Shown: in pieces, positions 1-64,000 of the stretch
How the letters are laid out: each line of letters starts with the position of its first letter
Numbering within the stretch: position 1 is the stretch's first letter
Source: Planctomycetota bacterium
GTDB lineage: Bacteria > Planctomycetota > Planctomycetia > Planctomycetales > Planctomycetaceae
Length of the DNA stretch: 64,000 bases
NCBI GenBank assembly: GCA_027623235.1
Contig: JAQBVJ010000021.1
Location: forward strand, 1 to 64,000
Direction of reading: 5' to 3'
The notes under the pieces: generated by a model
The model's input: the letters and a program-made list of their open reading frames with translations, nothing else
Told to the model about the DNA's origin: nothing
Database searches by the model: none
Made by a program: the position numbers and the translations under genes

Positions 1-95
1 CAAACGCAGCCATGCCTGCGAGGTTCGCTGCTGCGCTGATCTCTGCAAAAATCCCCGGCAGTGCCATTCGGGTCAGACACCTTTTTCAACGGGCT

Positions 96-941
96 CTAAC
101 GAAGAAACTTATCGAGCCCGAGAATCCGCTTGACCTCGTCGAAACTCGACATCTTTCCGGCCAGATGGTCCACTCGTCCTTCGGTGAGCATCGCTTCCCC
201 CAACTGCCGCACCACATGAGCCGTCGCGGCGAGCGTGCCCACTGGATCAACGACGATTCGGAAGCCGATTTCCTGCAGCTCGGTGGCGGAGAGAATCGGA
301 GTCACACCGCCCGGCAGCATGTTGGCGAGCTGAGGAAACGGAATGAGCTTCGGCAACTGCTGCAGCTCATCCCGGGACTGCGGTGCCTCGACAAAGCAGA
401 CATCGGCCCCCGCTTCACCGTACCGGTTGGCCCGCTCGACAGCGGCGTCAAACCCCTCGACGGCCCGCGCATCAGTGCGGGCGATGATCACAAACTCCGG
501 ATCGTCGCGCGCGTCGAGTGCCGCCCGCAGCCGGCCGAGCATTTCCTCAGCAGAAACAACGTCTTTGCCGGCAAAGTGTCCGCAGCGTTTCGGCGAGACC
601 TGATCCTCCAGCAGCATCCCCGACGCTCCCGCGCGTTCAAACTCGCGCACGGTCCGGGCGACGTTATTCAAATTTCCGTGTCCGGTATCTCCGTCCGCGA
701 TCAGCGGTACCGAAATCCGATCCGTCATCCGACGCACGGCCTCAGTCATTTCCGAGAGCGTGGTGAGCCCGACATCCGGCAGCCCGAGCACGCTCGCCGA
801 GACTCCAAACCCGCCCAGAAAAAGCAGCTCGATACCGACATCATCCAGCACGCGTGCCGTAAAAACGTCGTGAGGAGCGAACGACGGAATGATGTCCGGT
901 TGCGCCAGCAGTCTCCGCAGTCGTCGATTCTTAGAGTCCAT
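96..941 (-). CDS. Isocitrate lyase/PEP mutase superfamily enzyme
   Basis: A 281-residue TIM-barrel enzyme of the isocitrate lyase / phosphoenolpyruvate mutase superfamily, which makes or breaks C-C or C-P bonds next to a carboxylate with Mg2+. The metal-binding segment DGDTGHGN is at residues 83-90. The loop KRCGH at 118-122 matches the KKCGH signature of methylisocitrate lyase, with Cys120 as the likely general acid, so a lyase or oxaloacetate-hydrolase-like reaction is favoured over a mutase. The exact substrate cannot be told. It starts at an ATG and lies 137 bp downstream of a DapA-like gene on the same strand, so the two may be co-transcribed and act on related 2-oxo acids. Confidence 0.85.
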   Translation of the reverse strand: MDSKNRRLRRLLAQPDIIPSFAPHDVFTARVLDDVGIELLFLGGFGVSASVLGLPDVGLTTLSEMTEAVRRMTDRISVPLIADGDTGHGNLNNVARTVREFERAGASGMLLEDQVSPKRCGHFAGKDVVSAEEMLGRLRAALDARDDPEFVIIARTDARAVEGFDAAVERANRYGEAGADVCFVEAPQSRDELQQLPKLIPFPQLANMLPGGVTPILSATELQEIGFRIVVDPVGTLAATAHVVRQLGEAMLTEGRVDHLAGKMSSFDEVKRILGLDKFLR

Positions 942-1078
942 GGCGAAATGTAGGCAGACCTCCCCGAAACCTGCACGTCAGAACGCATGATTTCCGAATC
1001 GTCTACCCACGACACGTCGGCTGTCCCGACGCAATAAAACTTTGGACTTCGATGGTCCGCATGACAGCACACCCCTGC

Positions 1079-2098
1079 TCAGGCCATGCCGCGTTGTTTC
1101 ATTTCGCTCAGGACGGACTGGACGATCCTGCTGACCTCACCTGCGTCGACGGAGGGAGCCTCGCCGACGGGGCAGCCTCCGACGGGTTCGTCGGTGAAGC
1201 CGTGAGAGGCGAGCATGCATTGCAAAGTCGCGCTCAGATATTCCAGACCGGTGCGCTGGTGGTCTGACTGAGGCTGGCGGCCTCGGCCCATGTTGAAGCC
1301 GCGCAGGTCCACGGCGGCTCGGAAGCCGTCCGGGAATTCGGCAGAGTACAGCATCGCGTCGAACAGTTTGACGAGGTCGTACTGAATCGCGCGGGCCTCG
1401 TCGATCTGCAGACTTTTCGTGAGGTCGTAGAGCTTGCGGGTGAGTTCCGGGACGACTCCCGAGCTGGCATTCGTTCCGCCGTCGGCTCCGACCAGTATCA
1501 TCGGCATCAGTGCCGCGTCCCAGCCGGTCATGAACGAGAAGTCCGGGCGGTTTGGCCGGACGGCCTGCATCATGCGGATCATGTTCGGGATGTCTCCCGA
1601 GGAGTCTTTGATCGCGACGATCTTGTCGCACTCTTCGGACAGCCGCTGAATCGTCGGCACGTCGATCGGGCTGGCGAACATCGGGATGTTGTACAGCGTC
1701 ACGTCGATCGGCGTGTTGTTGCCGATCTCGCGGAAGTACGCGTAAACCGAATCGGGGCTCAGCTTGTAGTAAAACGGAGCGACGATGGCGACGGCCCGGC
1801 AACCCAGGCTGTGGTAGTACTCGCAGGCCCGGAGCGTTTCTTTGACGTTCGCTTCGGCGGCTCCGGCGAGAATCGGGACTCGGCCGGCAGTCTGATCGGC
1901 GATGATCTCGACGATCCGGCGGCGTTCCTCGACGGTGTACCGAGTGAACTCGCCGGTCGACCCGTTCGGGTAGAGACCGTGTACACCGCGCTCGATGAGC
2001 CAGTCGACGTATCTGCGAAGCTCGCCCTCGTTGATTTCCCCGGCAGAGGTCATCGGGACGAGGTTCGGTGTGAAAATTCCTTGAAGTCGTTCTGCCAT
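1079..2098 (-). CDS. DapA-family (dihydrodipicolinate synthase-like) aldolase/lyase
   Basis: A 339-residue class I aldolase of the DapA/N-acetylneuraminate lyase family. The GSTGE segment at 46-50 binds the carboxylate of the pyruvoyl substrate, Tyr136 in LYNIP is the usual proton relay, and Lys164 in AIKDSSGD is the Schiff-base lysine. A tail of about 40 residues ending in KQRGMA lies beyond the usual roughly 295-residue fold. A second lysine-pathway gene is not nearby, and the neighbour is an isocitrate-lyase-like enzyme. It is therefore more likely a catabolic 2-oxo-acid aldolase or dehydratase than biosynthetic DapA. ATG start with only a weak GGA ribosome-binding site. Confidence 0.85.
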
Positions 2099-2520
2099 CG
2101 GTCGTTTCCGGATTCTCAGGCCATCGAGGTGTCAAACTCAGTGGATCGGGTAGATTGGAAAGAGTGCGCGGGCAAGCATACCACCTGAATGTGTCGGTTT
2201 CAGTTTCGGCGGGCAGATTGAAAGATCTGGATTGGCAATCGAGTCGGCTCGTAGCGACTTTGCCAGATGAATTCGTGAGGATCCGGGCGCATTGTATCCG
2301 TCCAGGTCCTCCGGGCTGTCTGAGAGCTCGGTGTTCCGGGTTGATTTCACCGTCGAGTTTGCAGAGAGCGGACCGCCAACGCAAAAGTCCTAACTCGATA
2401 GGTTGAACGCTTTTTCGTCTTCCCGTACGATTCCCGCTTCGATTTGCAGACCGTGCTCCCGGACCGCGCGTCCGGATTGCCATAACGCTTTTATCTCAAG
2501 CAGGATACGTCGAGGTCACC
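2099..2520. other. Gap between DapA-like gene and rpmF
   Basis: This 422-bp divergent gap must hold promoters for both flanking genes. No supported ORF is seen. A DUF177/YceD gene, which precedes rpmF in many bacteria, was looked for and not found. The only clear structure is a small hairpin listed separately. Confidence 0.5.
2459..2475 (+). promoter_or_regulatory. Small hairpin in the rpmF leader
   Basis: CCGGAC and GTCCGG form a perfect 6-bp stem around a 5-nt loop, 45 bp before the rpmF start codon. It could be part of an L32 leader or chance; no regulator family is recognised. Confidence 0.25.
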
Positions 2521-2700
2521 ATGGCCGTTCCCAAGAGAAGAAAATCCCGCTCCCGCAAGAAAATGCGTCGAGCCCAGTGGAATCTGAAGACCATCGAGCT
2601 GGGCAAGTGCTCAACCTGTGGCAGTCGGATTCCGACTCACGTTGTCTGCCCGTCGTGCGGCCACTACATGGGTCGACCGATGATCGAGATCGAAGACTAA
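2521..2700 (+). CDS. rpmF: 50S ribosomal protein L32
   Basis: A 59-residue protein beginning MAVPKRRKSRSRKKMRRAQW, the typical bacterial L32 N-terminus. It is followed by a zinc ribbon with Cys30, Cys33, Cys43 and Cys46, so this is the zinc-binding (C+) form. It is a structural protein of the large ribosomal subunit. A GAGGT motif lies just before the ATG. The stop codon TAA is directly followed by the plsX ATG with no spacer, which indicates one operon with tight coupling. The rpmF-plsX-fabD order is widely conserved and links ribosome synthesis to lipid synthesis. Confidence 0.95.
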   Translation: MAVPKRRKSRSRKKMRRAQWNLKTIELGKCSTCGSRIPTHVVCPSCGHYMGRPMIEIED

Positions 2701-3714
2701 ATGCGAATCGCTCTCGATGCGATGGGTGGGGACCTCGCCCCAGGGCCGAATCTACAGGGAGCGGTGGATGCGCTCGCCAACAACCCTGATCTTGAGGTTG
2801 TCCTGGTCGGTGATCGCCCAGTACTCGAAAACGCGCTGTCTGCCGCTGGACTGTCCTCCGATCGACTTTCGATTGAGGAGTCCGAAGGCGTCGTCGAGAT
2901 GCACGAAAAGCCGACTGACGCTTTGCGTAAAAAGCCGAAAAGCTCGATTGCAGTCTGCTGGCGGCTGATGGCCGAAAAAAATGTCGACGCCATTGTCAGC
3001 GCAGGAAACACGGGAGCCGTTGTCGCATCCGGTCTGAGGACTCGCCTGTTTCTTAAGGGAGTAAAACGACCAGGAATTGCGGTCGCTTTGCCAACACTCA
3101 AAGGGCGAGCCATTCTGGTTGATGTCGGAGCCAATCCGGCTGCGCGTGCCGAGCACCTTTATCAGTACGGTGTCATGGGGGCGATTTATGCCCAGGAGAT
3201 TTTCGGGATTGAGAATCCGAAGATCGGTCTGATGAACATCGGCAGCGAGGATGGCAAGGGCAACGACCTGTACCGCGAAACCCACTCAATGCTCCAGAGA
3301 AGCCAGTTGAAGGATCGCTACGTCGGCAATATTGAAGGACGCGGCCTGTACCAGGGCGAAGCCGACGTCTTGATTTGTGAGGGTTTCGTTGGAAACGTTG
3401 TGCTGAAGGTCAGCGAGGGTATGGCCGATTTCATGTTCAAAGCGGTCACGCCGGCCGTCGTCAGTCGACTCGACGCCAGCCAGCAGGAAAACGCCCTCAA
3501 CGCGTTCAAAGAAGTTGGTCGCAGTTTCCAATACAGTGAACACGGGGGGGCACCGCTGCTGGGAATCGACGGAGTCTGCATCATCTGCCACGGATCCAGT
3601 GACAGCCGCTCGATCCAGAATGCGTTGAGAGTTTCCCTGCAGCACCAGAAGCGAAACATCAACAGTCAGATTGTCTCCCAGCTTGCCGAATCCGCAGTCG
3701 CGGACGCAGTCTGA
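2701..3714 (+). CDS. plsX: Phosphate acyltransferase PlsX
   Basis: A 337-residue PlsX that converts acyl-ACP and phosphate to acyl-phosphate, the first step of the PlsX/PlsY route to phosphatidic acid. The family N-terminus MRIALDAMGGD is present, as are the internal signatures VSAGNTGAVVA and GFVGNVVLK and the C-terminal HGSSDSRSIQNA segment. Length is normal for the family. The start codon abuts the rpmF stop. It is expected to be a peripheral membrane enzyme. A terminator-like hairpin lies between this gene and fabD, which may reduce read-through. Confidence 0.95.
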   Translation: MRIALDAMGGDLAPGPNLQGAVDALANNPDLEVVLVGDRPVLENALSAAGLSSDRLSIEESEGVVEMHEKPTDALRKKPKSSIAVCWRLMAEKNVDAIVSAGNTGAVVASGLRTRLFLKGVKRPGIAVALPTLKGRAILVDVGANPAARAEHLYQYGVMGAIYAQEIFGIENPKIGLMNIGSEDGKGNDLYRETHSMLQRSQLKDRYVGNIEGRGLYQGEADVLICEGFVGNVVLKVSEGMADFMFKAVTPAVVSRLDASQQENALNAFKEVGRSFQYSEHGGAPLLGIDGVCIICHGSSDSRSIQNALRVSLQHQKRNINSQIVSQLAESAVADAV

Positions 3715-3742
3715 CGTCGCCGGAGCATTCGAGCACTCAACA

Positions 3743-3775
3743 GCCCGGTGTTCACACACGTCGGGCCTTTTTTTT
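3743..3775 (+). terminator. Terminator-like hairpin between plsX and fabD
   Basis: The segment GCCCG...CGGGC (3743-3766) can fold, helped by internal GTG/CAC pairs, and is followed by a run of eight T at 3768-3775. This is a classic intrinsic-terminator shape. It lies inside an otherwise conserved gene pair, so it may act as an attenuator. The fabD start is only 11 bp downstream. Confidence 0.6.
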
Positions 3776-3786
3776 GAGGAAACACC

Positions 3787-4695
3787 ATGTCGAAAACAGC
3801 ATTCCTTTTTCCTGGCCAGGGAGCTCAGCACGTTGGGATGGGCAAGCAGCTGGCTGCTGATTTCCCCGCCGCGAAAGCACTCTTTGAAAAAGCGAACGAA
3901 GTCCTCGGCTTCGACCTGGCAGAGCTTTGCTTCGAGGGGCCGCAGGAAAAGCTTGACCAGACGGACATCAGCCAGCCCGCTCTGTTTGTCTGCAGCTTTG
4001 CCGCGCTGGAAAAACTGAAGGCAGAGAATCCGGACGCCGTGGAAAACTGCGCGATCGCCGCTGGCCTGAGTCTCGGCGAGTACACGGCACTCACATTTGC
4101 CGGAGCCATGTCGTTTGAAGATGGCCTGCGCGTCGTTCGCAAACGAGGCGAGGCGATGCAGGCTGCGGCCGACCAGGCGGATTCAAGTATGGTCAGCGCG
4201 TTGTTGCTCGATGAGGAAAAAGTCAACGAGGTCGTGGCGAAGACGAACGAGTCGGGTCGCATCTGGATTGCGAATTATCTGTGCCCAGGAAACACCGTTT
4301 TGTCAGGCGAGAAAGCCGCCTGTGAGACAGCGGCCACTCTCATCGAAGCGGCGGGTGGGAAACCGATCCCGCTGTCAGTCGCAGGAGCGTTCCACACGGA
4401 GATCATGCAGCCAGCCGTCGCAGGCCTCACCGAGGTCCTGGCCTCCGTCGAGATCAGATCGCCGCGAATTCCCGTCGTTTCGAACGTTGACGCGGCGATT
4501 CACAGCGACCCGGACGAGATTCGCTCACTGCTGGTCGAACAGGTTCAAAATCCGGTTCTGTGGGAGAAATCCGTCCGCTTCATGCTGGCAGAAGGAGTCG
4601 AGCAGTTTTACGAAATCGGCCCGGGCAAGGTGCTGAAAGGGCTGATGCGGCGAATCGACCGCAAGGCAAACTGCGATGTCGTCAACGATTCGTAA
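3787..4695 (+). CDS. fabD: Malonyl-CoA:ACP transacylase FabD
   Basis: A 302-residue acyltransferase that moves malonyl from CoA to acyl carrier protein at the start of type II fatty-acid synthesis. The N-terminal GQGAQ loop is at residues 10-14, the nucleophile Ser95 sits in GLSLGE, and the catalytic His203 sits in AGAFHT. The C-terminal IGPGKVLKGL motif is also present. Length is typical. A GAGGA ribosome-binding site precedes the ATG. It follows rpmF-plsX, but no fabG or acpP follows in the window; the next gene is convergent. Confidence 0.95.
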   Translation: MSKTAFLFPGQGAQHVGMGKQLAADFPAAKALFEKANEVLGFDLAELCFEGPQEKLDQTDISQPALFVCSFAALEKLKAENPDAVENCAIAAGLSLGEYTALTFAGAMSFEDGLRVVRKRGEAMQAAADQADSSMVSALLLDEEKVNEVVAKTNESGRIWIANYLCPGNTVLSGEKAACETAATLIEAAGGKPIPLSVAGAFHTEIMQPAVAGLTEVLASVEIRSPRIPVVSNVDAAIHSDPDEIRSLLVEQVQNPVLWEKSVRFMLAEGVEQFYEIGPGKVLKGLMRRIDRKANCDVVNDS

Positions 4696-4746
4696 CGAGG
4701 TGCCTGACGTTGCCAGCAGGGCTGCCCTTTCGCTTCGGGCGTCGTC

Positions 4747-6168
4747 TCAGAACACGATTTCGAGCTTCTGCTCTTCTTTGAGCATGCGTGATTTGACTTC
4801 GATCGTGTCCTGCACGAGCTGCTTGGCTCCCTCGACATTCACGATGACCTGCACCTGGTTGTCGACCACTCGGGCAAAGTCACCTTTTCGGACGAATTCG
4901 AGTTCGCCCGATTGCGTCTTCTGAATCCGAGTTCCGTAGCGGTTGAACTGGATTTCGTACGGGATGTCGAGCGTGTATTTGTCCGTGCCGATGACTCGCC
5001 CCGTCAGATCGGAAAGCCGATACCGCGTGACCGTTTCCGGCACTTGAATCTGAATCACAATCTTGTAGTCCTGGCCTGGCCGGGGATCTTTCGGAACTGT
5101 CCAGGCAGTGAAGCTGCCTTTGGTGACGGCTTGACCGCTGGTGGGCATCTTGAAGGCCAGTCCGAACCCTTCGCCGCCACCTGTTCCCTCACCCGTTCCC
5201 GTGACGTTAAGCAACTTATCGAGATCGTTCTGCAGGACCGACTCCGCCGACTCGCGTTCGATTTTCTGGAGCTGAGGTGCCGTTGCGACTTCACCGCCAG
5301 TTGTCTCGAATGAGAGGTCGACTTCCTGAAACGGATCGGGCATCGCGTTTTCGTCGCCCATGATCATGGAGATTGCCTGGTTTTCTCCGACCTGCGTCAG
5401 GATGATCAGCGACGGGCAGATCAAAAGCAGGATGTGAAACGCCAGGGATGTGACGAGGCTGCGGGCTCCTTCACTGATGAGCCATCGCCACAACTGCTCC
5501 CGCCAGTTTTTCGGTTCGTCTTCTGAGTCGGCGTCCTTGAGCCCCAGATCGATCGCGGCCTGTTTCCGCCGCCGCCGTTCCTCGCGAATGGCTTCGCTGC
5601 GTCCCATTTTTCTGGGTGCGTCTGCAGGGATAGGGACCGGCGGGGCAGTCGGTGCCGGCTCGTGGACGACAAAGGAGTGCACTTCGGAATCGAACTGCGA
5701 GTTGCCAAAGTCGACGAACGCCTGGACGCTCCAGTCGCCTTCTGTGTCGAGGTCACCTTTGACCGTTGTGTAGGCAATGATTCCGTCCGTCCCGTCGGTG
5801 TAAAACCGCGCGTCGCGTTCCAGCTTCTTTCCATCCGGCCTTGTGAAGGTGAGCGATTTCTTCTCGACCGAAGAAACGTCGGCGGTCACCTCGCCGTTTT
5901 GAATTGTCAGCCGGAATTGAGCTCCGGCATCGCCAACGCGAATCTTGCGGACACTGCGAAACCACGCAGGCGGTTCTGACGTCGCGAGCTCCGAACGTGC
6001 CGCCGAAGACTGTGCTTGGGGTTCGGTGTCGATTTGAGGGATGTCGTTCTGTGCTGACGCCGCGGGATCGTCCAGGCTTCCCGTGAACTCAGCGAATTCG
6101 ACATCGACGGAATCGTCGGTCGCAAGCGGCTCGCCGGAATTCAGTGTGTCGGAAACGCGAAAGTCCAT
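4747..6168 (-). CDS. One-pass membrane protein with N-terminal Ig-like (phage BppU-like) domain
   Basis: A 473-residue protein with no recognised function. Residues 1-65 are acidic and look disordered. Residues 75-170 form a predicted beta domain containing TDGTDGIIAYTTVKGDL, a pattern reminiscent of the N-terminal Ig-like domain of phage baseplate upper proteins (BppU). This is a recalled resemblance, not a search result. A basic stretch at 190-203 is followed by one transmembrane helix at about 238-259. A roughly 210-residue C-terminal region includes a Gly-rich tract GTGEGTGGGEGFG and a predicted beta-rich end. The basic segment before the helix suggests an inside-to-outside topology, with the Ig-like part in the cytoplasm. 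It is convergent with fabD and stands alone. Confidence 0.6.
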   Translation of the reverse strand: MDFRVSDTLNSGEPLATDDSVDVEFAEFTGSLDDPAASAQNDIPQIDTEPQAQSSAARSELATSEPPAWFRSVRKIRVGDAGAQFRLTIQNGEVTADVSSVEKKSLTFTRPDGKKLERDARFYTDGTDGIIAYTTVKGDLDTEGDWSVQAFVDFGNSQFDSEVHSFVVHEPAPTAPPVPIPADAPRKMGRSEAIREERRRRKQAAIDLGLKDADSEDEPKNWREQLWRWLISEGARSLVTSLAFHILLLICPSLIILTQVGENQAISMIMGDENAMPDPFQEVDLSFETTGGEVATAPQLQKIERESAESVLQNDLDKLLNVTGTGEGTGGGEGFGLAFKMPTSGQAVTKGSFTAWTVPKDPRPGQDYKIVIQIQVPETVTRYRLSDLTGRVIGTDKYTLDIPYEIQFNRYGTRIQKTQSGELEFVRKGDFARVVDNQVQVIVNVEGAKQLVQDTIEVKSRMLKEEQKLEIVF

Positions 6169-6319
6169 TCACTCATTCCTGATTGACGTCTGCCCGCCCG
6201 ACAGTTTGAACCCCGGAGCGTCACGCCGGTTTCGGCCAGCCGACTGAAAAGCCTACCAGCCGCAAGTTTACGTTGAAAGAGGTCGGTCGGCGGCGAAAAG
6301 GATTCGGCCCGCAAACCGG

Positions 6320-6357
6320 CCCTTGCGGAGGAAAACTCCCCTTGCGGCGGAAAACTC
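6320..6357. repeat. Tandem direct repeat, 19-bp period, two copies
   Basis: Two adjacent copies of CCTTGCGG(A/C)GGAAAACTC differ at one base and repeat with a 19-bp period. It is one of several short tandem duplications in the window. Confidence 0.7.
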
Positions 6358-6555
6358 ACTGACGAACTACTGAAAACATATTCTGAGACTTCGAACCGGT
6401 CGCCGCCTCGCCGCCGGTCAGAGTGAGGTCTGAAACGCGAATGAAGCGGGAGATTCAACACCCGCCGGTTTAATCGGCAGAACCGATGTACGCTCCAGAC
6501 AGGTGCAATCAGCGTGTTCAGATTCTTCATTCATCACGCCTGCTCGCTTTCAAGT

Positions 6556-6623
6556 CTCACACAAAGGCAGGAAGTCACAAAGGTTTCCATTCCGTTCTTT
6601 GTGTCTTCGTGCCTTTGTGTGAG
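6556..6623. repeat. 27-bp inverted repeat (hairpin)
   Basis: CTCACACAAAGGCA... at 6556-6582 pairs with its near-perfect complement at 6597-6623. There are three mismatches in 27 bp and a 14-nt loop. The sequence resembles CACACAAAGGCACGAAG-type repeats that I recall from intergenic regions of other bacteria. It is probably an extragenic palindromic element. Confidence 0.65.
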
Positions 6624-6769
6624 TCTTCGTTTGGATGTGGCGCTGCCGCCTTCGTCACATTCTGCCGGCAGATCAAAGCTCAACGGTCAGCTGGCTCGAC
6701 GGCCGAAATGAACCGCGGCTGCTATTCTGTGTCGATGGAGACACTTCGATTTCGCCCGACGCAGGACTC

Positions 6770-7750
6770 ATGATGCCGCAGCTTGCCGTTTCATACGAAG
6801 ATGTTCAGGACGCCCTTCCTCGTGTCAGAGACGTTTTGAGGCCGACGCCGCTGTTCGAATGGCCGGGTCTGTCCGAGCTCGTCGGCTGTCGCTACTTCGT
6901 CAAGCACGAGAACCACCAGCCGGTGGGAGCCTTCAAAATCCGTGGCGGCATCAACCTTGTCTCGCAATTGAGCGACGCGGAGCGGGCGGCCGGAATCCTG
7001 GGCTGCTCGACGGGGAATCACGGACAATCGCTCGCCTTCGCCGCGAAACGGTTCGGAGTCGAATGCACAATCGTCGTCCCGGTCGGAACGAATCCCGGCA
7101 AGTGTGAGTCCATCAAACGGCTCGGCGCGAAGCTGATTCACCAGGGAGCAGACTTCGACGAGGCGCGGGCGTTCGTCGAAACTGAGATGGCCCAAACGGG
7201 CATGCGCTATGTCCACTCAGCCAACGAGCCGCAGCTGATCGCTGGCGTCGGGACGATGGCCTGCGAGATTTTTGACGACCTGCCCGACCCCGATGTGATC
7301 CTGGTGCCGATCGGTCTGGGCAGCGGACTGGCCAGCACATGCATCGTCGCAAAAGCACTTCGACCGAAGACAAAAATCATCGGCGTTCAATCAGAAAGTG
7401 CTCCGGCTGTCGCGCTGTCGTGGAAGAATGGCCAACTCGAAACGACGGAAACCTGTTCCACATGGGCCGAGGGAATTGCGACGCGAGTCCCGGCGGAGAT
7501 GACTTTAAACATCCTCAACGAACTGCTCGACGACGTGATCCTGGTGAGTGATGACGACCTGCGTCGCGCCGTCTACTGGCTCCTGGAACGCACCCACAAC
7601 CTCGCTGAAGGAGCCGGAGCCGCAGCCTTCGCCGCGGCATATCGGGAGCGGCATCGCTTCGCCGGGCAGAACGTCGTGGGAGTCCTCTCCGGAGGCAACC
7701 TGAACCTCGCGGAGCTGCCGGCGATTCTCGCGGCCGACCGTTCCGCCTGA
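6770..7750 (+). CDS. PLP-dependent threonine/serine dehydratase-like enzyme
   Basis: A 326-residue fold-type II PLP enzyme related to threonine dehydratase and serine racemase. The PLP lysine is Lys56 in PVGAFKIRGG. The phosphate-binding loop is GLGSGLAS rather than the usual GGGGL, and SGGNLNL lies near the C-terminus. There is no ACT regulatory domain, so it is the short catabolic or racemase type rather than biosynthetic IlvA. Translation is placed at the paired ATGs 6770/6773 because homology begins there. An upstream in-frame extension does not resemble the family. A second family member lies at 61270-62235. Confidence 0.8.
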   Translation: MMPQLAVSYEDVQDALPRVRDVLRPTPLFEWPGLSELVGCRYFVKHENHQPVGAFKIRGGINLVSQLSDAERAAGILGCSTGNHGQSLAFAAKRFGVECTIVVPVGTNPGKCESIKRLGAKLIHQGADFDEARAFVETEMAQTGMRYVHSANEPQLIAGVGTMACEIFDDLPDPDVILVPIGLGSGLASTCIVAKALRPKTKIIGVQSESAPAVALSWKNGQLETTETCSTWAEGIATRVPAEMTLNILNELLDDVILVSDDDLRRAVYWLLERTHNLAEGAGAAAFAAAYRERHRFAGQNVVGVLSGGNLNLAELPAILAADRSA

Positions 7751-7882
7751 AAGCCACCACTCCTCATTCCTGCGCATCGCTGTCGCGTAACTGTCGACTG
7801 AGTGTAGATTTTTCACGACGACGGTATGTTTCTTCAAATCTGGTCTGTGTCGAAAGTGCTTTTCAAACAGCGAGGACGACCG

Positions 7883-9496
7883 ATGGCAAGTCTGGTTACG
7901 CAACGCGTTGTGCGAGTTCTCTGTCCGGCAGTCCTGACGATGTGGTTGCTGCTGATGTTCAGCGCCGTGGCACTCGCTGACGGACCGACGCTGAGCCTTC
8001 ATCTCCGATCACGTGCTGAAGTCGAACCGGACAGCGGTCGTTTTCGCGCGGTGACGAAGCCTGCCGCCTGGAAGGCCGATGAAACGGCGATCGTCATCTG
8101 CGACATGTGGAACGACCACTACTGTCGCAACGCGGCTCGGCGGGTGGCCGAGATGGCGCCGCGGATGAACGAAGTCATCAGGAAAGCGCGAGAGCAGGGA
8201 GTGCTCATTATTCATTCGCCCAGCGGCTGCATGGATCAGTACCAGGACACGCCGCAGAGAAAGCTCGCACAGCAGGCTCCGAAAGTTGAAACGTCGATCC
8301 CGCTGCAGGGATGGTGCCATCTCGACGAGAAACTTGAATCGCAGATGCCGGTCACGATTGGCCAGCCATGTGACGACGACGGCGCTATTCGGCCCGCCGT
8401 TCGGTACTTCAAGCGGCAGATCGACACTCTGGAGATCGCCGACGGAGACGCGATCACCGACAGCGCCGAAGCCTTTTACCTGATGAAACAGCGCGGCATT
8501 AAGAACATCATCATCATGGGGGTACACACAAATATGTGTGTGCTTGGCCGGCCATTCGGAATCCGCCAGTTGATTTACCAGGGCCAGAACGTGGTCCTGA
8601 TGAGGGACATGACCGACACGATGTACAACCCGCGCGACGAGCCGTTCGTCAACCACTTCACCGGCAACGATCTCGTGTTTGAGCATATTGAGAAATTCTG
8701 GTGCCCGACGATCACCAGTGCCGACATCCTGGATCAAGGGCCGTTCCGGTTTCCCGGAGACAAGCGAAAGCACGTTGTCATCGTCATGGCGGAAGAAGGG
8801 TACGGGACGTCTGAGACGCTCCCGCCGTTTGCTCTGAAGCATCTCGGAGGCGACTTCAAAATCAGCTGCGTCACCGCGAACGCAGGAAACCGGAATGACA
8901 TTCCTGGCATCGAGATCCTCGACGAGGCGGACCTTGCCATCTGGTCGATTCGACGACGGACGCTCCCGGCAAAGCAGCTTGAAGTCTTTCGCCGATTCAT
9001 CGCTGCGGGCAAACCGCTGGTCGCCATTCGAACGACGAGTCACGCGTTTTCATTGAGCAAGGGCGAGCCGGAACCTGGCCTTGTCGAGTGGTCGGAATTC
9101 GATCGCGAAATCCTCGGCGGAAACTACAACGGAGATCACGGCAACACGACCGGAGTCCGGGTTCGCTTTGCAGAAGGAGTCGAGAAGAACTCCATTCTCA
9201 ACGGGATTCGTGCCGAAGAATTTTCAGTTTCGGCCTCGCTGTACAAGACCGGTCCACTGGTCGACACCGCCGCGCCGCTGCTGCTTGGTCGTGCCGAGGG
9301 CGTCGAACAGTCCGAGCCGGTCGCGTGGACTCACCAGCGACCAAACGGCGGCCGCGTGTTCTACACGTCGCTCGGACATCGTCAGGATTTCCGCGTTCGG
9401 AACTTTCAGCAGCTGCTGCGAAACGCTGTGTACTGGGCGGCGAGCCTCCCGGTGCCGCCCGGCATGCCGGAATCGAGTGATGCCGACGGCTGTTAG
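7883..9496 (+). CDS. Exported isochorismatase-family hydrolase fused to ThuA-like domain
   Basis: A 537-residue two-domain protein. A signal peptide (VLTMWLLLMFSAVALA) covers about residues 1-32. Residues 65-290 are an isochorismatase/nicotinamidase-like cysteine hydrolase with Asp74 in VICDMWNDHYC and the nucleophile Cys219 in GVHTNMCVLG. Residues 310-530 resemble the ThuA/trehalose-utilisation fold (VVIVMAEEGYG, GGNYNGDHGN, GGRVFYTSLGH). The pairing in one exported chain suggests extracytoplasmic hydrolysis of an amide or sugar-linked substrate, but the reaction is unknown. The ATG at 7883 is preferred because it directly precedes the signal peptide and follows an AGGACG motif. An upstream in-frame start at 7826 is possible. 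Confidence 0.75.
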   Translation: MASLVTQRVVRVLCPAVLTMWLLLMFSAVALADGPTLSLHLRSRAEVEPDSGRFRAVTKPAAWKADETAIVICDMWNDHYCRNAARRVAEMAPRMNEVIRKAREQGVLIIHSPSGCMDQYQDTPQRKLAQQAPKVETSIPLQGWCHLDEKLESQMPVTIGQPCDDDGAIRPAVRYFKRQIDTLEIADGDAITDSAEAFYLMKQRGIKNIIIMGVHTNMCVLGRPFGIRQLIYQGQNVVLMRDMTDTMYNPRDEPFVNHFTGNDLVFEHIEKFWCPTITSADILDQGPFRFPGDKRKHVVIVMAEEGYGTSETLPPFALKHLGGDFKISCVTANAGNRNDIPGIEILDEADLAIWSIRRRTLPAKQLEVFRRFIAAGKPLVAIRTTSHAFSLSKGEPEPGLVEWSEFDREILGGNYNGDHGNTTGVRVRFAEGVEKNSILNGIRAEEFSVSASLYKTGPLVDTAAPLLLGRAEGVEQSEPVAWTHQRPNGGRVFYTSLGHRQDFRVRNFQQLLRNAVYWAASLPVPPGMPESSDADGC

Positions 9497-9524
9497 ACGG
9501 AGAAACCCGAAGAAAAGCGATCGC

Positions 9525-9752
9525 CTAGCCGCCGCCACTTCGTCGCTGAGCTACGGAGTTCTTCTTTGCGACCGGAACGTAGTCCGCTTTCGGGACCGCT
9601 GACGTCATGAGCTTTGCTTTGCCGGGAAACGTCTTCGGGAGTTCCTTCTTCGCTGGTGTCTCCTGTTCGCGTTTCTGAGCCGCAACGGCAAGTTTTTTCT
9701 GAGCGACCCGCCGCTCCCGTTCCTTCTTTTTGGCCTGCTTATCTTTTGCCAT
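9525..9752 (-). CDS. Small basic conserved protein
   Basis: A 75-residue Lys/Arg/Ala-rich protein beginning MAKDKQAKKKERERRVAQ, with a helical N-terminal half and a more flexible C-terminus. I cannot assign a function. The charge suggests nucleic-acid or ribosome association. The start at 9752 is chosen because a strong GGGGAG ribosome-binding site lies just upstream. A longer in-frame version starting at 9845 has no such signal. It is a single gene, convergent with the isochorismatase-ThuA gene. Confidence 0.6.
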   Translation of the reverse strand: MAKDKQAKKKERERRVAQKKLAVAAQKREQETPAKKELPKTFPGKAKLMTSAVPKADYVPVAKKNSVAQRRSGGG

Positions 9753-9877
9753 CTGGCGATCTCCCCGCTTGAGTAACTTGTTGAAGGCGGCGAGTGTAGA
9801 GCGAGTCAGGTCTTTGCCAATGGACCGGCCAGAAAAAACGTTCAACCAGGCTGGGCCGACGGCGCCAGCGGCCTGTC

Positions 9878-9925
9878 AGGCGGTGTTCGCGCAAGGCGGT
9901 GTTCGCGCAAGGCGGTGTTCGCGCA
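9878..9925. repeat. Tandem repeat, 3 x 16 bp
   Basis: Three perfect head-to-tail copies of AGGCGGTGTTCGCGCA lie in the gap before a DUF1501 gene. The period is not a multiple of three and no ORF spans it with support. Confidence 0.9.
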
Positions 9926-9982
9926 AGTCTGTTGCGAGAGTCCGGCATCCCATTCCGCCAGCACAGTCGGGGAGGGCTTCGT

Positions 9983-11449
9983 TCAGGAAAGAATTCCGCT
10001 CACGACGTTTCCGTGGACGTCCGTCAGTCGGAAATCGCGGCCCTGGTGGCGATACGTCAGCCGCTCGTGGTCGATCCCGAGCTGGTGCAGAATCGTCGCG
10101 TTCAGATCGTGGATGTGAACCGGATCTTTGACGACGTTGTAGCTGAAGTCGTCGGTCTCGCCGTAAACCGTGCCGCCCCTGATTCCGGCTCCGGCCATCC
10201 ACTTGGTATAGCATCGCGGATGGTGGTCCCGGCCGTAGTTCTCCTTTGTCAGCCCGCCCTGGCAGTAGACGGTCCGGCCGAACTCGCCGCCCCAGATCAC
10301 AAGCGTGTCTTCGAGCAGGCCTCGCTGCTTGAGGTCCTGAACCAGCGCGTAGCACGGTTGATCGATGATGCCGCACTGCCGGCGAATGTCGTTCGGCAGG
10401 TTGCCATGCTGATCCCACTGGCGAATGAAGACCTGCGTGAACCGCACGCCCCGCTCGGCCATCCGTCTTGCGAGAAGGCAGTTCGCCGCGAACGTGCCGG
10501 GCTTCGTGACTTCCGGACCGTACATTTCGAGCGTCGCTTTCGACTCACCGGAAATGTCCGTCAGTTCCGGCACGGACGACTGCATGCGATACGCCATTTC
10601 GTACTGAGCGATCCTCGACTGAATTTCCGGGTCGCCCACTTCGTTGAATCGCTGCGCGTTTAACACACTGAGCTCGTCCAGCATCCGCCGCCGCATCGCT
10701 GCCGACATGCCCGTTGGATTCGACAGGTACAGAACAGGATCGCCGGTGGATCGAAGGCTGACTCCCTGATGGCGGGTCGACAGGAAACCCGCTCCCCACA
10801 ATCGCGAATAGAGTGCCTGGCCGCCGAAGCCTCCATTGACCGTCGAGTGAAGCACGACGAACGCCGGAAGATTCTGATTCATGCTGCCCAGCCCGTACGA
10901 CATCCACGCGCCGGTACTGGGCCGCCCAGGAACCTGACTGCCGGTCTGAATGTAAGTGATCGCCGGGTCGTGATTGATGGCTTCCGTATTGACGGATCTA
11001 ATCACGGCCAGGTCGTCGACCATTCTGGCGGTGTGAGGCAGGAGCTCGCTGACCCACGCTCCGTTGGAACCGTGCTGATTGAATTTAAAGAGAGAAGGCG
11101 CGATCGGAAATCGATTCTGCCCCGAGGTCATCGTCGTGATCCGCTGGCCGTTGCGGACCGAGTCTGGCAGGTCCTTGTCGAACCACTCGTTGAGCTGCGG
11201 CTTGTAATCCCACATGTCCAGTTGAGAGGGAGCACCGGACATAAAGAGGTAAATCACCCGCTTCGCCTTCGGAACGAAGTGCGGAACTCCCGGCACCCGT
11301 CGCGTCGCCTGATCCGTACCGTTTGGGTTCGCACCGAAGAGATCCGGATTGACGAGCGACGCCAGCGCGGCGGTTCCGATTCCGGTCGCCGTGCGGCCAA
11401 AGAAGTGCCTGCGGGTTTCAACGAGTTCTGCTTCTCGGAACGGGTCCAT
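9983..11449 (-). CDS. DUF1501 family protein (Tat-exported)
   Basis: A 488-residue DUF1501 protein, a family with a sulfatase/alkaline-phosphatase-like fold that is greatly expanded in planctomycetes. The N-terminus carries a twin-arginine signal ([19 protein letters not shown]). Family features follow: [34 protein letters not shown], and [15 protein letters not shown] near the C-terminus, with metal-type His/Asp residues in the GRDHHPRCY segment. Substrate is unknown. It lies 84 bp downstream of the PSD1 gene on the same strand. This PSD1-DUF1501 pair recurs in planctomycetes and suggests that both proteins act together outside the cytoplasmic membrane. Confidence 0.9.
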
Positions 11450-11464
11450 GGGAGCTCCTGCACA

Positions 11465-11534
11465 GGGCCGGTTCTACCGGCCAAACAAATTTATGTATTC
11501 GCGGTTGTTGTGTGCGGCCGGTAGGAACCGGCCC
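11465..11534. repeat. 18-bp inverted repeat between PSD1 and DUF1501 genes
   Basis: GGGCCGGTTCTACCGGCC (11465-11482) is nearly complementary to 11516-11534, with a 33-nt AT-richer loop. Each arm is itself partly palindromic (GGCCGG...CCGGCC). It lies between two same-strand genes and ends on the PSD1 stop codon, so it may be a REP-like element or processing site. Confidence 0.65.
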
Positions 11535-14500
11535 TATTCCTTCGTGACGGTCTCGCTCAGGTTCAGCAGCAGGTGAGTCACCATCGTCCAGGCGGCCAGT
11601 TCGCTGGCATCCAGCTTGTCGTTGCGAGGTGACTCGCCAGCGGAAAGCAGTTGCGTTGCCGACTCCGGACTCGTCTTGAACTCACTCAGAATGTCATGGA
11701 ACAGTCTTGTCAGCGATTGCCGCTCCGCATCGCTGGGCAGGCGCGTCAGCACCGACCGGAAGGCGAAGGACATTCGCTGATCGACGTCGCTTCCGCCTTC
11801 GAGAATGACTCGTTCGGCAAACTTTCGAGCCGCCTCGACGAACTGCACATCGTTCATCAGGACGAGTGCCTGAAGCGGGGTGTTGGTTCGAGCTCGCCGG
11901 ACCTCGCAGGTTTCGCGGTCCGGCGCGTCGAATGTCGACATCGAAGGAGGCGGCACGGTGCGTTTCCAGAATGTGTACATGCTGCGTCGAAACAGCTTGT
12001 CGCCACTGTCCTGCACGAAAACTGACGTGTTGCTTCCGCCGAATCCAACCGGCTTCCACAGTCCGGCCGGCTGGTAAGGCTTGACACTTTTTCCGCCAAT
12101 TCGATCGATCAGGAGGCCGCTCACAGCGAGTGCCTGGTCGCGAATGACTTCCGCATCAAGCCGAAAACGAGGGCCTCTCGCCAGCAGTCGGTTTTCCGGA
12201 TCAACCGCCAGCTTGCCTGAGGCAACTCGCGAAGACTGCTGATACGTTGCAGACATGACAATCTGTTTCAGAAGACGTTTCACGTCCCAACCCGAATCGA
12301 CAAAGTCCATCGCCAGCCAGTCGAGAAGCTCCGGATGCGAAGGCTGTTCTCCCTGAACCCCGAAGTCCTCGGACGTCTTGACGAGCCCCGTTCCAAATAA
12401 CTGCTGCCAGAATCGATTGACCGTCACGCGAGCCGTCAGCGGATGACGCGGCTGCACGAGCCACTGCGCCAGTCCGAGCCGGTTCGCCGGAGCGTCCGGG
12501 ATTGCTGGAGCAATCCACTCAGGAACAGCGGAAGCCACCGCGGCCCGTTTCTCGGTGTACTGACCTCGCTCAAGAATGTGAGCCTGCCGCGCGTCTTTGC
12601 GATCCTCCATCACCAGCGTTGACGGAACTGCATTCTCAAGATCGACCAGTTGCTGCTTCAGCTTCGCCTGTTCCGCGAACGGTTCGGCGAGTTTCGCTCG
12701 CGCGTCCGGGTGGACGTGCTGCAGGAAGTAGCGGGTCAGCAGTGTCTTCTGTTCGTCGTTCCGTTTTTCACGTTCGATGTCGAGCAGTTTCTTAATGTCC
12801 TCAGGGACGGTCGGAGCTTTGCCGCTTTTCTGAAACTGCTCCCACGCAAAGAGCGAACGCTGCTGTTCTTCAGACAGCGATTGAGACACGATGCCCGCCG
12901 TGTCCCAGTAGACGGTGCCTTTAACTTGAGTGAACGCCCAGCCGTTCAATTCTGAGCCAGGCTTCAATCCGACAGACTCAGCAGTGACTTCCAGCCGTAC
13001 CCATTTCCCGGCTTCGGGCAGAGAACCGACGACTCGGTTAGAGACATTGTTTCGCCCGGCCCCGAACGCTTTGTCGGCTCCCCAGGACGCACGGTGCTCC
13101 CACGTTCCATCGTTGAACTGAAGTTGAATCGTGTCCGGGAGATTCTTCGGATCGAGGTACACGTAAGCAAACAGCCGCGAGTTCTCGCCGATCTTCAACC
13201 GGTCCGTCGCCTTGTCAAAAAAGTGCTGCGTGATTCCGTCGCCGGAGCCCGTACGGACGCTGGCCTTCTTTCCGCTGTGAACCGGCTTTGGAGCTTCAAC
13301 AAATTGCCACGGTGTGTCGCCCTGCGCATTCGCCCCGGCCGGCAGTGAGTCCTCGATCCAGACCAGCTCCGCTTCACTCAACGTGCCCAGCGGCTCGTCG
13401 GGTTTCGGGTCCGTGTAGTTGAATTCGGCGAGCAGTGTCTCAACTCGTTTTGAGGCTGCGGCCAGCTGCTCGTCGTACTGCTTCTTCTGTTCGGACTGCT
13501 CGTCGGTCGGCACTTTGACGGCCGGTGGCGGCAGCAGAGCATTCCCGTCCATCGCCCGTTCCGTCAGGCTGAAGTAGTACGAAAACAGCTGGTAAAATTC
13601 TTTCTGAGTGAGTGGGTCAAACTTGTGATCGTGGCACGCGGCACAGCCGGCCGTCAGACCAAGCCACACCGTCGCGGTCGTTTCCACTCGATCGACCGCG
13701 TACCGCACGTAGTATTCGTCGTCGATCGAGCCGCCCTCGCTGGTCGTCACGTTGCACCGGTTGAAACCGGTGGCGACGCGCTGGTTGAGTGTCGGCTCGG
13801 GAAGCAGATCACCGGCGAGCTGCTCAATCGTGAACTCATCGAATCGCTGATTCCGATTGAACGACTTGATGACCCAGTCACGGTACGGCCAAACCGATCG
13901 TTCGTTGTCGAGGTGCAGTCCGTGAGTGTCGCCATACCGGGCGGCGTCGAGCCAGATTCGCGCCAATTGTTCGCCGTACTTTGTGGAATCGAGCAGGCGA
14001 TCCACGACTCGCTCAAAGGCCTGTTCGGAGTTGTCTGCCAGAAAGGCATCGACTTCGGCGATAGTCGGAGGCAGTCCCGTCAAGTCGAGTGTCACTCGTC
14101 GAAGAAGTGTTTCCTTCGACGCCTGTTCTTCGGGAGAAAGCTGTTTCGCTTTCAAAGAGGTGTGAATGAAGTTGTCGATCGGACCAGTTGTCCGCCAACC
14201 GGCGACAGGCTCTGGAACCGGCGGTTTCATCGGCGGCTGGAATGCCCAGTGGCCGGACCATTCAGCTCCGCTGTCGATCCACTTTCGAATCAGCTCGATC
14301 TGAGCAGCCGTCAGTTTCTTACCGGAATCTTCCGGAGGCATTTTCGCATCCGGATCGGTCGAGGAAATCCGGCGAAACAGTTCGCTCTCGCCACTCTTGC
14401 CTGGGACGATGGCACGGTGTCCGGATTCGAGAACAGCGACGGAACCCTTCTGCTGATCGAGCCGCAGGCCCGACTCACGATTCGCCTCATCAGGCCCGTG

Positions 14501-14632
14501 ACATTTGAAACAGTTATTCGACAGCAGCGGCAGAATGTCGCGGCTGAAATTGACGTCGCCCTCGGCAGCGGATGCACCGCCCGGCAGTAAAACTGCGACA
14601 GCAAGCAGCGAAATTGCGGATCGAATTGTCAT
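11534..14632 (-). CDS. PSD1 family protein with planctomycete cytochrome c domain (PSCyt1-DUF1549-DUF1553)
   Basis: A 1032-residue exported protein. A signal peptide (ISLLAVAVLLPGGASA) is followed by a PSCyt1 haem-binding segment with CFKCH at residues 41-45. The DUF1549 region (about 150-360) contains ARYGDTHGLHLDNER and GCAACHDHKFDP, a second CxxCH motif. A middle region of about 300 residues is followed by DUF1553 (about 700-960) with LAQWLVQPRHPLTARVTVNRFW and ETCEVRRARTNTPLQAL. The family is almost restricted to planctomycetes and related phyla and is thought to act in extracytoplasmic redox or polysaccharide degradation. The ATG at 14632 is preferred over an upstream 14683 start because the signal peptide begins there. 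It is the first gene of a pair with DUF1501. Confidence 0.9.
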   Translation of the reverse strand: MTIRSAISLLAVAVLLPGGASAAEGDVNFSRDILPLLSNNCFKCHGPDEANRESGLRLDQQKGSVAVLESGHRAIVPGKSGESELFRRISSTDPDAKMPPEDSGKKLTAAQIELIRKWIDSGAEWSGHWAFQPPMKPPVPEPVAGWRTTGPIDNFIHTSLKAKQLSPEEQASKETLLRRVTLDLTGLPPTIAEVDAFLADNSEQAFERVVDRLLDSTKYGEQLARIWLDAARYGDTHGLHLDNERSVWPYRDWVIKSFNRNQRFDEFTIEQLAGDLLPEPTLNQRVATGFNRCNVTTSEGGSIDDEYYVRYAVDRVETTATVWLGLTAGCAACHDHKFDPLTQKEFYQLFSYYFSLTERAMDGNALLPPPAVKVPTDEQSEQKKQYDEQLAAASKRVETLLAEFNYTDPKPDEPLGTLSEAELVWIEDSLPAGANAQGDTPWQFVEAPKPVHSGKKASVRTGSGDGITQHFFDKATDRLKIGENSRLFAYVYLDPKNLPDTIQLQFNDGTWEHRASWGADKAFGAGRNNVSNRVVGSLPEAGKWVRLEVTAESVGLKPGSELNGWAFTQVKGTVYWDTAGIVSQSLSEEQQRSLFAWEQFQKSGKAPTVPEDIKKLLDIEREKRNDEQKTLLTRYFLQHVHPDARAKLAEPFAEQAKLKQQLVDLENAVPSTLVMEDRKDARQAHILERGQYTEKRAAVASAVPEWIAPAIPDAPANRLGLAQWLVQPRHPLTARVTVNRFWQQLFGTGLVKTSEDFGVQGEQPSHPELLDWLAMDFVDSGWDVKRLLKQIVMSATYQQSSRVASGKLAVDPENRLLARGPRFRLDAEVIRDQALAVSGLLIDRIGGKSVKPYQPAGLWKPVGFGGSNTSVFVQDSGDKLFRRSMYTFWKRTVPPPSMSTFDAPDRETCEVRRARTNTPLQALVLMNDVQFVEAARKFAERVILEGGSDVDQRMSFAFRSVLTRLPSDAERQSLTRLFHDILSEFKTSPESATQLLSAGESPRNDKLDASELAAWTMVTHLLLNLSETVTKE

Positions 14633-14795
14633 GTGGAAATTCACCGGACAGAAAGTTGTATGAGGCAGAATCAAGGCCTTCATTGTGACGGAATGTTCGA
14701 CCCTGGTCGATCATCTTCGAAGGCCGGCCACAAACTAATAAATACGTGAGACTGGTTCCGGCCGATAGAACCAACTCGTCCAACTCGCTCAATCA

Positions 14796-14838
14796 GAAAA
14801 ACCGCGCCCACCTGGTTCTACCAGAACGGACGCGGTTT
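14796..14838 (-). terminator. Intrinsic terminator after the Gfo/Idh gene
   Basis: On the minus strand AAACCGCG pairs with CGCGGTTT, enclosing a second small stem CTGGT/ACCAG, and is followed by a T run. It lies 34 bp past the stop codon of the Gfo/Idh gene. Confidence 0.7.
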
Positions 14839-14871
14839 GATCTCAATGCTGAAAAGCCACGGGGCCGGTCG

Positions 14872-16179
14872 TCAGACGACTTCCCAGCCCGGCCGGTACT
14901 CCTTGCGGATCAGCGAGGCGGCTTCCTCAACGTTGGTGGCTTCCAGGTTCTTCCCGTCCCACTCCAGGGCTTTGCCTGTTCGGTACGCAACGTTTCCGAG
15001 CAGGACTGTTTCGGTGAGAGCTCCCGAGTAGTCGAAGTTGCAGGTTGTCGGAGTGCCTTCTTTGCACGCTTTGATCCACTCGGCGTGATGCCCGATCGAT
15101 TTCGGAATCGTCTGTGCGGGCGGCTTGAAGTCAGCGAACTTTTCGCGTGGAAAGAGTTTATAGCTGCCGTAGTCGGCGAACATCGTTCCCTCACTGCCGA
15201 CAAACATCACGCCCGATCCGGGAACTCGCTGTCCAGCAACTTCTCTGGGAATCATGTTCCCGTCGTACCACGTCAGATTGACCGGTTTCAAGCCGTCGCG
15301 TTCGGGGAACTTGTACCGGACGGTCAGGCCAAGCGGGCAGGTTTCTTCGTGAACCGCCGGGCCTTCCGCTTCGCAGTGCGTCGGATGGCGAAGTTTGAGC
15401 GCCCAGAACGGCAGGTCCATATAGTGGCAGCCCATGTCGCCGAGCGTGCCCTGGCCGAAGGCCCACCATTTTCTCCATTGAGCCGGGTGGTATCGACCGG
15501 CGGCAAAATCCCGCACAGGTGCTGGCCCGAGCCACAGATCCCAGTTGAGATTTTTCGGAGCCTGCTGACCATCGGCTGGTCGCTCACCACCGCCCCAGCC
15601 TTTGCCGACCCAGACGTGAGCTTCGGTGACGTCGCCCAGCACGCCGGCCTGAACGATCTCGACAACGCGGCGGTAGTTGTCGCCGGCGTGAATCTGCGTG
15701 CCCATTTGAGTAGCGACGCCGTGCTTGATTGAGGCTTCGGCGATGAGACGTGCTTCGTGAACGGAGTGAGTCAGCGGCTTTTCGCAGTACACGTGCTTGC
15801 CGGCACGGATCGCACGGATGGTCGCCGGGGCGTGGTTGTGGTCGGCGATGGCCACTGTGACGGCGTCGATTTTGTCGCCTTCCGTCTCGATCAGCTCGCG
15901 ATAATCGACGTAAGTTCGAGCGGCAGGAAAGTCTTTCTTTGCTCGATCAAGATACGTTGAGTCGATGTCGCAGACGGCGACGATGTTCTCGCTGCCGATG
16001 TTGCCGATGCTGAACCGAGCCTGGTTGGCCGTGCCGATGCATCCGATGTTGAGCTTCTCGTTGGCCGACCGAGACTGGGCGAGTGCCCCCCCGGTGAACA
16101 CGCCCGCGGAAATCGCAGCAGCGCCGGCGGTCGTCGATTTCAGGAAGTCTCGACGAGTTGAATTCGAACGTCTTGTCAT
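14872..16179 (-). CDS. Gfo/Idh/MocA family oxidoreductase (Tat-exported)
   Basis: A 435-residue NAD(P)-dependent oxidoreductase. The N-terminus has a Tat signal (STRRDFLKSTTAGAAAISAG). The Rossmann fold begins with LNIGCIGTANQ and continues to AVCDID. The family motif EKP appears in HVYCEKPLTHS, with the usual catalytic His region in MGCHYMDLPFWAL. It probably oxidises a sugar or cyclitol derivative outside the cytoplasm, but the substrate cannot be inferred. Such Tat-exported Gfo/Idh proteins are numerous in planctomycetes. The gene stands alone and ends at a clear terminator. Confidence 0.88.
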   Translation of the reverse strand: MTRRSNSTRRDFLKSTTAGAAAISAGVFTGGALAQSRSANEKLNIGCIGTANQARFSIGNIGSENIVAVCDIDSTYLDRAKKDFPAARTYVDYRELIETEGDKIDAVTVAIADHNHAPATIRAIRAGKHVYCEKPLTHSVHEARLIAEASIKHGVATQMGTQIHAGDNYRRVVEIVQAGVLGDVTEAHVWVGKGWGGGERPADGQQAPKNLNWDLWLGPAPVRDFAAGRYHPAQWRKWWAFGQGTLGDMGCHYMDLPFWALKLRHPTHCEAEGPAVHEETCPLGLTVRYKFPERDGLKPVNLTWYDGNMIPREVAGQRVPGSGVMFVGSEGTMFADYGSYKLFPREKFADFKPPAQTIPKSIGHHAEWIKACKEGTPTTCNFDYSGALTETVLLGNVAYRTGKALEWDGKNLEATNVEEAASLIRKEYRPGWEVV

Positions 16180-16403
16180 CGCGGTGTCCCCCGTGTGAAG
16201 TATTTCGATGAGCCAGCTGCCCGGCGTGAGTGCCTCGCGAAAGACGCATCAAACGTAGTTTCTGCGTTCGACTATGACGATTTGTGAGAACAGTCTCAAG
16301 GCCGCCGCCTGAGATCCCTTGACTGTCGCACAAATGGTCATCGGTTCCCGACGACGTCGCATCTTCTGTGTCTGAAACGGGTAGCCTCACCCTCCCAGCG
16401 GGA

Positions 16404-17300
16404 TCACCGATCCGTCTCGGCAGCAGAATCCAGCGGATGCGTCACGGCTGTCAGCATCGCGGCTCCGTATCGTTCCCAGAGCTCGTCGGCCGTGAGTCCT
16501 CTCGCGTCGCGCGGCAGTTCCAGTGTGATCGTCGGGATGTGGCGAGCCTCACCGGTGAATGCCCCCATCGAGCCGGGTCTCGTGCCGAGCTTCTTGACCG
16601 CAAGCGGACAGACCTCGGCCATCGCGGTTGCCAGTTCCAGTCCTGGGCCGTCGTAGTCGACGCAACGCAGCGGCTCATGCAGAGTCACGATGCGGATCGG
16701 CTGAAACCGCTCGATCGTTTTGTAAATGGCGAGAGCTTCCGGTTCGGACAATGCTGTCAGTCCGTAGCGTTGCGAGTTCTCACGATTCTCGGCCGGGAAG
16801 TTTCGGTTGAGGTCAACGCCGTGCGCATTGCCTCGCGTTTTCGCTTCGACACCGTCCGGATTCAGAACGGGCATCAGGATGACGGATCGATCGCGCGGGA
16901 AGTCCGAGAGGTTTTTGAGGAGCAGTTCCCGAAGTCGCTCGACAAGATGCGTGCCGGCCGACTCGTTGCCATGGATGGAGGCCATGATGAGGATGGCGGG
17001 TCCGCTTCCGATTCGAATCAGCGGAATCGGTTGGCCCAGAACCGAGTGGCCGGCCACCTCTTCAACGATCGCCGGGTCCGGAGGGGGAACCGGGATTGAG
17101 GGGACGATGCGGACCGTGTCCGGCTCGGAGATAGTCGAGGCTGGTGTTGAGACGGCCGGTGAAATTCCCGTCCTCGTGATTTGAATTCGATCGACGAAAA
17201 CTCCGGCGGCGACGACGACGCAGAACGCGACGAACGTGGCGAAAGCGTGCGCAGGTTCTGGCACGGCAGGAGGCCGTCCGGGGTCGCGAATCTCATCCAT
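16404..17300 (-). CDS. MpaA-like M14 zinc carboxypeptidase
   Basis: A 298-residue protein. An N-terminal hydrophobic helix (about residues 20-36, ATFVAFCVVVAAGVFV) acts as signal anchor and is followed by a Pro/Thr-rich linker. The catalytic domain fits the M14 murein-peptide amidase (MpaA) type. HGNE supplies two zinc ligands, NPDGVEAKTRGNAHGVDLNR is the substrate-binding segment, LHEP supplies the third zinc ligand and LELP the catalytic Glu. It probably trims peptidoglycan peptides or other gamma-glutamyl substrates outside the membrane. It starts 33 bp after the gmd gene ends and is likely co-transcribed with it. Confidence 0.75.
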   Translation of the reverse strand: MDEIRDPGRPPAVPEPAHAFATFVAFCVVVAAGVFVDRIQITRTGISPAVSTPASTISEPDTVRIVPSIPVPPPDPAIVEEVAGHSVLGQPIPLIRIGSGPAILIMASIHGNESAGTHLVERLRELLLKNLSDFPRDRSVILMPVLNPDGVEAKTRGNAHGVDLNRNFPAENRENSQRYGLTALSEPEALAIYKTIERFQPIRIVTLHEPLRCVDYDGPGLELATAMAEVCPLAVKKLGTRPGSMGAFTGEARHIPTITLELPRDARGLTADELWERYGAAMLTAVTHPLDSAAETDR

Positions 17301-17333
17301 AAGGGTTCTCTCTGAGCGAATTCCGATCGCGGT

Positions 17334-18308
17334 TCACCTTGATGCGGCATCCCGCTCGGCGATTTTCAGGTCGCGATCGACCATCATTCTGACGAGTTCC
17401 TCGAACGACACTTTCGGTTCCCAGCCGAGTTTTTCGCGGGCCTTTGAAGCGTCGCCGCAGAGCGTGTCGACTTCGGCCGGTCGGAACAGGCTCTGGTCGG
17501 TCTCGACGACTTCTTCCAGGTCCAGGTCCAAATGGCCGAACGCGATTTCCAGGAAGTCCTGCACCGAATGTGTGACTCCGGTCGCGACCACGAAATCGTC
17601 TGCTTCGTCCTGCTGCATCATTTTCCACATCGCGTCGACGTAGTCTCCGGCGAAGCCCCAGTCGCGACGAGCCTGGGTGTTGCCGAGCTTCAGCTTCTGC
17701 TGCAGGCCGACTTTGATCCTGGCTGCGGCCCGAGTGATCTTGCGAGTGACAAACGCCTCACCCCGAAACGGTGATTCATGGTTAAAGAGGATGCCGTTGC
17801 AGGCGAACATCCCGTACGACTCGCGGTAGTTCACGGTCTGCCAGAACCCGAACACTTTCGCGCAGGCGTACGGGCTGCGCGGGTGGAACGGCGTGTCTTC
17901 GTTCTGCGGCGAGTGTTTGACCTGGCCAAACATCTCGCTGGACGAGGCCTGGTAGAACCGAATCTGTTTGCCGGACGTCTCTTGAAACTGACGGATCGCT
18001 TCGAGGACTCGCAGAGTGCCGACGCCGGTCACGTTCGCGGTGTGAATCGGTAGTTCGAAAGAGAGTCGCACGTGGCTCTGCGCGGCGAGGTTGTAGACCT
18101 CATCCGGCTGAGTCTCTTTGAAGATCTGTTGCAGGTTGGTGCCGTCAGAGAGGTCCCAGTAGAAGAGATTCTCGTCCGCCTCACCGACACCCGGCGCGCG
18201 AGACGCGATCGTCCCGTGAACCTCGTAGCCTTTGGAGAGAAGCAGTTCCGAAAGGTAGCGGCCATCCTGACCGCAGATTCCGGTGATCAGTGCACTTTTT
18301 GTGGGCAT
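17334..18308 (-). CDS. gmd: GDP-mannose 4,6-dehydratase
   Basis: A 324-residue short-chain dehydrogenase-type sugar-nucleotide enzyme that converts GDP-mannose to GDP-4-keto-6-deoxymannose, the entry to fucose and related deoxysugars. The NADP-binding motif is [11 protein letters not shown] at residues 9-19. [10 protein letters not shown], the active-site YACAK, and [16 protein letters not shown] are all characteristic of Gmd. Length is slightly shorter than the usual 340-370 residues. No fcl or glycosyltransferase partner is adjacent. Downstream on the same strand is an MpaA-like envelope peptidase, consistent with an envelope role. Confidence 0.9.
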
Positions 18309-18347
18309 GGTTCAATGTGAGGAATCAGGAAAGTCAGTGGTGAAGTC

Positions 18348-18380
18348 AGTGCAAAATGAAAAGTGAAAAGTGAAAATCCG
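18348..18380. repeat. Left arm of inverted repeat flanking the four-helix-bundle gene
   Basis: This arm is built of AGTG(C)AAAA-type units: a GTGAAAA motif is repeated, ending in GTGAAAATCCG. It lies 7 bp beyond the gene's stop codon and is nearly complementary to 18779-18810. Confidence 0.75.
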
Positions 18381-18386
18381 TTAATG

Positions 18387-18764
18387 TCAGGCCGGCTTTG
18401 ACTGTTGATTCGATTTGGCGGTCACGATCGATTTACCAATGATCCTGCAGAGTTGATCACATTCGTCGTGAAGTTCTCCCATCTGCATCTCGGAAAGAAG
18501 ATGGGACTTCATGATGAGCTGAACCCAGCAGCGAGACTCCCGCAGTTCCTTCAGGCAGATGCTGAGTTTGTGGATGAAGTCTTTTCGAATGTCCGCACCG
18601 CATGCCTCTGCGTAGTTCGGTGCCGGCGAAGTCCCGCTTCGGACAAGCTGGCCGGCAATGTGCCTTCCCAGTCGAGTTTCCGGCAGAGCATCGACGGCAT
18701 TGCCAACTCGCGCTGCAAAATCCAGCAGCCTTGCCGCAAGTTCGTCATGATCAAGCTCTGCCAT
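18387..18764 (-). CDS. Four-helix bundle protein (S23/IVP family)
   Basis: A 125-residue, mostly helical protein of the S23 / 23S-rRNA-intervening-sequence four-helix-bundle family. Recognisable segments are ARRVGNAVDALPETRLGRHI-like helix 1, QLVRSGTSPAPNYAEACGA (the conserved turn) and FIHKLSICLKELRESRCWVQLI. Members occur inside rRNA genes, with diversity-generating retroelements, or as free-standing genes of unknown role. Here there is no rRNA and no reverse transcriptase. The gene is tightly bracketed by inverted repeats of GTGAAAA units, which suggests it moves or spreads as a small cassette. It is upstream of gmd on the same strand. Confidence 0.8.
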   Translation of the reverse strand: MAELDHDELAARLLDFAARVGNAVDALPETRLGRHIAGQLVRSGTSPAPNYAEACGADIRKDFIHKLSICLKELRESRCWVQLIMKSHLLSEMQMGELHDECDQLCRIIGKSIVTAKSNQQSKPA

Positions 18765-18770
18765 CCTCGA

Positions 18771-18839
18771 TCACCTGCCGATTTTCACTTTTCACTTTGC
18801 ACTTTGCACTCAAACGGCATGCTCAACACCGGCAGGTGA
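18771..18839. repeat. Right arm of flanking inverted repeat and nested 10-bp palindrome
   Basis: The arm at 18779-18810 (CGATTTTCACTTTTCACTTT...) complements 18348-18380. A perfect 10-bp inverted repeat, TCACCTGCCG (18771-18780) and CGGCAGGTGA (18830-18839), encloses this arm just upstream of the four-helix-bundle start codon. Confidence 0.75.
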
Positions 18840-18868
18840 ATGCTCCAGAAATTGCCGGTTCCGTGTGG

Positions 18869-21241
18869 CTACTTCACTTCCAGCCGCGCCTGGTACACCT
18901 TCTGGCGGTCGCCTCGCTGACGCAAGTCTTCGAGGATCGCTTCCACGTCGGATTCGACAAAGTCGTTGAACTTGCGACGGCCTTTGACGGTCACCTGGAC
19001 TCGCAGGTTGAAATCCACCATGTCGGGTGAGAGCCAGATGGTGTGCTCCTTCGCCGGGCTGTTGATCGCGATCGTCGTCCAGCGGTCGGAGCCGTCCTTG
19101 ATCGAGCCGGAGATTGTCCTGGGCGAGCCGGTGAATTTTACATCCGGAATCGTGTGAGCCTTCAGCCAGTAAAAGCGGTTGTTGTTCGGCCTCAGTGTTG
19201 AGATTTCGATTTCCCGCGGGTACCGCTGCCGCTCGTGCAGCTCCATCCACGCGAAGAGTCGATGGATCTCAGTGTAGAACGACTCGTAGCCGCGCCCGAC
19301 GTACTCCGCGAGGATCACGTCGTCGCCACGCAGCATCATGCTGTTGAGAGTCGGCGCGTTTCGTTCAAACTTGTCGCGGTCGAGCTGTCCGCCGATGACG
19401 TACCACGGCAGGTAACCCGCGTTCCGTCTCCAGTTCAACTTCGAAAAATTCTCAATCTGACCCGAGATCGGAATGACTCCCGCAAAGACATCGGGATGAG
19501 ACAGGCCGATGTCGAAGCACGCTTCTCCGCCGGTCCCGTGACCGGACAGGAAGATTCGATCCGAGTCGACGTTAAACCGCCGCCGCGCATCCCGGATCGA
19601 CTGCAGCACGCGGTAGTGAGTCAGCGGGCTGTAGCTGTAAGTCTGGTCGCTCTCACTGTTGTATTCCGGGGCGATCACGATGTAGCCGTGCCGCTGCGCC
19701 TGCAGTGGTTCTTCGAGAGTGCCGCCCCACCAGCGAAGCTCCCACTCCGGTTCCCGTTCGAGCGAGTGCAGCGCGACGACGACCGGATAGGTGTGATGCG
19801 GTGAGTACTCGGTTGGCAGGAGCACGTGGTAGTGGACGGGTTCTGAGTCTTCGGGGACGCCGCCAATTTCGTTGTCGACCTGAATTCGCAGCGCCTCGCC
19901 CGCCTTGATGCCTGGCGTTTCGATGACCGGCGGCAGGAACGGGATGAGCTGCATCACCGACGCCGGTCCGACCCCTTCCGTTCTCAGCAGGTCGGCGAGG
20001 ATCAGCTTGCGTTCCTGCTCGTCCACCGTCCGCAGATAATTCATCATCAGGAACCGGGCCTGCCACAGATTGACTGTCTGATCGAGCCGCCCGATCGCGT
20101 TGGTGTCACCGATGACCCAGGCAGAATACGCCAGCGCCAGCTTCTCTTCGGCCGCGACTGTTTTGTCTTCGGCGAGGGTCAGGAACGGACGCAGTCGTTT
20201 GAGCGATTCAAAGTTGAGCGAATCAGAGATCTCGCTGCGGAACGGTCGGAGCGAGTCGCGCAGCGTCTCATCCTTGATCTCGGCCTGCAGTTCGCCAAGC
20301 AGCGCCAAAGCGAGCTCGCCGCTGTCCTGAGCCTGATTGTACTCGGCCAGAATCTCGCGAACCTGACGCAGGATCGCCGCACTCATCTGCTCGGTCGGAA
20401 ACTGTTTGGCTTTACTGAAGGCCAGGTAGTGCTGTCCGCTCTGCTGTCGCCGCGTGAGCTCATCGAGCAGCCGTTGAGCCAGAAGCTGCCGCACCTCCAG
20501 CGCGAGCATTTCTGACCGTTCTTTAAGATCCGGAAAGTCCTTCGCAACCGATTCCAGTTCCTGAAGCGCCTGCAGGTAGAGCTCGGCCTGAACGTAGAAC
20601 CGCGCGATCGCGAAGCGGTCGTTCTGAGATTTCTGATCGGTGACCTCGCGAATCATCGCGTCCAGCAGTGACGTCGGGATTGAGGTCGTCGCGATGGAGT
20701 ACTCCCACGCGAGCTCGTTGAGCGCCTGAACGGTCAGGTACTGCGGAGCAATCTCGACGATGCCCTGATCAATGTGCAGCTCGCGCAAACCGCGAGCGGT
20801 GTCGAGGCCGAGCACGACCTGACGCCGCCCCTTCGCGTTAAACTGCGACGTCTCCAGAAACCGGCCGATCGATCCGAGCGTCACGGTACGAGGCCCCGTC
20901 TTTCTTTGAGGCATCTTGAATTTTTCAACCGAGCTCAACAGCGCGTCGCGGTTCGCATCGACGACGTTTCGAGTCGGCACGTAGTACCGAACCATCCCGC
21001 CATCGACGAGCGTGATCGGGTAAACGGTGACCTCACCCGCGTTCGCCTGAATCGACTTCGACACCGCCTGAATCTGAACGGGGTTGCCCTTGATGACCGT
21101 GTCATTCTTGAGGCGGACCTCACCGGCAAAGACGCAGTGAGGCAACACAACGAGACCGGCCAGCAGAAAGATGCCGCAGTGCAGACAGCAGTGCAGACAG
21201 CGGTGCAGACAGCGGTGCAGACAGCGTCTGAGCGTGAACAT
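18869..21241 (-). CDS. Exported protein with helical repeats and degenerate alpha/beta-hydrolase domain
   Basis: A 790-residue protein. The N-terminus is a signal peptide extended by Cys-Leu-His-Arg repeats encoded by a 12-bp tandem repeat. Residues 40-120 look beta-rich, and about 180-420 are helical, TPR-like. Residues 490-680 resemble PHB-depolymerase/esterase-type alpha/beta hydrolases (VVALHSLEREPEW, YIVIAPEYN, DSDRIFLSG). The nucleophile elbow reads GHGTG at residues 567-571 instead of GxSxG. The usual GHE of the catalytic His appears as GYE in GRGYESFYTEIHRLFAW. It therefore looks like a catalytically dead binding protein. The ATG at 21241 is preferred over an in-frame TTG at 21268. 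Confidence 0.75.
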   Translation of the reverse strand: MFTLRRCLHRCLHRCLHCCLHCGIFLLAGLVVLPHCVFAGEVRLKNDTVIKGNPVQIQAVSKSIQANAGEVTVYPITLVDGGMVRYYVPTRNVVDANRDALLSSVEKFKMPQRKTGPRTVTLGSIGRFLETSQFNAKGRRQVVLGLDTARGLRELHIDQGIVEIAPQYLTVQALNELAWEYSIATTSIPTSLLDAMIREVTDQKSQNDRFAIARFYVQAELYLQALQELESVAKDFPDLKERSEMLALEVRQLLAQRLLDELTRRQQSGQHYLAFSKAKQFPTEQMSAAILRQVREILAEYNQAQDSGELALALLGELQAEIKDETLRDSLRPFRSEISDSLNFESLKRLRPFLTLAEDKTVAAEEKLALAYSAWVIGDTNAIGRLDQTVNLWQARFLMMNYLRTVDEQERKLILADLLRTEGVGPASVMQLIPFLPPVIETPGIKAGEALRIQVDNEIGGVPEDSEPVHYHVLLPTEYSPHHTYPVVVALHSLEREPEWELRWWGGTLEEPLQAQRHGYIVIAPEYNSESDQTYSYSPLTHYRVLQSIRDARRRFNVDSDRIFLSGHGTGGEACFDIGLSHPDVFAGVIPISGQIENFSKLNWRRNAGYLPWYVIGGQLDRDKFERNAPTLNSMMLRGDDVILAEYVGRGYESFYTEIHRLFAWMELHERQRYPREIEISTLRPNNNRFYWLKAHTIPDVKFTGSPRTISGSIKDGSDRWTTIAINSPAKEHTIWLSPDMVDFNLRVQVTVKGRRKFNDFVESDVEAILEDLRQRGDRQKVYQARLEVK
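21176..21223. repeat. Tandem repeat, 4 x 12 bp, in coding sequence
   Basis: Four copies of GC(A/G)GTGCAGACA lie in the signal-peptide region of the preceding gene and encode RCLH-type repeats. The reading frame is kept because the unit is 12 bp. Confidence 0.9.
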
Positions 21242-21992
21242 CGACCCATCCCGTCGTGAGGCTCGCAAAGCCGGCGAAAACCGGACCGGGGCAGCAACCC
21301 GCCAATGGCTGTGCGGACCGGTGCCCCATTATTCCGCGCAGACGTGCTTTGGTCCAGGAAATCAACAGGTGAGCAGCCCATGCTCCGCCAGAAGCCCCGC
21401 GCAGACGATGAACCTGCATGACGAATACCCGTCAATCGGCTCGAACGGCATGTCTCGCTCCCTGGCGTTCAAGACAAGGTGAGGCGTCCCCCTGACGCCC
21501 ACAGTCCCGCTCCAACGCCGAAGCCAGATTCCGCGTAACAGATCACCTAAGACAGATATTCCACGCCTTAAGCTCACTGACACGATGCTGAAGCCGAGTA
21601 TTCCGCCCCTCAAGCTCCTTGTTTGAAGACAGAATAAGAATCAGCCACAGACTCAGTCCATTAAGGCGATCACCCAGCAGCTTAAGGCACTCAACCAGCA
21701 GCTTAAGGCGCTCACCCGGCAGCTTAAGGCGCTCACCCGGCAGATTAAGGCGCTCAACCGGCAGATTAAGGCGCCAAACCAGTCACTTAAGGGCTGCTCT
21801 GTTGCACTTCAGGCGCTCTCCAGCCCGATTCGAGTTCATTTCCGTGAAGATTTGGCCGGATGAGATTTCCTGCCTGGGACCGCACGCTCTCGGAAGGTCC
21901 TGGCGACAGTTCTGTCAGATGCCTGCGTCTGTGCTCGGTCGGAGGCGACGCGGTGTTCCTCGTTCGGGTCGGCGTCGCGGGGCCGCCGGCCG
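21242..21992 (-). other. Decayed intergenic DNA, possible coiled-coil gene remnant
   Basis: No intact gene is seen. On the minus strand one frame through the 21-bp array gives heptad-like units (RLKLPGE, LLVECLK). It continues as ELEGRNTRLQHRVSELKAWN, which looks like coiled coil, and is then cut by stops. This may be the remains of a repeat-rich coiled-coil gene, but no start codon and no family match is recognised. Confidence 0.3.
21661..21792. repeat. Seven TTAAGG units at exact 21-bp spacing
   Basis: TTAAGG occurs at 21661, 21682, 21703, 21724, 21745, 21766 and 21787. Between copies the sequence is close to CGCTCACCCGGCAGC. Several units contain the palindrome CTTAAG. Adjacent units differ at a few bases, most at the array ends. 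Confidence 0.9.
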
Positions 21993-22080
21993 TTAGAAGT
22001 CGCCTGGTTGATCGGAGCCGTTGATCGTCGCGAGCGCTTTCCAGGTTTTGTCGTCGATGTTCTCGCTGATGAGATGTGCT

Positions 22081-22110
22081 CGCTGATGAACTGCACGCTG
22101 ATGAACTGCA
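22081..22110. repeat. Tandem repeat, 2 x 15 bp
   Basis: CGCTGATGAACTGCA is perfectly duplicated inside the DUF1559 pseudogene; a diverged third copy lies just to the left. Confidence 0.9.
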
Positions 22111-22223
22111 CGCTGCCATCGCCGATCAGCATGTGAACTCCGCCGGTGTGCATGCCACATCGACTTGTTTTTGCATTGAGACCGGCGAGCGGATTCGCGA
22201 GCCGACTGAACTGCCGGCAGCAG

Positions 22224-22251
22224 CAACGCCACAAGAGCAACGCCACAAGAG
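22224..22251. repeat. Tandem repeat, 2 x 14 bp
   Basis: CAACGCCACAAGAG is perfectly duplicated. Its 14-bp length shifts the reading frame of the DUF1559 remnant right after the prepilin helix. Confidence 0.9.
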
Positions 22252-22313
22252 CAGCAATGATCGCAATCACGACCAGGAGTTCGATGAGAGCGTCTGCAAG
22301 TCGCAGAATGCCT

Positions 22314-22345
22314 GTCAACGGTTTCTGTCGTCAACGGTTTCTGTC
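22314..22345. repeat. Tandem repeat, 2 x 16 bp
   Basis: GTCAACGGTTTCTGTC is perfectly duplicated across the last codons and stop of the Bax-inhibitor-1 gene. Confidence 0.9.
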
Positions 22346-23071
22346 CTGCAGTTTCGCGAGCAGTCGCAGGATCTCCAGGTAGAGCCAGACCAGCGTCACG
22401 AGCAGTCCGAAAGCACCGTACCACTCCATGTATTTCGGAGCCCCACGTTTGGCTCCCTCTTCGATGAAGTCAAAATCCAGCACCAGATTCAGCGCGGCGA
22501 TCACCACGACGAACAGGCTGAATCCAATTCCGACAAGTCCCGCCTCGTGAATGAAAGGAATTCCGGAGCCAAACATTCGCAGCACGAACCCCACCAGGTA
22601 CAGAAGACAGATGCCGCTGGTCGCCGCGAAAACGCCAAGTTTGAAATTCTCGGTCGCTCGAATGAGCCCGGTCCGATACGCAAACAGCAGCCCGAACAAC
22701 GTCCCGAACGTCAGGCCGACAGCCTGGAAGGCGATTCCGGGGTAAATCTGGTCAAAGACTGCGGAGATTCCGCCAAGAAACAATCCCTCAGCCGTCGCAT
22801 ACAGGGGCGTCGTAATGGGAGCCCACGTTGGCTTGAAACAGGTGGCGATGGCGAAAATCAGTCCGCCGAACAGCCCTCCATACATCAGTGGCTGGACGAT
22901 CGGATCCTGTTGCAGAAATCGATTCCAGGTGATGGAAGCTCCGGCAACGACAACCGCCAGCAGGATCGCTGTCTTTGTGGCGGTCCCCTCGATGGTCATT
23001 GTTGTTGAGGCTTCGTAGCCGCGAAACTGCTCGAATGTTTTCGCACTTAAAGCGGGATTACCCGATCGCAT
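22331..23071 (-). CDS. Bax inhibitor-1/YccA family membrane protein
   Basis: A 246-residue integral membrane protein with about seven hydrophobic helices, of the BI-1/YccA type. A short cytoplasmic N-terminus is followed by helices beginning ATKTAILLAVVVAGASI. The C-terminal part NLVLDFDFIEEGAKRGAPKYMEWYGAFGLLVTLVWLYLEILRLL is typical of the large bacterial BI-1 subfamily, including the acidic DFDxIE motif. Bacterial members act as calcium/proton leak channels or protease modulators; the role here is not known. A strong GGAGAG site precedes the ATG at 23071. It lies 41 bp after the DUF1501 gene and is probably in the same transcript. The 3' end overlaps a tandem duplication. Confidence 0.88.
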   Translation of the reverse strand: MRSGNPALSAKTFEQFRGYEASTTMTIEGTATKTAILLAVVVAGASITWNRFLQQDPIVQPLMYGGLFGGLIFAIATCFKPTWAPITTPLYATAEGLFLGGISAVFDQIYPGIAFQAVGLTFGTLFGLLFAYRTGLIRATENFKLGVFAATSGICLLYLVGFVLRMFGSGIPFIHEAGLVGIGFSLFVVVIAALNLVLDFDFIEEGAKRGAPKYMEWYGAFGLLVTLVWLYLEILRLLAKLQDRNR

Positions 23072-23112
23072 GTCTCTCTCCGTGAATCGTGACGTGTCGC
23101 AGTCGCAGTGAC

Positions 23113-24444
23113 CTACAGCAACTCGCGAATTGGCCGCCCCTCGCCAACGATGCTGACGGGGCGGCCGCTGGCGTCTTCGTAGTGAGTTTCCAGCGGAATG
23201 CCAAGCTGCTGGAAGATCGTCGCGTAAACATCGAGAGGAATCGTGAGCCGCTCGTGGACTCCGCCGCCCCATTTTTCGCTGGCTCCGACAACCTGCCCGC
23301 CTTTGATGCCGCCGCCAGCCAGCATCACCGTGAAACAGTTTGACCAGTGATCGCGTCCGGCGTGGCCATTCATGAGCGGTGTGCGGCCGAACTCGCCGGC
23401 ACAGTAGATGAGGACGTCGTCGAGCATGCCTCGCTCTTCCAGGTCCTCGACGAGAGCCGCGATGGCTGCGTCGAGCGGCGGGAGATGCGTCTCCAGACCG
23501 GGCTCAATGTCGTTGTGGTGATCCCAGTAGCCGGTGTTGATCGTGACACACGTGCTGCCGGCCTCGACCAGTCGCCGCGCGAGCAGAGCACTCTGCCCGT
23601 ACTGATGCCGGCCGTAGCGATCTCGCAGTTTGTCGTCCTCGGCACTCAGGTCGAACGCTTTCCGCACGGTGTCTCCCGTGACCATCTCCAGCGCCTGAGC
23701 CTTAAACGCGTCCAGGCCTTCCAGCACGCCCGAGCTGTCGACGTCCCGCCGCAGTGAGTCGAACTTCTTGAGCAGCCTGCGACGATTCTCAACGCTCTTC
23801 AGCTCCAGGCCTTTCGGCATGGCGAGGTTCGCCACTTTGAAGTCCCTGGAATTCGGATCAGCTCCGACCTCAAACGGGTTGTACGCCTTGCCGAGATAGA
23901 CCGCTCCCTGATACCCGAACGCCTCGGCCCTGGGGATCGCCACGTAGGGCGGCATGTGCGGATTCCTCGCGCCAAGCGACCGCGAGATCACAGACCCGAA
24001 CGACGGATGCTGAGCGGCATTCCGCGCGAGCGTCGGGCCGAAACGTCCCGTCGCCATCCAGTGAGCACTCGGCGCGTGAATCCCGTTTTCGTGGTGCACC
24101 GATCGCACCTGCGAAATGTGATGCATCACCTTCGCCTGCCGGGGAAACCGCTCAGACACATTGATCCCGTCGACTGTCGTCTTGATCGGCTGGTACATCC
24201 CGCGGTACTCGGCCGGCGCATCGGGTTTCATGTCGTACGTGTCCTGTTGACTCATGCCTCCGTGAGTCCAGAAAACGATCAACGATTTTCCCGTGCCCTT
24301 CGCGTTGCTCGATCCCGAAGCCTGTGCTCGACCGCGCAGAAAATCGGCGAGCCCCAGCCCGAGCACAGGCGCACCGATCTGCAGAAAGTTGCGACGGCTG
24401 ATTCCGTCGCAGCAGGAAAAGGGACTTCCAGTGAGTGTCAGCAT
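23113..24444 (-). CDS. DUF1501 family protein (Tat-exported)
   Basis: A 443-residue DUF1501 protein, the second in the window. The Tat-type N-terminus is SRRNFLQIGAPVLGLGLADF. Family features include LIVFWTHGGMSQQDTYDMKP, VRSVHHENGIHAPSAHWMATG, CVTINTGYWDHHNDIE and IYCAGEFGRTPLMNGHAGRDHW. It has about 45 fewer residues than the 9983-11449 copy, and only scattered motifs are shared, so it belongs to another subgroup. No PSD1 partner is adjacent; it lies between a rhomboid protease gene and a BI-1 gene. Confidence 0.9.
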   Translation of the reverse strand: MLTLTGSPFSCCDGISRRNFLQIGAPVLGLGLADFLRGRAQASGSSNAKGTGKSLIVFWTHGGMSQQDTYDMKPDAPAEYRGMYQPIKTTVDGINVSERFPRQAKVMHHISQVRSVHHENGIHAPSAHWMATGRFGPTLARNAAQHPSFGSVISRSLGARNPHMPPYVAIPRAEAFGYQGAVYLGKAYNPFEVGADPNSRDFKVANLAMPKGLELKSVENRRRLLKKFDSLRRDVDSSGVLEGLDAFKAQALEMVTGDTVRKAFDLSAEDDKLRDRYGRHQYGQSALLARRLVEAGSTCVTINTGYWDHHNDIEPGLETHLPPLDAAIAALVEDLEERGMLDDVLIYCAGEFGRTPLMNGHAGRDHWSNCFTVMLAGGGIKGGQVVGASEKWGGGVHERLTIPLDVYATIFQQLGIPLETHYEDASGRPVSIVGEGRPIRELL

Positions 24445-24645
24445 GGCCGCACCTTGAGCTGTGATTGTGAAATTCGAATTCGCGTCTGACCGTGAGTCAT
24501 CACTTTTCCGGGATCACAAAGGGCCGAAACACAGTCCGCCGAAGGCAATCCTATCATAGCCTGGGGACAGCCACGCGGCGGCGCCACCTCAGGTCGACAG
24601 TCGAAAATCTGTTCGCCACCGTAACGTCTGACGAGAAATGTTGGC

Positions 24646-25923
24646 TCACAGGGACTCGCCGAGCAGCGCGCTGTCTCGCGCTTCTGGGTCAACTTCACCA
24701 GGTTGAAGCGACGGCGGGTGCGGCGAGGTGATGCCGGCAACGTCGCGTGGCACGTCGAGTTCGGCGTCGAGCCGCGGGGTTGTCGGCGGCTCTTCGGTGA
24801 GCAGGGCGAGCAGTTCTGCCATGTCAATTCGACTCGGAATCGGCAGCGGCCCTTCAAGCTTCAGACGACGGATCCACGCGTCCGATTCGTCTTTGAAAAC
24901 CTCTCGAAGCTCGGCAAGTGCCGCATCAGTTCGGTGCGGCTGGGAGCGCCAGTTGCCCCACAGGATCCGCACGAATTCGTCGAGTTCTTCGTCCTGTCGA
25001 TTGAGCCGCAAGCCGTTGAGGGCCGTCTTCCAGGCTTCTTTCTGCAGGCCGTTGCCGTAAAGAATCTCCGCCTGACGCAGCCACCCGATGGCGATGTCCG
25101 GTGCGCGCGATGTTGCGACTCGCCATCGTTCCAGTTCGAGACGAGGGTCGGTTTCTTTGAGTGCCAGCCACGCCTGGTAGCGACCGTCCCACGTCGGGTG
25201 CATCGCGACCAACGTGAGTCCGACGATGCTCAGATGCAGCGCGGCGACGGCGGCTCGCGTTCGCCAGCGCGCCCGCTTCGCGAAACGACACGCCAGCCAG
25301 CCGAGCAACCAGCCATAACCCAGTCCGACAAAGTGGGCCAGATTCGCAATCTGAAGCAGCCCGGCAGCAGTCAGTGGTACGAATAGAATCAGGATGCCAA
25401 GGCCCATCGTCACCATGGATTGCGGCATGCGCTCTGCCGTATCGTGGTCGTATTTTCTCAGCACGATGAGATAGCCGAACACGGCACACACCGCGCCGGA
25501 CATACCGATCGGAGTTTCGCCGAGCAAAAACTGCGCGAGCACCGAAACATAGCCGGCGGTCAGGAAAAGCAGCAGATACCGCAGCCGGCCCATCCGTGAT
25601 TCCAGCAAGCCACCCAGAATCCACAGCGAAAAAGAATTCATCAGGACATGCCACAGGCCAACGTGGTGCATCGCGTTAAACAAAAGCCACCAGACGTGCC
25701 CTTCCCATAAGTCAAACGGACCGTGCACTTCAGGAAACGCGGTCATCTGCAGAATCGTCATCGCTCCCGGATAGGCAAAGCGAGCCGGAGTTTCAGATGC
25801 GAACAGTGCGATGTAGAGAGTCGATGCGTAAAGCGCTCCGGCTACCAGCAGGATGCCACTTGTGACTGGCAGCCGTGTGAAGGCGTTCGTCAATCGGGCG
25901 TGTACAGAGAAAGGACTTGTCAC
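24646..25923 (-). CDS. Rhomboid family intramembrane serine protease
   Basis: A 425-residue protein with a rhomboid core of six or seven helices in residues 20-230. The oxyanion region is HHVGLWHVLMNSFSLWILGG, the catalytic Ser142 is in GMSGAVCAVFG and the catalytic His197 is in NLAHFVGLGYGWLLG. All expected catalytic features are present, so it should be active. The C-terminal 180 residues are soluble and helical (ETDPRLELERWRVATSRAPD, GNGLQKEAWKTALNGLRLN), resembling a TPR-like extension common in planctomycete rhomboids. The initiation codon is GTG at 25923. Natural substrates are unknown. Confidence 0.88.
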   Translation of the reverse strand: MTSPFSVHARLTNAFTRLPVTSGILLVAGALYASTLYIALFASETPARFAYPGAMTILQMTAFPEVHGPFDLWEGHVWWLLFNAMHHVGLWHVLMNSFSLWILGGLLESRMGRLRYLLLFLTAGYVSVLAQFLLGETPIGMSGAVCAVFGYLIVLRKYDHDTAERMPQSMVTMGLGILILFVPLTAAGLLQIANLAHFVGLGYGWLLGWLACRFAKRARWRTRAAVAALHLSIVGLTLVAMHPTWDGRYQAWLALKETDPRLELERWRVATSRAPDIAIGWLRQAEILYGNGLQKEAWKTALNGLRLNRQDEELDEFVRILWGNWRSQPHRTDAALAELREVFKDESDAWIRRLKLEGPLPIPSRIDMAELLALLTEEPPTTPRLDAELDVPRDVAGITSPHPPSLQPGEVDPEARDSALLGESL

Positions 25924-26041
25924 GTTCGGTTTCCGTCGTGTCTGCTGATCGACCTGCGCGAAATGAATTGACGTCAGTCACGCGACGTGTGGGCGAGGCG
26001 GATGTCGATCGACTCTCGTCCCTTGATGACGCGTCGAGGTT

Positions 26042-26167
26042 GTGAGTTTTTCGAAGAATTGAAAGCAGCAGGCACACTCCGTGTCCCGTATGCCCCGAAA
26101 ATACGGGGTTGAGAGCAGGTTCGGGCGGACGGCACACGGAGTGTGCCTGCCACATTGAAAAACTCAC
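26042..26167. mobile_element. MITE-like palindromic element
   Basis: A 126-bp element with terminal inverted repeats GTGAGTTTTTC(G)AA and TTGAAAAACTCAC. An inner inverted pair (CAGGCACACTCCGTGT at 26069-26084; ACACGGAGTGTGCCTG at 26134-26149) and a central hairpin CCCCG/CGGGG (26093-26107) give it a nested cruciform shape. It encodes nothing. No clear target-site duplication is visible. Its size and structure fit a miniature inverted-repeat element or a large REP-type element. Confidence 0.7.
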
Positions 26168-26371
26168 CGCCTCATCGGGTTAGCTGAAATCAAAGCGAAT
26201 GATTCGCCAACGGGAGCCGGAGACTCTGTCAACGTCAAACGGAGGAATCAAGGGGCGAGAGTGATGCGCAGAAGCCAGCAGGCCTGATTGCTGCGTGAAA
26301 CTTCGTGTGGCTCATCGCAGAACTTTTTCAGAAATCATGCTCCGCACAGCAAAAAACGCTCAAGAACGGGG

Positions 26372-26400
26372 TTGACCCTTTTTTCCCCTCTCGAATATCA
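26372..26400 (+). promoter_or_regulatory. Candidate promoter of the secretin gene
   Basis: TTGACC (26372-26377) and ATATCA (26395-26400) are spaced 17 bp apart, about 290 bp upstream of the secretin start. The -10 match is imperfect and this is based on consensus only. Confidence 0.3.
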
Positions 26401-26675
26401 CTCCGCTCCCTTCGTCCTGCGGGAAGGCAACCGCCCTGGTTGCCGCCAACTCCCTTCCCAAATCCTGCCGGACCTGCACTTCAAAAAGTTCTGAACTCTT
26501 CCCTTTCCAAAACACTTCCCGAGTCAACCCGACAGAGCGGTTCGCCTCTTCGCGTACCAGTCAGGTTTCCTCAAACCGTGTCTGAGTGATTCGTCTGCCA
26601 CTTTCGATGCTCCTGCATCACGGCAGAAATCAATCGCTCCGAACTCCCTTCCGAGATCACTCCGCGTTCGTTTTT

Positions 26676-26680
26676 GGAGG
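26676..26680 (+). promoter_or_regulatory. Ribosome-binding site deciding the secretin start
   Basis: A perfect GGAGG lies 8 nt before the TTG at 26689. An upstream in-frame TTG at 26674 overlaps this site and cannot be the start, so 26689 is chosen. Confidence 0.8.
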
Positions 26681-26688
26681 TACTTACC

Positions 26689-29600
26689 TTGCGTAAGCTT
26701 ACCGGTCTTTTCGTCGTTGCGGCTGTCGCCGGCACCATGTGGTATCAGTTCTCCCCAGGGACCAGTCATCCCGCATCCGCGCAGACAGGAAGTCCCGAGT
26801 CTAGTGCGTATGCCCAGACGGCTCGGACACTGATGCGGCAGGCTGAGTATGAAGCCCGACAAGGCAACATCTCCGCCGCCCGTCAGCAGGCTCTGCGAGC
26901 CAGCCGGTTCGATGTCGAGTGGGCAGAGGGCGAACTGACGCCGGGCCAGCTCCTGAGCCAGCTCAATGGAAGAGCCTCGCAGCCCGGCAGCCTCGACCCG
27001 TCGGTCGCTCGGAACCAGCCGGTTCCTCGACCACGACCCACAGCGGTCAGCCCGGTCGAAAGCCGACAGTCGTCCTTTGGCCCGGCTCCGCGAACTCAGC
27101 GGGACGCCGACCTGCCAACTTATGCCGGCGACTCTCGGAACCCGCGAGATCGCTCGATCGAACTGACCGGGGGCGAACGGCCCGCGTACAGTTCCGGGTC
27201 CGCCGCAGAACAGTTTCCCTCAACGACCAACCGGCAGGCCGCGCCGTCAGTTGACAATACTCAGCCTTTTACGCGCAGCATGGCTCGCGACTCGCAGTCA
27301 GCCCGCGTCGCAACTACTGCCCGCTCGTCAGATCGCGTGCGGGGACGAATTGACGGTTACATGCAGCAGGCCTATGACGCCTGGGACCGGGGCGACAAGA
27401 AAGCGGCCATTCAAAAGGCAAGTATCGCCGACGTTCTTGCCGGCGGTACGACTCAGTTCGCGCCAGGCGAGGAAACGCCGGCAGCTTTCATTGCTCGCGT
27501 GATGGCCGGTCAGAGCCCGACTGGCAATCGAGCCACTCCGGCGACGAATTCTGTTGTCACGGCACCGCCAGCACGCAGCTCGTTCGAGGAGCCTTCGGTC
27601 GCAGCGGCTCGCACACCGACCAGTCAGTTTGACGAACCGCGATTCGATGAAACCCCGGTTGCGGAAACTCAGAGACCGTTTGCTGCTCGACCGCAGAATC
27701 CGTTTGCTGCACCTGCAGCCGAGCCAGAACCGGCCGCTCCGGCGTTTCCGTTCGAAACCGAGAAAATGGCAACCGCTCGCCAGGAATTCACCGAGGCTGA
27801 ACCAGACCGACGCGAGTACGCGTTGAACCTGATGCGGTCAGCCCGGGAAGATATTGCCGCTAACCGGCTGGAAGCCGGCTATGAAAAAGCCCTGCTCGCA
27901 AGCGACCTGGGCCTCACATGGGGACTATTCGAGGAGACTCCGGAGAAGCTCGCCGCGGACATCACACGCCGCCTGAACTCAGGCGGAGCAGGATCACTGC
28001 AGGTTGCCTCGAACGAAGAGCCGAGCCGTCCCATTACGCAGGCTTCGACCACAGACAACGGTGCCGGCTCGGTCATTCCTGCTGACGATTCCAACGGACT
28101 GACCGATGCTCAGATTGCAAAACAACTGGTCGGTCAGGCTCGCAAACTGATGGCCGCCGGCCGATTCAGTGAAGCTCGACAGATGGCTCTGGAAGCCGAC
28201 GAAATCGATGTGCCTTACGGCCTGTTCGATGACAGTCCGCGAGTCGTGCTCAAGGAAATCGATCGCCTTTCCGGAACAACGACACTCGCAAATGCGAATC
28301 CACGACGCCAGTCCACTCCGCTTCCCGGTTCGGTGGGAACGGCTCCCGAGCCGACGATGACGAAAGAACTAACCGGGCAGAATAAGGCACGCGCGCAGGA
28401 ACTGCTGGTTGCAGCCCGCAGTGCGCTGAAGAAGGGGCAGTTTGACACGGCCCGTAAGCTCACGAACGAAGCCAGCCAGCTTGACGTCGTCTATTCGGTG
28501 TTTGATGAGCGACCGGAAAGTCTGATGTCTGACATCGCTCGCGCCGAAACGGCCGCTCAAGGCCCAACGCAGGTGGCCGAGGTTCCGACGCGAACCAGCA
28601 ACACGGGAGTTCAGCTGACAGCCGGAACTGAGCCAGAGACGGCTCCGAAACTCCCAGCTTTCGATAATCGTCCAACCGCGGAGGCCTCACCGTCCCGGCC
28701 TGTTGCCTCTGCGACGGAGCCACCCGAGATTGATCCGTTCCCGTCGACCAAACCGGCCGAGAAGCCCGTCAATCCGCGGCCGGCAGCGTTCCCCGGTACT
28801 CCGGCATTTCCAGTTTCGCAGCCAGACGGCGTCGCGAACGCGGGTGCCTCGTCACCAGGCGACACCAGTGCGGAACGCAGCAAGGAAGCCGCACGACTGC
28901 TTCGCGATGCGCGACGGCTGATCGCCACCGGCGACATTGAAGGAGCGAGGCAGAATGCTCTCGCCGCCGAACAGCTCAACGTGAACTACGGACGCTTTGA
29001 TGACACTCCGGGCAACGTCCTGGCGGTCATCGATCGCCGCGAAGGACGCACTGCTCCACCACGGGCAATGGTCGCTCGTATGAATCCGTCGGAAGAGTCG
29101 GAAGAGTCGGAAGAGTCGGAAGAGTCGGAAGAGTCGGAAGAGTCGGAAGAGTCGGAAGAGTCGACGGGCGTGTCGGATGCCGCTCGCCGGGCGGACGCTG
29201 CGAAAGAGCTTCTGCGTGACGCTCAGCGGCTCCTTGCGGCCGGCGACCTGGAAGCTGCCAAAGAAAAAACAATCGCCGCCGACAAACTCAACGTTGTGTT
29301 TGGTCTCTTCGACGACCGTCCTGCGGATGTCATGGCCGCGATCGTGCGACAGGAAACGGCTCTTGTCGCCGCAAGTGCGACAGCCTCACCCGCCGCGACC
29401 GTTGCGGGCAACGGTTCGAATTTCAAAGCGGAGCAACTGCTGAAGTCTGCTCGAGCAGACATCGATGCGGGCCGCCTGTTCGAAGCGACTCAGAAAGCCA
29501 ATCAGGTTCTCGACATGGACCTGGCCTACGGAGCACTCGACGATCGACCGGAACTCGTTCTGGCGGATGTCGCGAAAGCACAGAACGCAAACACGCGACC

Positions 29601-32600
29601 GGTCGCTTCGATCGGTGAGCCGGTTGCGGCTCCACCGGCCGCCGCTCTTGTTGTGTTCCCCGAAGAAAATTCGGCTCCGGCGATTCTGCCAGCGGTCGGA
29701 TCGTTCACCGGAGAATCTCGAGACAACATCACCGCGATTTCTCCCACCGGACTTTCCGCCGAAACGCTGTTCCGCCAGGGAGAAAACTTCCTGAAGCAGG
29801 GCAATCGGGAAGCCGCTTACCAGGCGTTCCTGGAAACCTGGCAGTCCGGTCAGAAGCTTGACGCGTACAAATCACAGCGTCTGCAGAACTACCTGCAGGA
29901 ACTTCGGCCACGTCACAGCGGCATTCAGCTGGCTTCGGGCGAAACCGAAGGCACGGTTCAGCAGGCTCGACCGATCGACGTCGCCGAGCAGCGGGACGTA
30001 CTGAAGTTTGACCGACTTCGCAGCGAGGTCCTCAACGCGATGCTGCGAGCCGATCGGCTCAAGGAATCGCGTCCGGACGAGGCCATGGAACTGCTCGACA
30101 AAACGCTTGCGAGCGTCGAGAACTCCGGCTTTGACGAGCAGCGGATCGCCGGAATGGTTCGCCAGCTCCAGCGTTCGCAGGGCTCGATCGAGGGCTACGT
30201 CGCGCGGATGAAGCCAATCGTCGAACTCCGCCAGCGAAACCAGGAAGTCAAAGACGCCATTGAAACCGAACGTCAGTACCGTATCCGGGTTGAGCAGGAA
30301 ATGGCTGACCTAGTCAACGACTACAACGACCTGATGAAGCAGAAACGATTCGCGGAAGCCCGCGTGATCGCCGAGCAGGCTCAGGCCCTGGGCGTCGACG
30401 GTGCCGTCGCGATGAACATGGTCCTGAAATCTCAGTTCGCCTACCGGATTGAGAACAACGAAAACCTGAAAGACAAAAAAGAGAATGCGATGTGGGAGAC
30501 GCTCAACGATGTTGAGCGGGCTCTGGCAGACGGCATCGTCGGGGACAACCCGGTTCACCTGCCGGATGACTGGAAGGCGAAATCCGAACGTCGCCTCGAC
30601 AAGTACGGCCGTGCGGACGCTCGCCGGCTGAGCGAAGAAGAAAAACGCATTGAGAAAAGCCTGAGCGACAAAATCTCGCTGCACTACGAGACGGCACCGC
30701 TCATCGAGGTCATCCGCTACATCCGCGACCAGGCAGGTATCAACGTCGCTGTCGACGGCCCGGCCCTTGAGGATGAAGGTGTCACGGAAAGCTCGATGGT
30801 GTCGATCGATGTTGACAACATTCGGCTTCAGAGTGCTCTGAACCTGATGCTTGAACCGCTCAACCTGGGCTACAGCATCGAGAACGAAGTGCTCATGATC
30901 ACGAGCAAGCTGAAGCAGCAGGGCCGGCTGATGGCCAATGCTTACCCGGTCGCCGACCTGGTTGTCCCGATGCGGGGCATCGGCAAAAAACCAGGCAACG
31001 TCTTTACGGATAACATGCTCACCTACGACTCGTACGGTGCGCCGAGGGTCGGCGGATTGCAGACGTCCGGTGGCCAGTTTCAGGTTCCGCCCGGTGGCTC
31101 ACCGTACTCGGCCGGACTTGACGGCGGCATGCAGTATGAAGTGGGCGGTCCGTCCGAGCAGTTCGAGTTTGAAACACTCATTGACCTGATCACGTCCGTC
31201 GTCGAGCCTGACTCATGGCAGGAAGTGGGCGGGATGGGAACACTTCGTTCGAACGAGGCAACTCTCTCGCTGGTCATTCGCCAGACTCAGCAGGTTCACC
31301 AGGAAATTTCGGACTTGCTCGAACAGTTGCGACGTTTGCAGGACCTGCAGGTGACAATCGAAGTGCGGTTGATCAGCGTCAGTGACACCTTCTTCGAACA
31401 GATCGGCATCGACTTCGACTTCGACTTCCAGGACACCGTCGGTGGCCCGGGCTTCAGCTCTGGTGGCGGTGGCCAGCAAGGTCAACAGGGTGGTGGTGGC
31501 GGTCAGGGCGGTCAGCAGCAGCAGCAGGGATCACTGACCCCGCTGCCTCCGTTCGGCTCGATCATCAGCGGCGGCCAGCAGCAGGGTCAGCAGGGTCAGC
31601 AGGGTCAGCAGGGTCAGCAGGGCCAGCAGGGCCAGCAGGGCCAGCAGGCTCAGGGAGGTGGAGCGGTTGCTCAGTTCTTTACTCCGCCACCTCAACGTGA
31701 CTTTACGGATCGGGATAACTTCAGCGGCACGATCGTCGGTCTGGCCAGTCCCGAGTCGTTTACGCAGGACCTGGACGTGGCCTTCCGACAGGGTTCGTTC
31801 GACGTCGGTGTGCCGGACTTCGGTAACTTCGATCCGACACGAGGTCTGCAGGTGGGACTTGCCATCCTGAGCGACATTGAGACCTTCTTCTTCATTCGGG
31901 CCGTCCAGTCCGATGAGCGAGCCAACCTGTTGTTCGCTCCGAAGGTGACTCTCTTCAACGGTGACACGGCCACGATCTTTGACCGGACGCAGCGACCGTT
32001 CGTGCTGGGCCTCCAGCCGACCGTCGGAGCTTTCTCGGTCGGGTTCGCTCCGCAGATCAGCTTCATCCCGGACGGCATCACGCTGACAGTCACAGCGGTT
32101 GTCTCGGCCGACCGACGCTTCGTTCGACTGGCACTCGCTCCGCAGTTCAACAACCTGGTCGAAGTGGCCACGTTCAGCACGAACGGCGGCGGCGGCGGTG
32201 GACAGGGCGGCCAGCAGGGTCAGCAGGGTCAGCAGGGCCAGGGCGGCCAGCAGGGCCAAGGTGGTCAGCAGGGCGGTGGAGGCTTCGGTGGCCAGGGTGG
32301 CCAGGGTGGCCAGGGTGGCTTCGGTGGCATCGGCGGTGGTCCTGGTCTCGTGAGACCCGCCACGTCCGGCATCGGTCGCTTTGGCCAGGCTCTCACCGGA
32401 ATGGCTGTTGCAGAGATGAATCCTCAAATGGGCTTCGGCGGCATCGGCGGCGGCCAGGGTGGCCAGGGCGGCTTCGGCGGCCAGGGTGGCGGCCAGCAGG
32501 GTCAGCAGGGTCAGCAGGGCCAGCAGGGTGCTGCATCCGGCGGCACCATCCAGCAGCCGATCGTCGAGTCCATCTCGGTCCAGACCTCGGTCAGCGTGCC

Positions 32601-32817
32601 GGACGGCGGAACAGTTCTGCTGGGCGGAATCAAACGACTCCGCGAAGGCCGCAACATGGCCGGTGTGCCGATCCTCAACAAGATTCCGTACATCAGCCGG
32701 CTCTTCAAGAACTCCGGTGTCGGTCGCGAGACCCAGAGCCTCATGCTCATGGTCACCCCGCGAATCGTCATCTACGAAGAAGAAGAGTCACTGCTGGGAA
32801 TCGACTTTGACGAGTAA
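26689..32817 (+). CDS. Giant secretin-domain protein with helical repeats and Gln/Gly-rich insertions
   Basis: A 2042-residue protein starting at TTG. A signal peptide or anchor (LFVVAAVAGTMWYQF) is followed by eight or nine degenerate helical repeats of about 45-50 residues across residues 38-1075. A typical unit is LLRDARRLIATGDIEGARQNALAAEQLN...FDDTP. They are separated by Pro-rich linkers and an SEE tract (residues 801-824). A helical stretch follows, then an N0/STN-like domain (about 1324-1406) and a secretin domain ending in VPILNKIPYISRLF and LMLMVTPRIVI. Two Gln/Gly-rich tracts (about 1591-1658 and 1833-1948) are inserted into the secretin region. It likely forms an outer-membrane pore for type II or pilus-like secretion. 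No other secretion gene is adjacent. Confidence 0.88.
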   Translation: MRKLTGLFVVAAVAGTMWYQFSPGTSHPASAQTGSPESSAYAQTARTLMRQAEYEARQGNISAARQQALRASRFDVEWAEGELTPGQLLSQLNGRASQPGSLDPSVARNQPVPRPRPTAVSPVESRQSSFGPAPRTQRDADLPTYAGDSRNPRDRSIELTGGERPAYSSGSAAEQFPSTTNRQAAPSVDNTQPFTRSMARDSQSARVATTARSSDRVRGRIDGYMQQAYDAWDRGDKKAAIQKASIADVLAGGTTQFAPGEETPAAFIARVMAGQSPTGNRATPATNSVVTAPPARSSFEEPSVAAARTPTSQFDEPRFDETPVAETQRPFAARPQNPFAAPAAEPEPAAPAFPFETEKMATARQEFTEAEPDRREYALNLMRSAREDIAANRLEAGYEKALLASDLGLTWGLFEETPEKLAADITRRLNSGGAGSLQVASNEEPSRPITQASTTDNGAGSVIPADDSNGLTDAQIAKQLVGQARKLMAAGRFSEARQMALEADEIDVPYGLFDDSPRVVLKEIDRLSGTTTLANANPRRQSTPLPGSVGTAPEPTMTKELTGQNKARAQELLVAARSALKKGQFDTARKLTNEASQLDVVYSVFDERPESLMSDIARAETAAQGPTQVAEVPTRTSNTGVQLTAGTEPETAPKLPAFDNRPTAEASPSRPVASATEPPEIDPFPSTKPAEKPVNPRPAAFPGTPAFPVSQPDGVANAGASSPGDTSAERSKEAARLLRDARRLIATGDIEGARQNALAAEQLNVNYGRFDDTPGNVLAVIDRREGRTAPPRAMVARMNPSEESEESEESEESEESEESEESEESTGVSDAARRADAAKELLRDAQRLLAAGDLEAAKEKTIAADKLNVVFGLFDDRPADVMAAIVRQETALVAASATASPAATVAGNGSNFKAEQLLKSARADIDAGRLFEATQKANQVLDMDLAYGALDDRPELVLADVAKAQNANTRPVASIGEPVAAPPAAALVVFPEENSAPAILPAVGSFTGESRDNITAISPTGLSAETLFRQGENFLKQGNREAAYQAFLETWQSGQKLDAYKSQRLQNYLQELRPRHSGIQLASGETEGTVQQARPIDVAEQRDVLKFDRLRSEVLNAMLRADRLKESRPDEAMELLDKTLASVENSGFDEQRIAGMVRQLQRSQGSIEGYVARMKPIVELRQRNQEVKDAIETERQYRIRVEQEMADLVNDYNDLMKQKRFAEARVIAEQAQALGVDGAVAMNMVLKSQFAYRIENNENLKDKKENAMWETLNDVERALADGIVGDNPVHLPDDWKAKSERRLDKYGRADARRLSEEEKRIEKSLSDKISLHYETAPLIEVIRYIRDQAGINVAVDGPALEDEGVTESSMVSIDVDNIRLQSALNLMLEPLNLGYSIENEVLMITSKLKQQGRLMANAYPVADLVVPMRGIGKKPGNVFTDNMLTYDSYGAPRVGGLQTSGGQFQVPPGGSPYSAGLDGGMQYEVGGPSEQFEFETLIDLITSVVEPDSWQEVGGMGTLRSNEATLSLVIRQTQQVHQEISDLLEQLRRLQDLQVTIEVRLISVSDTFFEQIGIDFDFDFQDTVGGPGFSSGGGGQQGQQGGGGGQGGQQQQQGSLTPLPPFGSIISGGQQQGQQGQQGQQGQQGQQGQQGQQAQGGGAVAQFFTPPPQRDFTDRDNFSGTIVGLASPESFTQDLDVAFRQGSFDVGVPDFGNFDPTRGLQVGLAILSDIETFFFIRAVQSDERANLLFAPKVTLFNGDTATIFDRTQRPFVLGLQPTVGAFSVGFAPQISFIPDGITLTVTAVVSADRRFVRLALAPQFNNLVEVATFSTNGGGGGGQGGQQGQQGQQGQGGQQGQGGQQGGGGFGGQGGQGGQGGFGGIGGGPGLVRPATSGIGRFGQALTGMAVAEMNPQMGFGGIGGGQGGQGGFGGQGGGQQGQQGQQGQQGAASGGTIQQPIVESISVQTSVSVPDGGTVLLGGIKRLREGRNMAGVPILNKIPYISRLFKNSGVGRETQSLMLMVTPRIVIYEEEESLLGIDFDE
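29089..29160. repeat. Tandem repeat, 8 x 9 bp, coding (Ser-Glu-Glu)8
   Basis: Eight perfect copies of TCGGAAGAG lie in a linker between helical repeats of the secretin. Perfect copies imply recent expansion, and the 9-bp unit keeps the frame. Confidence 0.95.
31575..31650. repeat. 9-bp tandem repeat coding Gln-Gln-Gly
   Basis: About seven copies of CAGCAGGG(T/C) encode a QQG tract inside the secretin domain. A similar but more broken tract lies at about 32187-32530. Confidence 0.9.
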
Positions 32818-32833
32818 CGCAGGACGACGGGCG

Positions 32834-32870
32834 GAGCTTCGGAACTTCCGCACTCACTTCTCCGAAGCTC
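32834..32870. repeat. Perfect 10-bp inverted repeat after the secretin gene
   Basis: GAGCTTCGGA (32834-32843) and TCCGAAGCTC (32861-32870) enclose a 17-nt loop, 16 bp past the stop codon. No T run follows, so it is a possible 3' stabilising hairpin or Rho-dependent end rather than an intrinsic terminator. Confidence 0.55.
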
Positions 32871-32962
32871 AAATCGCTCGACCTTGACAATCGACTTCGG
32901 GGTGCCAGGCCGTCGCGAATCGCGGGAACTCGTGGCGGCCCTGGCTTGCGCTGAGGCGGAAT

Positions 32963-33018
32963 GGTGAGGGCTGAGAGGCGAGGGGGCGAACACCGTCCCT
33001 TGTCCTTCAGCCCTCACC
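32963..33018. repeat. Perfect 12-bp inverted repeat upstream of Mch
   Basis: GGTGAGGGCTGA (32963-32974) pairs with TCAGCCCTCACC (33007-33018) across a 32-nt loop. Beyond the stem, GAGGCGAGG and CCTCTCG extend the similarity. Confidence 0.55.
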
Positions 33019-33113
33019 TCTCGTTTCAGACCCGCCATCTCACTTGCGATCGCCGCTCGACCCGCGATGATCCATGCCTCTTTTGCTTCAAAACCGCGTA
33101 AGAGGCTTCCCAG

Positions 33114-34028
33114 GTGACCGCTGCGACCGAGACTCTTCAGCTGAACGGCGTGCCCGTTGTCGATACTTTTGCCGAGGCTTTCCCCGTTCGCGGAACCCGC
33201 GTGGTCATCACCGCGGCCGCACCCCGCTGGGCGAAAATTTCCGCCGACGAGTTCTGCGGATTCGCGACCAGCGTGATTGCCTGCAAAGTCGAGGCCGCGA
33301 TCGAACGCGAACTTTCCGCCGAGGAAACCATCGACGGTCGACCGGGAATCAGCGTGCTTGTCTTCGCATTCGGCCGCGACGACCTCGCCAAAGCGATCGC
33401 CGATCGAGTCGGCCAGTGCGTGCTGACCTGCCCGACCACCGCCTGTTACGACGGCCTGCCGGGTTCGCCCAAAGAAGACCGCATTCCCGTCGGAGCTCAA
33501 CTGCGGTACTTCGGAGACGGGCACCAGATTTCCAAGAAGCTTGGCAGCCGCCGTTTCTGGCGGATCCCGGTGATGGATGGAGAATTTGTCTGCGAAGACC
33601 GCTTTGGCACGATTCAGGGAATCGGCGGAGGCAACCTGCTGATCGGAGCCGGCAACCAGAATTCCGCGCTCGCCGCCGCCGATGCCGCGGCCACAGCGAT
33701 GCGGAAGATTCCCGATACGATTCTGCCGTTTCCCGGCGGCCTGGTCCGAAGCGGAAGTAAAGTCGGATCGATCTACAAAAAACTCTCAGCGAGCACGAAT
33801 GACGCTTATTGCCCGACTCTGCGGGCACAGACCAAAACAGCTCTGGACGATCAAACCGCCGCGGTTTACGAAATTGTCATCGACGGTTTTTCGTTCGAGG
33901 CGATTCAGAATTCGATGCGGGTCGGCCTGCACGCTGCGGCCGCCTCACCAGGGGTCACGCTTCTCACCGCGGGCAACTACGGCGGCAAGCTCGGCAAGCA
34001 CCATTTTCACTTGCGGGATCTGCTTTAA
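33114..34028 (+). CDS. mch: Methenyltetrahydromethanopterin cyclohydrolase
   Basis: A 304-residue Mch that interconverts methenyl- and formyl-tetrahydromethanopterin, part of the H4MPT C1 pathway shared by methanogens, methylotrophs and planctomycetes. Signatures are VLTCPTTACYDGLPG, EDRFGTIQGIGGGNLLIGAGN, and the C-terminal LTAGNYGGKLGKHHFHLRDLL. Length is normal. Initiation is GTG at 33114 with an AGAGG site upstream. No other H4MPT gene is adjacent. A PTPS homologue, a family that can serve pterin synthesis, is at 55224-55739, and a folate-type MetF is at 35140. Confidence 0.92.
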   Translation: MTAATETLQLNGVPVVDTFAEAFPVRGTRVVITAAAPRWAKISADEFCGFATSVIACKVEAAIERELSAEETIDGRPGISVLVFAFGRDDLAKAIADRVGQCVLTCPTTACYDGLPGSPKEDRIPVGAQLRYFGDGHQISKKLGSRRFWRIPVMDGEFVCEDRFGTIQGIGGGNLLIGAGNQNSALAAADAAATAMRKIPDTILPFPGGLVRSGSKVGSIYKKLSASTNDAYCPTLRAQTKTALDDQTAAVYEIVIDGFSFEAIQNSMRVGLHAAAASPGVTLLTAGNYGGKLGKHHFHLRDLL

Positions 34029-34124
34029 GCCAGCGGCAGCCTGTTGAAATCGTTGCGCCGCTCCGCTAATTCAAATTGACTTTTTCGACGGGCTCTCGGC
34101 CTCTTCTCCGAAGGAAAAGGCCAG

Positions 34125-34829
34125 CTACTTGCTCGGCTCAGCGGATTGCAGCACCCACTCGACGGCTCGACGCATCAACGTTGAGCTGTTGGTCAGGCCG
34201 AGCTTTTTCTTGATTCGCTCACGGTGCGTTTCGACCGTCTTGTGGCTGAGCGACAACTGATCGGCGATCTGCCTTGTGGTCAGTCCCTCGCCAATCCGCT
34301 GAAACACCGCGAGCTCTCGATCCGACAGTTTGTCGATGTCGGGCGTCGCCATCTCGCCCTGCGACGCGCGTCGCAGGAGCCAGTCCGAGTCGGCGGGGCA
34401 CAGATAAATCCGCCCGTCGAGAATCTGTCGGATTGCCTGGGCGAGCTCCTCATTGGCGCAGCTCTTGTTCAAATAACCGGCCGCTCCCGCCTGCAGTGCA
34501 CGCTCGGCGAAAATCGACGCGTCGTGAATCGACAGGGCCAGCGTGCGAATCGAACCGTTGGCATCCCGAACCTGTTTGATCAGGTCGAGCCCGTGCCCAT
34601 CCTTCAGCGACAGGTCGACGATGACCAGATCCGGCTGTGCCTGCAGGATCTTCCGAAGAGCTCCTTGAAACGTGCCGATCTCTCCGCAGACTTCGAGACC
34701 CGGTTCATCGTTCACCAGGCTGACCAGCCCGCGCCGAACAAGGGGATGGTCGTCCACAATGAAAATGCGGTGGCTGGGTTTCGGGTTGGATGAAGTGGCA
34801 GCGTCAGCTGCTTCTCCGTCACAAATCAT
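34125..34829 (-). CDS. NarL/LuxR-type response regulator
   Basis: A 234-residue two-domain regulator. The receiver domain (residues 20-140) has the acidic pair DD at 26-27, phospho-acceptor Asp72 in LVIVDLSLKDGHG and the conserved Lys in AGYLNKSC. The C-terminal LuxR-type helix-turn-helix is LSDRELAVFQRIGEGLTTRQIADQLSLSHKTVETHRERIKKKL. It should bind DNA as a dimer when phosphorylated. No histidine kinase is adjacent, so it is an orphan whose signal is unknown. The ATG at 34829 is chosen; an in-frame GTG at 34877 would add 16 residues, and neither has a strong ribosome-binding site. Confidence 0.9.
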   Translation of the reverse strand: MICDGEAADAATSSNPKPSHRIFIVDDHPLVRRGLVSLVNDEPGLEVCGEIGTFQGALRKILQAQPDLVIVDLSLKDGHGLDLIKQVRDANGSIRTLALSIHDASIFAERALQAGAAGYLNKSCANEELAQAIRQILDGRIYLCPADSDWLLRRASQGEMATPDIDKLSDRELAVFQRIGEGLTTRQIADQLSLSHKTVETHRERIKKKLGLTNSSTLMRRAVEWVLQSAEPSK

Positions 34830-35139
34830 GGCGGGCCTGTCGCTGTCGGAAACTGGCTGGCCGCGTGCAGAAAGCACGGCAAACCGGTGAGGATGACGGA
34901 ACTTCTCGGAACGACGCTTTGGCCCGCGTTGCCCGCAGAAGAACGGTTGTAGTCACTTCCTGACAGCTCTGCAACTCGCCACTTAACCGGATGTGGACAC
35001 TTAGCGGCACAGCGGAACACATTCGCGATCCACCGATCCGGAATCAAGCTTTGCGTGATCTCAGCGCAAATCCGGGGGAAGTCTTACCGGTGTGGCTGGC
35101 CAGGTGACGGGAGGGACCATTGGGATCGTCAGGCTGCAA
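34830..35139. other. Gap upstream of the response regulator
   Basis: 310 bp with no supported gene. It should contain the response-regulator promoter and the end of the metF transcript. No convincing operator or terminator is seen. Confidence 0.4.
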
Positions 35140-36027
35140 TCAAGGTTTCGGCTGGATCCCGGGCAGGCTGAGCGCCTCGAGAATCCGGTCGCAGGCGTCC
35201 ATCCGGTTCAGCACGTAGAAGTGAAATCCCGGGACGCACTCTTCGACAAGTTGTTCACACTGCCGGATGGCGAACTCAACACCGATTTCAAACTGAGCGT
35301 CCTTGTCGTCCTTGACCGACTCCAGCCTGGTGGCGAGATGCTCGGGAATTTTTGCTCCGCACAGCGACGTGATTCTCTGAATCCGAGAGAACTCGGTAAT
35401 TGGCATGATCCCCGGAACGAGCGGCACGTCGATGCCCACTTCCTCGAAGCGGTCGCGAAACTGAAGAAAGCTGTCGTTGTCGTAAAACAGCTGTGTGTAG
35501 ACAGCGTCCGCTCCGCATTCCACTTTGCGTTTGAGATGGTCGAGGTCCGATTGAGCGTCCGGTGCCTCGGGGTGCTTTTCGGGGTAGCCTGCCACGCCGA
35601 TTCCGATATGAGGAAACACTTCCCGGATGAGCGAAACCAGTTCGCTGGCATGAGCAAAACCGCCCTCAACCTGCTGAAACGAAGCCTGGCCGTCTGGCGG
35701 GTCGCCTCGCAGGGCCATGATGTTGTGGATTCCTCGATCCGACGCCGACTTCAGCCACTCCAGTTGTTCGTCGCGCGTCGAGCCGACGCACGTAAAATGC
35801 GCGGTCGCCGTCAGCCCGAACTGGTCCTGAATGGCCGCGCACAAATCCAGCGTCTGAGTTCGCGTGCTGCCGCCCGCCCCGTAGGTACACGACACAAACG
35901 CCGGGTTCCACCGCGCCGCTGCAGCCAGAGTCTCGAAGAGTGCTTTGCCACCGGCCTCGGTCTTCGGGGGGAAGATCTCGATAGAAACTCCGAACGGCTT
36001 TGCCTGGTAGATCTCGCCAATCCGCAT
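35140..36027 (-). CDS. metF: 5,10-Methylenetetrahydrofolate reductase
   Basis: A 295-residue FAD-dependent MetF that reduces methylene-THF to methyl-THF for methionine synthesis. Family motifs are VSIEIFPPKTEAGG (catalytic Glu), VSCTYGAGGSTR, HFTCVGSTRDEQ and IMALRGDPP, then CGADAVYTQLFYDND and VPLVPGIMPI. Length is typical. The ATG at 36027 is chosen over an in-frame TTG two codons upstream. It is a single gene, divergent from the PlsC-like gene. Confidence 0.92.
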   Translation of the reverse strand: MRIGEIYQAKPFGVSIEIFPPKTEAGGKALFETLAAAARWNPAFVSCTYGAGGSTRTQTLDLCAAIQDQFGLTATAHFTCVGSTRDEQLEWLKSASDRGIHNIMALRGDPPDGQASFQQVEGGFAHASELVSLIREVFPHIGIGVAGYPEKHPEAPDAQSDLDHLKRKVECGADAVYTQLFYDNDSFLQFRDRFEEVGIDVPLVPGIMPITEFSRIQRITSLCGAKIPEHLATRLESVKDDKDAQFEIGVEFAIRQCEQLVEECVPGFHFYVLNRMDACDRILEALSLPGIQPKP

Positions 36028-36261
36028 CGTCAATCCGCTTCAAAAAAGAGCCGTTGGGAACAGGATTCCGGCGGTCGTGAGCGAAGTCGCCGGGAGCAAC
36101 GGAGAGTAGCGAACGCCTCCTGGCGTGTCGAATCGCGGCCCGTGGTGACTTTCAACTCGCCGGACGACTTTACGGCGAGCCCGCCGCCTGCCATCTTCAA
36201 CATTGTCGGGCCGCCATGACTGATCGCGGCCCGCCCGTCGTCGCGTCCCGTGCGGATCATC

Positions 36262-36993
36262 ATGACTCCTTCAGATCGACCTGAGTCCAGACAAGCAGCC
36301 TCCGACGTCCACCCGACTCGTCGGAACGCCGTCTGGTTGACGCTTCAGTTTTTCCTGCGGCTCATTTTCTCCGTGTGGCTTCGCTATCGGGCGCGCGGAA
36401 TTGAGCGCGTCGCGGCATCCGGCGGCGGCCTGGTCCTCATCAACCATCAGAGTTTTCTTGACCCACTGCTTGTTGGAGTCCCCCTGCAGAGACCGGTCAG
36501 TTACCTGGCGCGGGATTCGTTGTTTCCCATTCCGTTTGTCGGCTGGGTTCTGCGAAACACCTATGTCATGCCGATCAACCGGGACGCAGCGAGCACGGGG
36601 ACGATCCGCCAGGCCATTCGCAGGATCGACGCCGGCTTCCTGGTCGGCCTCTTTCCCGAGGGGACCCGCTGCGTCGATGGAGAAGTCGGCGAGTTCAAAC
36701 CCGGGTTCATTTCTCTCATTCGAAGAATCAAACTCCCGGTCTATCCGGTCGGGATTGCGGGAGCTCACGAAGCGATGCCGCGGCGAGGTCTCCTGCGACT
36801 GTGTCCTCGCAAAGTTCACATCGTATTCGGCGAACCGCTCTGTCCCGAACGGCTGAAAGAACTCAGCGGAAAAGGCCAGGAGGAAGCGCTCGTCGAATTT
36901 GCTCGAAACGCCGTCGTCAGGTGTCAGGCCGAAGCCGAAGCCTGGCGACAGGGAATGTCAACCAGCCTGAAACAACCGAGTGAACCAACATGA
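36262..36993 (+). CDS. PlsC-like 1-acyl-glycerol-3-phosphate acyltransferase
   Basis: A 243-residue acyltransferase. The N-terminal hydrophobic helix (WLTLQFFLRLIFSVWL) anchors it to the membrane. The HX4D catalytic motif is NHQSFLD at residues 61-67 and the substrate-binding motif is FPEGTR at 131-136, followed by VYPVGIAGAHEA. It should acylate lysophosphatidic acid or a related alcohol. The ATG at 36262 is used; a GTG four codons upstream (36250) is also in frame. Its TGA overlaps the ATG of the next gene (ATGA), so the two are translationally coupled. Confidence 0.85.
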   Translation: MTPSDRPESRQAASDVHPTRRNAVWLTLQFFLRLIFSVWLRYRARGIERVAASGGGLVLINHQSFLDPLLVGVPLQRPVSYLARDSLFPIPFVGWVLRNTYVMPINRDAASTGTIRQAIRRIDAGFLVGLFPEGTRCVDGEVGEFKPGFISLIRRIKLPVYPVGIAGAHEAMPRRGLLRLCPRKVHIVFGEPLCPERLKELSGKGQEEALVEFARNAVVRCQAEAEAWRQGMSTSLKQPSEPT

Positions 36994-37739
36994 CAAGACT
37001 CATCACCGCACTGCTGACTCTCGCGCTGACCTGTACGACTTCGCTCATCGCTGCCGAACAGAAGCCCGGAACGCAGATTGCCACGCGGCTGACTGTTTCC
37101 GTCGGAGACGATGCGGACAGGAAAGACGTCGAAGTCCGCTATCTGCAGTTTCTTCCCGAGGACTACAAAAGCGACGGCGAGGCGAAGCCGGTGCTGCTGT
37201 TTCTGCACGGGTCGGGCGAGCGGGGAAGCGATATCGAGCTCGTTAAAAAGTGGGGACCGCCGCGGATCGCGGACAAGCAGAAGGGCTTCCCGTTCATCGT
37301 GATCTCGCCGCAATGCCCGAGCGACCGCGTCTGGGACACGCGGGAACTGCTGCCGCTCGTCGAGCACACCTGTAAAACGCTCAACGCGGATTCGGACCGC
37401 GTCTACGTGACCGGCCTCAGCATGGGCGGTTACGGAACGTGGGAACTCATCGCGGCCGCGCCGAAACGATTTGCCGCCGGCATGCCGCTCTGCGGACGCG
37501 GGGAACCGGCGACCGCCGCAATGCTGATCCACACGCCGATCCACGCGGTGATCGGCGGCCAGGACCGGCAGACGACAAACGACTCCGTCCGCGAGATCGC
37601 CGCGGCCGTCAAAGCTGCCGGCGGAAAGAACATCAAGGTCACACTGCACGAGGACCTCGGCCACAACGTCTGGTCCCGGACGTACGAAAATCCTGAGACG
37701 TGGAAGTGGCTACTGAGTCACAAACGGTCCGCAAAGTAG
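36990..37739 (+). CDS. Exported alpha/beta-hydrolase (esterase) of PHB-depolymerase/prolyl-oligopeptidase type
   Basis: A 249-residue protein with signal peptide (LITALLTLALTCTTSLIAA). The fold signatures are VLLFLHGSGERG (oxyanion loop), VISPQCPSDRVW and the nucleophile elbow TGLSMGGYGTW with Ser144. The acid lies in VIGGQDRQT and the catalytic His in LGHNVW. Unlike the larger esterase-like protein at 18869-21241, all catalytic residues are present. The start overlaps the stop of the PlsC-like gene. Probable role is hydrolysis of an extracytoplasmic ester; the substrate is unknown. Confidence 0.85.
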   Translation: MTRLITALLTLALTCTTSLIAAEQKPGTQIATRLTVSVGDDADRKDVEVRYLQFLPEDYKSDGEAKPVLLFLHGSGERGSDIELVKKWGPPRIADKQKGFPFIVISPQCPSDRVWDTRELLPLVEHTCKTLNADSDRVYVTGLSMGGYGTWELIAAAPKRFAAGMPLCGRGEPATAAMLIHTPIHAVIGGQDRQTTNDSVREIAAAVKAAGGKNIKVTLHEDLGHNVWSRTYENPETWKWLLSHKRSAK

Positions 37740-37791
37740 ACCGGTCCGTAAAGTAGCCCGCCGAATAGCACCAGAGTCGTGTCGGCTGATC

Positions 37792-37857
37792 GCTGATTGT
37801 CGCCTTTCGCTCCGCGAAAGGAACGCCACTTTCGCGGAGCGAAAGGAGACAATCAGC
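37792..37857. repeat. 29-bp near-perfect inverted repeat (hairpin)
   Basis: An arm beginning GCTGATTGTC and ending CTTTCGCTCCGCGAAAG (37792-37820) pairs with 37829-37857. There are about two mismatches and an 8-nt loop GAACGCCA. Each arm contains the smaller palindrome CTTTCGCTCCGCGAAAG. It lies 52 bp after the esterase gene. The absence of a T tail argues against an intrinsic terminator, and the shape fits a REP-type element. Confidence 0.8.
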
Positions 37858-38009
37858 AAGCTCTGCAGTCATTGGGCACCCGCCTTACGCGCACCCTGAC
37901 CGGGCAGACTGCTGTTGACCTGAATTTCGCTTCTCTGAGATTCTTCCGTTCTGCGCGAGGATGCTGGGAGGCCCTCGTGTGAGTTTTCGGAATTCTCAGG
38001 GAGGGGACC

Positions 38010-41000
38010 ATGCCGGTACGCACCGCTGGCGTTGCGCTGATTTTGTTTTCGAGCTGCGCTCATTCGCTTGTCGCTCAGGAATTACTGCCGGGAGCGGACT
38101 CGAAACAGCCACCGACTTCTGTCGTCAGCCCCTTCGCCGACCCGTCGAACTGGGAGATCACCGGCACAGTCAAGTTTGAGCCGCGTGCGATCACCCGCAG
38201 CCTCGTTCAGCATCCTGAGTTTCTCGAGGTGTCGTACCCGGAAAGCAATCGAGCGAATCTGGTCGCTCGATTGAAGGATCTCATCGAGCGAGGCTACCGC
38301 AACAAAGGGTTTGCGGAAGCCACTGTCGCGATCGCTCCTCGCGAATCGGAACCGGGCCTGGCAATCCGCATCCACGAGGGCCCGCAGTACAAAGTGGGTC
38401 GGGTCGAGGTCATCGGTGCCAGTCTGGTCGATGCCGCAAAAGTTGAGCACTGGTGCGCGGCCGTCGTTCCGCAACCCGCGAACGATTTCGTCATCGAGAA
38501 TGACAACGACGGCAAGCCGCTGCGCGTGCGAAAAAGCAACGGCACAATCGTCGGCCCGGCCGAGGCAACGCTCAACGCGACCGTCTACAAAAAACCTCTC
38601 TGGAAAGCCGGTGATCCGGTTTCCTTCACGCCCGCGGTCTGGGTGGAACCTGGGAAGCTCATCAAGCAGGCGTTTGAGGCCCAGGGCTTTTTCGGAGTTC
38701 AGTACGAAACAATCGTCGTCCCGGATCCGCGAACGAAAACGGGAGTGCTGCGAATCGTCGTCCAGGACGAAGGCTCGCCCGCCCGAGTCGGCGAGATCAC
38801 CATCCGCGGTCTTGAGAAACTCACCGAACAGGAACTGCTCGCCGCACTCAACCTGAAAACCGGTCAGCCGATCAGCGGCGAGCGATGCCGGGAGATCGAG
38901 CGATGGCTGGTCGATTCCGGGCGATTCCTCCGCCAGTCGTGCCTCCCCGTGCCAGGCATCCTCGAACCGGACACTGCGGAAGTCTTCCTCGACGTCCGTC
39001 ACGTGCCGGATTTACCGGGCCTCGATGAGCCGTTGACCGAAACGCAGAAGACACTTCTCCGATTTTCCAGATGGCTGGAAGCCAGAGAGGAAAACGAATT
39101 CGACCTGATTGTCGATCTCGACCTCACCCGATCCTGGCAGGCGGTTGCCGTCGACTGGCCAGAGCCACTGAAGAGTCTGCCGATCGACGGTGAAGTCCGA
39201 ATCGTGTTCTCGCCCGGCCGGGACCTGCTGTTTCAACACACGCCGGCCGGAACAAAACTCACCCGCACCGTCGCCGTCGCGGAGAACACGGTGCTTTTGC
39301 GAGGCCAGGACGGATCGCAGATCATTGAATACGAAGACGACGTCCCGCGTCCGTTCATGCAGATGGTGGTTGAGGGCCTGCCGACGAATCCTGAAGGGAG
39401 AGGTTTCAGCTTCAAATACGGGCTGGGAGTCCAGTCGGACGCCGAGAAGTCGCTCACCGACATTCGTTTTCTGGCGGCGGCCGCGTTCAAGCAAGTTGCG
39501 GACGGTCGTCTGAAACCGGTGTCCGGCAAGCCGGGGCAGTTTCAAATTCCCGAAGTGGAAGCCGGGCGACTTGAGCTTGACCCGGTCAGTGGTCGGCTGA
39601 TTTCTCTCAGCCTGGGTGTCCTCAGAATTCGCTCGGCGGAAGGAGAATTCAAACGGCTCTTCGCGGCACACCTGGCCGACGCGATTTCAAAGGGATCCAC
39701 CGTAAGGACTGCGGGCGAGCATGAAACCTGGAACCTGTTCGGCCTCACAGGAAAAGGCATCCTTGCCTGGGCCGCCGCCGCGAGCCAGCAGAGTCAAAGC
39801 AATCCGGGTCAAATCTATCTGGCGAAGATGAACAAGCTCGGTGACGGGGCCATCTGGTCGCCCGTTGCCACCGCGATTACCGACCGGCTCGGCGAAGACC
39901 GATTTGCGATTCCGGCGGACGGTCAGAGAATCGAGTCGATGATGCGAGCTCATTTGATGAACGGGCTGGTTGGCATGGTCGCAAAAAATGCCGACAACGT
40001 TGCTGTGGCTCAGGCGGCTTTGCTGATCGCGAAGCTTTGCCAGGGAGTCGTGTCGACGCTGGAGATCTTTCCGTACGCCAGCGTGCCGTGGCAGCTCAAC
40101 CGGGACCTGGAACTGCTCTCAATCGACCGGGCGGCTGGTGGAGAAAAACTGCTGGCTCGACTGAAGGCCGCGGACTTTGGTCCCGTCTCCGGACTCTACG
40201 CGACGTTTCTGATGAGCAGCCTCTCTGATCAGCTTCGCCAGGGCTGCGGTCAGCAGGCGCTCTCGCGACTCGACGAATTCGAGCGGGACCGCGAATGGAT
40301 GCTCGCCGAGGGGTCGCTGATGGCAGGAATTCTGCAGAGCACGGCCGAGGCGTTTCGCAGAATCGAACCGGAAGAAGTTGCGGCGTCTCTCAAGTATGTC
40401 ACTGGCCGGGACTGTCTGATCGCAGACGCGGTGGCCATTCAAAAGACGTTGCCAGCGTCGCTCGATGAACCTGTCGAGTTGTCGGAGTTTGCCGACGCCT
40501 TGTGGAAGCACGCGTTCCGACCGGTCGTTCGAGACGCGCTGGAGAATCTCGTCCTGCAGGGTGCGCCGCTTGAGAAACAGGCCAATCAAATCGTCGGCTG
40601 GGGAATTGAGAAACGACGACGACGCGAGTACTCGGCCGCGCGGAAGTCTTTCCAGCAGGCTCTTGGGGTTTACGCGCGGCACCTCGAACAATCCGGCAAA
40701 CCGGCGGACAGTTCTGAAGCAGGAAATTACCGGGCGTCCGTGCGGTATCTCATCGCTCTTTGCCACGACACTGTGTCCGCGTCCCGGGCAGAGCTGATGC
40801 AGATGCAGATTGAAATTGGTGAGGCAATTGCAGAGCGCAGGCCGACGGGCCTCAACTTTGATGGCGAAACCGGTGTGGTTCAGGTTTCCGTCGAATCGGA
40901 AAATGCCTCCGCCGCGAACCGGCAGATCGCCCAGCTCGAAGGAGTCGCCGGGCTCGCAGCGCACTGGCTCGGCCAGGAATCCTCCGCCGCGCAGCACTAT

Positions 41001-41414
41001 CAAAGTTCGATCGACCGGCTAAAGGCGATCACTCAGAAAAACCCTGACCCCATGCCTGACAGCGACCTCACGCAGTTCAGTTGCCATTACGCTCTGTTGC
41101 TGGCAACGGCCGCGACGCCGCAGGTTCGCGACGCCCGCAAGGCGGTTCAGATAGCGACCGAGGCGTGCAGCCGAACTTCTCATCAGAACGTCGAGTGCCT
41201 TGAGGCGCTGGCTGCGGCCGAAGCGGCGCAAGGCAACTTCGATGTTGCTGCGAACTGGCAGCAGAAAGCGATTTCCCTCACGAAGCCACTCAACCGCCAG
41301 CCACTGACCCGCCGCGGAGAATTGGCGGTCGACCTGACCCGCTACCGTTCACGACAGCCAGTCGGACCAGCAACGGCAGAGCGCCGAGTCGATCTGCAGA
41401 AGCTCGTACGTTGA
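38010..41414 (+). CDS. Exported POTRA-domain protein with long helical C-terminus
   Basis: A 1134-residue protein. The N-terminus is a signal peptide ([16 protein letters not shown]). Residues 45-125 ([20 protein letters not shown], then [11 protein letters not shown]) and about 215-330 ([19 protein letters not shown], then [19 protein letters not shown]) match the POTRA pattern of BamA/TamA proteins. The rest, about 800 residues, is not a beta barrel. It contains a middle region with alternating beta and helix and a helical, TPR-like end ([44 protein letters not shown]). It is probably a periplasmic scaffold or assembly factor of planctomycete type. No partner gene is adjacent. Confidence 0.7.
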
Positions 41415-41564
41415 CCCGAGGAGGCTGCCGGAAATCACCGGCTGCATTGCCAGGCGGGATTATCGGGTCTACAGAATGTCCGTCAGCTACGACGGTCGCA
41501 CCTGCGAGCAGGGCAAAAATATCGGCTGGCGAGACGGCATCACCGCGCTGTGGTGCATCATCCG

Positions 41565-41915
41565 CTACGGCATCGCCGATTGAGTCAGAGCGATCTGGCG
41601 AATCCCGGCCAGGCACCATAGCGGCGACCATTCCGATCCCATATCCAATAAGAGAGCCAAACACCACTGCTTGCGCCGGAATCGCCGGCCAGAATCAACC
41701 CATAGGATTCCGACAGCCGTCATGACAACGGACCCGCCAATAAATTGCGGAAGAGGTGCTGCTTCCGGCGGAAGCGGTGCGAATCCGAAGGCCACCGCAA
41801 TGCAGGTGTGAAGGACGGCCAGGAAACCGCCAAAGATGACGAGGATTGCTGCCGGAATGATCCTCAGGCGCGAACCTGTTGCGTCAACTTCCGGCTGCTT
41901 GTGAGTCTCGCTCAC
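41565..41915 (-). pseudogene. Small membrane protein, probably frameshifted
   Basis: A 116-codon ORF with two hydrophobic helices (IIPAAILVIFGGFLAVLHTCIAVAFGF and FIGGSVVMTAVGILWV). After RRKQW this frame becomes unlikely protein and ends. A second frame on the same strand, readable to 41290, gives VVFGSLIGYGIGMVAAMVPG, a good third helix. This suggests one longer protein broken by a frameshift near 41670, or a sequencing error. The start GTG overlaps the rho stop by one base (TAGTG), so it is co-translated with rho. No function is recognised. Confidence 0.45.
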
Positions 41916-43744
41916 TACAGAATCGCCTTGACCTTCGCGAGGAATTCGTCGTTCGTCGGGAACCGTTCCAGTGTCCGTGTCAGCGACTCCATCGCCTCGA
42001 CCGGGCTCAAGGAAATCAGGCTGCGGCGGAGCATGATGACTGCCTCCAGCTGCTCGTCGGTGAAGAGTTTTTCTTCGTGACGCGTTCCGGACCGGGTGAT
42101 GTCGATTGCCGGCCAGATGCGACGGTCGGCCAGGTCACGGCTCAGAACCAGTTCCATGTTTCCGGTGCCTTTGAACTCCTGGAAGATGACCTCGTCCATT
42201 CGCCCGCCGGTGTCGATCAGAGCTGTCGCAGCGATCGTCAGTGAGCCGCCGTTCTCAAATTGCCGGGCGGTGCCGAACAGCCTCTTCGGAATGTCGAGAG
42301 CTTTGATGTGTAGTCCGCCGGACATCGTGCCGGCTCCACGATCGCGTCCGCCTCCGGCCCATTTGTTAAAGGCACGGGCCATTCGCGTGATGCTGTCCAT
42401 CAGAACGAAAACGTCCCTGCCACTCTCAGCCATTCGTTTGGCCCGCTCGATCATCAGCTGGCTCATGCGAACGTGACTTTCGACGTCGCGGTCCATCGAC
42501 GAAGCGATGACTTCACCCTTGACGTTTCGAACCATCTCGGTGACTTCTTCCGGTCGCTCGTCAATCAGAAGAACCATCAGATGAATGTCCGGATGATTTT
42601 TTGTGACCGCATTCGCGATGTCCTGCAGAAGCATCGTCTTGCCGGTTCTGGGCGGCGCGACGATCAGAGCTCGCTGTCCCATGCCGACCGGAGTCAGCAG
42701 GTCCATCACCCGCATCGTCACCGGACGCGGACCTGTTTCGAGTCGAATCCTTTTATACGGCGTCACCGGGATCAGATCTTCGAAGTGTTTGACTTCGGCG
42801 TATTCTTCAATCGTGAGCCCATCGATCGATTCGATTTCATGAAGCCGCGGTCCCTGATCACGGACTCCCGCACCGACTTCGCCTTTGATCATCACGCCCT
42901 CTCGAAGCCTCGCTTTCTCGACAAGCGAACTTGGAACGAACGGGTCGGATTCCTGAGCGATGTAGTTCTTCGCCGGATCCCGCAGGAAACCGTACTGCTT
43001 GGGGTGAAGTTCAAGAACTCCCTCCATTGTTCCTTCGAAAACTTCTGCGCCGGGGGCGATGCTGTGAACGCGTCTGGGGCGATCGTTGCCGGAACTGGCA
43101 CCACCACCGCGTCGATGGTCGAAGCGGCTGGCGCTGTTTTCTCCGCCGCGACCATGGCCTCCTCCGCCTCCGCCAGTGCGATTGTTTCCGCGGCCACGAC
43201 CACCTCGACGCGCGCCAGCGGCTGCACCGCGATCGCCGCCCCGGTCATCCTGGACCGTTCCTTCGTTATTGTTTCTGCGTCCGCGACGACCTCGACGACG
43301 GCGGCGCGGGCGGTTGTTCTCGCCGTCACCTTCTCCGTCGCCAGTTGACTCCCTGGGCTCAGAAGCATCTCCACGAGGTTCTTCGCTGCCTCTTTCGTCC
43401 TGTCGAACTTCCCGCCGATCTTCTGTTTCTGCTTCTGTTTCTGCTGGCTTCACAGCGGGAGCTTTCGCGGTCGAAGTTCTCCGTCTGGGAGTTTCAGCGA
43501 CTGGCTCTTCTTCCCGAACGTTTTCGACTTCATCCTCAGCCGGTTTCCGGCGGCGAGCCGATTTCTTTCGCCGGGCAGGCTTGGGTTTCTCCTCGGCTTC
43601 GGCCGGACCGCCATCGGATTCCTCGAAGATCACGTCTGAGGCGTCATCTTTTGCGGCTCCAGCGGTGTCCTTCGTGTCTTCATCTTTTTTGACACGTCGT
43701 CGTCGGGTCGTCCCGGAAGTCGAACGAGGGCTTTTGGCTACCAT
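41915..43744 (-). CDS. rho: Transcription termination factor Rho with long N-terminal extension
   Basis: A 609-residue Rho, about 190 residues longer than the E. coli protein. Residues 1-232 are low-complexity and rich in Arg, Gly, Glu and Asn (RRRRRGRRGRRNNNEG; RGGRGRGNNRTGGGGGG) and are predicted disordered. The RNA-binding domain begins near FEGTMEGVLELHPKQYGFLR. The ATPase core has Walker A APPRTGKT, Walker B MVLLIDERPEEVTEM, the Q-loop/R-loop region and the C-terminal TRSGTRHEEKLF. It acts as a hexameric RNA helicase that ends transcription. A GGA motif precedes the ATG. A small membrane-protein gene overlaps its stop codon, and a 1-kb non-coding region lies upstream. Confidence 0.95.
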   Translation of the reverse strand: MVAKSPRSTSGTTRRRRVKKDEDTKDTAGAAKDDASDVIFEESDGGPAEAEEKPKPARRKKSARRRKPAEDEVENVREEEPVAETPRRRTSTAKAPAVKPAETEAETEDRREVRQDERGSEEPRGDASEPRESTGDGEGDGENNRPRRRRRGRRGRRNNNEGTVQDDRGGDRGAAAGARRGGRGRGNNRTGGGGGGHGRGGENSASRFDHRRGGGASSGNDRPRRVHSIAPGAEVFEGTMEGVLELHPKQYGFLRDPAKNYIAQESDPFVPSSLVEKARLREGVMIKGEVGAGVRDQGPRLHEIESIDGLTIEEYAEVKHFEDLIPVTPYKRIRLETGPRPVTMRVMDLLTPVGMGQRALIVAPPRTGKTMLLQDIANAVTKNHPDIHLMVLLIDERPEEVTEMVRNVKGEVIASSMDRDVESHVRMSQLMIERAKRMAESGRDVFVLMDSITRMARAFNKWAGGGRDRGAGTMSGGLHIKALDIPKRLFGTARQFENGGSLTIAATALIDTGGRMDEVIFQEFKGTGNMELVLSRDLADRRIWPAIDITRSGTRHEEKLFTDEQLEAVIMLRRSLISLSPVEAMESLTRTLERFPTNDEFLAKVKAIL

Positions 43745-44773
43745 TAAGTCTGTTCCAAATAGCGAGCGGAGGTACTGTCAGGTTGCAAAGCAGGCAACCG
43801 CAGGTTTTCTGTCAGGAGCGCCAAAACAGCGGGAAGGCACTGATGAATCTGAAGTCGATCTCGGACAGATCGCGCAGTGCAGCGACGCTTCAAGAGCGCA
43901 CTGAAATGCCGAATCATTCTGTCAGGAGTTTTCCTCATACAACGGCTCGGCCGAAAGTTGAGGGAATTCAATTCCCGGTTGGAACCCTGCCCACAGCAGG
44001 ACCATTGCCCGGGAGTTCGGTGAGCCCCCGTGCTGATTTCAACCCGGCATTACAGAGCAGGGCCGAACACGGCGACACGAAACACGTCCTCGACCAACCC
44101 GAAAGATGACGACACCCGTCTGGAAAACGGGCAGTGTGTCCCGACGGACACAGTCAAAACGAATCGGTCAACCGCTCTGAAAACTTACCACTCGACACTG
44201 CCAATGCAGTTTCAACGGTGGACGAGTCGAAGGCCGGAATGAGCACCCTGCGAGCTGAATGAATTGAACACGCAGGAGAGCAGAATACGAAACCGGGTCC
44301 TTCGAAAGCACAGTGACAAGGGAAGCGGATGGCTACTCCAGGTCGCTCCTGACGAGCCGGCGAAGCAGGAAACCTCGCGAGCAGAAACGCCAGAGTCAGT
44401 TGTGGAGAAAACCCCGTTAAGAAGAAGTCTCTTGTGAGAAATCTCCGATTTGGAGCGATCAGTCGCAAGCGATGCGGACTGAATGAGAAGCCATCACAAC
44501 TCAGCGGTCGGGAAACATCTTACCCTTCGTGAGGATTGTGTCAATTCAACTCTTCGGATCGAAGGCAAATCAACTTCAGTCGAAACGGGCGAATCTGGAA
44601 ATGTCGTCAGAATCCGCGCGGTCCTCACCTCACAGTTCGACAAGACCCGCCCGCTGAGGTTCGGAGTTTTCTCGTCGTCCGAAGCGAACAATCTCCCAAA
44701 AGGCTCATTCCTCGTGCGGTGAACCCGGAAGTCTCTGCGACTCGCCCGCCGCTCTGTGAAAATTCCTCCTCGA
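43745..44773 (-). other. 1-kb gap upstream of rho
   Basis: No ORF here looks real. It separates two minus-strand genes, so it holds the end of the FAD-oxidoreductase transcript and the promoter or long leader of rho. A small hairpin (GGTTGC 43781-43786 with GCAACC 43794-43799) lies about 40 nt before the rho start. Otherwise nothing was recognised. Confidence 0.5.
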
Positions 44774-46885
44774 TCAATTCCTGCCCGAAGGGCTCTTTAA
44801 TGACCCCTCCGGTTTCACCGCGACAAACTGCACGGCATCCGCAATGACATATCCGTTCGTTTTCGTATTGCTGATTTCCACAGTCACTTTCCCGGCGAGA
44901 TGCAGTCGCCCGACCGACGTAAAGAGCCCGTCGATTTTTGGCTTCTCTTTCTGGTTCAGCACGAATCGATGTTTCTCGCGACCGGCCGTGACGGTGACCG
45001 GGACGTTCGTGGCGCGATTGGGATTCGGGGCGTACGACAGTCGAATCTCGTACGTGCCTGGTTTCAGTTCTGTCGAGAACCGGACGGACATGTTGCCTTT
45101 CCCCTCGTTCCCGTCGTGAAGGTAGGCCCGCTCGACATAGCTGGGCACGGAGGTGCTGGGGCTCCAGCCACCGATCTTTTCCGCATCGGCGTCGTCGATC
45201 ACGATGCCTTCCAGCGAGGCCGCCATCACGACGATCTTCGGTGCGGCTTCCGGCGGCAGGTCGAGCACCTGACCATCGGCGAGCAGTCGCTTCCGCAGTG
45301 CGGCATACTCGACATCCTGAACGCGCTGTCCATTTTTCATCGCGATCGAAGCAGCCGTCGCAGCGGACTGGCCGAGCACCATGAAGACGGGCTCCATGCG
45401 AATCGATCCGTACGCGATGTGCGAAGCGGAAATGCAGACCGGCACAAGCAGATTCTCGGCCTCGCCCTTCCTCGGCACGATTGACTGATAGCTGATCATG
45501 TACGGCCCGCCGGGTGATTCCTGCACGTCTCCTTCGTTCTGGACGAATCCTTTTTCGGTGACGTAGCGCTGGCAGTTGTGTGAGTCCATGTTGTACGAGC
45601 CCAGGCCGACGGAGTCTTCGCACTTCCGCACGCGGCGACAGTCGAGCTCCGTCATGACGTAATCGCTTTTCATTCGTCGCGCCTCGCGAACGTACATCTG
45701 GTGAGGCCAGTTGCCGTTGTCGACGAACTCGTCTTTGGCGAGTCCCCAGACGCTCATCGATTTCCGAATCGACTCCGGTACGCGCGGGTGATTGCTGAGC
45801 GTCCACATCAGGCCTTTCTGGTAGACCTCGTGCCGACGAATAATCGCTTCCCGCTCGGCATAGCTGGCAGTCGGGTAGTCGTAGTTCATCCCGATGAAGT
45901 CAGTCGAAACCGCACAGTTGTTGTTCGTGTCGGTTTTTTCGTTGGGCATCATGTCCGGCTTGAGCGGCAGCCGAAGGTCGCCCGCCTCAAAGTTCCGCAG
46001 CAGTAGTTCGTGCTGCTTCTCGTCGTAGCCGTCCGGTCTGGGAAACGGCACGCGATTCTCCGGCACGTTCGACATGCACATCCGGAAGCAGTAAGCCTGA
46101 ATCCGGTCATCGCCGCTACCGTCTGTTCCGGACCTGCCACGGTCGAGCCCAGGCAGCAGACCGCTCTTCGATTCGCCCGGCACGACAAACGGATCGACGT
46201 CGACAACGAAGCGGTGCATGTGGTTGTTGAGCCTTTTCTGGATTCCGTTAATCGTCTCGCCGTAATCCGAATTCGCTTCGCGCCCGACAGAGAAGCTCAC
46301 GCCAGCCGTCGCGAGAAGGTCACCCTCATAAGTCGCGTCAATAAACATCCGGCCACGATAAGTGTTTCCGCTTTCCGTCGTGATCGCGATGATCGTGCGG
46401 TTCTTCGAGGCGACTCCCGTCTCCCGGTTGAGACGCTCGCCCTTAACGACGGTCACTCCGGCACCGTTGAGCAACTTCACATAAATCGCCTCCGCGACTT
46501 TCGGCTCGAACGTCCACATCGCGTCTTCGTTCGCGCGGTAGCGGTCGTTGGCCTCGCGCTTTCCGAACGGCCACGACTTCGGATCGTCGTAGTGCTTCTT
46601 GACGAGCTGATAAAATTCACGCGAAACGCCACCGATCGCGTCTTTTCGGCCTGAGTCCGTCCAGCCCAGGCCGCCGCTCGTGAGCCCTCCCAGGTGCTGG
46701 CCCGGCTCAATCACAATCGCCGAGTGCCCCATTCGAGTCGCTTGAATCGCTGCCGCAATGCCGGCCGAAGTGCCACCGTAGATGACGACGTCGTGTGTCG
46801 AGTCTGCAGCCTGTGCCCGCAGCGGCGACAACAGAAGCGCAGCCATCGCAACAAGGCCGAAAGTGGTTCGCATGGGAATTCTCAT
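44774..46885 (-). CDS. Exported FAD-dependent oxidoreductase with C-terminal golvesin/xanthan-lyase-type domain
   Basis: A protein of about 703 residues from the chosen ATG. A signal peptide (TTFGLVAMAALLLSPLRAQA) is followed by an FAD-binding motif, DVVIYGGTSAGIAAAIQATRMG, and GQHLGGLTSGGLGWTDSG. This is the planctomycete/Verrucomicrobia FAD-dependent oxidoreductase group. The C-terminal 130 residues (GTYEIRLSYAPNPNRATNVPVTV and VTVEISNTKTNGYVIADAVQFV) match the golvesin/xanthan-lyase-like beta domain, possibly carbohydrate-binding. It probably oxidises an extracytoplasmic sugar or polysaccharide unit. A GTG at 46984 would add 33 residues ahead of the signal peptide and is considered less likely. 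Confidence 0.85.
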   Translation of the reverse strand: MRIPMRTTFGLVAMAALLLSPLRAQAADSTHDVVIYGGTSAGIAAAIQATRMGHSAIVIEPGQHLGGLTSGGLGWTDSGRKDAIGGVSREFYQLVKKHYDDPKSWPFGKREANDRYRANEDAMWTFEPKVAEAIYVKLLNGAGVTVVKGERLNRETGVASKNRTIIAITTESGNTYRGRMFIDATYEGDLLATAGVSFSVGREANSDYGETINGIQKRLNNHMHRFVVDVDPFVVPGESKSGLLPGLDRGRSGTDGSGDDRIQAYCFRMCMSNVPENRVPFPRPDGYDEKQHELLLRNFEAGDLRLPLKPDMMPNEKTDTNNNCAVSTDFIGMNYDYPTASYAEREAIIRRHEVYQKGLMWTLSNHPRVPESIRKSMSVWGLAKDEFVDNGNWPHQMYVREARRMKSDYVMTELDCRRVRKCEDSVGLGSYNMDSHNCQRYVTEKGFVQNEGDVQESPGGPYMISYQSIVPRKGEAENLLVPVCISASHIAYGSIRMEPVFMVLGQSAATAASIAMKNGQRVQDVEYAALRKRLLADGQVLDLPPEAAPKIVVMAASLEGIVIDDADAEKIGGWSPSTSVPSYVERAYLHDGNEGKGNMSVRFSTELKPGTYEIRLSYAPNPNRATNVPVTVTAGREKHRFVLNQKEKPKIDGLFTSVGRLHLAGKVTVEISNTKTNGYVIADAVQFVAVKPEGSLKSPSGRN

Positions 46886-47160
46886 CGAGAAGGAACAAGG
46901 AAGAGAAAGCAGTTGAAGGCAGGAAATCCAAACCAGCCTGAAGCAGGATCCGGGAAGAACTCTCAACTTTCCAGCGTGTCTCACGAAGTGACCGGCACGA
47001 CGACCTGCTGCGCTCTCTTTTGCACCGGCAGCCAGATGTGAAGCATGCTACAGACCAGGACTGGCCACCGGGCGATATTGCGTTTTCCCGTGGCGAAGAG
47101 TCAACTCCCCTTCGCCATTCAGGAAGCTGGCAGGTTTGCCCGATCATTTCGGAGAGATGA

Positions 47161-48333
47161 GTGACCGACGACGCTGACTCTGCTCATTCTGAATCGACTC
47201 CGACTGAGGCTTCGCGCGGCCGGAAAATCGGGCTCGCGCTGCTGGGAGTCGCGCTGCTGACGGGTCTCGTCCTGGCGTACTTTTTTCTGTCGATCGACTT
47301 TCTCGCATCGCAGGAAACAAAACTGAGGCAGGGCTACGCGGAAGCTCCGGCACTCGTTCTTGCCGCGGCCTTTCTGATTTACGTCATTGCGACCGGACTG
47401 TCTCTGCCCGGTGCGGCGATCATGACTCTTGTCATCGGCTGGTTCTTCGGTTTCTGGCGAGCCTTCATTCTGGTGAGCTTCGCCTCGACGGCCGGTGCAA
47501 CGCTCGCCTTCCTTCTGAGCCGCTATTTCCTGCGCGATTCCATCCAGAATCGGTTCGGGGAACATTTGAAGAAGTTCAACGAGGCCCTCGACCGCGAGGG
47601 AGCGTTTTACCTTTTCACACTGAGACTGATTCCGGCCGTTCCGTTTTTCGTGATCAACGTCGTCATGGGACTGACAAAGATTCGCACGGCGACTTACTGG
47701 TGGGTCAGTCAGGTCGGGATGCTGGCCGGAACCTGCGTTTACGTTTACGCCGGCACGACGATCCCCAGCCTCAGCCAGATCGCCGACCCGTCGCTGCTTC
47801 GAGTGACCGACATTTCCGACTGGACATCTTTCAAGTCGAAGTTGCGAGAACCAAAGCTCCACATGCCCGCCGCATTACTTCACGAATGGCTGACGAAAGA
47901 AGAACGAGCGTGCCTCGATGACGAACTGACGCCGGAGTCGAAGCTGCAACTGGTTCGTGGGATCAACCGGGTTCTGGCAGAACGAAACTTTGCTTTGAGG
48001 CCGCCGTTCAACGGTGCACCATTCTTGCTCGGACCAAAGCCGGACCACAGCCGCGAATCTGCGCCACCTCTCAAAGTGGAAAACGAGGACGTGTTCGCCG
48101 CAAAATTCCTGGAGCCAGACGATTCGAAGAGTGTTCGACGCCAGGTCACGGCGATCAACCGATCCGTCCTCGTGCTCAACATTCCGGAAGTCCTGCCACC
48201 GCAACCGATTCTCAGCAAACAGTTGCTGCTGGCGTTCGCGCTGCTCGGGCTGTTTCCGTTAATCGTGAAAAAACTCATGAGCCGCTTCCGACCGGCTGAT
48301 CCCGCCTCAACCTCTGAGCGGACTTCCTCATGA
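47161..48333 (+). CDS. TVP38/TMEM64 (VTT-domain) membrane protein with unusual C-terminal extension
   Basis: A 390-residue membrane protein. An N-terminal helix (IGLALLGVALLTGLVLAYFFL) precedes the VTT/SNARE-associated domain (about residues 60-215) with GLSLPGAAIMTLVIGWFFGFW and the signature TLRLIPAVPFFVINVVMGLTKI. Family members are thought to be lipid scramblases or transporters. A soluble insert of about 150 residues (220-370) with no recognised fold is followed by one more helix (LLLAFALLGLFPLIV), which is unusual. Initiation is at GTG with GGAGAG upstream. It is divergent from the FAD-oxidoreductase gene. Confidence 0.82.
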   Translation: MTDDADSAHSESTPTEASRGRKIGLALLGVALLTGLVLAYFFLSIDFLASQETKLRQGYAEAPALVLAAAFLIYVIATGLSLPGAAIMTLVIGWFFGFWRAFILVSFASTAGATLAFLLSRYFLRDSIQNRFGEHLKKFNEALDREGAFYLFTLRLIPAVPFFVINVVMGLTKIRTATYWWVSQVGMLAGTCVYVYAGTTIPSLSQIADPSLLRVTDISDWTSFKSKLREPKLHMPAALLHEWLTKEERACLDDELTPESKLQLVRGINRVLAERNFALRPPFNGAPFLLGPKPDHSRESAPPLKVENEDVFAAKFLEPDDSKSVRRQVTAINRSVLVLNIPEVLPPQPILSKQLLLAFALLGLFPLIVKKLMSRFRPADPASTSERTSS

Positions 48334-48391
48334 ACCGCCGGGATGAATCAAGAGTGTCCGCTTCACTCGGAAGGAGCGAGACTCGGACTGC

Positions 48392-48628
48392 TTATCCGGC
48401 CCGTTGAGCCATCTGGCTCTGCGATTCCTCGTCGAACTGACACTGGCCGTTTTCGATGATGGTCTGCCAGTCGATTCCCTCACGGCGGCAGATGTGCATC
48501 GCGTCGGCCACGATCTGCGTCAGAGCGTCCGGGATCGCGTTGCCGGCCAGGCCGTCGCCGATCCAGGTGTAGTGTCGGGAGCGAATAATTCCGTCGATGC
48601 GCTGGGGCCAGTTCTGCCGGGCGACCAT
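48392..48628 (-). CDS. Small conserved protein of unknown function
   Basis: A 78-residue soluble protein beginning MVARQNWPQRIDGIIRSR, with ALTQIVADAMHICRREGIDW in the middle and an acidic Gln/Ser-rich C-terminus. I do not recognise a family. The start at 48628 is fixed by a strong AAGGAGA site 6 nt upstream. An upstream extension has no such site. The high-quality initiation signal supports a real gene. It is convergent with the VTT-domain gene. Confidence 0.6.
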   Translation of the reverse strand: MVARQNWPQRIDGIIRSRHYTWIGDGLAGNAIPDALTQIVADAMHICRREGIDWQTIIENGQCQFDEESQSQMAQRAG

Positions 48629-48938
48629 GGCGATCTCCTTGAGATGAGAAATGAGATGCCGCTTACAGGTCCGAGTGGACCGCAATGAGATGAGAGGTTG
48701 AGTCTACGCAAAGTAAAAACCGTAACCACCTCAGTTTTTCCCAGCGGATGCAGATTGAGGTGGAATGCGGCAAGCCGTGCCGCGAGTCATTGAACGGCGT
48801 CACGGCACCGCGTGAACGATGAAGACAGGCAGGGAGCCTCGCGTCAGGTCCCTGCCGATTCGTACCATCCCTGCGCCAAATCTTCTCGGCAGGGAAGTGC
48901 TGCGAGACGTTCCTCAACAGTTTTGCCTGGAGATCCCC
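48629..48938. other. Divergent gap between the small protein and Gfo/Idh genes
   Basis: 310 bp with no supported ORF. It should hold both promoters. No clear operator was found. Confidence 0.4.
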
Positions 48939-50240
48939 ATGACAACACGTCGAAGTTTCCTGACTCAATCCGCCGCCGGAACGCTCGCTGTTGCGGCACC
49001 TGCTCTCCTTCAGGCTGCGGACTCGAAGCGGGTCGTCGTGGGAGTGATCGGACCTGGCGGAATGGGGATGAGCCATGTTCGCAATCTGGCCAGGCGGAGC
49101 GACGTGGAAATCGCCTGGGTCTGCGACGTCGATCGCAATCGGCTTGCGGCCGCGGCCTCTCACGTCGAAACAGAAACCGGGAAGGGGCCGCAGTCCACGG
49201 GCGACCTGAGAAAAGTGCTCGACGATTCGCGAGTCGACGCCGTCTTCATCGCCACGCCGGATCACTGGCACGCTCCCGCCGCGATCCTGGCACTCGATGC
49301 CGGCAAGCATGTTTACGTGGAGAAACCGTGCTGCCACAACGTTCGCGAGGGACGGTTGATGGCCGACGCGGTGAAGCGGTCCGGTAAGGTGCTTCAGGTG
49401 GGCACTCAAAGTCGCAGCACCGAGTTCGTGGCCGAAGCGGTTCAGAGAATTCGTGAAGGCGAAATCGGCGAAGTCCTCGTTGCGAAAGCCTGGAACAGCC
49501 AGCGACGCGGTTCGATCGGCAAGTCGGAAGCGACCGCGCCACCCGATTATCTCGACTTCGACAACTGGACGGGACCGGCTCCGAAAGTTCCTTATCGGAA
49601 AAATCTGCTGCACGGCGTGTGGCGATGGTGGCACGACTTCGGCTGTGGAGACATCGGCAACGACGGAGTTCACGATATCGATGTTGCCGTCTGGGGCCTC
49701 GGCGTGACCGGGCATCCGACGCGGGCGACGTGTTTCGGCGGGAAATACTTTTTTGACGACGACCAGCAGTTTCCGGACACGCAGTACGCTCAGTTTGAGT
49801 ACGCCGGCAGCGGCTCGTCAAAAACGAAGCAGCTGATTTTCGAGCAGCGAATCTGGTCGCCGTACCGCCTGGAAGGTTACGAAAACGGAGCGTCGTTCTA
49901 CGGCACGAACGGCTGCCTCGTCATGGGACACACGACGGGCTACCGGCTTTACGGGCCGAAGGACAAGTTACTTGCTGAGCGGACGGGCCAGGCGGATCTG
50001 GTCGCTCACCACCAGAACTTTTTCGACAGCGTGCGCGGTGACGCGAAACCAAACGCGAGCATTCAGGTCGGACATCTCTCAGCCACGCTTGTCCACCTGG
50101 CAAACATCGCCGCGCGGACCGGACGCGTGCTCAACTTCGACCCGGAGAAAGAACAGATTGCCGACGACGCTCAGTCGAACGGGATGCTCCATCGCCGATA
50201 CGAGCCCGGGCACTGGGCCGTGCCGAAAAACGCTGGCTGA
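48939..50240 (+). CDS. Gfo/Idh/MocA family oxidoreductase (Tat-exported)
   Basis: A 433-residue enzyme, the second of this family here. A Tat signal (TTRRSFLTQSAAGTLAVAAP) is followed by the Rossmann motif VVVGVIGPGGMGMSHV and CDVD. The catalytic EKP motif is in HVYVEKPCCHN, with the GCGDIGNDGVHDIDVAVWGL region supplying the usual His/Asp. It is distinct in sequence from the 14872-16179 copy. Substrate is unknown. The ATG at 48939 is chosen because a TGGAG site and the Tat signal begin there; an in-frame upstream start has neither. Confidence 0.88.
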   Translation: MTTRRSFLTQSAAGTLAVAAPALLQAADSKRVVVGVIGPGGMGMSHVRNLARRSDVEIAWVCDVDRNRLAAAASHVETETGKGPQSTGDLRKVLDDSRVDAVFIATPDHWHAPAAILALDAGKHVYVEKPCCHNVREGRLMADAVKRSGKVLQVGTQSRSTEFVAEAVQRIREGEIGEVLVAKAWNSQRRGSIGKSEATAPPDYLDFDNWTGPAPKVPYRKNLLHGVWRWWHDFGCGDIGNDGVHDIDVAVWGLGVTGHPTRATCFGGKYFFDDDQQFPDTQYAQFEYAGSGSSKTKQLIFEQRIWSPYRLEGYENGASFYGTNGCLVMGHTTGYRLYGPKDKLLAERTGQADLVAHHQNFFDSVRGDAKPNASIQVGHLSATLVHLANIAARTGRVLNFDPEKEQIADDAQSNGMLHRRYEPGHWAVPKNAG

Positions 50241-50370
50241 ATCGTCCTGCAGTTCCGCGTACAGAAACGGCCGGTTGAATCTACTTCACGAAAAATCACG
50301 CCCCTGGGGTTCTTGCCACACACGTCGTGGCCTGGATTCGAACTCAACCTCTGCCGCACGTCCCGCTGGG

Positions 50371-52143
50371 CTACTTGTCAGTTCGCTTGATCTCGCCGCT
50401 GGTGTATTTCTGCCAGTAAGACTTGAGGTCTCCGGCAACGCCTCCTGAGAGCATCAGCAGTCCGATGATATTCGGGAAAGCCATCCCCAGAATCATCAGG
50501 TCTCCGAACTCCAGCACGTTCGTTGCCGAGACGATCGAGCCCAGGAAAACGAACGCCAGGAAAATCACCCGGTACACCATCGACGAGTTGTCGCCGAAGA
50601 GGTACGCCCAGCACCGCTCGCCATAGTACGACCAGGAAATCATCGTCGAGTAAGCAAACAGAGCGACGGCCAGAGCCAGAACAAAACGGAAATAGGGAAT
50701 CTGCCGGTCCATCGCCATGGACGTGAGTCGGGCTCCCTTGTCGGCGGGGATTGTCGCGAGCATCGCTGCGGCATCCTCTTCGGCGATCTCTTCGCCGGCA
50801 ACCTGCAGCGCCAGCCTGACGGGAACGGTCTTGCTGGCGTCTTTGGGATCCGGCTCAAAGTCGACCGCGTACGCTCCGGAAATGATGATCACCAGAGCGG
50901 TCATCGTGCAGACCACGATGGTGTCAATAAACGGTTCGAGCAGAGCAACGATGCCTTCCCGGACCGGGTACTCCGTCTTTGCAGCCGAATGCGCGATGGC
51001 CGCCGAGCCGACGCCGGCCTCGTTCGAGAAGGCAGCCCGTTTGAAGCCGATGACCAGAACGCCGATCAGGCCACCGTAGGCCGCCTGGGGAGAAAATGCT
51101 CCTGCGAATATCGCCATGAGTGCTTCCGGCACTTTTCCGGCATTCATGCCGATGATGATGGCCGCCGCAAGAACATAGACGCCACACATCAGCGGGACGA
51201 TTTTCTCGGCGACTCGAGCGATCGACTTAATCCCGCCAATGATCACGATGCCGACGCCGACCATCATGACCAGTCCATAAATCCAACGGTGGTTCTGCAA
51301 CCCGGGGATTGTTTCCGCGACCGCGTCGAGTGACTGATTCACTTGAAACGCGCATCCACCGCCAAACGACCCGCCGATGCACAGCACGGCAAAGACGACG
51401 GCCAGGACTTTTCCGAATCCGCTGAAGCCCATTTCGGCGAGGCCCTTGGACAGGTAGAACATGGCTCCGCCCATCACTCGACCGTCGGGTCGGACTTCGC
51501 GGTACTTTTGTCCGAGCGTGCATTCGACAAATTTCGAGGACATTCCCAGGAACCCGGCAACGATCATCCAGAATGCCGCGCCGGGTCCGCCGGTAGCGAT
51601 CGCGATCGCCACGCCGGCGATGTTTCCCAGTCCGACCGTCGCCGACAGCGCCGCCGTGAGCGCTTGAAAATGGCTGACCTCGCCTTTTTCTTCGCTGTCC
51701 TTGCTGTCGTACTTTCCGGCCGTCACGAGGATCGCGTGCTTGAAGCCGCGAAAATTGATGAAGCCCATTCGAACGGTAAAGAACACGGCTCCCACGACGA
51801 GCCACAAGACGGCCAGCGGGACGGTTCCACCCACTTTGTAGAACATGACGGACGCGAGAACTTTGTTGACCTGACCAAACGCGTTATTGATCGTCCCCTG
51901 AATCCCGTCGTCTTTTTTCTCTGCTGAGGGTGCCGGAGGTTTCTCCGGAGCGGCCGCCTTTCCAGTGGCTTCTTCCTCGGTCGGTCCGACGCTTGCGGCT
52001 TCGTCGTCTTTCGCTGTCTCGCCCGCTTGACCTCCGGTCGGGGGAGCCGCGTCCTGTGCCCAAACGGAGGGGGCCGACATCGAACAGACGGCCAGCAGGA
52101 CAACCAGCAGCAACGACCACAGACGGTTTTCGACTCGCAACAT
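50371..52143 (-). CDS. Alanine/glycine:cation symporter (AGCS family) with N-terminal extension
   Basis: A 590-residue transporter. Residues 1-28 look like a cleavable signal peptide (LLLVVLLAVCSMSAPSVWA). They are followed by about 70 residues rich in Glu, Ala and Pro, unlike ordinary AGCS proteins, which start directly with helix 1. The AGCS core has TAALSATVGLGNIAGVAIAIATGGPGAAFWM, VECTLGQKYRE and GFKRAAFSNEAGVGSAAIAHSAA. A soluble insertion of about 60 residues (DFEPDPKDASKTVP...) interrupts the last helices. It should import small amino acids with Na+. The ATG at 52143 has a GGAGAAGAG site. Confidence 0.88.
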   Translation of the reverse strand: MLRVENRLWSLLLVVLLAVCSMSAPSVWAQDAAPPTGGQAGETAKDDEAASVGPTEEEATGKAAAPEKPPAPSAEKKDDGIQGTINNAFGQVNKVLASVMFYKVGGTVPLAVLWLVVGAVFFTVRMGFINFRGFKHAILVTAGKYDSKDSEEKGEVSHFQALTAALSATVGLGNIAGVAIAIATGGPGAAFWMIVAGFLGMSSKFVECTLGQKYREVRPDGRVMGGAMFYLSKGLAEMGFSGFGKVLAVVFAVLCIGGSFGGGCAFQVNQSLDAVAETIPGLQNHRWIYGLVMMVGVGIVIIGGIKSIARVAEKIVPLMCGVYVLAAAIIIGMNAGKVPEALMAIFAGAFSPQAAYGGLIGVLVIGFKRAAFSNEAGVGSAAIAHSAAKTEYPVREGIVALLEPFIDTIVVCTMTALVIIISGAYAVDFEPDPKDASKTVPVRLALQVAGEEIAEEDAAAMLATIPADKGARLTSMAMDRQIPYFRFVLALAVALFAYSTMISWSYYGERCWAYLFGDNSSMVYRVIFLAFVFLGSIVSATNVLEFGDLMILGMAFPNIIGLLMLSGGVAGDLKSYWQKYTSGEIKRTDK

Positions 52144-52300
52144 TCTCTTCTCCGGCCGGTTGGGTCTGGGAGGCGTGAGCTCTCTCGTTTTGAGGCGGGC
52201 ATGGTAGCGTCCGTCTGGAACGCCGAAAACTGCGAGCTCCTTTTGACGACAGCATTCACCAGGTGGTATTCTCGAAGTCTCTTGTTCCTGGAGACTGCCG

Positions 52301-52534
52301 ATGACCGTCACCAGACAACAGCTCGACAGCTTTCATCGGTTTGCGTCAGAGCAGATTCGGTTGCAGCCGGCGGCGTCTCTTGATGAGTTGCTTGACCAGT
52401 GGCGTCGAGAAGCCGAGCAGACCGAGGCAGTTGCCGATATTCAGCAGGGGCTTCAGGATTACGCGGACGGGAAAGCGCGTCATGTCGCCGAGGCCTTTGC
52501 TGACGTTCGGCACCGCACGGGACTGACGGAGTGA
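52301..52534 (+). CDS. Probable type II antitoxin
   Basis: A 77-residue acidic, helical protein (QQLDSFHRFASEQI, SLDELLDQWRREAEQ). This layout is typical of small antitoxins paired with ParE/RelE toxins. It begins at an ATG with a GGAG site. Its stop overlaps the GTG of the next gene (GTGA), the usual arrangement for co-translated toxin-antitoxin pairs. The antitoxin is intact although the partner appears frameshifted. Confidence 0.7.
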   Translation: MTVTRQQLDSFHRFASEQIRLQPAASLDELLDQWRREAEQTEAVADIQQGLQDYADGKARHVAEAFADVRHRTGLTE

Positions 52535-52855
52535 ATTACCGCGTCCTCGTACTTCCGCGAGCAGGCGACCAACTCGTGGCTTCCGCCCAGTGGTGGTCCG
52601 AGCGCCACTCCAGTGTCGAGGCGATTCGGTGGCTCGATGGGTTCAGGACGGCACTCGAAGGGCTTTGCGTCGACCCGGAACGCCTGCCGCTTGCCCGCGA
52701 AGATCAGTTCTTTCCATTTACCGTTCGACAGTTAACTTTACGGGTCCGGCAGGAAGAAGACACATCGAGCATTGTTCGAGGTCCGCGACGACGAGGTTCT
52801 TGTTTTCGCAGTTCGGCATCTTCACCAGCGTGACGTTTCTCCTGAAGATGATTGA
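52531..52855 (+). pseudogene. ParE/RelE-family toxin, frameshifted
   Basis: The frame starting at GTG 52531 encodes RVLVLPRAGDQLVASAQWW and continues to FPFTVRQLT, a normal ParE/RelE N-terminal two thirds. It then leaves the family. The typical C-terminus YGSGRKKTHRALFEVRDDEVLVFAVRHLHQRDVSPED is present in another frame to a stop at 52853-52855. One extra T in ACTTTACGG near 52736-52744 would explain the shift. Without it the toxin would be 107 residues, a normal size. Either a real inactivating mutation or a sequence error is possible. Confidence 0.8.
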
Positions 52856-52916
52856 GATGTCGCTGTCTGCGGTCTATCGTGCCCGCTCACGCCCCGCAAA
52901 CTGCGAATGGCTCGAA

Positions 52917-55211
52917 ATGGATTTTGATTCGCCCGCCGCTGCTTCAACGTCGCCTTTGACCGAGGGGCTGACGTCGTCTCAACGCCAGGCTGTCGATTTT
53001 TTTCACGGACCGCTGCTGATTCTGGCCGGGCCAGGGTCGGGCAAGACGCGAGTCATCACGCGGCGCATCGCCCGTCTGGTCGAGCGAGGTGTCCAGCCGT
53101 CTCGAATTCTCGCGATCACGTTTACCAATCGAGCCGCCCGCGAGATGCAGGAGCGGGTTGACTCGCTGCTACCGGGTTCAAGTGTCTGGGTGAGTACGTT
53201 TCACCGGTTCTGTGCGAGCGTGCTGCGCCGTCGAGCGAACCTCGTCGGCCTTGAGTCGAACTACGTTATCTTTGACAAAGCCGATCAGGTCGCCGTCGTG
53301 AGGCAGGTTCTCAGCGACCTGGACCTCGACGTGGTCCGCGCTTCGCCGGCAAGAATTTCCGGGCGAATCAGTCAGATCAAAAACAGCCTCACCGGGCCGG
53401 ACGAATTTGTCCGCTCGATGGACGACCACATGGGCGAGCCGTTCGACCTCGTCGTCGCTCAGGTTTATCCGCGCTACCAGAAGGCGCTGCTCGATTCGAA
53501 CGCCGTCGACTTTGACGACCTGCTGCTGCACGTCGTGCGGCTGTTTCACGAGAACCCGGAGCTCCGCTCTGACTACGATCGACGATTCGACTTCGTCCTT
53601 GTGGACGAGTACCAGGACACGAACGCGGCTCAGTATCAACTGGTGAAAGCGCTGTCGTCAGACATCCAGAATGTCTGCGTGACGGGCGATCCGGACCAGT
53701 CGATTTACGCGTGGCGCGGTGCCAGCATCGGCAACATTCTCAACTTCGAACACGACTATCCGAACGCGTCGATGATTCGGCTTGAACAGAATTTCCGCAG
53801 CACGAAGAGCATTCTTCGCTCAGCCGATCGACTGATCGCGCACAACAGAATGCGAAAGAACAAATCGCTCGTCACCGACAACGACGAAGGCGAGCCCGTT
53901 CGGCTGCTCACGTTCCCGGACAGTCGCAATGAGGCGGACGGAATCGCGCGGCTCTGCCGGAAGCTCGTTCACGAGGACGGGCTGCGATATTCGGACATCG
54001 CCATTTTCTACCGGGTCAACTCGATGTCGCGCGAGCTGGAACTGGCGATGACGCGAAACCGCGTTCCGCTGCAGATAGCGGCCGGGCTCGCGTTTTACGA
54101 TCGAGCGGAAATCCGGGATCTGCTCGCCTATCTGCGTCTCATTGAGAATCCTGCCGATCAAGTGGCCTTCAATCGAGTCTGCAATAAGCCCGCGCGAGGG
54201 CTCGGCAAGACAACTCAAACGAAGCTGTTGAGGTGGGCCGAACGGAACGGCATGGGGCCGATGGAAGCAGCCCGGTGTGCTGACCAGATCGACGATATCA
54301 CGAAGACGGCGAAGGTGAAGTTGAAGGTTTTCTCGCGGCTGATGGAGAGCTTCTCGCTCGCCCATGCCGGCAGCGTGAGCGCTTTGCTGAAAAAAGTCGT
54401 CGTCAAAACCGGCTACGCGAGAAGCTGGGGCTCGGCACCCACGGAGCAGGCGATCGAGAAGAAAGCCAACGTCGAGGAATTGATCAATGCGGCGGCTCAG
54501 TACGACGAGGCTCATGCCGACGATCCGACGGTGAGCGGTTTCCTGGAGACGACCAGCCTGAGAAACGACGACGATCTGATCGAGGCGACGTCCGGCAAGG
54601 TCACGCTCATGACGATGCACGCGGCGAAGGGGCTTGAGTTTCCGGTCGTCTTCGTTGTCGGCATCGAGCACGGACTCATCCCGCACGAACGGTCCATCAA
54701 ATCGGACGATCCGAAGCAGATTGAAGAGGAACGGCGGCTTCTGTTTGTCGGCATGACGCGGGCGATGAAGCAGCTTTTTCTGACGACCGCTCAGATGAGA
54801 GCCGAACGCGGGACGCCTCGCATCACGATCCCCAGCACGTTTCTCGGCGAGACGGAATTCGTTCAGGGTGACGTCGATGCCGACGGCCTGGCTGTTGAAG
54901 AAAAGTCCGTGTCAGGTTTCACAAAGAAGGAGCAGGGAATTCGCGAGCGGCTCAAACTTGCCTTCGAAAAAAACAACGGGCCGGTTCTGACAACCGGCGC
55001 GGCACTCCTCGCCGGAAACACCGATGCGGGATTGCCTCAGACATTCGCAATGGGGATGCGGGTTCGCCATCCTCAGTACGGAACCGGCACGGTGACTGAC
55101 GTCACGGGCTTTCTGAAAAAGCAGACGGTGACGGTGAAATTTCACGACGATCAACGAAGTGAGACGTTTCGAGTCGCTCATTGCCCGCTGCAGCCCGTCG
55201 GCGGCCGGTGA
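52917..55211 (+). CDS. UvrD/PcrA/Rep-family superfamily 1A DNA helicase
   Basis: A 764-residue helicase. In order: the Q motif (LTSSQRQAV), Walker A AGPGSGKT (residues 37-44), motif Ia ITFTNRAAREM, motif II VDEYQDTNAAQY, motif III GDPDQSIYAWRGA, motif IV LEQNFRST, motif V MTMHAAKGLEF and motif VI EERRLLFVGMTRA. The C-terminus (RVRHPQYGTGTVTDVTG...TVKFHD) is the PcrA/UvrD-type tudor-like domain, which can bind RNA polymerase. It works in repair and replication. The ATG at 52917 is used; an in-frame ATG at 52857 would add 20 residues unlike the family. Only 12 bp separate it from the PTPS gene. Confidence 0.92.
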   Translation: MDFDSPAAASTSPLTEGLTSSQRQAVDFFHGPLLILAGPGSGKTRVITRRIARLVERGVQPSRILAITFTNRAAREMQERVDSLLPGSSVWVSTFHRFCASVLRRRANLVGLESNYVIFDKADQVAVVRQVLSDLDLDVVRASPARISGRISQIKNSLTGPDEFVRSMDDHMGEPFDLVVAQVYPRYQKALLDSNAVDFDDLLLHVVRLFHENPELRSDYDRRFDFVLVDEYQDTNAAQYQLVKALSSDIQNVCVTGDPDQSIYAWRGASIGNILNFEHDYPNASMIRLEQNFRSTKSILRSADRLIAHNRMRKNKSLVTDNDEGEPVRLLTFPDSRNEADGIARLCRKLVHEDGLRYSDIAIFYRVNSMSRELELAMTRNRVPLQIAAGLAFYDRAEIRDLLAYLRLIENPADQVAFNRVCNKPARGLGKTTQTKLLRWAERNGMGPMEAARCADQIDDITKTAKVKLKVFSRLMESFSLAHAGSVSALLKKVVVKTGYARSWGSAPTEQAIEKKANVEELINAAAQYDEAHADDPTVSGFLETTSLRNDDDLIEATSGKVTLMTMHAAKGLEFPVVFVVGIEHGLIPHERSIKSDDPKQIEEERRLLFVGMTRAMKQLFLTTAQMRAERGTPRITIPSTFLGETEFVQGDVDADGLAVEEKSVSGFTKKEQGIRERLKLAFEKNNGPVLTTGAALLAGNTDAGLPQTFAMGMRVRHPQYGTGTVTDVTGFLKKQTVTVKFHDDQRSETFRVAHCPLQPVGGR

Positions 55212-55223
55212 GAATTAACGGAC

Positions 55224-55739
55224 ATGGCCATGAGCGAATCCCCGTCAGAAACATTTCGAGTTCGCGTCACGAAGGACCACCTGGTCTTCAGTGCCGCTCA
55301 TTTCATCACGTTCAACGGGAACATCTGCGAGCGGCTTCACGGCCACAACTGGCGGACCGCGGTCGAGCTGACCGGGCCGCTCGACGAAAACTCCTACGTC
55401 TTCGACTTTATCGCTCTGCGCGATCGGCTGCAGGAAATTGTCAATCAGCTCGACCATCGCGTCCTGTTGCCGACTCAGCACGAAGCCATCCGGGTCACGG
55501 AGTCCGAACGCGAAATCGAAGCGACGTTCGAAGATCGACGCTGGATCTTTCCTCGCGAGGACTGCGTTCTTTTGCCCGTCGCAAACACGACCGCCGAGCT
55601 GATCGCCCGCTGGATTGCCGGTGAGCTGCGTCCATCTGTGGAGGTTCAGAACGGCGCGTCGATCTCGACGATTCAGGTGGAGGTCGAAGAGAACTTCGGT
55701 CAGTGGGCCATCTGCGAAGTGAAACTGACGCAGTCCTGA
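55224..55739 (+). CDS. 6-Pyruvoyltetrahydropterin synthase/QueD family protein
   Basis: A 171-residue member of the PTPS/QueD T-fold family. Zinc ligands are His26 in FSAAHF and His39 and His41 in RLHGHNW, and the catalytic Cys35 lies in ICERLHGH. The C-terminal Glu in VEVEENFGQW completes the site. The length exceeds that of most QueD (about 120) because of an insert around ESEREIEATFEDRRWIFPRED. The substrate is a pterin or 7-deazaguanine precursor. No queC, queE or queF gene is adjacent. Since the genome has H4MPT enzymes, a pterin role is possible. It lies in an operon with the helicase. Confidence 0.85.
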   Translation: MAMSESPSETFRVRVTKDHLVFSAAHFITFNGNICERLHGHNWRTAVELTGPLDENSYVFDFIALRDRLQEIVNQLDHRVLLPTQHEAIRVTESEREIEATFEDRRWIFPREDCVLLPVANTTAELIARWIAGELRPSVEVQNGASISTIQVEVEENFGQWAICEVKLTQS

Positions 55740-55886
55740 GGAAATCGAACGGCGCCCTCTCAGAGCAACGGGAAGAGGCTGTGAGTTTTAAGCAGGCCGG
55801 AACAATCGCAGCGCCGCTCCGGCAGTCTTGCTGTCACGAACCGTTCAAAATGCCGGAACGGCGCTGCGCTTGGCCTACGGCTGATC

Positions 55887-56624
55887 TCAATACTGGTACT
55901 TCGATAGTCGCTCGTACTTCTGGTAGTTGTCGTAGGCGATGCCGGCGAACATCAGTCCGGCAAACATCCGGTCCTGGCTGACGAAGAACAATGCGGCGGC
56001 GGCTCCGGTGACCATGCCGACCTGGTGAGTTCGCATCATTCCTTTGCGGCCGGATCGGGCGTTGAGAACCTCCGAGCAGACCTGGCCGCCGTCCAGCGGG
56101 TAAACCGGCAGCAGGTTCATCAGTCCCCAGAACAGGTTGATCCACTCCAGCTGGTAAATGGCGAATGCCACTCCCGGGATGAAAGCTGGCTGGTCAGGAG
56201 GATGCGGCGGCGAGAACAGCATTTTCGTCGCCCAGACCTGCCCATCGTGATGCGCCTCGAACAGTCCGTAATTGACTGCCTGGACGACACCGTACAGCAC
56301 GAAGCCCGCTCCGGGGCCGGCGAGCGAGATCAGAATCGCTCGTTTCCGAGTGTAGCCCCACGACGGTTGGAATGTGGCGAGGCCTCCGAAGTGGTACAGG
56401 ATGATGTTCGGTGGCCAGCCGAAGTGGCGAGCCACCAGCGCGTGCCCGAGTTCGTGCACCAGGATCGAGCCGAACAGGCAGCCAATCCAGATCGCCGTCA
56501 GCCGCATGTCGCCAGCGCGGAAGCCGAGCAGCAGCCCGACAACCCAGAACGCCGGATGCACCCGTACGGGAATTCCGAAGAGGGTGAAGTTGACGTCGTA
56601 GCGGGTTGGTTCAACAGACAGCAT
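55887..56624 (-). CDS. M50-family (site-2 protease-like) membrane metalloprotease
   Basis: A 245-residue integral membrane protease. HELGH at residues 57-61 supplies two zinc ligands and the catalytic Glu. The third ligand comes from NLLPVYPLDGG (NxxPxxxLDGG). Six or so hydrophobic helices surround these motifs. No PDZ or CBS domain is attached, so it is a minimal, rhomboid-sized M50 protein. It may cleave membrane-anchored regulators. It starts 48 bp after the TPR-peroxiredoxin gene and is probably co-transcribed with it. Confidence 0.85.
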   Translation of the reverse strand: MLSVEPTRYDVNFTLFGIPVRVHPAFWVVGLLLGFRAGDMRLTAIWIGCLFGSILVHELGHALVARHFGWPPNIILYHFGGLATFQPSWGYTRKRAILISLAGPGAGFVLYGVVQAVNYGLFEAHHDGQVWATKMLFSPPHPPDQPAFIPGVAFAIYQLEWINLFWGLMNLLPVYPLDGGQVCSEVLNARSGRKGMMRTHQVGMVTGAAAALFFVSQDRMFAGLMFAGIAYDNYQKYERLSKYQY

Positions 56625-56672
56625 GCGATCGCCCGTGACGCTTTCTGGTTTTCTGGCGAGTCCCCGCCGCTG

Positions 56673-59210
56673 CTATTTCGCCGCGTTGACAATGAGGTGT
56701 GTGTCACGCTGCTGAAGAAGACGCTTCGCCTCGTTCAGCACGAAGTCCGGATCCATGAACGGGTCGTAGCTGATGTCCTGCCACCGGACGTACCCCTGAG
56801 CGTCGATCAGGAAGGTGCCGTGCAGAGTCATCTTCTCGAAGTCGTCGAAGCAGCGATACTTTTTAAAGACTTCCAGGTCGCCGCCCGCCAGCAGCGGAAA
56901 CGGCATCTTGCCACCTTTGGTGTCTTCGGCGTAAGCCTTGACCGAATTCTTCAGGTCCTCGACCGGGTCGCTGCTGATCGCGAGGACTTCGAAGCCGGCC
57001 GATTTGAACTCTTCGTACTTCGGACCGAACTTGTGAAGCTGCTCGGCACAGTGCAGACACGAGTAGCCAAGGTAGAAAATCACGACGACCGGCCGGCCTT
57101 TGTAATCTGCAAGGCTGACCTGCTCACCTTTGTCGTTCGTCAGTGAAAAATCATCCGCTTTGTACGGGCTCCACCGAAACGGGCCGAGCGTGTCGAGGTC
57201 TGGTCGAGCGCCAGTGTCGGCCGGAACTTTGTACGGAAGCCGCCAGTCGGCCGGGTAGCCGCACGCCCCCGTCGCGATGTCTTCCAGCCGGGCAAAAACT
57301 GGAGCGGTGATGTCGAGGTGACCCGACTTTGCTCGCAGTTTTTCGAATGCTTTCTTCGCTTCTTCCGGTTTCTTCGCTTTCCAGAGGATCTCGATCAAAG
57401 CCGCGTGAGGAATCGTCTCTTCACCTTTTGAGTTCGCTGCATCCTGAACCATTTTGATCGCCTCGTCGGTCTTGCCGGCAAGGAGCGTGATTTCGGCTTT
57501 ATATCCCAGGCTGATCCCGGACGACTTCTTAAACAAAGCCAGAGCGTCTTCGTATCGCTCTTCCTGAACGGCCAGGTAGCCTTTGAATTCGTCCACTGAC
57601 TGGTCGAGGCTGCGGATGACCGTCGAGGTACTGCGTTTCGCATTCGTCTCCGCGGCGGCGAGGTCCTTTTTCAGCTTGGCCTCATCGACCTTCTTCGCGT
57701 CGGGTTTCTGTGGATCAGCGGGCTTTGACTTCTCTTCGGGCAGTGGCGGGGCTGGTCGTCCGGTTTCCGGAGCCGAAACATCCGGGACGCCGGCAGCCTT
57801 CCGGACGACGTTCTGCGCGACTCGAACTGCCTCGTCCTGAACGGCATTCTTTTTGGCGAGCTGCTCTTCCATGTCGGCCAGAATCCGCTTGCCGTTTTCA
57901 AAGTCTCCTGACCGGAAGTACGCCCGGCCGAGGTACTGCTGCCGCTTGATCTGCTCGACTTCCGTGTCGGTTGGTTCGAGGTAAGGTGTCTCAGCCAGCT
58001 TGATCAGTTCGTCCCATTTTTCGAATTCGTCGAGTGCGGTGAACAACCGCAGTCGGCCGTAGTAAGTGGAACCTCGCTTGACCAGCGTGTTGTACTTGGG
58101 GTGGCGAGGCAGCTCGCACATGTTCTTTGCGAGGTCGACGGCGCGATCGGCCGCTCCCAGGTAGGTCAGGTTGCGAATCAGCCACTCGTTGTTGTGAGCA
58201 AAGTTGTGAATCTGATCCGGCAGAACGCGGTCCCGCATCATATGAGCATGGTCGACTCGCGCCGATGCTTCCTGCTGCCAGGCTCCATCCGCGTACCGCT
58301 TCAACCGCGAATAGATGTGTCCCGGCATGTGCCACATGTGAGCAATTCCCGGAGCCGACTGACCGCACATCGCCGCTGAGTTGAGTGCCAGATCTGTCTT
58401 CTCGTAATCCCACAAGTGGATGCGGTAATGGTGGCACGGGTGCAGCGGGTTCTTGTCGAGCACGTCGTTGAACAGCGCGTCGACGGACAGGTGACTCGTC
58501 AGAGGAATCCCGCGGCTCCGGTTGCTCCACATCGCCAGTCCCAGAAACGCCTTCGCGTCAAGGTCGTTCGGAAACTCGTAAAGCAGTTTCTCCAGAGCCG
58601 TCATGTGTGCCTGGCGGGCTTCCTTGTCCTTCTTCTTATCGCGGTTAAGGAACTTGTCCCACAGCTCGATGTAAAGTTGCTCGTGCCGTGATGCTTTGTC
58701 CTTTCGCTTCATCGCTTCCTTGCTGAAGCCGGTGGCCCGCTTTTCATTTCCTCCGTTCGCCATTGAAGCGCCCCAGTAGGCGATGGCACAGTCCGGATCG
58801 AGAGCGGCCGCCTGCCGGAAGGATCGCTCGGCTTCGAAATACCAGAACCCGTGCAGCTGCCCGACGCCCTGATCGATGAACGCTTTGACGTTTTCGACTT
58901 TGGACGAGACAGGGAAATCAATTTTCCCGGTGTTCCCCATGAGGTACGCCTTCTGCCGTGGCCCCTCGTTGAAGATTTCTCCGTGGTTCGAATGACCGGC
59001 CGCCGGAGTTTCCGGCTCCTTCTTTTCTTCTTCCGCTTTCGCCGCGTCGGGCTTCGCCGGTTTCGGTGCGTCAGCCGGTTTCGCCGGCTCTGGTTTCGGG
59101 GCGTCCTGGGCGATCGCAGAATCCTGTAACCCGAAACCGCCGAGAAGGAACGCAACGGTCAACGTGGCGGGAATGGCAAACTCAAAACGGATTCTCGTGA
59201 GAGCAGGCAT
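56673..59210 (-). CDS. Exported TPR-repeat protein fused to AhpC/TSA-type thioredoxin domain
   Basis: An 845-residue protein. A signal peptide (ATLTVAFLLGGFG) is followed by an Ala/Lys/Pro/Glu linker (residues 35-75). A long helical TPR-like region (about 90-640) includes YWGASMANGGNE, NDLDAKAFLGLAMW and HMWHMPGHIYSRL. The C-terminal 170 residues are an AhpC/TSA redoxin domain with VVVIFYLGYSCLHC and the CxxC pair Cys718/Cys721, then FEVLAISSDPVEDL. It probably acts in the periplasm as a thiol oxidoreductase with a TPR docking arm. An AAGGTG site precedes the ATG. It is first gene of a pair with an M50 protease. Confidence 0.82.
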   Translation of the reverse strand: MPALTRIRFEFAIPATLTVAFLLGGFGLQDSAIAQDAPKPEPAKPADAPKPAKPDAAKAEEEKKEPETPAAGHSNHGEIFNEGPRQKAYLMGNTGKIDFPVSSKVENVKAFIDQGVGQLHGFWYFEAERSFRQAAALDPDCAIAYWGASMANGGNEKRATGFSKEAMKRKDKASRHEQLYIELWDKFLNRDKKKDKEARQAHMTALEKLLYEFPNDLDAKAFLGLAMWSNRSRGIPLTSHLSVDALFNDVLDKNPLHPCHHYRIHLWDYEKTDLALNSAAMCGQSAPGIAHMWHMPGHIYSRLKRYADGAWQQEASARVDHAHMMRDRVLPDQIHNFAHNNEWLIRNLTYLGAADRAVDLAKNMCELPRHPKYNTLVKRGSTYYGRLRLFTALDEFEKWDELIKLAETPYLEPTDTEVEQIKRQQYLGRAYFRSGDFENGKRILADMEEQLAKKNAVQDEAVRVAQNVVRKAAGVPDVSAPETGRPAPPLPEEKSKPADPQKPDAKKVDEAKLKKDLAAAETNAKRSTSTVIRSLDQSVDEFKGYLAVQEERYEDALALFKKSSGISLGYKAEITLLAGKTDEAIKMVQDAANSKGEETIPHAALIEILWKAKKPEEAKKAFEKLRAKSGHLDITAPVFARLEDIATGACGYPADWRLPYKVPADTGARPDLDTLGPFRWSPYKADDFSLTNDKGEQVSLADYKGRPVVVIFYLGYSCLHCAEQLHKFGPKYEEFKSAGFEVLAISSDPVEDLKNSVKAYAEDTKGGKMPFPLLAGGDLEVFKKYRCFDDFEKMTLHGTFLIDAQGYVRWQDISYDPFMDPDFVLNEAKRLLQQRDTHLIVNAAK

Positions 59211-59698
59211 AAGGCACCTTAGAGCAGGCAGGAGGCGTGACGCGTCAGGTGGGATTCCAGGCGGCTGGAAATTAAGCGGCCATTCTGCCCGGAACTCGAC
59301 CGGGATTCCAGGCGAAGGTCCGGCTTCGCCACGACCGAATCAGAAACATCCTTCCGACAGTCGGGTTGGGGAATCCTGTGATTCAGTACCCGGGCATCCG
59401 CGATCCGCAACGCGTTCCGCAGCCGCAGCGCTGTGGATCGCCTTAAGCTGTTTGCAGTATTTGTTTTAGGGGACCGGAAGTCCGCGGCTCCTCTTCCGCC
59501 AGGAACCATATTGCCTGAATTCCGCAGTCGGGGGTACAGTGGAATTCACTGTGCGGTGAAGAATTCACTGTGCGGTGAAGTTTGCTCACCCATTTCCCCG
59601 AGTACGGTCGTATCCTGAAGGCTGGCCGTCTTTTGCGGTGAGTGCATTGCCGGCCTCAAGACTGTTCCCACAACAGGTTTTTCCAGCAGGTTTTTTCC
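59211..59698. other. Divergent gap with tandem duplication
   Basis: 488 bp without a supported ORF between the TPR-peroxiredoxin gene and the sigma-factor gene. It holds a 19-bp perfect tandem repeat and otherwise no recognised feature. Confidence 0.5.
59541..59578. repeat. Tandem repeat, 2 x 19 bp
   Basis: GAATTCACTGTGCGGTGAA is perfectly duplicated 120 bp before the ECF sigma-factor start. Confidence 0.9.
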
Positions 59699-60277
59699 GT
59701 GGCTTTGACCGAAATCGATCGCAGTCTGCTGAAGCGGTGCCTGGCCGAAGAGCCGGGAGCGTGGAAGGACTTTGTTGACCGGTTTATCGGGCTGTTCATC
59801 CACGTGATTAATCACTCGGCCCACTCCCGCAGCGTGCGGGTTTCGTCGGACGACGTCGATGATCTGTGTGCCGAAGTTTTTGTCGCACTCCTGGCGGACA
59901 ATTACGCCGCACTGAAACGGTTCCGGGGCGAGAGTTCACTCGCGACTTACCTGACAGTGATCTCGCGACGGATCGTCGTGCGGGAGATGGCTCGCCGAAA
60001 AATGGCGGAAGCACTCGGCCACGTGTCGGCGCACCACTCATCGATCGAGCAGGCTCGCGCGACGCCGAACTGGGATGTCAAACGGGTCGATGATCGCGAG
60101 CAGATTCAGCGAATGCTCGAGGGACTGCCGGAACGCGAAGCGACGATCGTCAGGCAGTTCCACATTGAGGGACGCAGCTACCGTGAGATCAGCTCCGATC
60201 TTGGCGTCCCGGAAAACTCGATCGGCCCGACTCTGTCGCGCGCCCGTGATCGACTCAAAGAGAACGCCCGGTCCTGA
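59699..60277 (+). CDS. ECF-type RNA polymerase sigma factor
   Basis: A 192-residue sigma-70-family protein of ECF size. Region 2 is present as WKDFVDRFIGLFIHVI, then DDVDDLCAEVFVALLADN and RGESSLATYLTVISRRIVVREM. Region 4 is MLEGLPEREATIVRQFHIEGRSYREISSDLGVPENSIGPTLSRARDRLK. It directs transcription of a stress or development regulon. No anti-sigma factor is adjacent. The GTG at 59699 is the chosen start; an in-frame ATG at 59642 would add 19 residues outside the family pattern. A perfect tandem repeat lies in its upstream region. Confidence 0.85.
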   Translation: MALTEIDRSLLKRCLAEEPGAWKDFVDRFIGLFIHVINHSAHSRSVRVSSDDVDDLCAEVFVALLADNYAALKRFRGESSLATYLTVISRRIVVREMARRKMAEALGHVSAHHSSIEQARATPNWDVKRVDDREQIQRMLEGLPEREATIVRQFHIEGRSYREISSDLGVPENSIGPTLSRARDRLKENARS

Positions 60278-60548
60278 ATCGCGACCGCGTTCTGCACACA
60301 GATTTTTCGCAACCGGACTTTTCCGCTCCACCTGACTTTCCTGGCACGGTCCTCGCGCGGAACTCTGCCGACTGTATCCAAAGGGAAGCGCTGTTGTTTT
60401 TTCACACCGGATTTTGAAAAGTCGCCGCCAGTTTCAAGTTGAGTTTGATGCCGTGTCCTGGCAGCATGACTGCCCGACTGCGTTGCAGTCCTGGTGACCT
60501 CCGCGCGAGTCGGGAGTCAATCTCGTGGGCATTACTTGATCGGCTGCC

Positions 60549-61202
60549 ATGCTCTCCATTTCTGGCGATCACCTGCCATCCAGCGGCCTGGTTTATCTGG
60601 CCTTCCGTGTGTCTTTTCAGGAGACGCTGGAACGAATCGTCCTGTCACGCCAGGTGGATGACGGCAACGAAATTTACGGTTACCTCACGGAGGTGCCTTT
60701 CCTTCAGGGCGTCGCGCCACACGTGCAGATCGACCTGCTGGCTGACGCGTGGCATCGTCACTGCGATCCGCAAAATCACGAGGCGACTCTCGTCGACGAA
60801 AGCGTCATCTACGCCGTGTGCGAAACGGCCGCCCGCGTCACGGAAGAAGATCCAAACATCATCACTCACTCGCTGATCACAGGGCCGACGCAGGTCAACA
60901 TTCAGGTCGATTCGTTCCTGCCAGGTGAGCTTCGTAATCTGCATCTCAGCCTGGCGAACGAAGGCGACTTCCTGCTCGTCAGCCAGTTCGAAGACATGAA
61001 CCCGGACGATTCCCTCAGCCTGAAGCAGCAGTTCAAACTTGACCCGGCTCGGACCGAGCCGATGTACGATGTGCTCGGACGATGGCACATCGCTCCGAAC
61101 CTGGGCGAGCGGCTGGACGGTCTCATCACAGAACGCGAACTGGTTCGCACAAGCTATGTGATGGACGAGGTTCGCCAGACGCGAATGCCACCGCAGAAGT
61201 AG
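60549..61202 (+). CDS. Conserved hypothetical protein
   Basis: A 217-residue soluble protein with no signal peptide, membrane helix or motif I recognise. The N-terminus (GLVYLAFRVSFQETLERIVLSR) looks like a beta-helix fold. The middle has YGYLTEVPFLQGVAPHVQIDLLADAWHRH, and the C-terminus is charged (GRWHIAPNLGERLDGLITERELV). The reading frame is GC-typical and uninterrupted, so it is probably real. It lies 271 bp after the ECF sigma gene and may depend on it. No role is proposed. Confidence 0.6.
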   Translation: MLSISGDHLPSSGLVYLAFRVSFQETLERIVLSRQVDDGNEIYGYLTEVPFLQGVAPHVQIDLLADAWHRHCDPQNHEATLVDESVIYAVCETAARVTEEDPNIITHSLITGPTQVNIQVDSFLPGELRNLHLSLANEGDFLLVSQFEDMNPDDSLSLKQQFKLDPARTEPMYDVLGRWHIAPNLGERLDGLITERELVRTSYVMDEVRQTRMPPQK

Positions 61203-61269
61203 CCACCTGGTCACCTGAAGCGTGAGACTTGAAAACACGCTGGGCGCGCCGGTCTGACGACTGAAGAAT

Positions 61270-62235
61270 CTAAAACGGCAGGCGGTCCAGGCTGACGTTG
61301 CCTCCGCTCAGGATCAGCCCGAGCGACTCGACGCCGTCCACTTCGCGAAACCGCTCGTCGAGAACGGCGGCCAGCACGACGGCCGAACTTGGTTCGATCA
61401 GCAGCTTCGCCCGTTCCCACAGCAGCCGCATCGCCGCGACGATCTGCTCATCGGAAACCGTGACAATCTGCTCGACGTGATCCCGGATGATTGGCCATGT
61501 CAGCTCACCGAGACTCGTCAGCAGACCGTCGGCGATTGTGTTCGGGCCGGTTTGCGGAATGAGTTCTCCTGCCGCGAACGATCGCGCGGCATCGTCCGCT
61601 CCCAGTGGTTCGGCGGCGAAGACTCGCAGTGGTGAGGCCAGACCGCTCGCGGCAATGCACGTTCCGCTGAGCAGGCCTCCGCCACCGACCGGTGCGATCA
61701 CCGCGTCGAGTTCCGTTCCAAGCTCCCGCGTCTGTTCGACCAGTTCGAGCGTCGCGGTGCCCTGCCCTGCGATGATCTGTGGATGGTCGTACGGGTGAAT
61801 GAACGTCGCACCGGTTCGCTGCTGTACCTCGGCCGCCGTTGTCTCTCGCGCTTCGAGCGTCGGGCGGCAGAGGATCACCTCGGCGCCGTAACCTTCGACG
61901 GCGGCTCGCTTCACGGGCGATGCGGTTTCCGGCATTACAATGAACGCCGGCACGCCTCGCATTTTCGCGGCCAGGGCGAGGGCTTGCGCGTGGTTTCCCG
62001 AACTGTGCGTCACGACGCCGCGCGACGCGTCTTCATCACTGAGCTGGCTGACCGCGTTGCAGGCTCCGCGGAATTTGAACGCGCCGACTTTCTGAAAGTT
62101 CTCGCACTTGAAGAACAGTCTCCGACCGGCCAGTTCGTCGAGCGTCGCGCACGTCATGACGGGAGTTCGATGGGCGACGCCGGCAATCCGCCGGGCCGCG
62201 GCTTCAACATCAGCGGGAGTAATGGCAGCGTTCAT
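61270..62235 (-). CDS. PLP-dependent threonine dehydratase/serine racemase-like enzyme
   Basis: A 321-residue fold-type II PLP enzyme. The PLP lysine is Lys54 in KVGAFKFRGACNAV, the phosphate-binding loop is the canonical GGGGLLSG, and SGGNVSL lies near the C-terminus. HSSGNHAQALALAAKM matches the family substrate loop. No ACT domain is present, so it is the catabolic threonine dehydratase / serine racemase type. It differs from the 6770-7750 paralogue in its glycine loop and in sequence, so the two probably have different substrates. Confidence 0.85.
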   Translation of the reverse strand: MNAAITPADVEAAARRIAGVAHRTPVMTCATLDELAGRRLFFKCENFQKVGAFKFRGACNAVSQLSDEDASRGVVTHSSGNHAQALALAAKMRGVPAFIVMPETASPVKRAAVEGYGAEVILCRPTLEARETTAAEVQQRTGATFIHPYDHPQIIAGQGTATLELVEQTRELGTELDAVIAPVGGGGLLSGTCIAASGLASPLRVFAAEPLGADDAARSFAAGELIPQTGPNTIADGLLTSLGELTWPIIRDHVEQIVTVSDEQIVAAMRLLWERAKLLIEPSSAVVLAAVLDERFREVDGVESLGLILSGGNVSLDRLPF

Positions 62236-62296
62236 TGGGTGCCCTTTTGAATAAGGTCGCGGCGCGACGTAAGCCGTCCGGTCTGAGCGTGTTTTT

Positions 62297-62336
62297 CCAT
62301 GTATAACCGGGCGGCTTGTGCCGCTCCGCTACATGG
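62297..62336. repeat. Hairpin with nested palindromes
   Basis: CCATGTA (62297-62303) and TACATGG (62330-62336) form the outer stem, with GCGGC-TTGT-GCCGC (62311-62324) inside. It lies in the divergent gap between the dehydratase-like gene and the glycogen-synthase-like gene. It resembles a small REP-type element. Confidence 0.55.
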
Positions 62337-62466
62337 ATCGGACTTTTTTTGACAGGTTGAAGTTCGAGCCCAGTATGGCAAATTCCGCCATGTTCCGTCA
62401 GTAGCCGAGGCGGCCTCAAACGTTACGATGTCGGCTTTCGAAACTGATAACCGAACTGCGGGAACG

Positions 62467-64000
62467 ATGTCAGTAGACTTTTCGACTGCCTCCATCGCGA
62501 TCTGTTCGTGGGAAAACACGTGGGCAAAAGCCGGCGGTCTGTTCGCCGTCGTTCGCGAATACGCCTCGTACCTGCGACAGGAACAGCAGCGCGACGCGTT
62601 CATCCTGACGCCGATGCACGCCCTCGGCGGAGAGATCGCCGGCGAAGATCTTTCGATTGAAGTCCACCTCGCAGACGCCCGGTACGACGCCGTCGTGCGG
62701 CGAGTCCATCGCGGCGGAGTCGACTGGTTTTTGATCGGGTCGGAGCATTTTTTCACGGCCGACGGCGGACGAGGCCGCACCAGTCCTTACGCCTACTCGA
62801 ACGATTCTTCCGAGCCGGACGAATCGAAACTGCTGCGGGATTCGTTGTTCTTCAGCAAGGCCGTTCCGGTCGCGCTCGAGGCACTCGGCAAAGACAATGT
62901 GATCGTCCATCTTCAGGACTGGCAGACAGCACCGGCCGTTGTCGCGATTAAGGACCGCATCGAAGAGAACCGCGATCGCGATTCGGGACTGAAGAACGCG
63001 GCCGTCGTGTTGACCATGCACAACCCGTATGACCAGGCCCTTTCGGAGAAGACGTGGAGCAAGCTGACTCGGCGACCGTTTCCGGCGGACAAGACACAGA
63101 CGGTTTACCGGCGGACGCTCGAACTGCTCGACGCTCCTCCGACGACTGTCAGTCGCGAGTTCTCCGTCGACCTCAGGAGCGACGGTCTGCAGACCTATTA
63201 CTTTGCCGATCAGCTGCAGACGGTCTTCTCAAGAACCGGTCTCGTCGGTGTCGATAACGGCCCGTTTGAGGAAGTGCGGGATCCTTTTTCGGCGGGCAGC
63301 TTCGGTGAAGTGAAATGGAAGAGCCGCCAGAAAATGCTCACCCTTCTGGAAGAGTACCAGGAGAGCGAATCGCGGGCGGCAGGAAAGCTTGCCGGAGACA
63401 GCGGCGGCCGGCTGACGACGCTGCCCGGCGACGTGCCGTTTTTCATGATGACCGGGCGGCTTGATCCCCGGCAGAAGGGCTTCGACATTTTCGCGAGTGC
63501 GATCCGCGAATTTCTCGGCACGCAGAAGCTCGACGGACGCTTCCTCATCGCGACTGATCCGGGCGACGCACCAGCGAGCTTCCTGGAAGATCTGTTGTCG
63601 CTCGGCCAGGAATTTCCTGGCAAGGTTCTCATCTGCGCATTCCGCATGCAGCGCGCCTATCTGGAATGCCAGGCCGGTGCGACGTTCTCTGTGTGGCCGT
63701 CTCTTTACGAACCGTTCGGCGGCGTTTCGGAATACTTCCTGAAAGGGACTCCGGCGGTCGCGCGAAGAACAGGCGGGTTGAGGCAGCAGGTGTTCGACAT
63801 TTCCGGCTCGCCTCATGGAACCGGCATCACCTACAACACACGCAGCGCGGAAACGCGGAGCGAGTGGAATGCGATCATGGATGCCGCCTCGCCCCGCGAA
63901 CGGGCGGCGGAGCCACTTTACCAGGAGCACGTTCGGTGTCTGACCGAGGCACTTGTGCGGGCCACAGACACCTACCACGATTCCCCAACGTACGAGCGAA
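62467..64000 (+). CDS. GT5-type glycogen/starch synthase-like glycosyltransferase (3' end outside window)
   Basis: An open frame of at least 511 codons running off the right edge. The N-terminus (SIAICSWENTWAKAGGLFAVV) carries the KxGG ADP-binding motif of GT5 synthases with Lys21. HLQDWQTAPAV corresponds to the HxxDWH segment, FFMMTGRLDPRQKGFD begins the C-terminal Rossmann domain and SVWPSLYEPFGGVSEYFLKGTPAVARRTGGL matches the E...GG active-site segment. It probably uses a nucleotide-glucose to extend an alpha-glucan. It is more divergent than typical GlgA. The remaining C-terminus is outside the window. Confidence 0.8.
   Translation, partial: MSVDFSTASIAICSWENTWAKAGGLFAVVREYASYLRQEQQRDAFILTPMHALGGEIAGEDLSIEVHLADARYDAVVRRVHRGGVDWFLIGSEHFFTADGGRGRTSPYAYSNDSSEPDESKLLRDSLFFSKAVPVALEALGKDNVIVHLQDWQTAPAVVAIKDRIEENRDRDSGLKNAAVVLTMHNPYDQALSEKTWSKLTRRPFPADKTQTVYRRTLELLDAPPTTVSREFSVDLRSDGLQTYYFADQLQTVFSRTGLVGVDNGPFEEVRDPFSAGSFGEVKWKSRQKMLTLLEEYQESESRAAGKLAGDSGGRLTTLPGDVPFFMMTGRLDPRQKGFDIFASAIREFLGTQKLDGRFLIATDPGDAPASFLEDLLSLGQEFPGKVLICAFRMQRAYLECQAGATFSVWPSLYEPFGGVSEYFLKGTPAVARRTGGLRQQVFDISGSPHGTGITYNTRSAETRSEWNAIMDAASPRERAAEPLYQEHVRCLTEALVRATDTYHDSPTYER

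Follow-up and report, generated by a model that had tools for sequence, protein, structure and literature searches.

A non-coding TTAAGG array with exact 21-bp phasing in a planctomycete genome, and arrays of the same period upstream of a dispersed gene family

We analyzed a stretch of 64,000 nucleotides from a Planctomycetota bacterium (assembly GCA_027623235.1, contig JAQBVJ010000021.1, positions 1 to 64,000), referred to here as the window. The motif TTAAGG starts at positions 21661, 21682, 21703, 21724, 21745, 21766 and 21787, making seven copies in exact 21-bp steps. This spacing equals two helical turns, and the regularity is far above that expected by chance. Both the start positions and Tandem Repeats Finder (21661-21774, period 21, no indels, score 172) bore out the initial annotation, which had reported seven TTAAGG motifs at regular 21-bp spacing over 21661-21792. 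The palindrome CTTAAG, which it had reported for several units, was present in four of the seven. The periodicity is wider than first noted, and the features, all assigned to the minus strand, which is that of the associated gene, are as follows.

21661..21807, minus strand: main array of seven 21-bp units, with the core TTAAGG on the plus strand and CCTTAA(G) on the minus strand
21808..21849, minus strand: two degenerate units on the side away from the gene, starting at 21808 (TTCAGG) and 21829 (TTCGAG); with 17 of 21 positions per unit identical to the copy on contig C106 (described below), the best-conserved part
21546..21614, minus strand: second, gene-proximal block with CCTAAG, CTTAAG, CTGAAG and CTCAAG at 21546, 21567, 21588 and 21609; exact 21-bp steps, out of phase with the main block
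21452..21534, minus strand: leader from the array to the gene start, containing GTCTTGAACGCCAGGGAGCGAGAC, which is identical or nearly so in the C106 copy
21362..21451, minus strand: relic of the associated gene, consisting of the start codon and about seven codons (MPFEPIDGY...), followed by unrelated sequence

The array had been described as used by no intact ORF. A 125-aa mechanical ORF (21619-21996, plus strand, TTG start) does span it, but this frame is without any sign of being a gene.

The stretch of the window between a Bax-inhibitor-like gene and a gene for a 799-aa esterase-like protein looks like gene debris. Remains of a DUF1559 (SBP_bac_10) gene at 21990-22330 (minus strand) are split between two frames, have an internal deletion and give a weak Pfam match, and they keep the C-terminal signature GDGSVQFISE. 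DUF1559 and DUF1501, both represented in the gene content, are typical planctomycete families. Near the start of the esterase-like gene, at 21179-21226, there is a near-perfect 12-bp repeat (GTGCAGACAGCG, four copies) that would encode a Cys/Leu/His-rich stretch in that gene. Nine-base tandem repeats occur at 29088-29163 and 31579-32529 (GTCGGAAGA, 8.4 copies, and arrays of CAGCAGGGT and GGTGGCCAG); the second of these groups would encode a Gln/Gly-rich protein.

We scanned the 7.4-Mb genome for three TTAAGG cores at 21-bp spacing. The window array was the sole occurrence, and the reversed control pattern gave none. One related stretch was found elsewhere in the genome, on contig C106 (L002), with 70% identity over 447 bp. 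It is the one further copy in this genome, and it lies before an intact gene for a 322-aa protein (C106:2762-3727). Over 336 bp, the periodic parts of the two copies align gap-free at approximately 65% identity; in the leader beside the array, the alignment opens gaps of 2, 1 and 5 bp within about 60 bp. Between the copies, 34 of 35 cells match in the columns of the TTAAG core, compared to 62 of 112 in those of the spacers (p = 1e-6); the core is more conserved than the intervening sequence. The homology reaches into the start codon of the 322-aa gene. Because this gene is intact in C106 and broken off after about seven codons (MPFEPIDGY) in the window, the window copy is an array without its gene.

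Two further observations concern the C106 copy. An integron integrase gene (TIGR02249, 434 bits; L002 215-1285, plus strand) lies directly upstream of its array. The final 70-150 bp of this gene for the 322-aa protein recur at three contig ends (the start of C164 and the ends of C199 and C202) with 94-100% identity to C106, indicating that the 3' end of the gene is present more than once in the genome and interrupts the assembly.

Outside the source genome, a DNA search of 119 relatives found nothing related to the window array. The three-core pattern had one match in 198 genomes (G190), which differs in sequence. Four spaced TTAAG cores, searched in GTDB genomes and IMG/VR, had many matches in other phyla among the matches listed, none of which resembled the window element by local blastn. 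Searches of plasmids, phages and viruses found no relatives.

For the 322-aa protein, neither Pfam nor NCBIfam gave a match. Its relatives have a weak fn3 match and otherwise no Pfam, NCBIfam or PDB relative. Among 170 genomes of the same taxonomic family, homologues occur in 11 genomes from five genera, with at most 11 matches per genome, and all of the genomes that carry them are drafts. No homologues were found outside that taxonomic family in 398 genomes of the class, and no viral relatives of the gene family were found. The genes are dispersed among unrelated neighbours. The proteins are acidic (pI 4.5-5.3) and without a known DNA-binding domain, and paralogues share 32-48% identity with the C106 protein.

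We found the same period upstream of most members of this family. The lag of 21 was known from the window before the other loci were fetched, and was thus not picked to fit them. Self-similarity peaked at a lag of 21 or 42 in the majority of 17 upstream regions. The median maximal-segment score was 18.8 at lag 21, compared to 2.0-2.4 at lags 18, 19, 20, 22, 23, 24 and 27, and the lag-21 score exceeded the 99th percentile of 1-kb control pieces in 18 of 20 upstream regions. Arrays were weak at two homologues (L329 and L269). With array ends set by score, the arrays comprise 4-18 units (18 at the distant paralogue L375) and lie some 20-850 bp upstream of family members of about 320 aa. Control DNA (1.1 Mb, taken from contig starts in three genomes) contained only two further non-coding arrays, L297 and L300, both of period 21 and both without the family gene. 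Periods 19, 20, 22 and 23 gave no non-coding arrays in this control DNA apart from one stretch in L351, where every lag gives a match and the sequence is probably masked. Extra lag-21 signals in L313 and L331 were set aside; they fall within long ORFs and have the appearance of ordinary coiled-coil coding sequence. Phasing of A/T at 10.5 bp, as in intrinsic curvature, was not significant (combined p = 0.08).

Some of these loci have additional features. At L300 (8436-8783), seven forward units (GCGCAGACGACTTT) precede about five inverted units, and both blocks keep 21-bp steps. The upstream regions of L324, L325 and L328 have strong inverted repeats beside the arrays (for example, GCTAGCCCCGGTT...AACCGGGGCTAGC) that are like REP-type palindromes, and some neighbours (L314, L316) resemble REP-associated transposases.

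The repeated unit differs from locus to locus: GCGATCTACGTTG at L267, CACCAATCGCTGA at L284, TCCCCGGACAAC at L288/L321 and TGGAATCGCCAT at L272/L327. Inner units are homogenised within arrays, and the core is swapped even between the orthologues L331 (CAAAGTTG) and L323 (GATCTACGTTG). Indels between paired arrays measure 21, 21, 21 and 63 bp, which are whole units. Core matches fall on one residue modulo 21 in nearly every array, with a one-base shift in L312. There are 1238 mismatches over 145 pairs of adjacent units and very few register shifts, a rarity that is partly built in, since detection favours an unbroken register; the comparison of the window with C106 is free of this bias, though limited to one pair. 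Within each unit, the conserved columns gather in a single core (combined p = 1.7e-4), with most single arrays not significant. Extra inverted units occur at the window locus, L331 and L300.

We tentatively favour, at close to an even chance, the reading that the array is a non-coding, helically phased, cis-acting DNA element and a candidate docking strip for proteins. Each unit would consist of one conserved core of about 6-12 bp and a looser spacer, placing successive cores on the same face of the helix, two turns apart. Several copies of a DNA-binding protein could then dock side by side, one per two helical turns, and control the downstream gene or organise a local nucleoprotein structure. 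Unequal recombination would gain and lose whole units and spread new core variants, so that the letters drift and selection keeps the phasing. At the window locus, the gene is gone and the array is left behind. The clustering of conserved columns within each unit, as binding sites would produce, suggests this reading, and a spacing that stays constant as the unit changes between genes points to a docking strip more than to a broken gene. The initial annotation had proposed a phased protein-binding array; its phasing and non-coding character stand (TTAAG is kept in C106, and about 20 related genes have the period in their upstream regions), and the binding we infer.

Several observations weigh against the docking strip. 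The family protein, being acidic and having no known DNA-binding domain, is an unlikely binder. The turnover of the core between L331 and L323 is unlike what a fixed binder would leave. The clustering of cores reaches significance in combination and mostly not in single arrays, and there are the gene-less arrays L297 and L300 and the weak arrays at L329 and L269.

The principal alternative is a minisatellite that has no function, which we regard as possible, if somewhat doubtful. Slippage or unequal recombination would make and homogenise the units, the array would descend with the gene family, and 21 bp would be the ancestral unit length. Length changes by whole units, homogenised inner units and orphan arrays are all consistent with this explanation, as is the weak consensus shared by several loci (CACCAATCG...), which is expected from common descent. 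Like promoter VNTRs and minisatellites, the arrays are tandem, lie upstream of genes, change length by whole units and have homogenised units; they differ in that the unit is fixed at 21 bp over about 20 loci without conservation of its sequence. Also against a minisatellite, the periodicity has been kept at nearly every locus in spite of the divergence among paralogues, register shifts are very rare relative to mismatches, cores are more conserved than spacers, and the 1.1 Mb of control DNA is without comparable intergenic arrays of other periods.

The units could instead act as RNA, in a structured or protein-binding 5' UTR. The position upstream of the gene and on its strand, the extra inverted units at three loci, and the good folding of some upstream regions point in this direction. 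However, there is no fold common to the loci, and several regions fold no better than shuffled sequences (z = -0.5 for L284, -0.3 for L270, -1.5 for the window and +2.0 for L039). For the most part, the strongest z-scores trace to hairpins beyond the arrays, and the window copy has no Rfam match. We consider a transcribed leader improbable.

A site for recombination or mobility, where a recombinase recognises the end of a mobile module, would fit the dispersal of array and gene among unrelated neighbours, the integron integrase beside the C106 copy, and the forward and inverted blocks at L300. It appears quite improbable, as inspection of ORFs revealed no recombinase as a common neighbour of the other loci, inverted blocks are not consistently present downstream of the gene, and no plasmid, phage or viral relatives were found. 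An integron attI/attC site in particular was rejected; an integrase neighbour is present at C106, and the same inspection of ORFs showed none at the other loci.

The least probable explanation, and a very improbable one, is a gene for a heptad coiled-coil peptide, relic or functioning, on either strand (21 bp is seven codons). Some arrays do have a heptad-like open frame (for example, L287, LLQTLESVLQTLDELLQTVE), and the minus-strand frames of the window and C106 copies end at aligned stop codons. The tests for coding were negative: four paired arrays showed no codon-position bias in any frame, stop-free frames were as frequent as expected (22 compared to 21.9 in column permutations), synonymous change was not enriched (p = 0.9998), and heptad amphipathicity was not significant (p = 0.09). 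Open frames also fall on differing strands and in differing frames from locus to locus. On codon position, stop-free frames, synonymous change and amphipathicity, we rejected coding on either strand, and the coiled-coil-looking peptides in single frames are a product of the 21-bp period itself. Intact coiled-coil homologues carrying the units in frame, which the initial annotation had named as refuting evidence, did not turn up in this analysis, which judged coding by substitution patterns. The initial annotation had raised the possibility of a coiled-coil gene relic on the minus strand. The start of a downstream gene, that of the 322-aa protein, is indeed present, but a relic of the coiled-coil type is not supported, given the outcome of these tests.

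Iteron arrays of plasmid replication origins consist of direct repeats of about 17-22 bp, with one binding site per two helical turns. Likewise, the arrays described here are direct repeats that share an orientation, adjoin a gene and have a sequence specific to the locus; they differ in being chromosomal and several per genome, with no plasmid or phage relatives found. Nor does the adjacent gene encode a Rep initiator; its acidic product has no Pfam, NCBIfam or PDB relative beyond the weak fn3 match. A second comparison is H-NS at proV, where two identical high-affinity sites lie about 10 turns apart (PMC5418058). There, too, sites are phased on one helix face, allowing cooperative assembly, whereas each array here has 4-18 putative sites two turns apart and a motif private to its locus.

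The array is thus non-coding, with a period of exactly 21 bp, length changes by whole units, a tie to one gene family and a unit private to each locus. An extension of the docking-strip reading, which we consider less likely than not, is that the arrays serve as private addresses: each member of the dispersed family would have its own phased strip of 4-18 putative sites, with the spacing selected and the sequence drifting or rewritten as a block. If so, there would have to be a binder that reads phasing over letters, or a set of co-evolving binders. Our literature searches found no description of a 21-bp phased array pattern.

The usual regulatory arrays are recognised by their letters; here, an exact two-turn period is conserved across about 20 loci and several genera with the letters changing. 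If selection for phasing is real, then searches for sequence motifs would miss such arrays altogether, and a simple lag scan would find them. The arrays mark an unannotated multi-copy gene family, and they are a clean system for asking if helical phase alone is selected in bacterial DNA.
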